Shown: piece by piece, positions 1 through 37,401 of the stretch
How the letters are laid out: each line of letters opens with the position of its first letter
Position numbering within the stretch: the first letter of the stretch is position 1
Notes under the pieces: generated by a model
Told to the model about the DNA's origin: nothing
Databases searched by the model: none
What the model saw: the letters and a program-made list of their open reading frames with translations, nothing else
From: Candidatus Iainarchaeum sp.
Lineage (GTDB): Archaea > Iainarchaeota > Iainarchaeia > Iainarchaeales > DTGL01
NCBI GenBank assembly: GCA_021163505.1
Contig: JAGGVE010000028.1
Span: 1 to 37,401 of the forward strand
DNA length: 37,401 nt
Direction: 5' to 3'
Position numbers and translations under genes: made by a program

Positions 1-14
1 AAAAAAATGAAAAG
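1..14 (-). terminator. T-run terminator after 5S rRNA
   Basis: Read on the minus strand, the 5S rRNA end is followed at once by a short T-run, a few bases, and a run of seven Ts at the window edge. Archaeal RNA polymerase typically terminates on such T-runs without a hairpin. The window ends here, so the full extent is unseen. Confidence 0.5.
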
Positions 15-15
15 T

Positions 16-133
16 GATTGGCAGCGTGCAGGTCGCTCCGCTCAAAAGAGCAGTGCGAACCTAGCCCCTGCGAGGCTTAACTTCCGGGTTCGGGATGGGA
101 CCGGGTGTTTCCCTCGCGGTATGGCCGCCAATC
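16..133 (-). rRNA. rrf: 5S ribosomal RNA
   Basis: The minus strand reads as a complete 5S rRNA of about 118 nt. It has the hallmark CCCATCCCGAAC segment (loop C region), followed by GGAAGTTAAGC, and the 5' GATTGGCGGC pairs with the 3' GCTGCCAATC to close the terminal helix. The gene is isolated. Directly upstream on the same strand is the 3' end of the TBP gene, 55 bp away, not 23S rRNA, so this 5S has its own promoter or is unlinked from the large rRNA genes. Boundaries come from the terminal helix and may be off by 1-2 nt. Confidence 0.95.
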
Positions 134-154
134 AATATAAAAAATATTTGGAAA

Positions 155-168
155 ACTTTTAAAAACAT
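155..168 (-). promoter_or_regulatory. candidate box A for the 5S rRNA gene
   Basis: On the minus strand a TTTTTAAAAG stretch lies roughly 24-35 bp upstream of the 5S 5' end, the spacing expected for an archaeal TATA element. It supports independent transcription of the isolated 5S gene. Inferred from spacing and composition only. Confidence 0.4.
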
Positions 169-188
169 TCCAATATTGCTGCTTAATG

Positions 189-743
189 CTAGCTTCTCTT
201 GCGCTTTTTATTGAGCGCCTTTATCATGCGGGCCGCTTTATTCAAGCCTTTTTTAAGCAACGCTTCGGTTTTTGCTCCCGCACATATAAGCTTGCCGTTT
301 TTGAATAGAAGCAATGTGAGTTTTGGCTCATAGACTCTAACTATTGCGCCAGGGAATTGCTCTGGTTCATATTCAACATTGTCCAGAGCAAGCGCTGCTT
401 GGAACAAATCCACTTCCTGGTTAAGGCTTGCTGTAGCAACAAGGTTCACTATTGTGTATTTCACCCTACGAAGTGGCTTTATGCTCGGCTGTATTTCATG
501 TATTAGCTTTGAGGCCTTCTTTATACCTAACGCTATCTCATTTTCATTATCAGCGCCACTGCAAATTACCTTACCGTTTTTAAATAGAAGCATAGAAACC
601 TTGGGCTCTTTTAGTTTTAGAATTGCGCCAGGGAATTGCTCTGGTTCATACTCAATGTTTGGGCTGCTCATAGCCAAATTGTAAAGGTCTAGCGTCCCAT
701 TCAAGCTTGCAGACGCAACAAGGTTAACAATCCTGTACTTCAC
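189..743 (-). CDS. tbp: TATA-box-binding protein (TBP)
   Basis: TBP recruits TFB and RNA polymerase to box A promoters. The 184-residue protein is two direct repeats of the saddle fold, about residues 1-90 and 93-175. Each repeat has IVNLVA(S/T)ASLN, YEPEQFPGAI and LLLFKNGK(V/L)IC, the family signature, and the length is typical for archaeal TBP. The C-terminus is basic (KALNKKRKRS). The start codon is GTG at 743; a GAGGT motif lies 7 bases upstream. The two repeats are unusually alike: I count about 40 of 62 identical residues across the core, and they share a 29-nt identical DNA stretch. It stands alone between the 5S gene and a divergent ribosomal cluster. Confidence 0.97.
   Translation of the reverse strand: MKYRIVNLVASASLNGTLDLYNLAMSSPNIEYEPEQFPGAILKLKEPKVSMLLFKNGKVICSGADNENEIALGIKKASKLIHEIQPSIKPLRRVKYTIVNLVATASLNQEVDLFQAALALDNVEYEPEQFPGAIVRVYEPKLTLLLFKNGKLICAGAKTEALLKKGLNKAARMIKALNKKRKRS
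343..650 (-). repeat. internal direct duplication within TBP (29-nt exact match)
   Basis: Bases 343-371 and 622-650 are identical over 29 nt and encode the EPEQFPGAI segment in both halves of TBP. The two-repeat structure of TBP is ancient, so exact DNA identity between the halves is unexpected unless recent conversion or strong constraint keeps them alike. Confidence 0.8.
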
Positions 744-777
744 GTCAAAAACCTCGCAAGAGTTTTTATGTATGAAA

Positions 778-791
778 ATTATATATAAAAG
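778..791 (-). promoter_or_regulatory. box A of the TBP gene
   Basis: The minus strand has a TTTATATATAA element here. A start site about 26 bp downstream would fall near 758 and give a short leader of about 15 nt that still contains the GAGGT Shine-Dalgarno motif. This fits a leadered transcript. Confidence 0.5.
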
Positions 792-914
792 GAATATTGA
801 TTGGGAAAGCTTTTTAAACCCTTTTTAAACCTTTCGGATTTAAAACCCAAAAAATACTTGCGTAATTTTAAATGGAGTAAGAAAAAACTGCTGTTTAAAT
901 AGTTTTCTTTTGAA

Positions 915-926
915 AATTTATTTATT
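915..926 (+). promoter_or_regulatory. candidate box A of the rpl21e-rpoF-DUF655-ksgA cluster
   Basis: A TTTATTTAT stretch centred near 921 would place transcription start near 947. The leader then carries GGTGG (956-960) five bases before ATG at 966. This supports 966, not 954, as the rpl21e start. Confidence 0.4.
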
Positions 927-965
927 CTAAAATAGTATTGCTTAGCTGTAGGTATGGTGGTTAAA

Positions 966-1262
966 ATGGCGAATAGAAAAGCAAAAGGAATGAGAGCAAA
1001 AACAAGGCATAAGCTACAAAGCAGAGGAAAGGTAACTGTAAATAGGCTTCTTTTAAAGCCTGAAATAAATTCAACTGTGCAGATAAATATAGAAGCATCT
1101 GTGCAGAGAGCTATGCCACACCCACGTTACCAAGGTAGAACTGGTATTGTGGTTGGCTACTGCGGTGAAGCGGCGAAGGTTAAAATTGGCAAAGGGGAAA
1201 GCGCCAAGATGCTGATAGTGCACCCCGTACATTTAAAAGTGCTTGAAGGTGGTAAAAAATGA
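966..1262 (+). CDS. rpl21e: 50S ribosomal protein L21e
   Basis: A structural protein of the large ribosomal subunit, found in archaea and eukaryotes. The 98-residue product has the L21e pattern: a basic N-terminus (NRKAKGMRAKTRHKLQSRGK), then HPRYQGRTGIVVG and a C-terminal segment with HPVHLK. An in-frame ATG at 954 would add MVVK, but GGTGG lies five bases before ATG 966 and overlaps that upstream ATG, so 966 is preferred. Its stop overlaps the next start (ATGA at 1259-1262), indicating coupled translation with rpoF. The order L21e, RpoF, DUF655, KsgA is a well-known archaeal cluster. Confidence 0.95.
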   Translation: MANRKAKGMRAKTRHKLQSRGKVTVNRLLLKPEINSTVQINIEASVQRAMPHPRYQGRTGIVVGYCGEAAKVKIGKGESAKMLIVHPVHLKVLEGGKK

Positions 1263-1609
1263 TTGGTGAAGAGCTTCTAAGCAGAAAGCCTGTAACGCTT
1301 TCCAAAGTAAAAAATATTCTTAAAAAAAGAAAAGAGGAATCTGAGCTAACGTATGAACAAGAGGAAACACTAAAATATGCTAGTGCCTTTTGCAAAGTAA
1401 CTAAAAAGCAGCGAGATAAGATTATGGAAGAGCTTCTGAAGCTCGAAACAATAAATGAGGAGCTGGCTGTAAAAATAATCGATTTATTGCCACAAGAGAT
1501 AGAAATAATGAAAATATTACCTGAAAAGAAGAGTGAGGTAAAGGAAGAGGACCTTGTAGCAGCATTGGAGATAGTAAAAAGATACGGGCCAAAACCAAAA
1601 AAGAAATGA
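1259..1609 (+). CDS. rpoF: DNA-directed RNA polymerase subunit Rpo4 (RpoF)
   Basis: Rpo4 pairs with Rpo7 to form the stalk of archaeal RNA polymerase, equivalent to Rpb4 in eukaryotes. The 116-residue, all-helical, highly charged sequence begins MIGEELLSRKPVTLSKVKNI and ends with an EEDLVAALEIVKRY helix and a basic tail, as in the family. It overlaps rpl21e by four bases and is followed six bases later by the DUF655 gene. Identification rests on sequence pattern and the diagnostic neighbourhood. Confidence 0.93.
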   Translation: MIGEELLSRKPVTLSKVKNILKKRKEESELTYEQEETLKYASAFCKVTKKQRDKIMEELLKLETINEELAVKIIDLLPQEIEIMKILPEKKSEVKEEDLVAALEIVKRYGPKPKKK

Positions 1610-1615
1610 TGTAAT

Positions 1616-2182
1616 ATGAGCGAAGAAAGAACTTTAATGGAAGAATTTGCACTAGTGCTAGATTATTTACCTAGAGGAAAGCATGGACTAAAGGACGAAC
1701 CAACAGCGTTAGTTATTGGCACAAAATATTTCACGCTACTAGAGGTAATCCCAAACAAGGAGCTGAAAATATTCGAAAAAGTTTATATAGGAAAGGAAAA
1801 TAGAGATAAGATAAAATTCATAAAGAGGCGCATAAGCTACGATGAACTCACAGCTGCTGCACAAGCAGAGCTTGAAGCGGCTGTGGAAAAGATTGTAAAG
1901 GAAAACCCCAAAAGATTTTTAGATTTCTACAATAATGCGCAGCCAATAACCATAAGGATGCACCAGCTTGAGCTATTGCCTGGCTTAGGTAAGAAGCACT
2001 TGGTTGACATATTAGAAGAAAGGGAAAAGAAGCCGTTTGAATCATTTGAGGATATTGAAAAGCGCGTTCCCTTAATGCCAGATCCGTTAAAAGCAATAAT
2101 AAAGCGCATCATTGAGGAAATACAGGGACCTGAACAAAAGCACTATCTATTTGTAAGACCGCACAGGAAAAAAAGGTTTTAG
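1616..2182 (+). CDS. DUF655 family protein with helix-hairpin-helix motif
   Basis: An archaeal conserved protein of 188 residues whose biochemical role is not established. It starts with EFALVLDYLPRGK and an OB-like beta-rich half (about residues 10-75). A helix-hairpin-helix motif follows around residues 117-133 (LELLPGLGKKHL), suggesting nucleic acid binding, and the tail is basic (PHRKKRF). It lies between rpoF and ksgA, its standard place in archaea, which hints at a role in ribosome biogenesis or transcription-translation coupling. The family assignment is firm; the role is inference. Confidence 0.9.
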   Translation: MSEERTLMEEFALVLDYLPRGKHGLKDEPTALVIGTKYFTLLEVIPNKELKIFEKVYIGKENRDKIKFIKRRISYDELTAAAQAELEAAVEKIVKENPKRFLDFYNNAQPITIRMHQLELLPGLGKKHLVDILEEREKKPFESFEDIEKRVPLMPDPLKAIIKRIIEEIQGPEQKHYLFVRPHRKKRF

Positions 2183-2189
2183 TGGGAAT

Positions 2190-3023
2190 ATGAGCCTTTT
2201 TATAGAACTGACCGAATTAATGGCGAAATATAGATTTAGACCTAGGAAGAAGCTGGCGCAGAACTTTTTAACAGATGAAAAGGTAATTCAGAGGATGGTT
2301 ACTGCAGCAGAGCTTAACGAAAAAGACAAAGTGCTGGAAATAGGCGCAGGCACAGGCTTTTTAACCAGAAAATTACAAAAGCATTGCAGTGTGATAGCTA
2401 TTGAATATGACGAAACACTTTGCGAACTCCTTCAAAATGAGCTTGCAAAGGACAATTTAGAATTAATATGCGGGGATTTCCTCAAGGTCGAGCTTCCTGA
2501 TTTTAATAAAATAGTTTCAACACCACCTTACCATATAAGTAAAAAAATTATGATAAAACTTTTAAAGCACGGTTTTGAGTTAGCGGTGCTGGCGTTTCAG
2601 GAAGAATTTGTGGAAAAGCTAACTGCATTGCCGGGCTTTCCTCAGTACGGCGCGTTGAGCGTTCTCACACAATATAAAACAAATCCGAAAGTGATAGGCA
2701 AAATTGAACCAAAGGCTTTTTTTCCGAAACCGAAAAGCAGATCAAGAATAGTTAAATTGGAAAAAAACGAAAGAAAAAATAAAGCTGTTAATGAGCTCTT
2801 ATTTTTCCGATTTGTTGAAGAGCTCTTTAGGCACAGGAATAAAAATTTAAGTAACGCTATATCGTGCTCAAGGGAGTTTTTGAGCAAAAAGCTTGGAATT
2901 GGAACGAAACAAGGGATTGAAATACTGCATAGCTTTGAGCTTGAGAAGAAAGTGGCGCTGATTGAAGTTGAAGAGTTTATTCAGATGTTTAATGCGCTTT
3001 ATGAGTGCTCTGAGAGCGCTTAG
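2190..3023 (+). CDS. ksgA: 16S rRNA dimethyladenosine transferase KsgA/Dim1
   Basis: KsgA dimethylates two adjacent adenosines in the 3' terminal hairpin of 16S rRNA, using S-adenosylmethionine, late in small-subunit assembly. The 277-residue protein shows QNFLTD at about 25-30, the SAM motif LEIGAGTGFLT at 49-59, acidic E72, GDF at 95-97, and the typical AFQEEFVEKL and FFPKPKSRSRIV segments. The catalytic motif IV, usually NLPY, reads TPPY at 111-114, so the Asn that contacts the target base is absent. The rest is intact, so either the lineage tolerates this or activity is altered. The 3' end overlaps the convergent gene by 35 bases. Confidence 0.93.
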   Translation: MSLFIELTELMAKYRFRPRKKLAQNFLTDEKVIQRMVTAAELNEKDKVLEIGAGTGFLTRKLQKHCSVIAIEYDETLCELLQNELAKDNLELICGDFLKVELPDFNKIVSTPPYHISKKIMIKLLKHGFELAVLAFQEEFVEKLTALPGFPQYGALSVLTQYKTNPKVIGKIEPKAFFPKPKSRSRIVKLEKNERKNKAVNELLFFRFVEELFRHRNKNLSNAISCSREFLSKKLGIGTKQGIEILHSFELEKKVALIEVEEFIQMFNALYECSESA

Positions 3024-3432
3024 AGAACCTTATAAAAGCGAGCACAACAAGTGGAATTATAAAAACTAGCAGAGAATGATTCTCTGGGACAAAAAGAGCT
3101 ATTATGGGACTAACATTAACATATTTATAGAAAACGCATGGGCTACAGGGCGTAGCATTTAAAGATGCTTTTATTTTGTAAATCCCCGGTGAAAGCGTAC
3201 TTGCATTAGCTGTATTACCACATGCCAAATTCGGATTGGAATAAACTGGTGTTGTTTCATCTTCTTCAGAATAAATCTCTAAAGAAACCGTACCTGGATC
3301 CTTGCATTCAACTGTAACTTCCAACGGCGTGCTTTCATCTACGGGTTCTGCCTTAATATCTATAATTCCGTTAAGCGCTTGCACGTACGTAAATAAAAGA
3401 AAAAATAAAGCCAATATAGCCATCCTTTTCAT
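2989..3432 (-). CDS. small secreted/membrane-anchored protein, unknown function
   Basis: I do not recognise a family. The 147-residue sequence begins with a signal peptide (MKRMAILALFFLLFTYVQA). A short beta-rich ectodomain of about 90 residues follows, with two cysteine pairs, one of them CSPC near residue 97. One membrane segment (about 118-133) precedes a short basic tail. This predicts a small cell-surface domain held by a C-terminal anchor. It overlaps the 3' end of ksgA by 35 bases. It may belong with the other anchored surface proteins in this window, but I see no clear similarity. Confidence 0.75.
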   Translation of the reverse strand: MKRMAILALFFLLFTYVQALNGIIDIKAEPVDESTPLEVTVECKDPGTVSLEIYSEEDETTPVYSNPNLACGNTANASTLSPGIYKIKASLNATPCSPCVFYKYVNVSPIIALFVPENHSLLVFIIPLVVLAFIRFSKRSQSTHKAH

Positions 3433-3485
3433 TTCGGAAACCCTTACTGATTTATTCCCTTTTTATATTTAAAACTAATCATTCG

Positions 3486-5006
3486 TTAGATTATTTTCTT
3501 TAATATTATTTTGCTCAATCTTACTCCAGAGCTTCTTTTTGCTTCTCTAACCGCGAGCGCAAGCTTCCTTTTATTTTCTGCAAATATTGTGTAGAGAACA
3601 TCGCTTTTTGAAACCTCATCGCCGGGTTCAACATTCAATAAAACACCCGCTTTTTTGTCGTAAGGCGCGCCTGCGAGCCTTGCTATATCAATTAAGCGTC
3701 TTACATCTATGCGCGCAATTTCGCCTTCGCGCTTAGCAGTTATTTTCTCTTTGTAAGGAGCTGACTTTATCTGCTTCGAGCTCGAAATCCGCCCGCCTTG
3801 TGCTTTAATTATCTGTTTCATCTTCTTAAGGGCCTTTCCAGATTTTAATATCTTCTTTGCGTAATTAAACCCCTGGCCGCGTTTCACTTTGCCTACAAGC
3901 TCGAAAAGAACGCCAGCGAGCTCACAGCTTTTCTGTGCTAAAGAATCAAAGCACTTGCCCTCAAGTATTCGCATTGCGTGCTTTGCTTCCAATGCTGGAC
4001 CAAACGCTGGCCCGGAAGGCTGGTTGCCATCAGTTAAAACTGCTTCGATATGCATCCCAAGGCGTCTTCCAACAGCTATAAACTTCTCAGCAAGTAGTTC
4101 GCCTTGCTTGCTGTCTTCTATTTTAAGCCCGGGCCCAACAGGAATATCAATAACAACATATTTAGAGCTAACAGATGCCTTCTTCGCAAGAACGCTTGCG
4201 ATTATCTGCCCTTGAGGGTTTAGCGAGAGCGGATATTCAACCTTAATAATTTTTTCATCAACAGGCGCTAAGTTAAGGGCACCGCCCCAGCATATTACTG
4301 CGCCAATTTTCTCAGTTATTTCTTTTATCTGCTCAACATCAAGGCAAACATTTGCAAGCACTTCCATTGCATCAGCCGTGCCTGCGGCTGAAGTTATTGA
4401 CCGCGAGGAAGTTTTTGGTATGTACAAGCCTGCAGAAGCCACTATGGGCACTATAACCATCGTAGCCCTACCATTTATACCGCCAATAGAATGTTTGTCA
4501 ACAATTGGCGAAACATCAAACTTAATCCTCTTTCCATTTTCAACAAGCGCTTTTGTCATTGCAATAGTTTCAGCCATGTTGTAGCCATGTATATAAACAG
4601 CACTCATGAATGCTCCTGCCTCAACATCGCTCAACCTGTTTCGATCTAAATCGCTTACAATTGTTTTGATTTCCGCTTCGCTGAGCGCTTTACCTAAAAT
4701 TTTCTTCTTTATATACTCCACACTTTTTGGCCGTTCAACTGCGCGCACCTCCAAAGCATGAGTACCCTTTACCTTTAGCTCATTGATTGTATCTTCAAAC
4801 AGGCCCAGCTCTTCAGCAGAGACCATAGAATCGGTAACATCAACTATTGCAATTATCCTCTTCTTTATCTCTGGATTTTTTATTTCGATTCTGTCAAGCG
4901 GAAAGATGCCAAGTTGCCTTGCAATATTCTCGTGAATTATAGCAATCGGCTTGCCAGCCCTAATGGGCAATGCTTTAGGCTTTAAGCTGAGAGTAAAACC
5001 ATCCAC
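3486..5006 (-). CDS. deoA: AMP phosphorylase (archaeal thymidine-phosphorylase family)
   Basis: Catalyses phosphorolysis of nucleoside 5'-monophosphates to base and ribose 1,5-bisphosphate, the entry step of the archaeal AMP pathway that normally continues through R15P isomerase and type III RuBisCO (neither is in this window). The 506 residues include the N-terminal domain of about 85 residues that separates archaeal AMP phosphorylases from bacterial thymidine phosphorylases. The conserved DKHSIGG and KTSSRSITSAAGTADAMEVL motifs follow, then a C-terminal domain. The segment after DKHSIGG reads INGRAT rather than the more usual G(D/N)KT. Start ATG 5006 is preceded by GGTGGT. It lies just downstream of pyrBIC, on the same strand after an 85-bp gap. 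Confidence 0.93.
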   Translation of the reverse strand: MDGFTLSLKPKALPIRAGKPIAIIHENIARQLGIFPLDRIEIKNPEIKKRIIAIVDVTDSMVSAEELGLFEDTINELKVKGTHALEVRAVERPKSVEYIKKKILGKALSEAEIKTIVSDLDRNRLSDVEAGAFMSAVYIHGYNMAETIAMTKALVENGKRIKFDVSPIVDKHSIGGINGRATMVIVPIVASAGLYIPKTSSRSITSAAGTADAMEVLANVCLDVEQIKEITEKIGAVICWGGALNLAPVDEKIIKVEYPLSLNPQGQIIASVLAKKASVSSKYVVIDIPVGPGLKIEDSKQGELLAEKFIAVGRRLGMHIEAVLTDGNQPSGPAFGPALEAKHAMRILEGKCFDSLAQKSCELAGVLFELVGKVKRGQGFNYAKKILKSGKALKKMKQIIKAQGGRISSSKQIKSAPYKEKITAKREGEIARIDVRRLIDIARLAGAPYDKKAGVLLNVEPGDEVSKSDVLYTIFAENKRKLALAVREAKRSSGVRLSKIILKKII

Positions 5007-5091
5007 AGTACCACCAATTGCAAAAGTTATTTCTATTAGAAATAGTTTCTTTTTGTTTAAAAAACTATTGTAGCTCGCGATTTTATGAAAC

Positions 5092-6426
5092 TTACTTGGA
5101 GCAAAAAACCCCGAATAAATTTCTGCCTTTTACCGCTTCGACAAATTCGCCACTATCGAAGCAGAGCGTGCCTCTAACGATTGTTTTTTCCACCACTCCT
5201 TTCACTCTGCGATTTTCAAATGGGCTAAAACCACACTTAGTATGCAGATCGCGTGCACCAATTCTTTGCTCTCGCTTTAAATCCACTATGCAAAAATCTG
5301 CGTCACAGCCGATATCAATCTTTCCCTTAGTTTTAAGCCCAAAAATTCTTGCTGGGTTTTTACAGCAGCAATTAAAAATGGTTTCAAGCGAGAGCAGTTT
5401 GCGGTTGTGAGCATCAAGGAGCAAAGGCAGCATAGTTTCTATACCTGGGATTCCTGATGGTGCTTCTTCATAAGCCCTTTGCTTTTCTTTAATGGCATGC
5501 GGAGCATGATCTGTTTCAATCACATCAATCATTCCAGAATTTAGCGCCTGCCATAAAGCTTTCCTATCAGCGCTTGTTTTTATAGAAGGATTCACCTTTG
5601 CGATATTGCCTAGCTTCTCAACATCTTTATTTGTTAGAAAAAGATGGTGCGGCGTAACCCCGCAGGAAAATCGCAGGCGCTTTAATTTTGCATCCTTCAA
5701 AACTTTAAGCCCTGCCGCGCTTGAAATATGGCATATATGCAAAAACGCATTTGTTTGCTCTGCAAATTTTAGTACCCTTTCTATTGCAACCGCTTCAGCG
5801 TTGGCGCTTCTTATTTCGTGATGGTAGCACAGAGAATATTTATTGCGCTGCTTAGCTAAACTAATGTTCTTCTTTATTATTGATTCGTCCTCAGCATGGA
5901 CAGCAATAACTTTTCCCAAGCGAGCGGCTTTTCTGAATACTTTGAACATCAGGTTAGGACTATCTAAAACCATATCCCCTGTTGTTGAAGCCATATAAAG
6001 TTTGAACGCCGCAAAGTTTGGAGTGATTTTTTCATCCAGCTCAATGCTATCAGTTGAGGCACCCAAATAGAAACCATAATCCACGCTTGCGTTCTTAGAA
6101 ACTATTTCTTCTTTCATACCGAGGGTTTTTTCGCTACAAATAGCAGGCGTATTATTTGGCATATCCAGCACAGTGGTAATGCCGCCATGCAAAGCTGCTC
6201 TGCTCGCGTGCACCCAATCTTCTTTGTACTCTGCGCCAGGAGTTCTGAAATGCACATGCACATCAATCAAACCGGGAAAAACCAGCTTGTGAGAACAATC
6301 TATTTTTTGTTCGCCTTCGAGGCCTTTGCCTAATGCAACAATCTTTCCAGAATCAACGCCTATATCAAAAGAAGTGAGCTTGCCTCTGTAAAAGGTCTTG
6401 CATGATTTCAGGACAAGCTCATGCAT
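5092..6426 (-). CDS. pyrC: dihydroorotase
   Basis: Cyclises carbamoyl-aspartate to dihydroorotate, step three of pyrimidine synthesis. The 444 residues form an amidohydrolase barrel. Metal ligands are DVHVHFR (H57, H59), the Lys of AAFKLYMAS (carbamylated in this class), VHAED and HICHIS histidines, and the ETDHAPH aspartate. The length matches type I dihydroorotases. Start ATG 6426 falls one base after the pyrI stop, so it is the last gene of pyrB-pyrI-pyrC and probably translationally coupled. Confidence 0.96.
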   Translation of the reverse strand: MHELVLKSCKTFYRGKLTSFDIGVDSGKIVALGKGLEGEQKIDCSHKLVFPGLIDVHVHFRTPGAEYKEDWVHASRAALHGGITTVLDMPNNTPAICSEKTLGMKEEIVSKNASVDYGFYLGASTDSIELDEKITPNFAAFKLYMASTTGDMVLDSPNLMFKVFRKAARLGKVIAVHAEDESIIKKNISLAKQRNKYSLCYHHEIRSANAEAVAIERVLKFAEQTNAFLHICHISSAAGLKVLKDAKLKRLRFSCGVTPHHLFLTNKDVEKLGNIAKVNPSIKTSADRKALWQALNSGMIDVIETDHAPHAIKEKQRAYEEAPSGIPGIETMLPLLLDAHNRKLLSLETIFNCCCKNPARIFGLKTKGKIDIGCDADFCIVDLKREQRIGARDLHTKCGFSPFENRRVKGVVEKTIVRGTLCFDSGEFVEAVKGRNLFGVFCSK

Positions 6427-6427
6427 C

Positions 6428-7890
<1,463 letters not shown>

Positions 7891-7920
7891 TTAGCATTTT
7901 GAACATATGCTCATTATTAA

Positions 7921-9213
7921 TTAGAGGAATTCTAAAGTACGCTTTGCATTGAGCTCACCGCGAAGGTTTTGCGGCATTAGCTCAATGGCTTTTTCTCTTC
8001 CAAGATTGCCTAAAAGCCAGGAAAGTTTTATAAAGGCAGTTTCGCTTAGCATATCGCCTAAAAAGATCACACCAAGGTTTTTCAATTTTCGGCCGGTTGT
8101 ATATACATTTGGATTCACCGTTCCAAAAATGCATTGCGTAGTGATGCAAACAACGCAACCAGAATCAATCAAGGATTTAAGCGCTTTGAAGTTCTCCCTG
8201 TTTCCACCAGCAGTAATACCCAAGTGTCCTAAACCAGTGCCTTCAATAATAAGTCCTTTGTATTTCTCTTTTTCAAAGAATTCAATTTCCTCTGCAAGCA
8301 TATTTGGCCTTGCTTTTAATATTGCAACCTTTTCCTCAAATTTATCGTAAATCTTAAGTTTACCGCTCACTCGCTTTGGATAATTGCTTAGGTAATTGAT
8401 GCCTTGTGCGCTTACCTCGGCAATGGGCTTAGCGTTTACCGCTTTGAATGCATCTCTTCGCGAGCTGTGTAGCTTTCTAACCTTGGTCCCTGGCAGAATA
8501 TGGCATTTATTATCATTGATATTTGCGTGCATGCATATCGCAACACCAGCAAAATCGGTATTGGCTATAAAGCGTGCAGCATTAATTAGGTTTAGAGCAG
8601 CATCACTGCTTGGCCTATCGCTACTCCGCTGTGCGCCTACAAACACTATTGGTTTTGGCAGATTCTCAAAAATAAAAGAGAGTGCGCTAGCTGCATAATG
8701 CATTGTATCTGTGCCGTGCGTAACAATTATGCCCTTAGCGTTGCCCTCTAGTTCATGCTTCAATGCTCTTGCAAGCTTTGAGTAATGTTCAAAACGCATA
8801 TCCTCTGAAAAGATATTCGAAAATAGAAAAGATTTTATCTGTGCTATACTAAGCAGCTCTGGCACGCTATTTATTAAATCGCTTGCTTCAAAACTTGGTG
8901 AAACTCCGCCAGTGGTATAATCGACTCTGCTTGCAATAGTGCCACCGGTATGCACTATAGTTACCAACGGTAAAGAATGGTTCTGCTCTAACTTAGCAAC
9001 CTTTGGCTTGATAGGCTTCCTGCCTTTGCTTAGCACTTCAATCTTCTCTATAAGCGCAGGGTTGAAACCTGCATTGTAACCATTGTCAAGCTTCAGTTCC
9101 AAAAAGTCGTGAGAAGGAAGAACATAGCCTACAAACTCATTGCCATGAACCTTTACCCTTACCCTGTGCCCTATCTCAATACTGTGTTTTTTGAGGAATC
9201 TGCTTGCCTTCAT
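7921..9213 (-). CDS. gatD: Glu-tRNA(Gln) amidotransferase subunit D
   Basis: GatD is the asparaginase-like subunit of the archaeal GatDE complex; it releases ammonia from an amide donor so GatE can convert Glu-tRNA(Gln) to Gln-tRNA(Gln). The 430 residues have the GatD-specific N-terminal beta domain (about 1-75), then the asparaginase motifs HTGGTIAS (about 88-95) and THGTDTMHY, and later GTGLGHLG and CITTQCIFGTVNPNVY. The N-terminal domain and length separate GatD from plain asparaginases. GatE is not in the window. It is the last gene after the ligase and a small membrane protein, 26 bp downstream of the latter. Confidence 0.95.
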   Translation of the reverse strand: MKASRFLKKHSIEIGHRVRVKVHGNEFVGYVLPSHDFLELKLDNGYNAGFNPALIEKIEVLSKGRKPIKPKVAKLEQNHSLPLVTIVHTGGTIASRVDYTTGGVSPSFEASDLINSVPELLSIAQIKSFLFSNIFSEDMRFEHYSKLARALKHELEGNAKGIIVTHGTDTMHYAASALSFIFENLPKPIVFVGAQRSSDRPSSDAALNLINAARFIANTDFAGVAICMHANINDNKCHILPGTKVRKLHSSRRDAFKAVNAKPIAEVSAQGINYLSNYPKRVSGKLKIYDKFEEKVAILKARPNMLAEEIEFFEKEKYKGLIIEGTGLGHLGITAGGNRENFKALKSLIDSGCVVCITTQCIFGTVNPNVYTTGRKLKNLGVIFLGDMLSETAFIKLSWLLGNLGREKAIELMPQNLRGELNAKRTLEFL

Positions 9214-9239
9214 CTTTTGGATTAAGGCAAAAAAGATTT

Positions 9240-9506
9240 TTAATTAGTTCTCCTGCGCTTCTTTTTGGGTATTGGGGTTTTTGCAGCTATTGAAAACTCA
9301 AGCTGCAACAACCAGGTGAGAAGCGTGGTTATAAAGCTTGTGAGCGCAAACACAAACAATAGCTCAAGCCATCTATCGGTTCTGAAAAAGAAGTTTGTCA
9401 TTTGTGTACTCCAAATTCGGAAACGAAACATCCCATAAACAACAATCACAAAGCTCACAATAAAAATAAGCGCTCTTTCAAGCAGATTTAGTTTTCTTCC
9501 AAGCAT
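9240..9506 (-). CDS. small two-pass membrane protein, unknown function
   Basis: 88 residues with two hydrophobic segments (about 10-28 and 47-70) and a strongly basic C-terminus (KKKRRRTN), predicting two membrane spans with the tail in the cytoplasm. I recognise no family. Its ATG shares one base with the DNA ligase stop codon (TAATG arrangement), so it is translated from the ligase mRNA, and gatD follows 26 bp later. The coupling argues it is a real gene; function is unknown. Confidence 0.75.
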   Translation of the reverse strand: MLGRKLNLLERALIFIVSFVIVVYGMFRFRIWSTQMTNFFFRTDRWLELLFVFALTSFITTLLTWLLQLEFSIAAKTPIPKKKRRRTN

Positions 9507-11332
9507 TATCGCCCAACCTTGTGTGTTTTTTGCTGCCTATACATCTCAATTATTTCCCTTGTGGTTGTCGCCTGCTCTGGTTTACGATCTACGCGGAGCT
9601 TCAAAAGCCTTGGAAACCTAAGCGCTAAGCCCTCGCCCATAATCTCCTTAGCGCAGCTATGCACCGGGCTTTTGGTTATCTCATCAGCAATTACTTCAGC
9701 AACATACTTTGGCTCAACCCAGTAATCCGGCTCAAGTTCGCTAAACACGCGAGCGGGCTTCTTTTTTGCAACTATTTTGCTAAGCATTTTTTCAAGCTCT
9801 GCAAGCTGCTCTTCTGTCATACCAGACCCTATTTTAGCTATAGACTCAAAGACATCCTTTTCTGAATTGTAAGCGGCAGCAAGCAGTGTTCCCAAGCCAA
9901 ATTTTGCGCGAGAACCCTTTCCCTTATAATACCCTATAATAACAACATCTATTGTATCTGTTAGTTCGCCCTTATATGAACGCTTCAGTTTTATCCAAGC
10001 GAATTTTCTTGCGCCCGCAATGTAGCGCTCATGCAAATCCTTGGCAATTATCCCTTCCAGGCCTCGCTCAACACAACTATTGAAGAAAGTTTCAAGCTCT
10101 TTCGGATTATCTGTTATAATCATTTCGGTAAGCGATATTACCTTGCCCGGCTTTACCAACTTTTCCAAAATTTTTCTCCTCTCCATAAAAGGCAAGCCCA
10201 TTGTGTTCTTACCATCAACGTACATTACATCGAAAAGGAAAAGCTTTAGGGGATACTTTTCAGCGAATTCCTTTATATCATACTTCCTTTTCCTCTGTAT
10301 TGTTACCTGAAATGGGAAGAACTGAGCGGTGTTCTCATCATAAGCGATTGCTTCACCTTCAACTATTGCTTTCTTTGCTTTTATCTGCTCGCGAACGCCT
10401 GCAACAATATCAGGGAACATGTAGGTCATATCCTCTTGTCTGCGGGAGAATATTATTACTTTGTCACCGTCTTTGTGGATCTGCATTCTGAAGCCGTCGA
10501 GCTTTGTTTCTACTGCGCACTTTCCAAGCTTTTTTATAATTTCTTCAGCAGTGCTCAGACGCTCAGCTAATGTAGGTCTTATTGGAATGCCAAGTGTTAT
10601 AGTGATCTCATCAAGCGCCTTAAGCCCCTTTTCCTTGAGCCTCTTCGCTATATAGCCCAAATCGGAGTGAATATTGTATCTCTCTTCGATGAGCTCCCTC
10701 AGCCTAGCTCTTATCTGCCTATGCAGCTCATCGCCAGAATACTTGGCGCTAAGCTCTTTAACAGTCCGCTTGGCTTGCTTCTTAAACTCCGCAATATTGA
10801 TTTCAGCCAATGCATCCATTATTGTGGGGTCGCCAACACCCAAACGCAAAGTATTTAAAGGAACTCTGACAATGTATTTTGCTTCCAGAGGCTTTGCTGA
10901 ATTCAGAAGCTCACACAGAAGCTTTATCTTTAAATCTTGTGAGCCTGCGCCACTAGCATTAGCTATTTTCAAAAAGTTACTAAAAACCTTTTCAAGTGTT
11001 AGTTCTTCAGCGAAAAGCGAAAGCTGCTTCTTCTTTTGCACAAGCTCCTGAGCAACCAAGCCTAAATCGCCTTTCTCCTTAAAAAGCTTCTTTACGTGCT
11101 CTTCGCTATAGCCGGTTGTTTTTGCGATAGCATCTATTACAAAGCTTTCACCTAGGCCGGCCTCTATATTTTTATAAGCAGGTCCTAATTGCCCCTGTAT
11201 GAGATAAACGATTTTATCTATCTCATTGCTAGAGGCTTTTACAAATAGCTTTGATAGCTCAGCAACCATCTCTATGCGCGAACTTATTGATTCGAGCTTT
11301 TGCATAACGCTAGCGATCTCAATGAAGCGCAT
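9506..11332 (-). CDS. lig: ATP-dependent DNA ligase
   Basis: Seals nicks by an adenylated-lysine mechanism; the replicative ligase of archaea. With ATG 11332 it has 608 residues, typical for the family. There is an N-terminal helical DNA-binding domain (about 1-240). The nucleotidyltransferase motif I is ETKLDGFRMQIH (catalytic Lys near 277), with VEGEAIA and EGIIAKDL as motifs III and IV. The C-terminal OB fold carries FAWIKLKRSY. The open frame runs 52 codons further upstream, but that extension lies in the tRNA-Pro gene and its flank. A strong TATATATA box A 25 bp before ATG 11332 points to a leaderless transcript. First gene of lig, membrane protein, gatD. Confidence 0.95.
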   Translation of the reverse strand: MRFIEIASVMQKLESISSRIEMVAELSKLFVKASSNEIDKIVYLIQGQLGPAYKNIEAGLGESFVIDAIAKTTGYSEEHVKKLFKEKGDLGLVAQELVQKKKQLSLFAEELTLEKVFSNFLKIANASGAGSQDLKIKLLCELLNSAKPLEAKYIVRVPLNTLRLGVGDPTIMDALAEINIAEFKKQAKRTVKELSAKYSGDELHRQIRARLRELIEERYNIHSDLGYIAKRLKEKGLKALDEITITLGIPIRPTLAERLSTAEEIIKKLGKCAVETKLDGFRMQIHKDGDKVIIFSRRQEDMTYMFPDIVAGVREQIKAKKAIVEGEAIAYDENTAQFFPFQVTIQRKRKYDIKEFAEKYPLKLFLFDVMYVDGKNTMGLPFMERRKILEKLVKPGKVISLTEMIITDNPKELETFFNSCVERGLEGIIAKDLHERYIAGARKFAWIKLKRSYKGELTDTIDVVIIGYYKGKGSRAKFGLGTLLAAAYNSEKDVFESIAKIGSGMTEEQLAELEKMLSKIVAKKKPARVFSELEPDYWVEPKYVAEVIADEITKSPVHSCAKEIMGEGLALRFPRLLKLRVDRKPEQATTTREIIEMYRQQKTHKVGR

Positions 11333-11349
11333 AATTAGTTTAATGGCAA

Positions 11350-11364
11350 AACTATATATATAAG
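11350..11364 (-). promoter_or_regulatory. box A of the DNA ligase operon
   Basis: The minus strand reads CTTATATATATAG with its centre about 25 bp upstream of ATG 11332. That spacing places transcription start at or next to the start codon, as for leaderless archaeal mRNAs, and argues against the longer open frame. Confidence 0.65.
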
Positions 11365-11397
11365 TTTTGGAGTGCTTCGCAACTGGAAAATCTGGCA

Positions 11398-11569
11398 TGG
11401 GGCTGCTGGGATTTGAACCCAGGTCGCCAGCTGTTTTGGTCATCAAGGACCTTGTGGCAGTACAAAAACACTCCACTACGAACATCACTAGGTTGCTGGA
11501 GGTGTCGGAACCCGCTGGAGGTTCTGACTCCCAAAGCTGGAATGCTAGGCCAGGCTACACCACAGCCCC
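11398..11569 (-). tRNA. tRNA-Pro (UGG) with a 97-nt intron
   Basis: Exon 1 is 11530-11569, the intron 11433-11529, exon 2 11398-11432. The acceptor stem is GGGGCTG/CAGCCCC, the T arm CTGGG-TTCAAAT-CCCAG, and the spliced anticodon arm CCAGC-TTTGGGA-GCTGG (anticodon UGG, proline). The intron is at the canonical 37/38 site. A textbook bulge-helix-bulge forms: UUUG pairs with CAAA between 3-nt bulges GGA and ACA, flanked by the anticodon stem and an inner helix GUCA/UGAC. CCA is not encoded. The intron carries a repeat shared, in opposite orientation, with the tRNA-Trp intron. It sits upstream of the DNA ligase gene on the same strand. Confidence 0.95.
11491..11524 (-). repeat. shared intron repeat, copy in tRNA-Pro intron
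   Basis: This 34-nt segment matches 18897-18931 at 31 positions, differing only in a short central spacer (three versus four bases). Here the repeat is on the minus strand, the sense strand of the tRNA. In tRNA-Trp the same repeat is on the plus strand, antisense to that tRNA. It contains the stem GAACC / GGGTTC and two CCTCCAGC boxes. Confidence 0.9.
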
Positions 11570-11580
11570 ATTACAAAGAG

Positions 11581-11692
11581 TGGGCCCGACGGGATTCGAA
11601 CCCGCGACACCCAGGTTAAGAGCTTCACCCCGAAATCCCCAACTAACGTCAGAGAAATCGGTCTGGTGCTCTGCCTGCTGAGCTACGGGCCC
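11581..11692 (-). tRNA. tRNA-Lys (CUU) with a 39-nt intron at position 30/31
   Basis: Exon 1 is 11663-11692, the intron 11624-11662, exon 2 11581-11623. The acceptor stem is GGGCCCG/CGGGCCC, the D arm GCTC-AGCAGGCA-GAGC, the T arm GCGGG-TTCGAAT-CCCGT. The spliced anticodon arm CCAGG-CTCTTAA-CCTGG gives anticodon CUU (lysine). The intron interrupts the 5' strand of the anticodon stem between positions 30 and 31, not the usual 37/38. The precursor still makes a full bulge-helix-bulge: CACC/GGUG helix, 3-nt bulges AGA and AAG, inner helix CCGA/UCGG and outer helix GAG/CUC. Mature length 73 nt. Confidence 0.95.
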
Positions 11693-11758
11693 ATCACTAT
11701 TATTTAAAAGTGAAAGGATAATTTAAAAAGAGTTTCCAACAAATCACTGGTCTTTTAA

Positions 11759-13021
11759 TTATTCCTTTTTCTTCTTCGGCGGGATTAAAGGAAATAGGCC
11801 CTTTCCCTTTGGCATTTCTGGCTTTTGCTCCTCCTTTGCTTGCTCTCCTAACTGCTTTTCTAGTTTAGTTGGAACTGCTTGTTTTTCTGCTTCTTTTAGT
11901 TCGCTTGGTGGAGCTTCAGGCAATTTAATCTCTTGTTGGGGCTCTTCAGCCTTAATTTTCTCTGGTGGGACTGCTTGCTGTTTTTCCTCTGCTGCAATCT
12001 GCGTAGCTTCCCTTGTGCTTTCTTTAAATTCCTGCTGTTTTTTGGTTTCTATTTTAGAGGTTTTAACTTCCCTCACCTCAAGCTCCTCGCTTTCAGCTTC
12101 TTTTGGAACAACTACTTCTGGCTCTTCTGAAGGAGCTTCAATAGTGAATTCCTCTATATGCTCTTTCTTTTGCATTTTCTGCTTCGGAGCTTTCTCAACT
12201 TCTATTATTTCCTGGCCTTTAACTGTACCGCTAACTGGTCTTTGTTTTGCAAGATATGTTCTGCGTTTGAGATAACTTAGGACAAACCAAAGGAACCCTA
12301 TAGCAACTATAAAGGATAAGACAAAAGATAAGGAGAGCAAAACACTGCTTAAAATGACATTTGGCTGTGTTTTAGTCGAATCCTCACCTCTGAAGAGCCC
12401 GTAAACCTTTACCGAAATCTCGTGCTCGCCTACTGGAACAGGCTCAGGCAGTTCTGCGACATAATGGTCGTTTTCCTTTGAGAATTCGAGCTGAATTTTC
12501 TTACCATCAACAAAGAGATTCGCAGGCAATGTTTTTTCTTCCATTGGGGAGCCATCAATATAGTTTGCTTTTATTTTTATTTTATCCAGAGGTGATGAAA
12601 TAATTGCGCTACCAGAGGTTGGCTCTATAAGTTTGAGTTTTATTTCATCAGTAAGTCGAACTGGTCTGCTATTTGATGTGAAAACCTCAACATCGTTTTT
12701 GTAACCCTTCGCTTCAAACACAAGAGTTATGGTTTTAAGGTTGCGCATTTTTGGCATTGTCGCATTTAAAACAAAGGTATTTTCTGCTACACGGCTGAAA
12801 TATTTCTTTTGATTTACTTCAGGGATAAACATCGTGAGCTCGAGGTTTTTAATATTGGAGATGTCGTTTTCAAACCTTGCAGTAACCTTTATGGGCTGCC
12901 CATAATTCAGCTTTGCTGCTTCAAGAAGATTTGGTTCTAAAGTAAAGTTAAGGCTTGCGGCATGCAAGCTAGCAAAAATGCAGAGAAGCAAAACTAATAC
13001 TAAAGATTTTTTCGTTTGCAT
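11759..13021 (-). CDS. single-pass surface protein with long charged cytoplasmic tail
   Basis: 420 residues, no named family. A signal peptide (about 1-21, ending LHAAS) precedes a beta-rich ectodomain of about 200 residues. One membrane segment spans about 225-250 (SSVLLSLSFVLSFIVAIGFLW), and a cytoplasmic tail of about 168 residues rich in Glu, Lys, Pro and Gln ends in basic PPKKKKE. Its ectodomain resembles the membrane-proximal ectodomain of the 812-residue protein at 14513-16951: both have a (I/Q)KKYF segment followed by N-(F/A)-T and later LYLDGK/LFVDGK blocks. A box A about 25 bp upstream of the ATG suggests a leaderless mRNA. Confidence 0.8.
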   Translation of the reverse strand: MQTKKSLVLVLLLCIFASLHAASLNFTLEPNLLEAAKLNYGQPIKVTARFENDISNIKNLELTMFIPEVNQKKYFSRVAENTFVLNATMPKMRNLKTITLVFEAKGYKNDVEVFTSNSRPVRLTDEIKLKLIEPTSGSAIISSPLDKIKIKANYIDGSPMEEKTLPANLFVDGKKIQLEFSKENDHYVAELPEPVPVGEHEISVKVYGLFRGEDSTKTQPNVILSSVLLSLSFVLSFIVAIGFLWFVLSYLKRRTYLAKQRPVSGTVKGQEIIEVEKAPKQKMQKKEHIEEFTIEAPSEEPEVVVPKEAESEELEVREVKTSKIETKKQQEFKESTREATQIAAEEKQQAVPPEKIKAEEPQQEIKLPEAPPSELKEAEKQAVPTKLEKQLGEQAKEEQKPEMPKGKGLFPLIPPKKKKE

Positions 13022-13040
13022 CTAAAAAAATAGGGGATAG

Positions 13041-13052
13041 ATATTTATTAAC
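13041..13052 (-). promoter_or_regulatory. box A of the 420-residue surface protein gene
   Basis: TTAATAAATAT on the minus strand is centred about 25 bp upstream of the ATG, consistent with leaderless transcription. It lies 15 bp downstream of tRNA-Pro(GGG), so read-through from the tRNA is also possible. Confidence 0.5.
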
Positions 13053-13066
13053 CTTTCTATACAAAA

Positions 13067-13153
13067 TGGGGCCGCCGGGATTTGAACCCGGGTTGCCAGC
13101 ATATTGGATTCAACCCCAAGCTGGAGTGATAGACCAGGCTACACTACGGCCCC
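13067..13153 (-). tRNA. tRNA-Pro (GGG) with a 12-nt intron
   Basis: Exon 1 is 13114-13153, the intron 13102-13113, exon 2 13067-13101. The acceptor stem is GGGGCCG/CGGCCCC, the T arm CCGGG-TTCAAAT-CCCGG and the anticodon stem CCAGC/GCTGG, with anticodon GGG. Twelve extra bases follow position 37. UUGG pairs with CCAA between 3-nt bulges GGU and UAU, and the remaining UGAAU closes the inner loop, so the intron is a minimal bulge-helix-bulge without an inner helix. The mature tRNA would be 75 nt with U at position 38. A shift of the splice site by one base cannot be excluded. Confidence 0.92.
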
Positions 13154-13230
13154 AAAAACCAATATAAAAACCAGTTGTGCGAAAAATTAAAATAGGTTGA
13201 GAACAGCTGCCGCAAGCTTTTAAAAGGCAT

Positions 13231-13254
13231 AGAAAAAAATATAAAGGTTCAATA
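13231..13254 (+). promoter_or_regulatory. leaderless promoter sharing the TATAAA-TTCAA core
   Basis: A box A (AAATATAAAG, centre about 13241) lies about 28 bp before ATG 13270. The purine-rich AGAAAA preceding it and the TTCAA following it match the promoter-proximal arm of the palindromic elements at 20853, 21631 and 28521, though here no distal arm is present. This suggests a common promoter type. Confidence 0.55.
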
Positions 13255-13269
13255 TCTTTCTGTAAATAG

Positions 13270-13836
13270 ATGCACATAGAAAATCGTTTAGAACTGCTCA
13301 AAAATATGAGAATTATACTAAAACTATTTAGTGATAATAAGGAAATGGAGCTGAGAATAAAAGCAAATGAATTGATGAAAGAGGCCGTGCAAGAGAATAG
13401 CAGGCTTATTGCCCAGCAAAGCATCATCGCTTATGTCCTACATAAGATACTCACAAAAGAACATATTATAAAAGCAAGGACGTGGTCGAAAAACAAACGT
13501 GAAATAATAACGGTTCTTAAAAAACTTGTTCTTTATTTGGAGCACGATGATGCAAAAAAATTTGGGAAAACACTTGTGTCGTTACATAACAGAATAGAAC
13601 GCATAGACACCCGCTTTGGCAGGTTTGTTCAAAGCCTAATTGACAAAGCTCGGGTGAAGTATGCAAGCGATGCATACTTTTTAGGTGCATCATTGGGTCA
13701 GGCTGCAGCTCTTACTGGAGCGGATAAAAAAACACTGCTTGAATACATAGGCGCAACAAAACTGCATGATAAGGAAGAAAGAGGGAAGGGAATTGCTGAA
13801 AGGCTTGAAGCACTTAAGAAAGCATTGGGTGTATAG
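13270..13836 (+). CDS. helical protein paired with a PIN nuclease, unknown function
   Basis: 188 residues, largely alpha-helical and rich in Lys, Arg and Glu; I recognise no family. The first 130 residues look like a helical bundle, ending IDTRFGRFVQSLIDKAR. The last 55 contain LGQAAALTGADKKTLLEYIG and a basic helix (RLEALKKALGV). It has no signal peptide or membrane span. The gene is separated by two bases from the PIN-domain gene downstream, and both share one leaderless promoter. Such tight pairing suggests it controls or scaffolds the nuclease, as an antitoxin or as a processing partner; that is inference. Confidence 0.75.
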   Translation: MHIENRLELLKNMRIILKLFSDNKEMELRIKANELMKEAVQENSRLIAQQSIIAYVLHKILTKEHIIKARTWSKNKREIITVLKKLVLYLEHDDAKKFGKTLVSLHNRIERIDTRFGRFVQSLIDKARVKYASDAYFLGASLGQAAALTGADKKTLLEYIGATKLHDKEERGKGIAERLEALKKALGV

Positions 13837-13838
13837 CT

Positions 13839-14516
13839 ATGGAAAACATTTTTGTAGCTGACTCAAGCTCACTTATATCACTCTCAACTTCCTGTCTATT
13901 TGATATAATGAAAGACCTCTGTAAAGAGCTCAACATGCGTCTCATCATTTCAAAGGCTGTTTTAGATGAAAGCGTCAGGAATCCGCTCAGAATAAAAAGG
14001 TTTGAACTCAGTGCATTGAGGATAAATAAAGGCATTTCAGACGGCTGGCTAGAGGTAAAAGAGCTCTCAAAAGAGGAGCAACGCTTTGCAAGGGAGATTA
14101 TGAAAACAGCCAATAGCAGCTTTTTGTCAAAGCACGGTTATTTAAAAATAATACACCTTGGCGAATCAGAAATGCTTGCATTGGCAATAAGCATAAACGC
14201 TAAGGGGATAATCATTGACGAAAGAACAACGCGCATGATTATAGAAGAACCAGAAAAATTGCGAAGGCTTCTTCAGAAGAGGCAAGGGCAAAGGATTATT
14301 ATGAACAAAGAAAGAATAAAATTTTTTAAAAAGAACTTTGGAAAACTAACGATTGCACGCTCGAGCGAACTCATTGCATTAGCATATGAAAAAGGGTTAT
14401 TGCAGAAAGCGCTCGGAGAGAACAAAGAGGTGTTGAAAGCAGCGCTTTATTCTTTAAAATATAATGGCTGCTCGCTTAGCAGTGAGGAGATAGAACGCTT
14501 TGCAAGAAATGTCTAA
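13839..14516 (+). CDS. PIN-domain ribonuclease with DUF3368-like C-terminus
   Basis: PIN domains are metal-dependent RNases. The 225 residues show the acidic set in order: D8 in VADSSSLI, E44 in VLDESV, E109/E111 in LGESEMLALA and D127 in IIDERTTR. A C-terminal region (about 160-225) follows with GKLTIARSSELIALAYEKGLL and a final helical block, resembling DUF3368-type PIN proteins. It is the second gene of a pair with the 188-residue protein two bases upstream. It could be a VapC-like toxin or an RNA-processing enzyme; context does not decide. Its stop overlaps the convergent 812-residue gene by four bases. Confidence 0.85.
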   Translation: MENIFVADSSSLISLSTSCLFDIMKDLCKELNMRLIISKAVLDESVRNPLRIKRFELSALRINKGISDGWLEVKELSKEEQRFAREIMKTANSSFLSKHGYLKIIHLGESEMLALAISINAKGIIIDERTTRMIIEEPEKLRRLLQKRQGQRIIMNKERIKFFKKNFGKLTIARSSELIALAYEKGLLQKALGENKEVLKAALYSLKYNGCSLSSEEIERFARNV

Positions 14517-16951
14517 TATCTTTTTTCTTTGAAAATTTTCTCAATGACTGCAAGCGCAATGGTTGGCTTGTAGCCTTCAGCGATAAGTGCTCTAAAAAGC
14601 TCTCCAGCCTTATATTTCTCAGCCATTGGCTTGAGTATTCTATAAAGCCTATTTATCTCCGCAACATCTTCAGGCGAGAATGCTTCAGTTTGGGCTGCTG
14701 GAATCGCAGCGTGTTCTTCTTCCTTTTCAGGAACAATTTTTCTCTTTATTTCCATAAGCTCTTCTTTAGTTGAAAGCTTTTTTTGCGGCATAGGCTTTTG
14801 AGGTTGCACAACTTCTTCGGGCTTTGCTGGCTCAGCTTGCATAACCCTTCCTTTTTGTGAAACCGCTTTTGGACTCTTGACTATTGGTCGCTCCTCAACA
14901 CGCTTTTTTTCCTCAACTGCTCTTGGTGCCTTAACCTCTCGAAACTCCTTTTTTTCCTTAGGAATTTCCTCTTTAGGCTTCTCAGCAGGCTGTTTTGGAG
15001 GAAGCTTAGGCAAAGGCGCAACAACAATCTGCTTCAATGCAGATTTTCTTTTAGGTATAAGAGATCTGATTAAACCCGAAATGAAATGAGAAAAAGTAGG
15101 AGTGGCAGAAAGCCTCTCTTTTATTGTTTCCTTTTCGTTCTGAAGAAGAAGCATTTTTTCTTTGTATTGTTTCGGCGTAACTTTTCCTCTGAAAAGGTCT
15201 TTTTGCAAAAGATTCATCTTGTGCTCAAGCTGCACGATGCGATCGGACAATTTTAGTTGTTCAGTTCTCCATTGCATAAATCTGCTATATACAACATAAA
15301 CCAAAATACCCAAAATAGCTAATATTAGCAAGAACGTTACAACTGCGCTCCAAGCAGGTGGCTGAACGATATCCGCTTTTATTTCTTTAGTGCCACTGAA
15401 TGTTCCGGTAAGCACCAGTTTTAAAGTATGCGAATTTATCAAGGGTTCATCGAATTTGTAGAAGTAATAGCCTTTCTCCGGATCTTTTTCCAAAGTGATG
15501 TTCTTTCGCTTGCCATCCAAATAAAGAACTGCTTTGATTTCGGGGATTTTGACGAGAGAACCGTCAGGATAGCTAAGGCCAACCTTTAGCATATTATCTT
15601 CTTCAAAAACAGTGTTTGCTTTTCCTGCATCAATCGGATAAATAAAATCTATATTCAATAAATTTGTTGTTGAAATTGAATAAATCTCAAAATCTGCAAG
15701 CTCCTTGCCAGAAACAATGCCAGTTGCTATAATCTGCAATTCTGCGTTTTGCACTTGCCTAGAAGGAAAAGTGAAATTCAGAATATATTTGCTATCTTCT
15801 TTATTAAAATATTTCTTTATACGCAAAGCAGGAATTGCAAGGAAAACCTCTGCATTTTCGATCCCCGCTGTTGATCTTAGTTCTGTTTCTATTGTGACCT
15901 CTTGTCCGAACCCAAACTCTTTTCCACTCGAAAGTTCAGGCTGTAAAACAACAAGGTTAAAAAGCGGATTATCTTTTGAAATTGTAAATTCATATTCTTT
16001 TCGTTTGAGAATATTGCCATAACTATCTTTGCCCTCTAAAACCAGCGAGAATTTTTTTTCAATATCTTCTAAAGAAAATGCATGCTCAAATTTTGCGGAA
16101 AACGTATTATCTTTCTTGGCAAGCTTTGTTTTTTCTATAATATTAGAATCGCTTATTATACTCGCGTAGAATTCACCTGATGTAACAGAACTATTATCTG
16201 GATAGAGTATCTGCGTCTCTATCTCGCCCAAAGGCACGCCTATGTACACTTTTTTATCGCGTATTGGATTTGATGGAATCTCAAGCTCCGCACTGCTGAA
16301 GTAGATAGGAAGCTTTGTTTCAAATTTCTGATAGCCCCTGCCAAGATTTGCTTCTATACTGATATCTAAAAACTCAACGTAGTTGAAATAAAACCTCGGA
16401 GAAAGCTCTACCCTATAAAGTCCAACGCCTTCCTGCGAAATAGAAGGTTTTTCACCCTTGATAGACACATCTATGTTTCTTATCTTTGATTGATCCAGTA
16501 TGTTGTCATAACAATCGAGAACTTCAAAGCTAAGCATTATTGGCTCTGATTTGCTATGTAGCTTAAAAAATTCCGGCCCAAATGGTTTTATCTTTGCACT
16601 TCCGCTCCTTGCTCTTTTTACTTTAACGGTAACGCTCTGCACATCAAAGGCTTCGCCATCACTCACAACAACGCTAACTTGAAATTCTTTGGAGTACGCA
16701 GTATCATCAATATAAAAAACATGATATGCTTTAGGCTCCGTTAGCTGAAGTTTTTCAGAATTATCACCAAAACTCCAGGTGTAGGTGAGGTTCTCAGCAT
16801 CGCCATCTACAACAACGCTTGCTTCAAAAAGCTCGCCTTCAGTAAGCGATGTTTTGTTCGTTTTAAGCCCAGCTATGCTCCAAGAAGCGCTCTGAACACT
16901 AACACTAAGGAGCAGAAAAAACAATACGAAAGGAATGTAGCGTGTGGACAT
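14513..16951 (-). CDS. large PKD-containing surface protein with coiled-coil cytoplasmic tail
   Basis: 812 residues. A signal peptide (1-21) is followed by a PKD-like domain (about 35-115, with TYTWSFGDNSE), then several beta-sandwich-like repeats to about 530. One membrane span (about 535-557) precedes a coiled coil (LSDRIVQLEHKMNLLQKDL), a proline/lysine/glutamate-rich linker and a conserved-looking C-terminal helical domain (last about 55 residues, EDVAEINRLYRILKP). The membrane-proximal ectodomain is related to that of the 420-residue protein at 11759-13021. Likely a cell-surface receptor or adhesin whose tail docks a cytoplasmic partner; function is inference. Box A 29 bp upstream suggests a leaderless mRNA. 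Confidence 0.85.
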   Translation of the reverse strand: MSTRYIPFVLFFLLLSVSVQSASWSIAGLKTNKTSLTEGELFEASVVVDGDAENLTYTWSFGDNSEKLQLTEPKAYHVFYIDDTAYSKEFQVSVVVSDGEAFDVQSVTVKVKRARSGSAKIKPFGPEFFKLHSKSEPIMLSFEVLDCYDNILDQSKIRNIDVSIKGEKPSISQEGVGLYRVELSPRFYFNYVEFLDISIEANLGRGYQKFETKLPIYFSSAELEIPSNPIRDKKVYIGVPLGEIETQILYPDNSSVTSGEFYASIISDSNIIEKTKLAKKDNTFSAKFEHAFSLEDIEKKFSLVLEGKDSYGNILKRKEYEFTISKDNPLFNLVVLQPELSSGKEFGFGQEVTIETELRSTAGIENAEVFLAIPALRIKKYFNKEDSKYILNFTFPSRQVQNAELQIIATGIVSGKELADFEIYSISTTNLLNIDFIYPIDAGKANTVFEEDNMLKVGLSYPDGSLVKIPEIKAVLYLDGKRKNITLEKDPEKGYYFYKFDEPLINSHTLKLVLTGTFSGTKEIKADIVQPPAWSAVVTFLLILAILGILVYVVYSRFMQWRTEQLKLSDRIVQLEHKMNLLQKDLFRGKVTPKQYKEKMLLLQNEKETIKERLSATPTFSHFISGLIRSLIPKRKSALKQIVVAPLPKLPPKQPAEKPKEEIPKEKKEFREVKAPRAVEEKKRVEERPIVKSPKAVSQKGRVMQAEPAKPEEVVQPQKPMPQKKLSTKEELMEIKRKIVPEKEEEHAAIPAAQTEAFSPEDVAEINRLYRILKPMAEKYKAGELFRALIAEGYKPTIALAVIEKIFKEKRY

Positions 16952-16974
16952 ACACTTAAAATTTAATGTTTTCC

Positions 16975-16986
16975 TATTAATAAATC
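16975..16986 (-). promoter_or_regulatory. box A of the 812-residue surface protein gene
   Basis: GATTTATTAATA on the minus strand lies about 29 bp upstream of ATG 16951, compatible with transcription starting at the start codon. Confidence 0.5.
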
Positions 16987-17028
16987 TTTTTCTTTCGGCA
17001 CGAGCAATTCAATAATGAGTTTTACAGG

Positions 17029-18474
17029 CTAATATGCTCTGGCAAAGTAGCTTTTGCGCTTTGCTGGTTTGCCGCAAAAGAAGCATTTAGCATCTGCCTC
17101 CTTCTGATCCAAAGGAATAACCCTGTTAGTTGCTGCACTCTGCTTCTTAATCGCTTTTTCGCACTTAGGGGTCTCACAGAAGTAGCCATAAGCCATTTTG
17201 CCTGCCTTTATCGCTTTTAAGAATTCCTCCCTATTGTTTACTTCAACAGTGTTTTCCTGCAAAAACTTCTTTGCTTTTTCGAAGAGCGCTTTTTGAATAG
17301 TTTCCAAAGTTTCTTTCACTTTACCTTCGATCTCGCTCAAAGGAACAACTATCTTTTCATTGTTATCGCGTCTTACAAGTACTGCTTGCTTCTTCTGCAA
17401 ATCTTTTGGACCAAGTTCTATCCTCAGCGGGATTCCATAAAGCTCCCATTCATTAAATTTCCAGCCAGGTGTATACTGCTCGCGGTCATCAACTATAGGG
17501 CTGAATTCAGCCAATCTTTTTGCAAGTTCTCTGCACTTTTCAAGCACTTTTTTCTTTGAATCAGCAAAGTATATAGGCACTATAACCAACTTATTTTCAG
17601 CAATTTTTGGTGGAATTATTGCACCTTTATCATCACCATGCACTAAAACCATCGCACCAATTAGCCTTGTACTTATCCCCCAGCTGGTTTGCCAAACATA
17701 CTTTTTCTTCCCATTCGCATCTAAAAACTTTATTCCGAATGCTTTCGCAAAGTTTTGTCCAAGAAAATGTGATGTGCCCATCTGCAATGCTCTGCCACTA
17801 GGCATTAGCGCTTCCATTGTGAAAGTATACTCCGCGCCTGGAAACTTTTCAAGCTCTGTTTTCTTGCCTGCTACAACAGGTATTGCTAAGTAGTTTTCTA
17901 TCAGATCAATATACTCCTTTAAAATTGTGAGTGCCTCTTTCTCTGCTTCCTCACGAGTAGCGTGAGCGGTATGTCCTTCTTGCCAGAGAAATTCGCGTGT
18001 TCTTAAAAAAGGTTTTGGATGCTTGAATTCCCAGCGCACTACGCTACACCACTGATTCAGAAGCAATGGCAGGTCTCTATGCGAGCGAATCCACTTAGCG
18101 TAGCTTTCATAGAAAATAGTTTCGCTTGTTGGCCTTACCGCTAACCTTTCCTCGAGCTTTTTAGCACCTGCTCTTTCAACCCAAGCTACTTCTGGTTCAA
18201 AGCCTTCAACATGCTCTTTTTCCTTATCAAAAAGATGCTCCGGGATAAAAAGCGGGAAGTAAACATTTTTGTGCCCCAAACGCTTTATCTTTTTATTGAA
18301 TATTTCCTGAATTTTTTCCCATATTGCATAAGCGTTGGGCCTAATAACCATACAACCGCTAACGCTTGTATAGTCAGCAAACTTTGCTTTCTGTATTACT
18401 TGCGAATACCATTCACTAATATTTTCTTCTTTCTTAACTGTAATTCCAAGCTGCTTCTTTGCATCTTCTACCAT
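17029..18474 (-). CDS. proS: prolyl-tRNA synthetase, archaeal type
   Basis: Charges tRNA-Pro; both tRNA-Pro genes in this window are its substrates. With ATG 18474 it has 481 residues. Class II features are clear: VAWVERAG, VRPTSETIFYESYAKWIRSH, the motif 2 region RWEFKHPKPFLRTREFLWQEGHTAH and the proline-site region PGAEYTFTMEALMPSGRALQMGTSH. The C-terminal zinc domain has C-x4-C and C-x2-C and ends in Tyr, as in archaeal/eukaryotic ProRS. A GTG at 18483 would add three residues, but a GGTG motif overlapping it lies six bases before ATG 18474, so the ATG is preferred. Confidence 0.96.
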   Translation of the reverse strand: MVEDAKKQLGITVKKEENISEWYSQVIQKAKFADYTSVSGCMVIRPNAYAIWEKIQEIFNKKIKRLGHKNVYFPLFIPEHLFDKEKEHVEGFEPEVAWVERAGAKKLEERLAVRPTSETIFYESYAKWIRSHRDLPLLLNQWCSVVRWEFKHPKPFLRTREFLWQEGHTAHATREEAEKEALTILKEYIDLIENYLAIPVVAGKKTELEKFPGAEYTFTMEALMPSGRALQMGTSHFLGQNFAKAFGIKFLDANGKKKYVWQTSWGISTRLIGAMVLVHGDDKGAIIPPKIAENKLVIVPIYFADSKKKVLEKCRELAKRLAEFSPIVDDREQYTPGWKFNEWELYGIPLRIELGPKDLQKKQAVLVRRDNNEKIVVPLSEIEGKVKETLETIQKALFEKAKKFLQENTVEVNNREEFLKAIKAGKMAYGYFCETPKCEKAIKKQSAATNRVIPLDQKEADAKCFFCGKPAKRKSYFARAY

Positions 18475-18500
18475 TGTGCGCACCTAAACCAAAAATCTGT

Positions 18501-18593
18501 TTATTTGTCTATATGTTTAAAAACTTCAACAAAGCCCAACTTTTTAAGTACTTTAATTAACTTTTTTGGTGTAAGCTCGCCAGAAAAGGACAA
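18501..18593 (-). pseudogene. hicA: truncated hicA toxin remnant
   Basis: Directly after the hicB stop, a minus-strand frame that could start at TTG 18593 reads about 30 codons. It contains FSGELTPKKLIKVLKKLGF, a clear match to the N-terminus of HicA (usual form SGKE(L/V)IKxLKKxGF). A stop then follows before the catalytic histidine and the GSHH region. HicA proteins are normally about 60-80 residues, so roughly the second half is lost and no RNase activity is expected. Only two bases separate it from the hicB stop. Too short for ordinary gene calling. Confidence 0.75.
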
Positions 18594-18595
18594 AA

Positions 18596-18805
18596 CTACA
18601 CCTCTACTACTTGAACGCCAATAAACTTACTCTTAGGAATTTCTCTTTCTTCTTCAAGACAAAGTTCTATAACTTCTTTTATCCGTTTAAGAAGCTCGTC
18701 CATTGTTCTTGCCTGTGTGTGGCACCCCTGAAGCTCCGGGACATCAGCAACCAACCAACCATTATTATCTCGCTCAATAATGACTGTGAATTTTTTTTCC
18801 ACCAT
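18596..18805 (-). CDS. hicB: HicB-family antitoxin, orphaned
   Basis: HicB neutralises the HicA mRNA interferase. The 69 residues (MVEKKF start) show the HicB partial RNase H-like fold: FTVIIERDNNGWLVADVPELQGCHTQARTMDELLKRIKEVIELCLEE. No C-terminal DNA-binding domain is present, as in short archaeal HicB proteins. A GTG at 18814 would add three residues, but GTGAT lies five bases before ATG 18805. The partner downstream is truncated, so HicB now has no intact toxin here. It sits between tRNA-Trp and proS. Confidence 0.9.
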   Translation of the reverse strand: MVEKKFTVIIERDNNGWLVADVPELQGCHTQARTMDELLKRIKEVIELCLEEEREIPKSKFIGVQVVEV

Positions 18806-18892
18806 ATTTATCACTTAAAAATATTGGAAAAGAGGTTTAAAAATAGATGGGGTCACCGGGATTTGAACCCGGACTAGCAGGTGACTCCCAAC

Positions 18893-18975
18893 ATAGGAAC
18901 CTCCAGCGGGTTCCTATTACCTCCAGCAACCCTATATTGCCTATAGGAACCTCTGTAACCGCAAGCGGTTCCTAT
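18893..18975. repeat. tandem ATAGGAACC hairpin units in the tRNA-Trp intron
   Basis: Two units 50 bp apart each contain ATAGGAACC and GGTTCCTAT, giving identical 9-bp stems (18893-18901 with 18909-18917; 18943-18951 with 18967-18975) and loops of 7 and 15 nt. Both are followed by TACCT. A weaker third stem, GGAAC/GTTCC, lies at 18991-19006. The array makes up much of the intron. Confidence 0.9.
18897..18931 (+). repeat. shared intron repeat, copy in tRNA-Trp intron
   Basis: This 35-nt segment matches the tRNA-Pro(UGG) intron segment 11491-11524 at 31 positions, but in the opposite orientation relative to the host tRNA. As RNA the two introns are therefore complementary: blocks of 13 and 18 bp around a 3 x 4 nt internal loop. 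Confidence 0.9.
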
Positions 18976-19026
18976 TACCTTGGCTGCGTGGGAACCGCCA
19001 TGTTCCTCGTTCTCACCTGCTTGTCG

Positions 19027-19055
19027 TCATCGCTCATAAGAGCTCAGTGCTCCAG
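19027..19055 (-). ncRNA. candidate box C/D guide element in the tRNA-Trp intron (target C34)
   Basis: On the RNA strand an antisense element CUGGAGC (19055-19049) is followed by one base and the D'-type box CUGA (19047-19044). Then come a GCUC-UUAU-GAGC hairpin and GAUGA (19031-19027), a C'-like box. The antisense element pairs with positions 31-37 of tRNA-Trp, and the fifth base upstream of CUGA pairs exactly with C34, as the D+5 rule requires. This matches the known function of the euryarchaeal tRNA-Trp intron. A clear partner C box was not found, so the sRNA may be degenerate or act as a circle. Confidence 0.5.
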
Positions 19056-19130
19056 TTGAATATGACTGGAGCCTGCTGGGCTGCCTGGTTACCCCATGAC
19101 CCCACACAATAGAATATGGTTTGCAGGTTT

Positions 19131-20777
19131 TTAATTGTTTTCGCTAAGCGCAAGGTGCTTTATTATAACCACTGAGCTGCTAGCGCTTACGCTATCTAAA
19201 AGCACTTTCTGCTCGCCTTTCAAAACAAATACATTGTAGTCTGCTTGCTCGAGAATTGTCACATAGTATTTATTGCAATCAACTGAAACGCTAGCAGAAC
19301 TATTTTCAAAAACAAGCTTGCTTTGCACGAAGCCTTTATCGTTATAGCAGGTTCCAGCAATGATCGCTTTGTTCACATCTTCGCTGTTCAATGGCTCCAA
19401 AATAAAATCGTTATCCTTTGCAAGAATATCGCTAGCATCCTTTATCAAAAACTTCGGCATGTAGCCATTCTTATACAAATACAATGCAAGCTCTTGCTGA
19501 GCATTTTCATCGATAATTGGAATATTATAGTAGGGCTCGCCTAAAAGTTCAAATCGAACAATTTTTTCGAAATCAAAGAGCTCAGCAACCGTGCCAGTAT
19601 TATCGCCAGTATCCTTCAGCAACGCTTTCCCTCGAGCTATGCCAAGCTGCTTTGCATCGAACTCAGCAAGCTTTTCTTTTGCTTGCTCATTATATTGCGT
19701 ATTAGAATCTGCAAGCACTTGCAAATGATATCTTGCTGCAAAGTAATCTCTGGCATCGGCAAGCTTGTTTGCAAGCTGCTCTTCAAACAGCGCCAAATAA
19801 AAGTTTGCTGCTTCAAACCTGACGCGAGCCTCATTTTCTTTCTCATTAAGCATCCTGTAATCATCTATTATAACCTCGAGTATATTTTTGTAAAGCTGTT
19901 TTTGTTCAGCGTTGAGGTCTTTTTCCTGCAGATCCTGTTTTGCCGAAAGAGCGAAGTAGAGAGAATCCCTGAACTTCTCGAAGGTATTCCAATAGCGTGC
20001 TCTTTCATACTTCTCTTCAGCGCTTAGCGCTGACGAGCTAAAAACACAATCCATCGGTGGCTCAGTGTAATTATATTTTATATCTATAAGCTCACTCTCG
20101 ATTTTTCTCACATAATTACCTACTTTTTCGATCTGCACATACTTTGCTATGCGATCGTTTACATAATCAAAGAAAAGTACGCCATTAACATCTTTGTAAC
20201 CGTATTTGCTTGCTCTCTTGCCTGAAAAAGAAATTCTTAACGCAGGGAACTCTCCTGCCAGCGTTTTTACTGTTGTTGCTTCTTCAAGCTTATAATCTAT
20301 GCCTTCAAATTTCCAAGTGTCGCCTATGCGCAGAGCTCTCTGCGGCATATAAAAGTTTGTTACAGAATATGTACCATAATCAACGCGCCCATCTCTAAAC
20401 AGATTTACAACTGACTGCTTCTTACTGTATCCAAGCTCTTTGCATAAATCACTAACGCCGTTCTTATCCAGCTTTATTGCCTTTATCATAACCATCTCTA
20501 TTTTTGTATAATCAGGAGTTATTTCAAGCGGCAAAGTAACAGTCTCAAATATCTGCGTGGGATAAGCATTATTATCAACTGTGGCTTCAATCCTAACGCG
20601 GTGGAACAATGCAACATTTTTATCAAAAGCGTATTTTGCGTAAAATACACCCTGCTCTGGCGTAGCAGTTGGCGTTGGTGTTTCAGTTTGTGCAGGCTCT
20701 TGCTGCTGTACACAGCCGAGAATTGCAATAAAAACCATACAAAGAGCTAAACATAGCAGAATTTTGGTAGAACGCAT
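19131..20777 (-). CDS. predicted lipoprotein with helical-repeat region, unknown function
   Basis: 548 residues from ATG 20777. The N-terminus is a lipoprotein signal (MRSTKILLCLALCMVFIAILGC, lipobox Cys near 22) followed by a Thr/Pro/Gln linker. A beta-rich domain (about 45-240, with GDTWKFEGIDYKLE) is followed by a helical region (about 255-400) that could be TPR-like, then a C-terminal mixed domain. Acts outside the cell, lipid-anchored. A GTG at 20786 would add three residues, but GGGGTG lies just before ATG 20777. It has its own upstream region containing the best-preserved 72-bp palindromic element. No family recognised. Confidence 0.8.
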   Translation of the reverse strand: MRSTKILLCLALCMVFIAILGCVQQQEPAQTETPTPTATPEQGVFYAKYAFDKNVALFHRVRIEATVDNNAYPTQIFETVTLPLEITPDYTKIEMVMIKAIKLDKNGVSDLCKELGYSKKQSVVNLFRDGRVDYGTYSVTNFYMPQRALRIGDTWKFEGIDYKLEEATTVKTLAGEFPALRISFSGKRASKYGYKDVNGVLFFDYVNDRIAKYVQIEKVGNYVRKIESELIDIKYNYTEPPMDCVFSSSALSAEEKYERARYWNTFEKFRDSLYFALSAKQDLQEKDLNAEQKQLYKNILEVIIDDYRMLNEKENEARVRFEAANFYLALFEEQLANKLADARDYFAARYHLQVLADSNTQYNEQAKEKLAEFDAKQLGIARGKALLKDTGDNTGTVAELFDFEKIVRFELLGEPYYNIPIIDENAQQELALYLYKNGYMPKFLIKDASDILAKDNDFILEPLNSEDVNKAIIAGTCYNDKGFVQSKLVFENSSASVSVDCNKYYVTILEQADYNVFVLKGEQKVLLDSVSASSSVVIIKHLALSENN

Positions 20778-20852
20778 CAAAAACACCCCTAAATAAGATA
20801 TAATAAAAGAATTAGCAAGCTTAATCTTTTAAAAGAATTCCAAAACGTTCGC

Positions 20853-20924
20853 AAGGAGGTTGAATGTTTATATTTCTTTCTACGTTTTTTCCTGAAGAAA
20901 AGAAAGATAGCATTCAACCTCCTT
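20853..20924. repeat. 72-bp palindromic element, copy 1 (perfect 14-bp TIRs, 6-bp flanking repeat)
   Basis: The ends AAGGAGGTTGAATG (20853-20866) and CATTCAACCTCCTT (20911-20924) are perfect 14-bp inverted repeats, and the interior is also partly self-complementary. GTTCGC flanks both sides exactly (20847-20852 and 20925-20930), as a target-site duplication would. Related sequences lie at 21631 and 28521. It sits between the trmJ stop and the lipoprotein gene. Confidence 0.85.
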
Positions 20925-20929
20925 GTTCG

Positions 20930-21619
20930 CTATTTTAACCTTTTAGAAAGCTCGCTTAGAACAGCAATAATTGCGTTTGCTTCGCGCTTTGTTACTGGCG
21001 CTCTTGAAACAAGGTGCCTAAAAGACGCTATCGTTGCCCTTTTATTCCTTATCACAGTAAGCTTGTTTGCAAGCTCTGCAAAGAGCTTAATCATTATGTG
21101 CTTAGTGTTGCTATCGGCAACAATTAAACGCGACCTCTGTGTACAAACAAAAAGCTCATAAAGGATTATTGCAACAGCATGCGAAACATTAAGGGTGCGA
21201 TAATTTCTGCTGGAGGGAATATTCACTATGAAATCGCAGAGCTCTGCCTCTTTATTGGTTAAACCACTTGATTCGCGCCCAAAGACAATACCAAGCTTAG
21301 CTTTTGTGCCTTTGAAATTTTCGGCAAGCTGCTTTGGTGTTATTGCATTTCTGATTATTTTTTTGTCTTTTGAAGCAATGGCAGTTGTTGCTGCACTAAA
21401 ATCAACATTGGCCAAAGCGTTTTCAAGCGAGCTAAAGAGTTTTGCACTCTCAAGCAAATCGCGAGCATGCATCGCTCTGCTTATTGCTCTCTCGCTTCGA
21501 AAATCCGCCTTTGGTTTTACAAGCCATAAATCCGAAAAACCAAAATTCTTAATAACACGAGCTATTAAACCGATGTTTTCCTCATATTCAGGCTCAACCA
21601 AGACTACAATGGCTCGCAT
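20930..21619 (-). CDS. trmJ: TrmJ-family tRNA 2'-O-methyltransferase (SPOUT)
   Basis: TrmJ methylates the 2'-OH of position 32 in the tRNA anticodon loop. The 229 residues have the SPOUT knot signatures: VEPEYEENIGLIARVIKNFGF at the N-terminus, GIVFGRESSGLTNKE (motif 2) and IPSSRNYRTLNVSHAVAIILYEL (motif 3), then the TrmJ helical extension. The open frame continues 16 codons upstream, but MRAIVVLVEPEYEE is the standard start, and a TATAAATA box A 27 bp before ATG 21619 indicates a leaderless mRNA. It is monocistronic or leads into the lipoprotein gene after a 150-bp gap. Confidence 0.93.
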   Translation of the reverse strand: MRAIVVLVEPEYEENIGLIARVIKNFGFSDLWLVKPKADFRSERAISRAMHARDLLESAKLFSSLENALANVDFSAATTAIASKDKKIIRNAITPKQLAENFKGTKAKLGIVFGRESSGLTNKEAELCDFIVNIPSSRNYRTLNVSHAVAIILYELFVCTQRSRLIVADSNTKHIMIKLFAELANKLTVIRNKRATIASFRHLVSRAPVTKREANAIIAVLSELSKRLK

Positions 21620-21630
21620 TAAGAGAGAAT

Positions 21631-21696
21631 AAGGTTGTTGAATATTTATATCCCTTTCTGTTTCCACTGAAGGAAAGAAAGCATGCTCAGCAAACC
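21631..21696. repeat. palindromic element, copy 2 (trmJ promoter region, degenerate right arm)
   Basis: Similar to copy 1 along most of its length: AAGG..GTTGAAT, TTTATAT, CTTTCT, CTGAAG and AAAGAAAG occur in the same order and spacing. The left arm is AAGGTTGTTGAATA; the right arm (CTCAGCAAACC) is decayed. AGAATAA occurs on both flanks (21626-21632 and 21698-21704), possibly a duplication. On the minus strand the left arm supplies the trmJ box A about 27 bp before its ATG. Confidence 0.7.
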
Positions 21697-21742
21697 AAGA
21701 ATAACCATAATAATTTTAATATATGGAGTGTTATTTTATTAG

Positions 21743-23101
21743 ATGCTTTCACGCACAAATCTTGCTTTAAACAGGGGAAAAACAGCTAAGCGATTACTTT
21801 TTGTATTAATTATTCTGCTACTTCTCGCCACTATGGAAAATGTGCTTGCCATAGAATATGACCCCATTCAGTTTCTAACAAAACAAACATATATGCTAAG
21901 AGAGAATGAAACCGTCAAGAAATTTATTGTAATAAGCTATGAGAGCAAGCCTTATTATGTGGTGCAGATAAGTGCCAATGATGTGGTTGTTGGCTACATA
22001 GCGCTTGAAAAATTTAACAAGAAGGTCGTGGAGGAAAAGGTGAAATCCAAGGTTCTATTTCAAACTGCTGAATTTATAAGCAACTACACAGATTTCAAAA
22101 AGGAGGTGAATAGTAATCCAAGCTATATATGGTTTATTCTGAAGTACAATGACATTCCAACAATAAAACAGAAGCTTGAAAACGAAAAGCTTGAGCTAAG
22201 CTTAATAGCGCAAACCGTTAGCAGCTACGAGGGGGTTTCAAAAGCAAATGCGCTGAGTTCAATGCTTGATGTCATTATTTCAGAGCTTGATGAGTTGCAC
22301 AGCAAAATGCTTGATGCTGTCTCCTTTGAATCTCAATTTTTAAAGGAACCTATTGCGGGCAAAGAGATTCAGCTTAAAGAAAAGCTCATTGACTCCTATG
22401 AAAGTCTTGAGAGGATATTTAGAGACAAGCAAGAATATGAATCGTTGCTTTTGCAACTCAAGATAGATATTGCAAACGACCCGGAATTGGATAGAGATAC
22501 GAAAAAGCAGTTGAATGAAACTGCTGATTTGCCGGATGAGGCAAAGGAGATAGATAAATGGTACACAAGCGCCACAAATATGCAATTTAAAGAGAATCTT
22601 GAAAGCATCTATTTGGATGCCTCAGATAAATCAACAAGCTATGCAGCACATGTGGCCTTAAGATTGAAAAGAGACTCCTGTTACAGATTTATATATGAAG
22701 AAAATACCGAGCTTGAAAAGAAAACAAACAATGAGCTAATGACGCTTAAAGAAGCCTACACTCTTATAATGGACGAAAAGAACTATGATAAATGGAAAAA
22801 CCGTTTAGCGTTAAAAGACCTAAAAACCAACTGGGCAAAAATGCTATCAAACTTAGAAAAGGAGGATTACGACACTGCGCTCAAGTATGCAAAAAAGGCC
22901 TTAAACAACGCAATAGATGTTTATAAAGAGGGCTTTTTTGTTGACAACGGCAAGACAGAAATAAACTATGAGCTGATATTCCAGGCAGCTATTGCAATTA
23001 TAGTTATTTTGATGGTAATATATGCCATAAGGAGCCGAAAGAAGCTTGTTTCATTAATAAGTGGTGAGAAAGATGAAAAAGTTGTGTTCAATGAGCTTTA
23101 A
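21743..23101 (+). CDS. membrane-anchored surface protein, unknown function
   Basis: 452 residues, no family recognised. A signal or anchor segment (about 18-36, LLFVLIILLLLATMENVLA) leads to a small beta-rich domain (about 37-100). A long, charged, alpha-helical region (about 110-400) follows, probably coiled coil, then a membrane span (about 413-430) and a short cytoplasmic tail. TATA-like ATTTTAATATAT lies about 30 bp upstream. The next gene starts inside its last codons, so the two are coupled and their products probably work together at the cell surface. Confidence 0.8.
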   Translation: MLSRTNLALNRGKTAKRLLFVLIILLLLATMENVLAIEYDPIQFLTKQTYMLRENETVKKFIVISYESKPYYVVQISANDVVVGYIALEKFNKKVVEEKVKSKVLFQTAEFISNYTDFKKEVNSNPSYIWFILKYNDIPTIKQKLENEKLELSLIAQTVSSYEGVSKANALSSMLDVIISELDELHSKMLDAVSFESQFLKEPIAGKEIQLKEKLIDSYESLERIFRDKQEYESLLLQLKIDIANDPELDRDTKKQLNETADLPDEAKEIDKWYTSATNMQFKENLESIYLDASDKSTSYAAHVALRLKRDSCYRFIYEENTELEKKTNNELMTLKEAYTLIMDEKNYDKWKNRLALKDLKTNWAKMLSNLEKEDYDTALKYAKKALNNAIDVYKEGFFVDNGKTEINYELIFQAAIAIIVILMVIYAIRSRKKLVSLISGEKDEKVVFNEL

Positions 23102-23924
23102 AAGCTTGGCTTTTGTGTTGTGCTTGCTTTTACTTGGGCTCAGCGTAAATGCCTATTTAACAGCAGAGATTGTTCCAAAAAATACTAATGCAAAGGTATT
23201 GGAACTCTATCCAGATGAAATAGGTGAATACGAAATAAAGGTAACAAACACATCCGCGGAAACAATTGAGCTTGTGAATATAAAGGTTGATGTTAGTGAC
23301 TCTTTGGCATTAATAAGGGGGCTTGAAACCAGGGGTTATGAAACAGAGGCCTTAAGGGCCATTCTCCCAAACGAAGAAAGAAGCATGAGTATTATTATAA
23401 AGCCGCTTAACAAGCTCAGAAAAAAAGAGGAAAAAAATCTAATAACGGTTTACTACGGAACCGATAGATACACACATTTCACAGGCACGTATGTGGAGGT
23501 TATAGAAAGCCCTCTTGAAGTAAAGGCATATCTAAAGAAACCCACTATGAACAAAGGCGAGGAAAATTACGTTGAGGTAGAAATAAAGAATAAATCTGGT
23601 GAACAGATAAAGGGTGTTGAAATTTCACTGTTAACGCCAACCAATTTCGATGTGAAAGAAAAGGACTATAATATAGTGTACCTAAATCCAGGCGATTCTT
23701 TTAAGAAGAGCTTCTATTTTAGTCCAGCCCCGACAGTTGTTGGAACACAATATGTTGCTTTGAGGATTGAATTTGAGGATGCTCGCGGCAAGCATATATT
23801 GGAAAAGAATTTTACAGTGGAGATTCAGGATAAAGCAATTGGCGCATCAATACTTTTAGCAATAATAATCGCATTGATTCTAGTCTATCTAATGACAAAA
23901 AAACAAAAAAAGGCTCAGCAGTAA
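23073..23924 (+). CDS. secreted/anchored protein with CARDB-like domains
   Basis: 283 residues from ATG 23073. A GTG at 23061 opens the frame earlier, but GGTGAG (23063-23068) is the Shine-Dalgarno motif for ATG 23073. A signal peptide (about 1-26) precedes two beta-sandwich domains with the look of CARDB/NPCBM-associated folds (YEIKVTNTSAETIELVNIKV; NYVEVEIKNKSGEQIKGVEI). One C-terminal membrane span and a lysine tail (TKKQKKAQQ) end it. Such domains scaffold surface proteins. It overlaps the 452-residue gene by 29 bases in another frame and the convergent GTPase gene by 10. Confidence 0.85.
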   Translation: MKKLCSMSFKSLAFVLCLLLLGLSVNAYLTAEIVPKNTNAKVLELYPDEIGEYEIKVTNTSAETIELVNIKVDVSDSLALIRGLETRGYETEALRAILPNEERSMSIIIKPLNKLRKKEEKNLITVYYGTDRYTHFTGTYVEVIESPLEVKAYLKKPTMNKGEENYVEVEIKNKSGEQIKGVEISLLTPTNFDVKEKDYNIVYLNPGDSFKKSFYFSPAPTVVGTQYVALRIEFEDARGKHILEKNFTVEIQDKAIGASILLAIIIALILVYLMTKKQKKAQQ

Positions 23925-25054
23925 AGCTCAACAATATCGCGATTTTGGACAACATACTCTTTAGCCACTTTTTGGCCTGGGAACTTTGTGCTCCCCCATA
24001 CGCGAGCGTATTTTAAGCCCTTATAAAAGTCCCGGTGAAGAGCTTTAGCAACATCTTCTATTGTTGAGCCTGCAGGCAAAGCCATTGGTTTTTCAGCTGG
24101 TTTCCCGCCAGGCTTCTTGGTAAAAATGAGCACCACATTAAGCAGTTTGAATAGAGCCTCTTTAAGCTTCTTCTTTTCTTCTTCATCAAGCTTTTTAATA
24201 ACAATTGCTTTCATCTTTTTACTTATCTCTTCAGGAATGTTGGCGTTACCAAACTTATCAACGATTATCGCTAAAGCCTTTTTATACACAAGCCGTTTAT
24301 TGAGTGCCCTATCAATCTTCTTATAGTCAGCAGGCTCTGAGATTATAACACTAATGTTATGCAAACCCTGTTTTTTAAGGTAGTTTTCCAAATCTTTTTT
24401 TGGCATCTGCAGGTATCTCTCGCCTACAATCGCCAAGCCCTGAAACTCTGATTTCTTTATCACAATCTTTGGTTTGCGCTCATTTAGCAATATATCTGCT
24501 TTTATTAGCTCTTTCATAAGTACATTGAATTCGTAGAGCGCATTGTTTGCATCTAACACCAAAGCAACAGCATCAGCGTTTCTTATTAAACCCAAAAGTT
24601 CTGTGCCGCGAGCCTTCCCTTGGCTGCTTCCCTCAATAAGTGCTGGAATTTCTACAAGCTGGATCTGAGCTTTGTTATATTCCATCATCCCTATTGCTGG
24701 TTCCTTCGTTGTGAAGGGATAGCTTGCAACCTCCACATCGGCATTGGTTAATGCTTTAAGCAAGGTACTCTTCCCAGAGTTTGGCATTCCTACAAGAACT
24801 ATCTGCCCAATGCCTTCTTTTCTTATACCAAGCGCCCTGCCGGTTGCTTTCTTTCTTTGCTCCTCTTGCTTCTCAATTTTCTCTCTGAGTGCACGAATCT
24901 TCCTGCTTATCTCTGCTCTTAAATTTTCTGCACCTTTATGGTCTGGCGCATACCTCTGCATCTCGAGCAAAGCGGCAAGCTTCTCTTCCAAGGTCTTAGC
25001 GTCTTCATACTTCTTTTGCGCCAAAGCAAATTCAATAGAAACATTAGTAGGCAT
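23915..25054 (-). CDS. DRG/OBG-type GTPase with TGS domain
   Basis: 379 residues: an N-terminal helical region (about 1-80), a G domain with P loop GMPNSGKST (near 89-97), switch I YPFTTKEPAIG, and a C-terminal TGS domain (last about 75, ending VVQNRDIVELYC). This is the layout of archaeal DRG proteins, which associate with ribosomes. The G3 motif reads VEIPALIEG instead of the usual DLPG(I/L)IEG, and the usual (N/T)KxD G4 motif is not obvious (VIKKSE). So nucleotide hydrolysis or specificity may differ. It converges on the surface-protein pair with a 10-base overlap. Confidence 0.9.
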   Translation of the reverse strand: MPTNVSIEFALAQKKYEDAKTLEEKLAALLEMQRYAPDHKGAENLRAEISRKIRALREKIEKQEEQRKKATGRALGIRKEGIGQIVLVGMPNSGKSTLLKALTNADVEVASYPFTTKEPAIGMMEYNKAQIQLVEIPALIEGSSQGKARGTELLGLIRNADAVALVLDANNALYEFNVLMKELIKADILLNERKPKIVIKKSEFQGLAIVGERYLQMPKKDLENYLKKQGLHNISVIISEPADYKKIDRALNKRLVYKKALAIIVDKFGNANIPEEISKKMKAIVIKKLDEEEKKKLKEALFKLLNVVLIFTKKPGGKPAEKPMALPAGSTIEDVAKALHRDFYKGLKYARVWGSTKFPGQKVAKEYVVQNRDIVELYC

Positions 25055-25102
25055 ATAGAACTGCTTATAAAAAAGTGTTAAAAAGAATTTGAATTTTGAA
25101 TA

Positions 25103-25870
25103 CTACCTTGGCCTTCTATGACGCCTTGAACGAGCTCGCTGCCACGCATCAACAAGCCTATTTAAAGTCCTTTTTGGCAGTTCACCGGTTGAGCTTGTAC
25201 TAATTTGTGTTCCATTCGCAAGCATTCTTTTTGTTAACCTAGCTTCTGCGCGCAAAGATTCTCTTAGCACATCTTTTGCATCTGCTGGACGAAAGGGCAG
25301 CCCCATAGCAACCGCCTTTAAAAGAGCGTGATCACCCTTAAAAAATCCAGCCATTTGAATCAATTCTTTTTGACCTAAGCGCGTAATGTGCTGCAAAGGC
25401 ATTAGCTCCCAAGGAATCTTCAACTTTTGTGTAGAGCGAACCCTTTTTGGAAGTGACCTAATAAGCTCAGCTAGCCTGTCCAATGGATGAACATTATTAA
25501 CAATTCTCCTGCAATCAATAACCTCAATACCCTTAATCTCTGGCAGTTCAACCTTGGCGCTGTGGAATTGATAATAATGGAAATTTGTCACTATAAGCTG
25601 TGCAGACGGGTTTATTTTATTAACGACACGGAGAAAATCAAAGGGAGGAATATCAGGAGGTTTGCCCTTTACAATTTGACCCACTGTAATGTCGCAAATC
25701 ACTGCATCATAAGATTTGTTGCGAACAAGCTCAATCGCATCAGAGCTTCTACTGCAAACGTCTATCGCTAACCTGCCAGAAAACTCTTTTTTAAGTCTTT
25801 GCTTAAACCTTTCAAAACCCAGAGGAGTAACACCAACAAAAAGAACTCTGATTTCTTTTCTTCGCTTCAC
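25103..25870 (-). CDS. receiver-like domain protein, unknown function
   Basis: 255 residues starting at GTG 25870, with GAGGT eight bases upstream. The first 125 residues resemble a CheY-like alpha/beta fold: RVLFVGVTP, then DAVICDITVG with an Asp where a receiver phosphosite would be, then QLIVTNFHYY. The second half is helical and basic, ending ARSRRHRRPR. No histidine kinase is visible, and the receiver assignment rests on pattern only. The basic tail could bind nucleic acid. Upstream lies the ureohydrolase gene on the same strand, about 115 bp away. Confidence 0.65.
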   Translation of the reverse strand: MKRRKEIRVLFVGVTPLGFERFKQRLKKEFSGRLAIDVCSRSSDAIELVRNKSYDAVICDITVGQIVKGKPPDIPPFDFLRVVNKINPSAQLIVTNFHYYQFHSAKVELPEIKGIEVIDCRRIVNNVHPLDRLAELIRSLPKRVRSTQKLKIPWELMPLQHITRLGQKELIQMAGFFKGDHALLKAVAMGLPFRPADAKDVLRESLRAEARLTKRMLANGTQISTSSTGELPKRTLNRLVDAWQRARSRRHRRPR

Positions 25871-25986
25871 GATAATACCTCACACAAATAAAACACACCA
25901 ATAAAAGAAATGCATAACTCAAATAAAAATTTGCTTCCTGGCATAAATTCCCAATTAGCAAACTACTTAGCTACTAACTACTTTGC

Positions 25987-26832
25987 CTATTTTAGGCTTG
26001 CTAATATTTCTGCTAAAAGCTTTGCTGCTAAGGCAGTTGTTAAATCGTTTTTATCTCGTTTAGGATTAACCTCAACAATATCAAGGCCAATCAATTTTAG
26101 TTTTGCAAGCTTTTTTGCAAGAGAACATAGCTGCAAAGGAGTCAGGCCAAAAGCAACAGGGTCCGAGACGCCGGGAGCAAGCGCCGGGTCTATAACATCG
26201 ATATCGATGCTTAAATAAACATTCTTGCAAACGCGCTCCTTTATCATGGAAAAAACTTTTGCAACACTAAGTTCTTCCAATTTGCTTGCTGGCACTAAAA
26301 GAAGTCTATTTTTCTTTGCGCTTTTTAGTTCTTCTTCGCGAAAAGCCCTGAAGCCTATGCAAGCGCTTTTACTGAGCTTCAACTGTTTTAACTTTGAAGC
26401 ATCACTGAGCACAGAACCATAAAAGCTTCCTTCGCTAGCAACCATATCAAGATGGGCATCAAAGTACACAATAGAGAATCTTTTATGAGCGCTTGCTAAA
26501 CCTTTGAGCGCATTGAGCGTGCAACTATGGTCACCGCCAAGCATCACTGGCAACTTATGCAAACCAACGATTCTGGCAACAAATTCAGTTACTTCATCCT
26601 TAAACACATTACCAATATCATACAACTTTTTCTTTATGGGTCCGCTCTCCGGATGCAAAACAAAGCGCTTTCCGGTTAATGTTGAACCAGAATAATATTT
26701 CAGCGAAGCGGCTCTTATCGCTTGCGGAGCCTTTTCAGAGCCAGCATAGAGGGATTCTTCGCTACTTGCAACACCAAACAGAACAGCTTCAGCATCATTC
26801 AGCGAACTGCAATTCTGCCAAGCGATTTTCAT
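25987..26832 (-). CDS. speB: agmatinase/arginase-family ureohydrolase
   Basis: Manganese ureohydrolases split agmatine, arginine or related guanidines to urea. The 281 residues contain all metal motifs: LGGDHS (His near 102), FDAHLDM (D125, H127, D129) and SIDIDVIDPALAPGVSDP. Archaeal members are most often agmatinases for polyamine synthesis, but arginase activity cannot be excluded from sequence. Its ATG overlaps the stop of the NTPase gene upstream (26829-26832, ATGA), so the two form an operon. Confidence 0.92.
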   Translation of the reverse strand: MKIAWQNCSSLNDAEAVLFGVASSEESLYAGSEKAPQAIRAASLKYYSGSTLTGKRFVLHPESGPIKKKLYDIGNVFKDEVTEFVARIVGLHKLPVMLGGDHSCTLNALKGLASAHKRFSIVYFDAHLDMVASEGSFYGSVLSDASKLKQLKLSKSACIGFRAFREEELKSAKKNRLLLVPASKLEELSVAKVFSMIKERVCKNVYLSIDIDVIDPALAPGVSDPVAFGLTPLQLCSLAKKLAKLKLIGLDIVEVNPKRDKNDLTTALAAKLLAEILASLK

Positions 26833-27383
26833 CTTTTCATCTCGGAAAAATTATTGGGCTCTGTTTCATAATACTTTGGATTTATAAATTTGGCTAAAGC
26901 GAGCAACACAGCCTGCTCAAATACTTTGCTACGAACTACCAAACAATTGGTTAGTATTCCAACAGCGCCCTGTTTCTTTTTCGTATCGTTTTCCCCAATA
27001 AGTTCGTCCATAACTGGACCTAATTCTCTGCCTTTACGTATCTCTTTAGCTACCTTTTCAGGCAATTCAATCTTTGATGTGCAGGCCAAGCCGAGCTTTC
27101 CGTTTTTATCAACGACTGCCACCCAGCCGCACAAAAACATGCCGTGCTTGGTTTCAACAACCGTGCCTTCAAGCCCAAAGCCAAAATCCGCATCTAACTT
27201 TTCCAAAGCACTCTTTGCTCTATTTATTGCTCCGCGAATCGCTTCTTCATCACCTTTGGGCTGGTAGCTAACACCTGATTTAGCATAAATACCTTGCACC
27301 TTCGCATTATGCCAAAGCTTTTGGATGGCGGAGCGCACAGCTTCGATTTTCACAGGATTTGTGGTACCAACAGCGATAAGCAT
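26829..27383 (-). CDS. non-canonical purine NTPase, YjjX/DUF84 family
   Basis: Members hydrolyse inosine and xanthosine triphosphates, removing damaged nucleotides. The 184 residues start MLIAVGTTNPVKIEAV, the family N-terminus. They continue with GVSYQPKGDEEAIRGAINRA, DFGFGLEGTVVE and a GPVMDEL and KKKQGAVGILT region, all diagnostic. A TTG at 27392 would add three residues; ATG 27383 matches the usual start. It is the first gene of a pair with the ureohydrolase (4-base overlap). Confidence 0.9.
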   Translation of the reverse strand: MLIAVGTTNPVKIEAVRSAIQKLWHNAKVQGIYAKSGVSYQPKGDEEAIRGAINRAKSALEKLDADFGFGLEGTVVETKHGMFLCGWVAVVDKNGKLGLACTSKIELPEKVAKEIRKGRELGPVMDELIGENDTKKKQGAVGILTNCLVVRSKVFEQAVLLALAKFINPKYYETEPNNFSEMKR

Positions 27384-27434
27384 ATTAGGCAAAAAACTGC
27401 AAAAAATATAAAACCTTTTTTAAGTGCTGAATGC

Positions 27435-28511
27435 TTAAGAATAGTGCATGATTAGAGAATTTCCTTTGCAGTAGCGCATCTCAGTGCAAGCATTACTAAA
27501 ACCGCTAAGCTCAAATACACTCGGCATTAAATCGTAAGCAGTACCATCTATAAGAAAAATATTTTCATCGCTAACAAAAATAAAAGGAATTTGCTTAGCG
27601 AAAACTGTTTCGCTATACGGCTTGCTTGCATGATGGCCGTTGCATTGTAAGCAATCAAAAGCCATTCCATGATCTGCGGTAATGAAGAAAAGGACATTTG
27701 AATCTGCAAGCTTCTTGACCAGCGGTTTTAAGTAACTGTCCAAGCCCTCAATACAGTTTATATATTCTGAAGCTGAGAGATTGTGAGCGCATTTATCAGT
27801 GCCTTTGGCGTTTGAGAAAAGGAAAAATTCCTTTTCAGGAAAACGCCCTTGCAGGAACTTTATGAGCTTATAATCAGTATCAATTATAAACGCTGAGTAT
27901 AGAACAAAGAAATTAACATCGCGCTCTTGAAGCTTATAATTTGCAGCATTCTTGGCTTGCTCCCTGAGGAAGCTTGCAACCTCTTTTGCTTCTTCGCTGC
28001 TGCTGTTGAGCTGCACTCTAAAATCAAACAAGTCATTATCATAGAGCACAACATCAAACTCGTTACGAGCTTCTTTGAAATCGCCTGCTTCGCTAACCAT
28101 TATGCATAAATAACCCTTGCTTCTATAAAAATCGCAGACGCTTGCAATGCCAAAATCATCAACGCATTCCTTTATAGAATCCCATTGCCTGCCACAATCG
28201 CCAGCTATATAATAGAGACTATGCGCTGCTGTAGTTTTTGTAAATGGTTGCTCCAAAACAGCACTTTTGCTGTAAAAGCGCTCTATACTTTTCAATCTTG
28301 CTTTTTTTAGAAAAACACCATCAAGCATTATTTGGTGCTCACTTAAATTTTCCAAATAGCTTGCTCCAACACCGTCAAGCACTAAAATAAAAACACTTTT
28401 AGGTTCTTCTGATACGGGTTTCTGTAAAAATAGGCTGGTAAAAAATAATAAAAGCAAAGCGAGTGAAAGCAACGCTCCAAATAAAAGAAATTTATTGTTT
28501 TTAAGGCGCAT
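27435..28511 (-). CDS. membrane-anchored alkaline-phosphatase-superfamily hydrolase
   Basis: 358 residues from ATG 28511 (MRLKNNKF). An N-terminal membrane anchor (about 7-26) precedes a catalytic domain with metal motifs in order: FILVLDGVGASYLE, a TKTTAAHS stretch that may hold the nucleophile, FFITADHGMAFD and GHHASKPYSE. This is the sulfatase / phosphodiesterase / phosphoglycerate mutase superfamily; substrate cannot be told. The CLQCNGHH pair of cysteines is unusual. The open frame extends eight codons further, but that is within a palindromic element whose box A lies 27 bp before ATG 28511, so a leaderless start is preferred. Catalytic domain predicted extracellular. Confidence 0.85.
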   Translation of the reverse strand: MRLKNNKFLLFGALLSLALLLLFFTSLFLQKPVSEEPKSVFILVLDGVGASYLENLSEHQIMLDGVFLKKARLKSIERFYSKSAVLEQPFTKTTAAHSLYYIAGDCGRQWDSIKECVDDFGIASVCDFYRSKGYLCIMVSEAGDFKEARNEFDVVLYDNDLFDFRVQLNSSSEEAKEVASFLREQAKNAANYKLQERDVNFFVLYSAFIIDTDYKLIKFLQGRFPEKEFFLFSNAKGTDKCAHNLSASEYINCIEGLDSYLKPLVKKLADSNVLFFITADHGMAFDCLQCNGHHASKPYSETVFAKQIPFIFVSDENIFLIDGTAYDLMPSVFELSGFSNACTEMRYCKGNSLIMHYS

Positions 28512-28520
28512 ATTTAAAAA

Positions 28521-28591
28521 AAGGCTATTGAACATTTTAAATTCTTTCTAAATCCCCCTAAAAGAAGAAATAATGGCTATTCAACAACCTT
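28521..28591. repeat. palindromic element, copy 3 (promoter of the phosphatase-family gene)
   Basis: A 71-bp element with ends AAGGCTATTGAAC and TATTCAACAACCTT, TTCTTTCT in the left half and AGAAGAAA in the right half, in the same layout as copies 1 and 2. The left arm gives a TTTTAAAT box A 27 bp before ATG 28511, the same spacing as in copy 2. Flanking TTTAAA repeats are too AT-rich to count as target duplications. Confidence 0.7.
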
Positions 28592-28659
28592 TAAATGCTT
28601 TACCAAATCAATTAAATAGTAATTTCCACTATATTTTTTAGCTATATAAAGGGGTTTGT

Positions 28660-29151
28660 ATGTTAACAGCAATACTTGCAACAGTTGTGTTCGGCCTGGC
28701 CATAGCAAATATAGTGCTTTCTTTGAAAGGAGGAGAAACCGCAAGCAGCATTATAAAAGAGAATAAACCAGCAGAACAGAAAAACGGCAGCTTAAATTCG
28801 GTTGTGCTTTTTGGCAATAATAATGGCGCAAGCGAATTAGCCAAAATAAAGAGAGAGCTTGCACTTATAAGAAATGATTTGCAAAAAAATCATTCAAGGG
28901 TTGATTTTGCATTCAAGAAGATCCATCAGATAGAAAATGCGCTTGGCAAAAACAATATGGGCAATCTCGCATACAGCAATCTTGCAGACAAAGTAGCAAA
29001 GCTTGAGGATTTCAAAAGAGAAGCACTTATAGAGATAGAGGCAATAAAGCAACATTTACAGCTTCCAACCAAAAAAAAGGAAAGCTTTAATAAAGATATA
29101 GAAGAAAAGATTCACAGGTTAGTTTTCAGGTCTAGAGAACTTCTAAAGTAA
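28660..29151 (+). CDS. membrane-anchored coiled-coil protein, unknown function
   Basis: 163 residues. One N-terminal membrane segment (about 2-22, LTAILATVVFGLAIANIVLSL) is followed by a polar linker and a long heptad-rich helix (about 62-120, LAKIKRELALIRNDLQKN onwards), then a basic helical end. The topology suggests an anchor with a soluble coiled coil. I recognise no family. The 3' end overlaps the convergent RNase HIII gene by nine bases. A GGGGTTTG stretch precedes the ATG. Confidence 0.7.
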   Translation: MLTAILATVVFGLAIANIVLSLKGGETASSIIKENKPAEQKNGSLNSVVLFGNNNGASELAKIKRELALIRNDLQKNHSRVDFAFKKIHQIENALGKNNMGNLAYSNLADKVAKLEDFKREALIEIEAIKQHLQLPTKKKESFNKDIEEKIHRLVFRSRELLK

Positions 29152-29847
29152 CCTGCTTTTCCATGTTTTTCTTTGGTTTTTATTGGGGGATTTCTCGCGA
29201 GCTGATTTGGCCAAAACGCTCGCTGCACCAATAACAGGACACTTATCATCGCCACCGACAATAAATTCTGCATCGCAGCCTTTTAAGGGAGAACCATCTA
29301 CACGAACCTTAAAGGTTTTTCCAGGGATTTTAAAGAGTTCTGGTGCAATATTGATAAATCTCTTTTGCAGCTCGTTCATCGTTAGGCCAGCTCGCCTTGC
29401 TTCATCAATGAACTCCGGAGAAAACGAAACAGTAACACTCGCTAATGAATTTTCTTCAACTATTTTTGTCTTTTCTTCAAGCTTCTTTATCTTCTTGCTG
29501 TCCCTGAGTTCGCGCATCTTGTTTTTGTCTGCAAGCACAGCAGCAATAGTAAAATTGCCAAAATGCTCGCCCCTGCCAGCTTCATCAATACCAAGAATAA
29601 GCTCTTTTTTGCTAAGCATCTTTTTCAAAATTTCATTAGCAACTTTTTTGCACTGCTTACCTTGAACAACGAGCTTGCCAGTTTTATAAAGAGTTACTGT
29701 ACAGCCAGCGATAAGCCAACGCTTCTCCTCAAAGGGAGCCGAAACCTTTTTTTTAGAATATTGAGAAAGAACCTTTATTATTTTTCCCTTTTCCTCTTGC
29801 GAAAAATTGAGCACTACTGGTTTTACAGCAGCAGATTTATTTTGCAA
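29143..29847 (-). CDS. rnhC: ribonuclease HIII, shortened C-terminus
   Basis: Cuts RNA in RNA/DNA hybrids. The 234 residues have the TBP-like N-terminal domain diagnostic of RNase HIII (about 1-80, with IAGCTVTLYKTGKLVVQGK). The RNase H domain follows, with D88-E89 (GIDEAGRG), D184 (VRVDGSPL) and D200/D201 (GGDDKCPVIGAASVLAK), so the catalytic carboxylates are present. After SAREK the usual 40-50 residues are missing and the chain ends RKTWKSRLL, which resembles the normal family terminus, as if an internal segment were deleted. It overlaps the valS stop by 11 bases, forming an operon. RNase HIII is uncommon in archaea. Confidence 0.88.
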   Translation of the reverse strand: MQNKSAAVKPVVLNFSQEEKGKIIKVLSQYSKKKVSAPFEEKRWLIAGCTVTLYKTGKLVVQGKQCKKVANEILKKMLSKKELILGIDEAGRGEHFGNFTIAAVLADKNKMRELRDSKKIKKLEEKTKIVEENSLASVTVSFSPEFIDEARRAGLTMNELQKRFINIAPELFKIPGKTFKVRVDGSPLKGCDAEFIVGGDDKCPVIGAASVLAKSAREKSPNKNQRKTWKSRLL

Positions 29848-32218
29848 CTACTTCACTCCCTTTTTCAACAATAAGCTGTTTTACGCGCATTGTTTTTTCT
29901 ATCTCATTCTTTATTCCTTCAACACTTTTTGGACTTGGATGCAACAGAGTTACTCTTTCCACCTCTTCAGCCAGCGAAATATTCTTTAGCTTCTTCCACT
30001 TTCGCAAAGCGGCTATGCATTCCATTGCAATCCTGCCAAGCTTTAATGCTTTTTCATCTTGCCAGCTTTTTTCGGCTTTAGGCCAAGCGCTTATATGAAT
30101 GCTCTTATCCTTTTCGTATTTTCTGAAAAGGAGTTGATAGAGCTCTTCTGTAACAAATGGGATGAAAGGTGCAAAGAGTTTTAGCTGGGTCAAAAGTGCA
30201 GTATATAATGTCCATAATGCTGAGTCTTTCTCTTTGCTGGAATAAAGCCTATACTTTATCATCTCAAGATAGTAATCACAAAAAACGTTCCAGAAAAACT
30301 GCTCAGCATACATCTTCGCTTTGCTGTATTCATAATGCTCAAATGCTTGCGTGCATTTTTCAATAACTTGGCTCAATTCAGCAAGCAACCATTTATCAAC
30401 AATATTGAGCTTTCTGGGCTTTTTAGGCTTTTCCTTAATGTGCATTGAAGCAAAGCGCGCTGTGTTCCAAAGCTTTGTTGCATGCCTTATGCCTGCCTGC
30501 AGATCCTCTTCTCTGAAGTTTAGGTCTTCGCCGAGCTTTACGCTTGCTGCCCACCAGCGCAATGCATCTGCTGAGTATTTCTCCATCATATCCAAAGGCA
30601 GCACTACGTTGCCTCTGCTCTTGCTCATCTTCCTACCATGCCGATCTAAGCCATGCCCAGAAATCATAATATTTTTGAATGGTGGCTTGCCTGTATGGAA
30701 CAAACCCATCACAATAGTGTTGAAATCCCAGAAGGTAATAATGTCATGAGCATTCGGCCTTAAGCTCATTGGATAAAGCATCTTGAAGCGCTTATGCTTT
30801 ATGCCTTTATCCCAGCCGGCATTTATCAAAGGGGTTAACGCACTAGTGGCCCAGGTATCCATCACATCCTTTTCTGGCTCAAACTCTGTGCTGCCACACT
30901 CACACTTTTTATTGGGTTTGTCTCGCAGCGGGTCAACGGGCAATTGCTCATAATCCGCTAAAATTTCTTTACCACATTTCTTACAATACCACACAGGAAA
31001 AGGAACGCCAAAGTAGCGTTGCCTTGAGATGCACCAATCCCACTGCAGGCCGTTAACCCAATTTTCATAGCGAACACGCATATGCTCAGGCCACCACTTT
31101 ATCTTGCGACCTGCTTTAATGAACTCTTTCTTGAGGTCCAAATATTTAATAAACCACTGCTTTGTGAGTAAGAATTCTATTTCGGTATCGCAACGTTCAT
31201 GCACATTTACAGTATGCTTTATTGGAACCTGCTTCACAAGAAGCCCTCTTTCCTTCAAATCATTTATTATTGCTTCTCTAGCTTCTTTAACACTAAGCCC
31301 TTTATATTTACCAGCAAGTTCATTCATAGTGCCATCCCTAGCGATACTTATTTTAGGCTCAAAATTGTATGCGTAGAACCAATCAACATCGGTTAAATCA
31401 CCAAAGGTGCAGAACATAACTATGCCTGTACCTTTATTTGGATCTGCTCGCCTATCAGCAATTATCGGAACATAGAAATCAAATAAAGGCACTTTAGCTT
31501 TCTTCCCGACAAGGTGCTTATAACGCTTATCCTCAGGATGCACAAAAATAGCGCAGCAGCTTGCAAGCAGTTCTGGACGCGTAGTAGCAATCTCAATCTT
31601 ATTACCATCTTCAAGTTCAAAGAGTATATAATTGAATGTTGATTTAAGCTCTTTATCTTTAAGCTCTACCTGGGCAATAGCGGTTTCGCACTTCGGGCAC
31701 CAAATAGTGGGGGCAAGCTTTCTATATACGCGACCTTTCTTATAGAGTTTGAGAAAAGATGCTTGCGATATTCTCTGCACACGAGGTTCTATCGTTCTAT
31801 ATACCTCGCTCCAATCGCAGGAAACGCCCATACGCTTAAATACTCGCTCGTATTCTTGTTCAACTTTGCGCGAGGTTTCTAAGCAAAGCTTAACGAACTC
31901 GCTTCTAGGCATGTCTTTAGCTTTTACATTGTGCATTTCCTCAGTAAGCCTTTCAGTAGGCAAGCCATTATTATCATAGCCGAAAGGATAAAAGACATTA
32001 TAGCCGCGCATCCTTTTGTAACGAGCAATAAACTCTGCTTGCGAGTATGAAAACGCGTGCCCTATATGCAGTTTTCCGCTTATTGTTGGTGGAGGCGTAT
32101 CTATACTATAGACTGGCTTTTTCGAATTGGGCTGAAATTTATAGATTTTTTCGCGAGCCCAAAGGTCATTTATTCGCTCCTCTAGCTCCTTGAAGTTTGG
32201 CCTCTTTGGAAACTCCAT
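29837..32218 (-). CDS. valS: valyl-tRNA synthetase
   Basis: Charges tRNA-Val. 793 residues, class I: HIGH motif at 51-54 within the PPPTISGKLHIGHAFSYSQ context, a CP1 editing domain (FNYILFELEDGNKIEIATTRPELLASC), MDTWATSALTP, and KMSKSRGNVVLP. The TISGKLHIGHA and DTWATSALTP patterns mark ValRS rather than IleRS or LeuRS. Length is on the short side; many ValRS exceed 850 residues, and the C-terminal region is compact. A zinc-ribbon-like stretch with CKKCGK and CECGS lies in the middle. RNase HIII follows with an 11-base overlap. Confidence 0.96.
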   Translation of the reverse strand: MEFPKRPNFKELEERINDLWAREKIYKFQPNSKKPVYSIDTPPPTISGKLHIGHAFSYSQAEFIARYKRMRGYNVFYPFGYDNNGLPTERLTEEMHNVKAKDMPRSEFVKLCLETSRKVEQEYERVFKRMGVSCDWSEVYRTIEPRVQRISQASFLKLYKKGRVYRKLAPTIWCPKCETAIAQVELKDKELKSTFNYILFELEDGNKIEIATTRPELLASCCAIFVHPEDKRYKHLVGKKAKVPLFDFYVPIIADRRADPNKGTGIVMFCTFGDLTDVDWFYAYNFEPKISIARDGTMNELAGKYKGLSVKEAREAIINDLKERGLLVKQVPIKHTVNVHERCDTEIEFLLTKQWFIKYLDLKKEFIKAGRKIKWWPEHMRVRYENWVNGLQWDWCISRQRYFGVPFPVWYCKKCGKEILADYEQLPVDPLRDKPNKKCECGSTEFEPEKDVMDTWATSALTPLINAGWDKGIKHKRFKMLYPMSLRPNAHDIITFWDFNTIVMGLFHTGKPPFKNIMISGHGLDRHGRKMSKSRGNVVLPLDMMEKYSADALRWWAASVKLGEDLNFREEDLQAGIRHATKLWNTARFASMHIKEKPKKPRKLNIVDKWLLAELSQVIEKCTQAFEHYEYSKAKMYAEQFFWNVFCDYYLEMIKYRLYSSKEKDSALWTLYTALLTQLKLFAPFIPFVTEELYQLLFRKYEKDKSIHISAWPKAEKSWQDEKALKLGRIAMECIAALRKWKKLKNISLAEEVERVTLLHPSPKSVEGIKNEIEKTMRVKQLIVEKGSEVVAK

Positions 32219-32260
32219 TTACATCAGCTCTAATAAAACTGCCAAAAAACTAATTTAAAC

Positions 32261-32270
32261 CTTATATAAA
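32261..32270 (+). promoter_or_regulatory. box A of upp, which decides its start
   Basis: CTTATATAAA is centred at about 32266, only 12 bp before the first in-frame ATG (32278). Transcription would start about 26 bp downstream, near 32292, so ATG 32278 would not be in the mRNA. ATG 32323 is the next candidate and gives about 30 nt of leader. Confidence 0.6.
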
Positions 32271-32322
32271 GAGCGAAATGCATAAACACAATTTAAAAAC
32301 CTTTTCTGAGAAGATTATTCCA

Positions 32323-33054
32323 ATGCAAAGCGAATGGGAAAATTATAACCGCGAGCGATTTCTCAGGGCATTGAAGAGGAAAGGCATTAGCGTTCATATT
32401 ATAACGCACCCACTAATCCTTGAAGAGCTCACAAGGTTGAGGGATAAAAGAACGAAGCGCTTTGAGTTTAGGCAAGCATTGCGCAGAATGGGTGAGCTGC
32501 TTACTTATGAATTGCTACGCGGGGCAAAAGTAGCTAAGCAAAAAGTGCAGACTCCGCTTGGAAAAGCCTATGGGTTTAAGCTAAAAGACGACTTTATAGT
32601 GGTGCCTGTTCTCAGAGCAGGCTTGCCTATCGCAGAAGGCTTCAATGCGATGATAAAAAGTGTTGAAATTGCTTTTGTTTCTTGCTGGCGTGAAAAGGAT
32701 TTAAGTGTTGTTGTTGAATACGCAAAGGTGCCACAGATAGATGGGAAGCATGTAATAATAATTGACCCGATGCTCGCTACAGGCCACAGCTTATATGCAG
32801 TGTATGAAGCATTAAGGCCCTATGGAAAAGCAAAAAGCTGGAAGGTGTTAGCAGTAATAGCAAGCCCTGTTGGCTTAAAGGAGATAAGCAAAGTATTCCC
32901 AAAAGGCACCGAGGTTTTTATATGTGCTTTAGATGATGAAGTGACGAAAAAGGGTTTTATAGGCCCAGGGTTAAATTCACATGGCTATATTGTTCCTGGC
33001 CTAGGTGATGCAGGCGACAGAGCTTACGGAGAACCAGTTAAATCAAGGCCTTAA
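32323..33054 (+). CDS. upp: uracil phosphoribosyltransferase
   Basis: Salvages uracil to UMP with PRPP. From ATG 32323 the product has 243 residues. The longer frame from 32278 adds 15 residues, but that ATG overlaps the promoter zone. Signatures: THPLILEELTRLRDK at the N-terminus, VVPVLRAGLPIAEG, the PRPP motif VIIIDPMLATGHS and the uracil site HGYIVPGLGDAGDRAYG. With AMP phosphorylase and pyrBIC it completes a set of pyrimidine synthesis and base-salvage enzymes in this window. It is divergent from valS. Confidence 0.95.
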   Translation: MQSEWENYNRERFLRALKRKGISVHIITHPLILEELTRLRDKRTKRFEFRQALRRMGELLTYELLRGAKVAKQKVQTPLGKAYGFKLKDDFIVVPVLRAGLPIAEGFNAMIKSVEIAFVSCWREKDLSVVVEYAKVPQIDGKHVIIIDPMLATGHSLYAVYEALRPYGKAKSWKVLAVIASPVGLKEISKVFPKGTEVFICALDDEVTKKGFIGPGLNSHGYIVPGLGDAGDRAYGEPVKSRP

Positions 33055-33063
33055 ACTCCAATC

Positions 33064-34344
33064 TTAAAATATCCCGAAAATCTGACTAAAAAGCATCAAA
33101 TCTAATACTACAAGAATTATAATAAGCAATATCGCAAAGAAGTTTTTTAGTTTTGTATTGGTGTATTCGCCCATTATCTCTTTATTATTGCATAGCAAAA
33201 GAAGAATTAAAGCTAAAAACGGTGTCAGAAAACCATCAAGTATTTGGGTGTAAAAAAGGAAATGCATAGGGTTTATAGGGAAGAACGCAAGCATAGCACC
33301 AACAAAAAGCGACAGTATGAAAACAAAGTAAAAGCCCTTCGCTGAAAAGAATTTTTTGTTTAAGCCCTCGCGCCAGCCAAATGTTTCGGAAACCGTGTAA
33401 GCGGTCGAACCAGCCAAAACAGGCAAGGCTAAAAACCCTGAAACAAGTATCCCTATGCTGAAGAGGATATAAGCTAAATCCCCTGCTAACGGATGTAATG
33501 CCAGCGCTGCCTGCTCAGCAGTATCAACATTTATTCCTGCAACGAATAGAGTTGAACCAGCTGCAATTATAATGAAAGCAGCAATGATATTGGACCACGC
33601 CATACCCAAAGCAGTATCAAGCTCCAAATCTTTTGGCCTTAAGATTGTTTTGTGTTCCTCCAACTCATCAGAAGCTTGCCAGAAGAGCATATATGGCGAG
33701 ATCGTTGTACCAATTATCCCAATTGCAGTCATAAAGAACAGCATAGAATGTTTATAGGTCGGAATCAGCCCCCCAGCAACCTCGACCCAATTTGGATTTG
33801 CAAGGAATGATGAAAGGATATATACGAAAAGCAATGCGGTTAGCGCAAGCAGAACTTTTCTTATAGTTCTGTACTTTTTGAAAAGAACCAAGTAGCCTAT
33901 CAATGCAGCAACTGGGATCACAAACAAGCTCCAGTGCAATCCAGTAAGCAGGCCAAGTACAGCAGCAACCCCAGCAATATCTGCGCCAATCGTGGCTATA
34001 TTTACTATCGCTAAGCCAGTCATGACAAGCATTGCTGTTCTCTTTCCGTAATGCTCTTTTATTATTGATGCCAATCCTTTACGCTTTACCAATGCAACGC
34101 GAGCAGCCATCTCCTGAATAACAATCATTAAAGGCGTGCATAATACAAGAACCCAAAGCAATGCATAGCCGAAAAGAGCGCCAGCAGTTGTATAAGTAAT
34201 TATGCCGGCTGGATCATTATCTGCGCCGCCGGTTATAACTCCCGGACCAATCTCTCTTTCAATATGCTTTACTTCTTTCTTCAAGTGTTTAACCTGTTTC
34301 TCTATCTTCTTCACTTCTTTAACAGGCACACTTTTCTTTTTCAT
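33064..34344 (-). CDS. Nramp-family divalent metal transporter, DPAG variant
   Basis: About eleven hydrophobic segments over 426 residues. The TM1 metal motif reads GGADNDPAGI (DPAG at 44-47) rather than the classical DPGN, and the TM6 region reads TTISPYMLFWQASDELEE, without the MPH-type motif. This belongs to the Nramp-related group with DP(S/A)G, whose substrate preference differs from or is less certain than that of classical Mn/Fe Nramps. An unusual N-terminal 30-residue charged helix (KKIEKQVKHLKKEVKHIER) precedes TM1. Stop lies nine bases from the convergent upp stop. Confidence 0.9.
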   Translation of the reverse strand: MKKKSVPVKEVKKIEKQVKHLKKEVKHIEREIGPGVITGGADNDPAGIITYTTAGALFGYALLWVLVLCTPLMIVIQEMAARVALVKRKGLASIIKEHYGKRTAMLVMTGLAIVNIATIGADIAGVAAVLGLLTGLHWSLFVIPVAALIGYLVLFKKYRTIRKVLLALTALLFVYILSSFLANPNWVEVAGGLIPTYKHSMLFFMTAIGIIGTTISPYMLFWQASDELEEHKTILRPKDLELDTALGMAWSNIIAAFIIIAAGSTLFVAGINVDTAEQAALALHPLAGDLAYILFSIGILVSGFLALPVLAGSTAYTVSETFGWREGLNKKFFSAKGFYFVFILSLFVGAMLAFFPINPMHFLFYTQILDGFLTPFLALILLLLCNNKEIMGEYTNTKLKNFFAILLIIILVVLDLMLFSQIFGIF

Positions 34345-34436
34345 TGCAATTAATAGGGTTCTTCTATTTAATAATTTTTTTCATTATAACATTAAAAAAC
34401 TTAAAAACAAGAAATTATTAATAAAATAGGGTTATA

Positions 34437-35324
34437 ATGATGCGAGCAAAAAGATGGCAGTTAACAAGAAAGCGGCTAAAAGAAAGAGAGTCTGAGAAAA
34501 AAGCACGGAGCTGGAAAATTTTAAATGAGCGAAGATTGTACGAAAAAGAAAGCCACCGGGGGTGGCAGTGGCTAGAAGGAGATCAGCTAATAGCGCCTGT
34601 TAGCAAGGACCTTTCCAGAATTGTTGGAATAAAAAAAGGTTCTAGTGTATTCTTTTTCGCTGGATGCTATGGCAGCTGGGCAGAGGCCTTAGCAAGAGAT
34701 GGGATAAAAGTTACTTATTCAGATGTTTCTGCGAATATGGTTCAAGGAGTAAAGGGGCGCGCCAAAGAAGTTATTGCGAGATATAGAGTTTTTGAAGCTT
34801 CGCAATGGCCGAGAAGGCCGGAGAAATATGATTGGAGCGTTTCTTTCGAGCCAATTCCTATAAAGAGCACTGGACTTCCTTTAGCATTAATGCGTTCATT
34901 GCTAAACAAAAAAGGAGCAAAACTTATTTACTCAACACTCTTTATAGGCGACTCGAGGATTGCGTTTAATCTTGCAAAAAGAATCGCAGAGCTTTATGGC
35001 GCATCCTGCCGGGTAAAAAGAGCCAGAGTAAGAGATTTTAGAAATGGACAAAAAAGAGGAATAAGGATCATTACATTAAAAACAAATGAAAGAGCACGAA
35101 GAAAAGCATGGGTAGATGTGCAGGTGCTGAAAGCGGTTAGGTCAAAAAGAAAAGAGCGCGGAGAACGAAAGCTTACTTTCGAAGAACTTTTGCAAAGCGA
35201 AAGAATAAAACGGCTTGGAATTTCAGAAGAGGAACTTGTGGAAAGCCTCAATAGACTTGAAGCGCTTATAAGCAGCAGCAAACTTGAGAAACATTTCTTG
35301 GCGGAAGTGAAATCAGAAAAATAG
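34437..35324 (+). CDS. SAM-methyltransferase-like protein, unknown substrate
   Basis: 295 residues. A basic helical N-terminus (1-40) precedes a Rossmann-like domain with motif I FFAGCYGSW (about 73-81) and an acidic residue after beta 2 (TYSDVSANM, D96). DWSVSFEPIPIKS stands where the catalytic loop would be. The C-terminal 80 residues are helical, charged and basic, suggesting nucleic acid or ribosome binding. The motif-I loop CYGSW departs from the usual GxGxG, so the methyltransferase call is tentative. It starts with two ATG codons (34437, 34440). The slipin gene follows 42 bp later on the same strand. Confidence 0.7.
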   Translation: MMRAKRWQLTRKRLKERESEKKARSWKILNERRLYEKESHRGWQWLEGDQLIAPVSKDLSRIVGIKKGSSVFFFAGCYGSWAEALARDGIKVTYSDVSANMVQGVKGRAKEVIARYRVFEASQWPRRPEKYDWSVSFEPIPIKSTGLPLALMRSLLNKKGAKLIYSTLFIGDSRIAFNLAKRIAELYGASCRVKRARVRDFRNGQKRGIRIITLKTNERARRKAWVDVQVLKAVRSKRKERGERKLTFEELLQSERIKRLGISEEELVESLNRLEALISSSKLEKHFLAEVKSEK

Positions 35325-35366
35325 CTTTTTAATGATTAACCACAATAATTAAATTGGTCGAGAGCT

Positions 35367-36116
35367 ATGCTGTGGCTGCTTTTCTCTTTGATAATAACCC
35401 TTGTTCTGTTATTCCTATCCGGAATCAGGGTAATAAATCAGTACGAAAGAGGGGTAAAATTTCGTCTGGGGCGTTTTGTGGGCATACTAGAACCGGGTTT
35501 TAGATGGATTGTTCCAATAATAGAGAGGATCGAAAAAGTAGATATAAGGGTTATTACAGTGGACATCCCTTCGCAAGAGGTTATGACAAAAGATAATGTT
35601 CCAATAAGAGTAAACGGCGTTGTATTCTTTCGGGTATTGGAGGCAGAAAAATCAGTTTTGGAAGTAGAAGATTATAGGTATGCGGTAGCACAGCTTTCCC
35701 AATCTGCTTTGAGAGACATGTGCGGGAAAGCAGAATTAGATACTGTTTTGGCAAAGAGGGAAGAAATAGGAAATAAAATAAAAGAAATTGTGGACAAAGA
35801 AACAGACCCCTGGGGAATAAAAATTACAGATGTAAAAATAAAAGATATTGAGTTACCAGAAAATATGAAAAGAGCGATGGCACACCAAGCTGAAGCTGAA
35901 CGTGATCGTAGAGCACGTGTTATTTTGGCTGAAGCGGAGAAGCAAGCAGCACAAAAACTGCTTGAGGCAGGCAAAATAATCGATAAATCACCCTCTGCTC
36001 TAAAGTTGAGGTTGTATCAGACACTTTCAGATATCGCAGCTGAAAAGAATTCAACAATAGTGTTTCCGTTCCCTGAAGAAATGTTGGAAATGTTTAAAAG
36101 ATTTAAAAAGAAGTGA
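35367..36116 (+). CDS. slipin / stomatin-like SPFH-domain protein
   Basis: SPFH proteins form membrane rings or microdomains. The 249 residues have an N-terminal membrane segment (about 2-21) and an SPFH domain with INQYERGVKFRLGRF, EPGFRWIVPIIERIEKVDIR, SQEVMTKDNVPIRVNGVVFFRV and the LPENMKRAMAHQAEAERDRRA helix. Slipins are often followed by an NfeD membrane protease partner; here the next gene is a convergent aminotransferase, so no partner is adjacent. Start ATG 35367 gives the usual N-terminus. Confidence 0.95.
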   Translation: MLWLLFSLIITLVLLFLSGIRVINQYERGVKFRLGRFVGILEPGFRWIVPIIERIEKVDIRVITVDIPSQEVMTKDNVPIRVNGVVFFRVLEAEKSVLEVEDYRYAVAQLSQSALRDMCGKAELDTVLAKREEIGNKIKEIVDKETDPWGIKITDVKIKDIELPENMKRAMAHQAEAERDRRARVILAEAEKQAAQKLLEAGKIIDKSPSALKLRLYQTLSDIAAEKNSTIVFPFPEEMLEMFKRFKKK

Positions 36117-36121
36117 CAAAG

Positions 36122-37318
36122 CTAAGAAAAGCGTTCTTTTATAAACTCTTCAATCTTATTGAATGCTTCTTCTAAAACTTCTATAGGTGGCAGCAGCACT
36201 ATTCTAAAGTGCTTAGTCTCTGGTTCTTGTCCGAAGCCAGAGCCATGCACTACACAAACGCCTTTTTCCTTAAGCAGGCTCAGAGCAAATTCTTTATCAT
36301 CTTCTATTGGAAGCTCTATATTTGGAAAAGCATAGAAAGCAGCATTCGGCTTTACACAGCTTAGGCCATCTATTTCCTCAAATCTTTGCATAGCGTAGTC
36401 GCGCCTTTCCCTCAGCTTTTTTATTGCTTCCACCAAATGATCTTTTGAACCTTCCAATGCAGGCTTTATTGCATACTGGAATGGGTGTACAGCGCATAAG
36501 CGAGCGCGGCCAACTCTAAATATTGCGTCCATTATATCTGAATTTTCCAAAAGAAATTCGTTTGGAGCAATCCAACCCATCCTAAAGCCGGTTGCAAGGA
36601 AGTTCTTGCTTAACCCATTTGTAACAAGCACTGGTACATCTTTCGCTAAAGAACCCATGCAGTAATGCTTCTCCGTTTCATCAAGCAAAAGCATATCGTA
36701 GATTTCATCTGAAAAAATGATTAGGTTGTGTTCGGCTGCAATGTTTATTATCTCCTTAAGTGTTTTTTTGCTATAATTGGCGCCTGTGGGATTATTTGGA
36801 TTTATAACCACGATTGCCTTTGTTCTTTCATCTATATTTTTTCTTATGCTCTCAATATCTGGCTGCCAAGCGTTTTCCTCATCCAAGTCATAAAACTTTG
36901 CTCCAATATCGAAATAATTCAAAGCGGCTGGATATACTGGGTAAGAGGGCCTTGGAATCAAAATATTATCGCAAGCGTTAGCAATACAGCTCATCGCAAA
37001 CCATATCAACTCAGAGCAACCGTTGCCAAGCATTATTTGCTCAGAGTCAACTTGCATGCCTTTCTTTTTGAAGTCGTTTGCGATTGCTTCTCTTGCCTCG
37101 GCAATGCCTTCGCTTGGCGCATAGCTTTCGCTCTTCTTCTTATTTTTAAAAACAGCTTCCCATAAATGCTTTGGCGTACGAAAATCGTACTTTAATGGGT
37201 CGCCAATATTCAGATAAAGAATCTTTCTGCCCTGCTTTTCAAGCTTTGTAGCTTCAACAACAATATCGCGAATAGCATAGCTTACCCTTTTACTTCGCTC
37301 AGTAGCTTTCCAGAACAT
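36122..37318 (-). CDS. class I/II aminotransferase, alanine-aminotransferase-like
   Basis: PLP-dependent aminotransferase of 398 residues. Features: YAPSEGIAEAREAIA near 67-80, VINPNNPTGA (about 171-180), SDEIYDML (about 204-210), the PLP lysine K238 in TNGLSKNF, and the phosphate-binding RMGW that follows. The sequence is of the AlaA/AspC type common in archaea; substrate (alanine-pyruvate versus aspartate) cannot be fixed. Box A-like AATTTAAATTC lies about 30 bp upstream, suggesting a leaderless mRNA. It converges with the slipin gene, five bases apart. Confidence 0.93.
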   Translation of the reverse strand: MFWKATERSKRVSYAIRDIVVEATKLEKQGRKILYLNIGDPLKYDFRTPKHLWEAVFKNKKKSESYAPSEGIAEAREAIANDFKKKGMQVDSEQIMLGNGCSELIWFAMSCIANACDNILIPRPSYPVYPAALNYFDIGAKFYDLDEENAWQPDIESIRKNIDERTKAIVVINPNNPTGANYSKKTLKEIINIAAEHNLIIFSDEIYDMLLLDETEKHYCMGSLAKDVPVLVTNGLSKNFLATGFRMGWIAPNEFLLENSDIMDAIFRVGRARLCAVHPFQYAIKPALEGSKDHLVEAIKKLRERRDYAMQRFEEIDGLSCVKPNAAFYAFPNIELPIEDDKEFALSLLKEKGVCVVHGSGFGQEPETKHFRIVLLPPIEVLEEAFNKIEEFIKERFS

Positions 37319-37359
37319 AGTATTGCAACATTAAGTATAGAAGAATTTAAATTTTTATT

Positions 37360-37401
37360 TTAACGTGGTCTTCTTTGCGGCTTTTTCCTCAGTGGTTTTT
37401 T
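37360..37401 (-). CDS. C-terminal end of a gene cut by the window edge
   Basis: On the minus strand a frame enters from the window edge and ends at a TAA (37360-37362). It encodes a basic tail KKPLRKKPQRRPR. Such Lys/Arg/Pro tails are common on ribosomal and nucleic-acid-binding proteins in archaea. Only 13 codons are visible, so neither frame nor identity is certain. Confidence 0.4.
   Translation of the reverse strand, partial: KKPLRKKPQRRPR

What the first reader, a model, noticed from the sequence alone, without database searches (positions are those of the whole stretch)
11433..19065. Two tRNA introns share one repeat in opposite orientation and are complementary as RNAs
The tRNA-Pro(UGG) intron segment 11491-11524 and tRNA-Trp intron segment 18897-18931 match at 31 positions. 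Because the repeat is sense in one precursor and antisense in the other, and both genes are on the minus strand, the two RNAs could form duplexes of 13 and 18 bp around a 3x4 loop. Either a small mobile or convertible element inserted into both introns, or the introns are kept complementary for function, for example co-regulating splicing or forming a joint RNP.
Basis: seen in the sequence. Interest (0 to 1): 0.8.

Follow-up and report, generated by a model that had tools for sequence, protein, structure and literature searches.

The report
Mobile hairpin repeat in tRNA introns
The two complementary tRNA introns are two copies, in opposite directions, of a 39-base hairpin repeat that sits in or beside many tRNA genes of distantly related archaea, so their pairing is probably a side effect, while the repeat itself looks like a small, undescribed mobile element that helps to build tRNA introns.

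Summary
The shared segment is real: 11491-11524 and 18897-18931 match at 31 positions (13+18) in opposite orientation, inside the tRNA-Pro(UGG) and tRNA-Trp introns. It is not a private pair but one family of about 39 bp, GGTTGCTGGAGRTNATARGAACC-CGCTGGA-GGTTCYTAT, whose second half is a 9-bp hairpin kept by compensatory changes. The genome has about 10 strong sites, three in tRNA introns (Pro, Trp, Asp). Two sister species lack the Trp copy, and their Pro copies vary without compensation. "Kept complementary" is not supported; complementarity follows from opposite insertion.

The family itself is the finding. Copies occur in 4 of 5 Diapherotrites species of the genus, in DHVE2/Aciduliprofundum MAGs (39 nt identical to a Diapherotrites copy) and in a Pacearchaeon. 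In all three groups they lie at the 5' end of canonical 37/38 tRNA introns, starting at intron nt 1-3 with the BHB motif intact. Others end 1-2 nt before a tRNA, or stand before a displaced duplicate of a tRNA or elp3 3' end. In a DHVE2 tRNA the 47-nt intron is almost only the repeat. I read it as a horizontally spread miniature mobile hairpin biased to tRNA genes. No mobilising enzyme was identified.

The parts
11398..11569 (-). tRNA-Pro(UGG) gene, intron at 37/38
   Evidence: cmscan RF00005 41.6 bits; ARAGORN with introns; BHB model 5/5 stem, 4/4 central helix, 4-bp inner helix
11433..11529 (-). tRNA-Pro intron, 97 nt
11491..11529 (+). Hairpin repeat copy, antisense to the tRNA; the hairpin end abuts the 5' exon (hairpin starts at intron nt 2)
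   Evidence: R1 58.1 bits; coordinates
18848..19103 (-). tRNA-Trp(CCA) gene, intron at 37/38
   Evidence: ARAGORN with introns, exon coordinates; not found by Rfam or default ARAGORN
18883..19065 (-). tRNA-Trp intron, 183 nt
18892..18931 (-). Hairpin repeat copy (unit 2), sense to the tRNA, hairpin end 9 nt from the 3' splice site
   Evidence: R1 66 bits; absent from G002 and G004 Trp introns
18941..18979 (-). Second, long-loop unit of the same family in tandem
   Evidence: R1 18.1 bits; the two-unit stretch matches a G004 copy at 83%
19024..19055 (-). Probable intronic box C/D guide (CTGGAGCA-CTGA pairs with CTCCAG around C34; GATGACGA C-like box)
   Evidence: read from sequence; own knowledge of archaeal tRNA-Trp introns

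Best explanation
The shared segment is one member of a dispersed family of short hairpin repeats of about 39 bp, sometimes in tandem 32-bp steps. It behaves like a non-autonomous mobile element with a strong preference for tRNA genes: 37/38 introns, the base before tRNA nt 1, and the T-loop/3' end. It was inserted into the Pro intron and the Trp intron at different times and in opposite orientations, so the two pre-tRNAs are complementary by construction. Inserted in an intron it is tolerated because the bulge-helix-bulge motif stays intact and splicing removes it; in some DHVE2 tRNAs it makes up most of the intron. Shown: family, distribution, hairpin, positions, orientation, presence/absence, flanking duplications at some sites. 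Inferred: that copies move as DNA by a recombinase supplied in trans, that tRNA arms are the target, and that transfer between phyla was horizontal.
For: About 10 strong genomic sites, 3 of them in tRNA introns, which are about 0.9% of non-coding DNA (binomial P about 9e-5, from an approximate coding density and 35 tRNAs). Hairpin supported by covariation: 55 cells with double changes against 21.5 in shuffles, 91.5% of cells paired. Trp copy absent in two sister species; Pro copy present in G000, G002, G003, absent in G001. Same family in DHVE2 MAGs (3-21 matches each) and a Pacearchaeon (5), with identical stretches of 39 nt (Diapherotrites-DHVE2) and 36 nt (DHVE2-Pacearchaeon). Same target reached repeatedly: introns of Pro, Asp and Gln in Diapherotrites, of Gln and a UGG-reading tRNA in DHVE2, one in the Pacearchaeon, with a 4/4 BHB central helix and the repeat at intron nt 1-3. 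tRNA-Ser copies are followed by a duplicate of the tRNA from T-loop to 3' end (21 bp exact in G003), elp3 copies by a duplicate of the elp3 3' end.
Against: No duplication is seen at intron sites, at tRNA-Cys or at the other intergenic sites, and duplication lengths vary (9-33 bp), unlike a fixed target-site duplication. No mobilising enzyme found: Y1 transposase (PF01797) is absent from all 11 genomes searched; other recombinases were not tested. The consistent intron orientation and hairpin position could also reflect selection at RNA level. No copy in viral contigs, phages or plasmids with the patterns used.
Confidence: 0.72

Rival explanations
1. Functional RNA-RNA pairing: the Pro and Trp introns are kept complementary to co-regulate splicing or form a joint RNP.
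For: Predicted duplex of -68.5 kcal/mol against about -31 for the two separate folds.
Against: Trp introns of G002 and G004 lack the repeat; the G002 and G003 Pro copies vary without compensation. The same complementarity exists between any two opposite copies among about 10 in the genome. Each strand folds on itself.
Confidence: 0.03
2. RNA-processing element: the hairpin is selected in pre-tRNAs (leader, intron, trailer) to guide or protect processing, and spreads by duplication and gene conversion rather than as a mobile element.
For: Hairpin kept by compensation; it abuts mature tRNA ends or splice sites; in DHVE2 many copies lie 45-230 nt 3' of tRNA genes, always in tRNA orientation.
Against: Both orientations occur in introns; copies also lie where no tRNA is in reach (upstream of metK, between the L11 and L1 ribosomal protein genes, 3' of elp3); orthologous tRNAs do without it.
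Confidence: 0.13
3. Archaeal tRNA intron transposition of the Thermoproteales kind: whole introns copied between tRNA genes via their BHB motif, with intergenic copies being escaped introns.
For: Near-identical intron parts in different tRNAs; BHB intact; DHVE2 47-nt introns are almost only the repeat.
Against: Most copies lie outside tRNA introns; in Pro, Asp and Trp the repeat is only part of a longer intron.
Confidence: 0.1

Closest known systems
[quoted passage not shown] 2010, as reviewed in PMC4090602)
   Same: Very similar intron sequences in different tRNAs; BHB kept; mechanism unknown
   Different: Here the repeat is a short hairpin that also lies outside tRNA genes, in both orientations, in three groups of archaea outside Thermoproteales, and is often only part of the intron
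REP/REPIN palindromes mobilised by RAYT (Y1) transposases
   Same: Short imperfect hairpin with a conserved flank, mostly intergenic, dispersed, sometimes tandem
   Different: No Y1 transposase in any host searched; strong tRNA-intron association
tRNA-targeting integrative elements (archaeal tyrosine recombinases, PMC8371274)
   Same: Same tRNA sublocations (anticodon loop, T-loop, 3' end); displaced 3' fragment of the gene behind the insert (tRNA-Ser, elp3)
   Different: Insert of only about 60-150 bp with no gene; introns instead of a restored tRNA
Casposons, family 2 (Aciduliprofundum boonei, PMC6614799)
   Same: tRNA targeting in the same DHVE2 lineage; target duplication
   Different: 14-15 bp duplications, terminal inverted repeats and Cas1; here a hairpin without paired ends and duplications of other lengths at some sites only
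Introner elements of eukaryotes
   Same: A repeat that comes to constitute introns
   Different: Spliceosomal introns of mRNA; here tRNA introns cut by the splicing endonuclease; the comparison is an analogy

Membership tests
REP/RAYT palindromic repeat | dispersed short imperfect hairpin with conserved flank | tested here: met
REP/RAYT palindromic repeat | Y1 (RAYT) transposase in hosts | tested here: not met
   PF01797 absent in G000 and 10 other genomes (incomplete MAGs); control genomes respond
MITE | terminal inverted repeats plus fixed-length target duplication | tested here: not met
   one hairpin; duplications only at tRNA-Ser, elp3 and a Gly tRNA, of variable length
MITE | related autonomous transposon | tested here: inconclusive
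   only PF01797 searched; hosts are incomplete MAGs
Thermoproteales-type tRNA intron transposition | similar introns in different tRNA genes with BHB intact | tested here: met
Thermoproteales-type tRNA intron transposition | the unit is the intron, confined to tRNA genes | tested here: not met
   most copies are outside introns
tRNA-targeting integrative element | displaced fragment of the target gene behind the insert | tested here: met
   met at tRNA-Ser in G003 (21 bp exact), G002 and G004 (12 bp), and at elp3 in G000 and G002; not met at intron sites
tRNA-targeting integrative element | integrase acting on it | not tested
Casposon | Cas1-solo integrase, TIRs, 14-15 bp TSD | tested here: not met
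   no TIR pair, other duplication lengths; Cas1 not searched
Curated RNA family (Rfam 15) | match to a covariance model at the repeat | tested here: not met
   only tRNA and 5S rRNA matches

The most novel reading that the evidence does not exclude
The repeat is a prokaryotic counterpart of introners: a mobile hairpin that inserts at nt 37/38 of tRNA genes and thereby creates or rebuilds canonical archaeal tRNA introns, and it has crossed between Diapherotrites, DHVE2 Thermoplasmatota and Pacearchaeota, perhaps along host-symbiont contacts.
Probability: 0.3. Interest if true: 0.87.

Novelty: new variant of a known kind. Interest (0 to 1): 0.62.

Why it matters
How archaeal tRNA introns arise and spread is an open question. 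A short repeat of defined sequence that recurs at the same nucleotide of different tRNA introns in three archaeal groups, with sister genomes that differ in its presence, makes intron gain by insertion directly testable. It would also give a sequence tag for DNA exchange between DPANN archaea and Thermoplasmatota.

Tried and rejected
Centring a relatives search on a DHVE2 locus was not accepted; handles were used as the tool describes. Rfam searches of the repeat loci gave only tRNAs and 5S. REP/RAYT: no Y1 transposase. Viral, phage and plasmid collections: no match. CRISPR repeat: rejected, the tandem copies have no spacers. Casposon: considered because A. boonei casposons hit tRNA-Pro (PMC6614799), rejected on ends and duplication length. 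Anti-Shine-Dalgarno-like ATCACCTCC inside the antisense strand: dropped, most copies vary there. An R1 match at C25 appears to lie in coding sequence and was discarded.

Full report
Observation. The tRNA-Pro(UGG) intron is 11433-11529 and the tRNA-Trp intron 18883-19065, both on the minus strand. Plus strand 11491-11524 and the reverse complement of 18897-18931 match 13 + 18 bases around a 3/4-base difference, as reported. The 18-mer is the longest distant inverted repeat of the window; one of 40 shuffles also reached 18, but the composite pattern has no reversed-control match in the genome.

It is a repeat family. Searching the own genome (G000, 959 kb, 93.6% complete) gave further copies. 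A covariance model R1 built from ten copies finds ten strong sites in G000: the Trp and Pro introns, the tRNA-Asp intron (L026, two units), 1 nt before tRNA-Cys (L008), 3' of a tRNA-Ser (L010; ARAGORN calls it Thr because of its intron), 3' of elp3 (L001), upstream of metK (L007), between the L11 and L1 ribosomal protein genes (L028), and two other intergenic sites (L009, L022). Gene names here rest on reading the translations. Consensus: GGTTGCTGGAGRTNATARGAACC-CGCTGGA-GGTTCYTAT. The stem of 9 pairs is supported by double changes over 103 distinct copies (55 cells against 21.5 in shuffles; slid controls far lower), with the caveat that this alignment was fitted to the model; the unfitted alignment of ten copies points the same way.

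The tRNA-Trp introns of G002 (71 nt) and G004 (94 nt) lack the repeat; G001 has an unrelated long intron. tRNA-Pro(UGG) has the repeat in G000, G002 and G003, a degenerate form in G004, and a 13-nt intron without it in G001. The G002 Pro copy has a GCAAGC loop, and G003 has CTCCGGCGG for CTCCAGCGG. No partner change in a Trp copy accompanies these. The two insertions therefore look independent, and the complementarity (predicted duplex -68.5 kcal/mol) is a by-product of opposite orientation.

Distribution. Strong matches occur in 4 of 5 species of the genus and in one genome of another family of the order, among 87 genomes of the phylum. An exact-pattern scan of about 85,000 species found it otherwise only in DHVE2/Aciduliprofundum MAGs and a Pacearchaeon. 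R1 gives 3-21 matches in each of five DHVE2-type MAGs and 5 in the Pacearchaeon. A Diapherotrites and a DHVE2 copy share 39 identical bases; DHVE2 and Pacearchaeota copies share 36. Misbinning cannot be excluded for single contigs, but all five DHVE2-type MAGs carry it, with a subfamily of their own (GCAGGAGGTTATAGGAACYCGCTGGTGGTTCCTA), part of it inside tRNA genes. Weaker variants next to or inside tRNAs also occur in other genomes of the order (G007, G012, G021).

Position. Of 21 element-bearing introns examined (orthologues included, so not independent), 19 have the repeat antisense to the tRNA; in 18 of these the hairpin starts at intron nt 1-3 (the L075 copy is degenerate). The other two, Trp in G000 and Ser in G004, have the other orientation with the hairpin end near the 3' splice site. 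Every intron that could be modelled has 5/5 anticodon-stem and 4/4 central-helix pairs; the G004 Ser intron could not be modelled, and for Trp the script is one base off the true 37/38 site. In DHVE2 tRNA-Gln (51-53 nt) and a UGG-reading tRNA (47 nt; ARAGORN's isotype calls are unreliable here) the repeat is most of the intron. The hairpin end also abuts tRNA-Cys (1 nt) and tRNA-His (2 nt, Pacearchaeon). Three of ten own-genome sites lie in introns that are about 0.9% of non-coding DNA (P about 9e-5, approximate). In DHVE2 many more copies lie 45-230 nt downstream of tRNAs, always in the tRNA's orientation.

Duplications. Behind the hairpin end at tRNA-Ser stands a copy of the tRNA from T-loop to 3' end: 21 bp exact in G003, 33 columns in G002, 12 bp in G004, 9 bp in G000 (the last within noise). 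Behind the elp3 copies stands a copy of the elp3 3' end (35 columns in G000, 20 in G002), and a variant in G012 has 24 columns at a Gly tRNA. The arrangement (complete gene, insert, displaced 3' fragment) is that of tRNA-targeting integrative elements (PMC8371274). Intron sites, tRNA-Cys and other sites show no clear duplication.

Mechanism. I consider a DNA-level, non-autonomous hairpin element most likely, attracted to tRNA arms and tolerated in introns because the splicing endonuclease needs only the BHB. The enzyme is unknown: Y1 transposase is absent; tyrosine recombinases and Cas1 were not searched. RNA-level selection of the hairpin in precursors remains possible.

Novelty. The literature searches made found no description of this repeat; the library is partial. 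Closest are the tRNA intron transposition of Thermoproteales (PMC4090602) and the model of tRNA disruption by integrating elements (PMC3293823). I file it as a new variant of a known kind, not as a member of the REP, MITE or casposon families, since a defining feature of each was tested and not met.

Noticed in passing
window 11581-11692 (-): tRNA-Lys(CUU) with a non-canonical intron of about 40 nt in the anticodon stem; the G002 orthologue is uninterrupted, suggesting recent gain or loss.
   Followed up: partly
L010, L054, L061 (tRNA-Ser introns and flank) and DHVE2 loci L100, L105, L107, L158, L163, L185, L196: A second hairpin repeat shared by Diapherotrites and DHVE2: CTTTCTTT..AAAGAAAG-GTG-N-CCCCAAAGAAA, again in tRNA introns or near tRNAs (0 matches in shuffled sequence).
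   Followed up: partly
window 19024-19055 (-): The Trp intron keeps a box C/D-like guide against C34 beside the inserted repeats.
   Followed up: no
L061 (G003:C17:7798-7935): Four tandem steps of 32 bp of the repeat between a tRNA-Ser and its displaced 3' fragment.
   Followed up: partly
L055 (G022:C4:70419-70460): Single strong copy in a genome of another family of the order; context not worked out.
   Followed up: no

Follow-up and report, generated by a model that had tools for sequence, protein, structure and literature searches.

Introduction

The tRNA-Trp intron guide is the textbook example of a functional archaeal tRNA intron. In Haloferax it was shown that the homologous intron directs Cm34 and Um39 (PMC4090602, PMC7994747). 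PMC6770171, citing archaeal biochemistry, gives symmetrical two-domain box C/D RNPs as essential in archaea, and the permuted construct with a single domain that was made in that work showed no activity in Xenopus oocytes. Here we describe the tRNA-Trp intron found in a stretch of 37,401 nucleotides (the window) from an archaeon that likely belongs to DPANN, given its small genome and an intron form common to it and two metagenome-assembled genomes (MAGs) labelled Nanoarchaeota. We consider it probable that this intron guides Cm34 as a box C/D RNA with a single K-turn and a circularly permuted order, that it favours cis action and that it acts before splicing.

Results

The window contains one tRNA-Trp(CCA) gene, which lies on the minus strand (19103-18848) and by exon parse gives a standard cloverleaf with the acceptor GGGGUCA/UGACCCC. 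Its 5' exon (19066-19103, minus) ends in ...GGCUCCAG, the last letters being ...GGCTCCAG, and places C34 at 19069 and G37 at 19066; the 3' exon (18848-18882, minus) opens with ACCTGC and holds A38 at 18882, C39 at 18881 and the discriminator A73 at 18848. The intron of 183 nt (18883-19065, minus) occupies the canonical 37/38 position and, as in the euryarchaeal type, comes with a BHB, the core of which is formed by CUCC (19071-19068) and GGAG (18888-18885) with the bulges AG/U and UC/A. Since the intron is long, the gene was not called in the window by ARAGORN or the Rfam tRNA model. An Rfam search of the intron returned no C/D or intron family at its threshold.

The distal part of the intron (18890-18980, minus) is taken up by an inserted copy of a dispersed palindromic repeat, GGTTGCTGGAGGTAATAGGAACCCGCTGGAGGTTCCTAT, which is absent from the orthologues and lies outside the guide. 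Copies were also found on contigs C28, C43, C4, C16, C50 and C19 of genome G000 and at 11491-11524 of the window, the latter enclosed in another long-intron tRNA gene (11398-11569) that was detected by Rfam and missed by ARAGORN; several other copies adjoin tRNA genes, and a tandem array with a spacing of 32 nt is present in G001:C17. The repeat holds CUGGAG twice, the identical hexamer to that of guide arm 1. A different palindromic repeat, AT-rich and of the AAAGAGAAAG/CTTTCTTTT type, is inserted so as to separate arm 1 from the 5' splice site in the introns of G006, G005 and G007 (L064, L065, L217), and similar inserts fill the guide-less introns of families f5 and f7.

The original prediction had placed CUGGAGC, one base, CUGA and a GCUC-UUAU-GAGC hairpin in this intron as a guide element positioned on C34, and all of these are present at 19055-19032. 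Antisense arm 1 (g34; CUGGAGC, 19049-19055, minus) pairs with tRNA positions 31-37, and A19056 lengthens this pairing to the first intron base, U19065. One nucleotide follows before box D (CUGA, 19044-19047, minus), and G19052, the fifth base before box D, faces C34 (19069); a target opposite this base, as in archaeal box C/D guides generally, was found in the window and in all 39 introns that carry the unit. Next come the closed C-stem hairpin (19032-19043, minus) and box C (AUGACGA, 19024-19030, minus), with a 3-nt bulge of G19031-A19030-U19029. When the K-turn rules of PMC5689011 were applied to the unit, the closed C-stem, the GAU bulge, the tandem G-A pairs and the 3b:3n and 4b:4n (C-G) pairs could all be recognised, giving the C/D K-turn with 3-nt RAU bulge and tandem G-A pairs of an archaeal guide. 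Three features of the window speak against the guide reading, namely a box C that departs from RUGAUGA by one base at U5, a 3b:3n pair that is not U:U, and an arm 1 of only 7-8 bp.

The hairpin had been proposed as a C'/D' K-turn with GAUGA directly after the stem and with its partner C box missing. The K-turn hairpin is real and covaries; it is, however, a closed terminal C/D K-turn and not a C'/D' pair. A GAUGA abutting the stem was rejected as box C because this register leaves no bulge at all, and AUGANGA behind an RAU bulge suits nearly all members. The register of the window, AUGACGA (19030-19024) behind the GAU bulge, is confirmed by relatives: an exact AUGAUGA is carried by G059, G063, G086 and most of f35, among which G059, G063 and f35 fix the reading. 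Box C thus sits directly 3' of the hairpin, and had looked missing because the C/D unit is circularly permuted.

Antisense arm 2 (g39; AGCAGGUGA, 19013-19021, minus), identified by complementarity and covariation, spans the 3' splice junction by pairing with 18884-18876. The complementarity of this nine-base stretch is perfect, as had been noted (12 of 13 nt in pairing I3). It was offered as either a second guide or a splicing switch; the former role, that of a canonical guide for C39, was rejected because the place expected for a classical D' box (19008-19011, minus) reads AACG. By inspection no C' box was found upstream of g34 in either the linear or the circularised order of the intron, and the second C'/D' motif of an archaeal box C/D guide is absent from the window's intron.

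The intron does contain repeats, and chance complementarity within repeat-rich sequence was therefore weighed. In shuffled introns of equal composition CTGGAGC-N-CNGA appeared in 13 of 20,000, and the hairpin with RAUGA was matched in 0.2% of intron shuffles. The chief argument against chance comes from other genomes: 39 tRNA-Trp introns of 21 family-level groups have conserved the unit g34-D-[hairpin]-C-g39, with covariation, a set partly assembled by motif, for which the free-spacing test and the held-out genome G006 (both below) offset the bias only partly. As the repeat, moreover, lies outside the guide unit, the probability of chance is practically negligible.

Among the six other members of the window's family, five had a readable tRNA-Trp with the guide unit, and the CUGGAGC/CUGA spacing, the loss of which in close relatives was to tell against the prediction, was kept in all five. 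In the phylum the unit pattern gave matches in 11 of 87 genomes as compared with 0 of 87 for a reversed-pattern control. The pattern matches L146, L158 and L229-L235 were taken as chance, L146 and L158 not being tRNA genes. A covariance model of the unit, built from 12 sequences with G006 held out, recovered G006 as well as tRNA-Trp genes in G007, G057, G076, G079, G080 and G086. Its match in G027 (C193, E 0.042) was also taken as chance, because it does not fall on that genome's intronless tRNA-Trp (C173). Outside the phylum the unit was present in tRNA-Trp of f35, f98, f132, f41, f60, f66, f73, f90, f115, f124 and f64, and in the two Nanoarchaeota-labelled MAGs (L280, L281). Beside its permuted-intron gene, G005 has a second, intronless tRNA-Trp (L184, G005:C18:23914-23950), which resembles that of another family and may stem from transfer or contamination. 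For the prolyl-tRNA synthetase of the window (17029-18483) the closest sequences are spread over archaeal MAGs and Firmicutes, which suggests acquisition by horizontal transfer; it was therefore of no use as a taxonomic marker.

A further point against the guide reading is that several families of the phylum have lost the element or carry it in degenerate form. In f5-f7, f10, f19 and f20 the tRNA-Trp genes that were read are intronless or have introns without a clear unit, in line with the dispensability of the tRNA-Trp intron in Haloferax (PMC4090602), and an exon-pattern search found no tRNA-Trp in f3, f8 and several other families. The introns of G008 (L180) and G015 (L183) have kept the K-turn and the 3'-junction arm 2 and lost the C34 arm 1. 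These two count against a pure C34 guide, since such a guide does not predict them, and they point most clearly to a role of their own for arm 2 and the K-turn, probably at the splice site.

When the spacing was not fixed beforehand, 30 of 34 introns still showed exactly 2 nt between UGGAG and NNGA, which amounts to the D-5 rule on C34 and bears out the predicted target. With one sequence per family, the C-stems formed 2.95 of 3 pairs; when their strands were swapped between families this fell to 1.87, and the highest value in 20,000 permutations was 2.43. The mean helix of arm 2 was 7.4 with its own 3' junction versus 5.3 when swapped (p<=5e-5), and the pairing of arm 1 continues into the initial bases of its own intron (p = 5e-5), both p values being inflated by relatedness within families. 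Arm 2 tracks changes in the anticodon stem (UCGGG for CCCGA in f21, ACUGG for CCAGU in G086) as well as in the last intron bases. Since both arms covary with the first or last bases of the intron, their target would be the unspliced precursor.

Two arrangements of the tRNA-Trp guide could be compared. In classical introns, taken from f28 (Thermococcus/Pyrococcus-like, apparently the Thermococcaceae), f25, f30, f49, f55, f68, f82, f94, f97, f102 and f107, the order is C-g39-D'-C'-g34-D and the BHB helix supplies the stem of the terminal K-turn; a Bathyarchaeota MAG (L282) also has the classical order. In window-type introns the order is g34-D-[closed stem]-C-g39. Both contain the K-turn in which box D of g34 meets box C of g39, and the two forms are therefore circular permutations of one circle. 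A D' (NNGA at the -5 position for 39) was found in 13 of 14 classical versus 3 of 31 permuted introns, and a C' box before g34 in no permuted intron. The locus might be no more than an ordinary euryarchaeal guide with an overlooked box C, and the tRNA, the intron position and the target C34 are indeed identical; this is very improbable, being already contradicted by the order of the elements, and both the C' upstream of g34 and the D' at -5 from position 39 that would direct the second methylation are missing, leaving the arm by itself. Nor does the suggestion that a Haloferax-type guide was simply conserved across a deep split hold in that form, for the order is permuted, the C'/D' K-turn absent and the position-39 arm without D'.

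It is also conceivable that the intron is a normal two-domain guide working in trans, its second K-turn coming from a strongly deviant C'/D' across the circular junction, from intron dimers or from a separate RNA. Archaeal trp introns form circles after excision (PMC7714728, PMC12558985), the Haloferax intron was reported as trans-acting (PMC7994747), and the permuted introns of G059 and G057 hold a D'-like AUGA/ACGA. The scarcity of D', the lack of a C' match and arms that pair with intron bases missing from the spliced tRNA argue against it, as do the guide-hairpin loops of G080-G082, which at 3-5 nt favour cis action; we regard this reading as improbable.

In unconstrained folds the cis guide-target hairpin was part of the MFE structure in 36 of 38 permuted precursors, and the guide fold was better than the BHB splicing fold by a median of 8.75 kcal/mol, whereas classical precursors formed the guide hairpin in 6 of 16 cases with a difference of 1.8 kcal/mol, all energies being those of naked RNA. 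The genome encodes fibrillarin, Nop5 and L7Ae, the core proteins of a box C/D guide; the L7Ae-domain family has two matches, the functions of which are not separated. The folding energies and the covariation lend support to the putative splicing switch of the original prediction. In its strict form such a switch would not methylate at all: the arms and an L7Ae-bound K-turn would hide both splice sites, their release would control maturation of tRNA-Trp, and the D-box spacing would be a relic. That each arm spans a splice junction, that arm 2 is conserved though it has no D' box, and that G008 and G015 do without arm 1 would all suit it. A mere lock, however, needs no fixed D spacing, and fibrillarin and Nop5 are at hand, so that a switch in place of a guide seems unlikely.

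Discussion

The intron most likely guides a methyl group to the anticodon of its own tRNA. According to the cis guide that we favour, arm 1 would fold back in the unspliced precursor on anticodon positions 31-37 and the first intron bases, a pairing that would set C34 at a distance of five bases from box D. One K-turn would be made up of box D, the closed stem and box C; it should bind L7Ae, and L7Ae could then recruit Nop5 and fibrillarin for 2'-O-methylation of C34. Arm 2, by its pairing over the 3' splice site, would keep the anticodon stem and the BHB splicing signal from forming until the guide fold is resolved, and methylation would precede splicing; thereafter the arms would release and the BHB could form. 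The sequences themselves show the elements with their spacing, conservation and covariation, the permuted order, the lack of D' and C' and the genes of the three proteins; L7Ae binding, RNP assembly, C34 methylation, the order of these events and action in cis rather than in trans are inferred.

If active, the permuted guide conflicts with the rule of symmetrical two-domain archaeal box C/D RNPs, which makes a single-K-turn guide directly testable. Three readings would account for the conflict: a second domain supplied out of sight, an exception that occurs in nature, or introns that are not catalytic. Whether they form a natural archaeal class of single-K-turn cis box C/D guides, that is, permuted tRNA-Trp introns, mainly of archaea with small genomes, that direct methylation to the wobble base of their own precursor and couple it to splicing by occupying both splice junctions, is in our judgement an evenly balanced question. 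For this lineage the permuted form would also inform the choice between cis and trans action, given arms that pair with intron bases and hairpin loops that can be as short as 3-5 nt, and permuted introns offer a covariance-based handle on when and how archaeal C/D guides were rearranged.

Searches of open-access literature turned up neither a permuted guide in a tRNA-Trp intron, nor a DPANN tRNA-Trp guide, nor a natural archaeal single-K-turn guide. What appears to be new is the permuted form; tRNA-Trp introns with C/D guides (PMC4090602, PMC7994747) were already known, as was a single C/D sRNA that is permuted and free (PMC3491384). The latter, sRNA24 of Nanoarchaeum equitans, is likewise a permuted C/D sRNA gene of a DPANN archaeon, but it is a free sRNA flanking a split gene and not part of a tRNA intron, and its boxes come into order only in the circle, whereas the D-C K-turn of the window forms already in the linear precursor. 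The same organism has a C/D-like sRNA inside its tRNA-Met intron (PMC3491384), a likeness that concerns a different tRNA and is stated without comparing the order of the elements. Single-domain box C/D guides from Drosophila and Xenopus work (PMC6770171) share the one K-turn and one antisense element, but are engineered eukaryotic RNAs with the order C-guide-D. The closest known counterpart is the euryarchaeal tRNA-Trp intron guide (Haloferax volcanii; Pyrococcus sR50), which agrees in the tRNA, the intron site, the antisense arms directed at the regions of C34 and position 39, the D-5 placement of C34, and the K-turn between box D of g34 and box C of g39. The window form differs from it in its permuted order, in a K-turn stem made by a closed hairpin and not by the BHB helix, in having no C'/D' K-turn, and in a position-39 arm without D'; it is probably the textbook guide in a permuted, one-K-turn version that is widely distributed and conserved.

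Follow-up and report, generated by a model that had tools for sequence, protein, structure and literature searches.

Short inverted-repeat elements carrying an archaeal promoter in Candidatus Iainarchaeum sp. resemble mobile MITEs and probably replace host promoters

The nearest functional precedent for the elements described here is the Correia element (CREE) of Neisseria, which the consulted passages of a review (PMC10969869) describe as short and non-autonomous, with terminal inverted repeats, a location upstream of genes and a promoter of its own. The same sections report that several bacterial MITEs carry sigma-70-like promoters, and that archaeal MITEs occur in Sulfolobus (SM1-SM4), Halobacterium and Haloquadratum, with families of 25-44 copies in Sulfolobus solfataricus (PMC10969869). 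For the archaeal elements, these parts of the review describe neither an archaeal promoter nor the replacement of a host promoter. Within our limited coverage of the open-access literature, we found no report of an archaeal mobile element or palindrome with a TATA box, or of a MITE with an archaeal promoter. Short intergenic palindromes of the REP, ERIC and RUP type are also found in many genomes.

The window analyzed here is a stretch of 37,401 nucleotides of Candidatus Iainarchaeum sp. (contig JAGGVE010000028.1), in which several copies of a short palindrome lie upstream of genes. Like Correia elements, as the review presents them, these are short, non-autonomous inverted-repeat elements with a promoter. 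The likeness is one of function in another domain of life, and we do not claim membership in that family: Correia promoters are of the bacterial sigma-70 type, whereas the element described here has an archaeal BRE/TATA box beside or overlapping one terminal repeat, occurs in about 12-20 copies and is flanked by target duplications of ~4-7 bp. With the archaeal MITEs covered in that source, it shares the character of a non-autonomous inverted-repeat element in archaea. It differs from REP/ERIC/RUP-type repeats in its target-site duplications, its fixed internal promoter and its mostly sense orientation. We consider it very probable that the palindromes are MITE-like non-autonomous transposable elements with a complete archaeal basal promoter, which displace the old TATA box of a gene and would take over its transcription.

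The initial annotation reported three palindromes, all of which are present, on the minus strand and upstream of minus-strand genes. Its bounds were exact for copy 1, while those of copy 2 and, approximately, copy 3 are better placed as given below. It also located a box A about 27 bp before the ATG in two copies, which agrees with the TATA box centers measured at trmJ and the phosphodiesterase-family (phosphatase-like) gene, in the promoter-proximal arm. Aligned on the minus strand, the three copies share AAGG..GTTGAAT, a pyrimidine-rich stretch, AGAAAG, a TATA box and ATTCAA...CCTT. A fourth copy in the window is a half copy. The features are as follows.

20853..20924, minus strand: full element (copy 1), upstream of a lipoprotein-like gene (19131-20786), E 1.1e-13; inverted arms AAGGAGGTTGAATG/CATTCAACCTCCTT, 14 bp, perfect
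20847..20852: target-site duplication of copy 1, GTTCGC (GCGAAC on the minus strand)
20925..20930: second copy of this duplication, GTTCGC, abutting the trmJ stop codon
20867..20873, minus strand: TATA box of copy 1, ATATAAA on the minus strand, as read from the sequence
20876-20881: BRE-like AGAAAG of copy 1, upstream of the TATA box
21633..21697, minus strand: element copy 2, upstream of trmJ (20930-21619), E 0.019; promoter half intact, distal arm decayed
21626..21632: target-site duplication of copy 2, AGAATAA (TTATTCT on the minus strand)
21698..21704: second copy of this duplication, AGAATAA
21645..21651, minus strand: TATA box of copy 2, centered 28.5 nt before the trmJ ATG
28519..28589, minus strand: element copy 3, upstream of a metalloenzyme/phosphodiesterase-family gene (27435-28511), E 3.3e-9
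28513..28518: probable target-site duplication of copy 3, TTTAAA
28590..28595: second copy of this probable duplication, TTTAAA
28536..28542, minus strand: TATA box of copy 3, centered 27.5 nt before the ATG
13231..13259, plus strand: half copy, promoter half only (AGAAAAAAATATAAAGGTTCAATATCTTT), upstream of the ORF at 13270-13836

Elsewhere in the window, a 5S rRNA gene lies at the contig end (16-132, minus strand), and Rfam places two tRNA genes of 172 and 112 nt at 11398-11692 (minus strand) that were missed by ARAGORN and probably contain introns. A prolyl-tRNA synthetase at 17029-18483 (minus strand) has DPANN-type archaea, Bathyarchaeota and Firmicutes together among its best relatives, which suggests horizontal transfer.

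We searched the genome of the window (G000, 958,664 bases) and those of its relatives, of which G003 is the nearest species, G001, G002 and G004 belong to the same genus and G006 to another. Allowing three mismatches at most, the pattern AGAAAGNNWTWWAAANNTTCAAYNNCCTT matched G000 at 16 places, and its reversed control matched nowhere. A covariance model of the G000 and G003 copies found 11 copies at E < 1e-4 in G000, along with more degenerate ones; its matches reached E 1e-13/1e-14 in G000 and G003, and three sites were found in G006. Given these counts and E values, the three window palindromes are not a product of chance, and the genome-wide profile scan proposed with the initial annotation did recover further copies. 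As is typical of MITEs, the element is short (65-75 bp), non-coding and multicopy. Its ends, AAAGGTTGTTGAATA/TATTCAACAACCTTT, form terminal inverted repeats of ~15 bp, and the consensus of ten aligned copies reads AAAGGTTGTTGAATACTATTTTTCTTTTCTTT..GGAAA..ATATAGAAAGAAATATAAATATTCAACAACCTTT. Over these ten copies, 93.5% of the cells in the 14-bp outer helix are paired, as terminal inverted repeats of a MITE would be. The arms covary, with 10 doubly changed cells compared to 3.3 in shuffles; the lipoprotein copy, for instance, reads GGAGG/CCTCC, and other copies read GGTTG/CAACC at this position. No Rfam model matches the element.

Direct duplications of ~4-7 bp, mostly AT-rich, flank many of the copies. 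They include GCGAAC (lipoprotein), TTATTCT (trmJ), TTAGAAA (G003:C42), TTTTTAA (G003:C65), TTATA (galT) and TCAAA (G006:C76), among others, and are clearest at the lipoprotein, trmJ and G003:C42 copies. Several are ambiguous in that they lie in A/T runs, and six of the 16 sites have no duplication or one of only 3 bp. Nevertheless, the summed flank match over the 16 sites was 61, compared to 30 expected when flanks were re-paired among them (p about 5e-5), a signature expected of MITE insertion.

Orthologous regions, located in five relatives with one concatenated protein query, were then compared, and seven sites proved to lack the element in sister species, including one that is occupied in G000 only. 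At galT, the empty site in G004 reads GGATATTTAACTTTTTGTTTTTCTTATATGCACATG, while G000 and G003 have near-identical flanks plus 75 bp. The phosphatase and C16 sites are empty in G002, where they read GATTTGGCAAAGCATTTTAAATATGCAC and ATTAACTTTAACATAGCTCGC, respectively; that species also lacks the element at ABCE1, trmJ and tRNA-Thr. The copy at the 3' end of pelota (C28:8909) is absent from G003, and in G001, G002 and G004 only about 6-14 bp separate the ends of the genes flanking it, according to tblastn; this insertion is therefore specific to G000. It is the only one seen to be recent, since about eight sites are common to G000 and G003 by inheritance. Near the start of pelota, G003 (C51) also has an 89-bp deletion relative to G000, which could be an assembly error or a true loss.

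An additional empty site comes from G006, where the C76 copy is nested in a different repeat with TCAAA duplicated, and six intact copies of that repeat show the uninterrupted sequence. This second palindromic family of G006 (L340-L345, L136) is ~95 bp long, reads ATATCAAAAGAC..GTCTTTTGATAGCTATCAAAGGAC..GTCCTTTGATAT in its six near-identical copies, contains a TATA-like AATTTATAC, occurs upstream of PTH2 and is absent from the genus of the window; the copy disrupted by the window-type element is upstream of an aminoacyl-tRNA synthetase-like gene. Collectively, the empty sites, target duplications and species-specific insertion support the suggestion of the initial annotation that the palindromes are promoter-carrying mobile elements.

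The right, promoter-proximal half of the element consists of an archaeal promoter, with BRE-like AGAAAG followed by the TATA box ATATAAA. The start codon or tRNA gene follows the TATA center at about 28 nt, with a range of 22.5-31.5 nt in 11 of 12 copies measured. The exception is half copy C5 at 4.5 nt, whose box reads TATAAT and was skipped by the search expression, so that this figure is not that of its box. Judged by the sequence, such a distance is compatible with leaderless transcription in archaea, and a background of 108 genes from sampled stretches of the genome shows a TATA-like peak near -30. Six promoter-site insertions have a readable ancestral state (phosphatase, galT, C16, ABCE1, trmJ and tRNA-Thr). 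In all six, the element entered on the downstream side of the old TATA-like box, as assigned by eye, and in most of them this box is still legible ~75 bp further upstream. The TATA box of the element would replace the displaced one, and transcription of the target genes now appears to depend on the promoter of the element instead of their own. At the lipoprotein, C44 and G003:C42 sites, the element entered upstream of the old promoter, beside the stop codon of the preceding gene.

The genes downstream of the copies encode ABCE1, eIF5A, tRNA-Thr, tRNA-Ala, a galT-like protein, TrmJ, the lipoprotein and the phosphodiesterase-family protein, and have no common pathway; ABCE1, eIF5A, galT, pelota and ppdK were named by reading their sequences, without a family search. 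Most copies are immediately upstream of genes, including the three in the window, so the matches are not scattered without relation to gene starts. This placement, which the initial annotation described for its three copies, is not universal: C28:8909 is flanked by the convergent ends of pelota and a neighbor, and C33:23252 is directed toward the 3' end of ppdK, neither of them at a promoter. At seven of eight sites between co-directional genes, the element is in sense orientation, a bias that is most simply attributed to selection.

The near-fixed spacing of a dyad that overlaps a promoter in each copy, most often immediately upstream of a gene, is also what would be expected if a dimeric regulator bound both arms around each target promoter. 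We regard such an operator function, which the initial annotation had offered as the alternative, as highly improbable because the targets are heterogeneous, unrelated housekeeping genes. Two copies lie away from promoters, and the orthologous promoters in G001, G002 and G004 have no element, although operators should be conserved among them. A fixed binding site also does not explain arms that vary together in sequence, or clean insertions with target duplications. A fused terminator-promoter spacer, in which the T-rich, hairpin-forming distal half terminates the preceding transcript and the remaining half initiates the following one, would be conserved by its double function. The pyrimidine-rich distal half (TTTTTCTTTTCTTT) is consistent with this idea, as are the several copies that begin within 20 nt of the stop codon of a preceding gene in the same direction and the half copies, which are mostly at divergent genes, where a terminator is not needed. 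However, full copies are also found between divergent genes (ABCE1, phosphatase and tRNA-Ala), and the target duplications, empty sites and species-specific copy are left unexplained. As the sole explanation it therefore seems improbable, but a terminator function can be true in addition to mobility.

Another question concerns the half copies alone, which keep only AGAAAG-TATA-TTCAA..CTTT. One site has the full dyad in G003 and the promoter half only in G000, and at C42/C19 the G000 copy has lost internal sequence but kept both ends. If AGAAAG-ATATAAA-TTCAAYANCYTT were instead a strong native promoter of this lineage that was captured by the mobile element, half copies would not be relics. Sister species do use AGAAAG/AAATATAAA promoters at some of these genes (such as PTH2 in G002 and the orthologue of the 13270 ORF in G002 and G004), and we view this origin as possible but doubtful. 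The sequence that follows the TATA box, TTCAAYANCYTT, is the end of the element and is nearly confined to G000 and G003, with 1, 0 and 1 matches to the same pattern in G001, G002 and G004, respectively. Because this end sequence is nearly absent from those three species, the half copies are probably relics.

Under strict filters, which weak matches may escape, the model placed the family in three genomes, G000, G003 and G006, whether the 75 genomes of the order or the 87 of the class were searched. Presence in a sister genus and absence from three species of the same genus is a patchy distribution, as expected for a mobile element. Among the end-repeat matches inspected in G000, G003 and G006, which are incomplete drafts, there was no autonomous element with the same ends; these matches were known copies, relics and apparent chance matches in genes. 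The DDE transposases of G006, considered as partners within the DDE_Tnp_1 family only, have unrelated ends (TGTAGAAATCC). A DDE_Tnp_1 transposase fragment (95 aa ORF) at G000:C48:15523-15711 is the only one seen in G000 by that family. Scanning viral contigs for the dyad gave one match, which looks like chance inside a coding region.

Returning to the MITE-like element, we propose that a transposase acting in trans moves it. Insertion between the old TATA box of a gene and its start would push that box about 75 bp away, and in a sense-oriented copy the TATA box of the element would then be at the right distance to take over transcription. Later decay may remove the distal arm, leaving a bare promoter. 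A further, tentative idea is that the element favors the TATA-to-start interval where promoters are active, which may be the melted transcription bubble, with its own TATA box as "insurance" that lets insertions at essential genes survive, and that the host becomes dependent on its promoter. The position of insertions does not prove such targeting because intergenic regions are very short, and viable insertions may be confined to such positions.

If this interpretation is correct, these elements would represent transposon-driven promoter turnover in archaea, in which ABCE1 (a ribosome recycling factor), eIF5A and tRNAs have come under a TATA promoter borne by the element, and close sister species retain the ancestral promoter at those genes. 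An origin from the element would also explain the half copies, which on their own resemble a conserved regulatory motif. The seven pairs of empty and occupied sites would thus amount to natural before-and-after experiments on archaeal promoter architecture.
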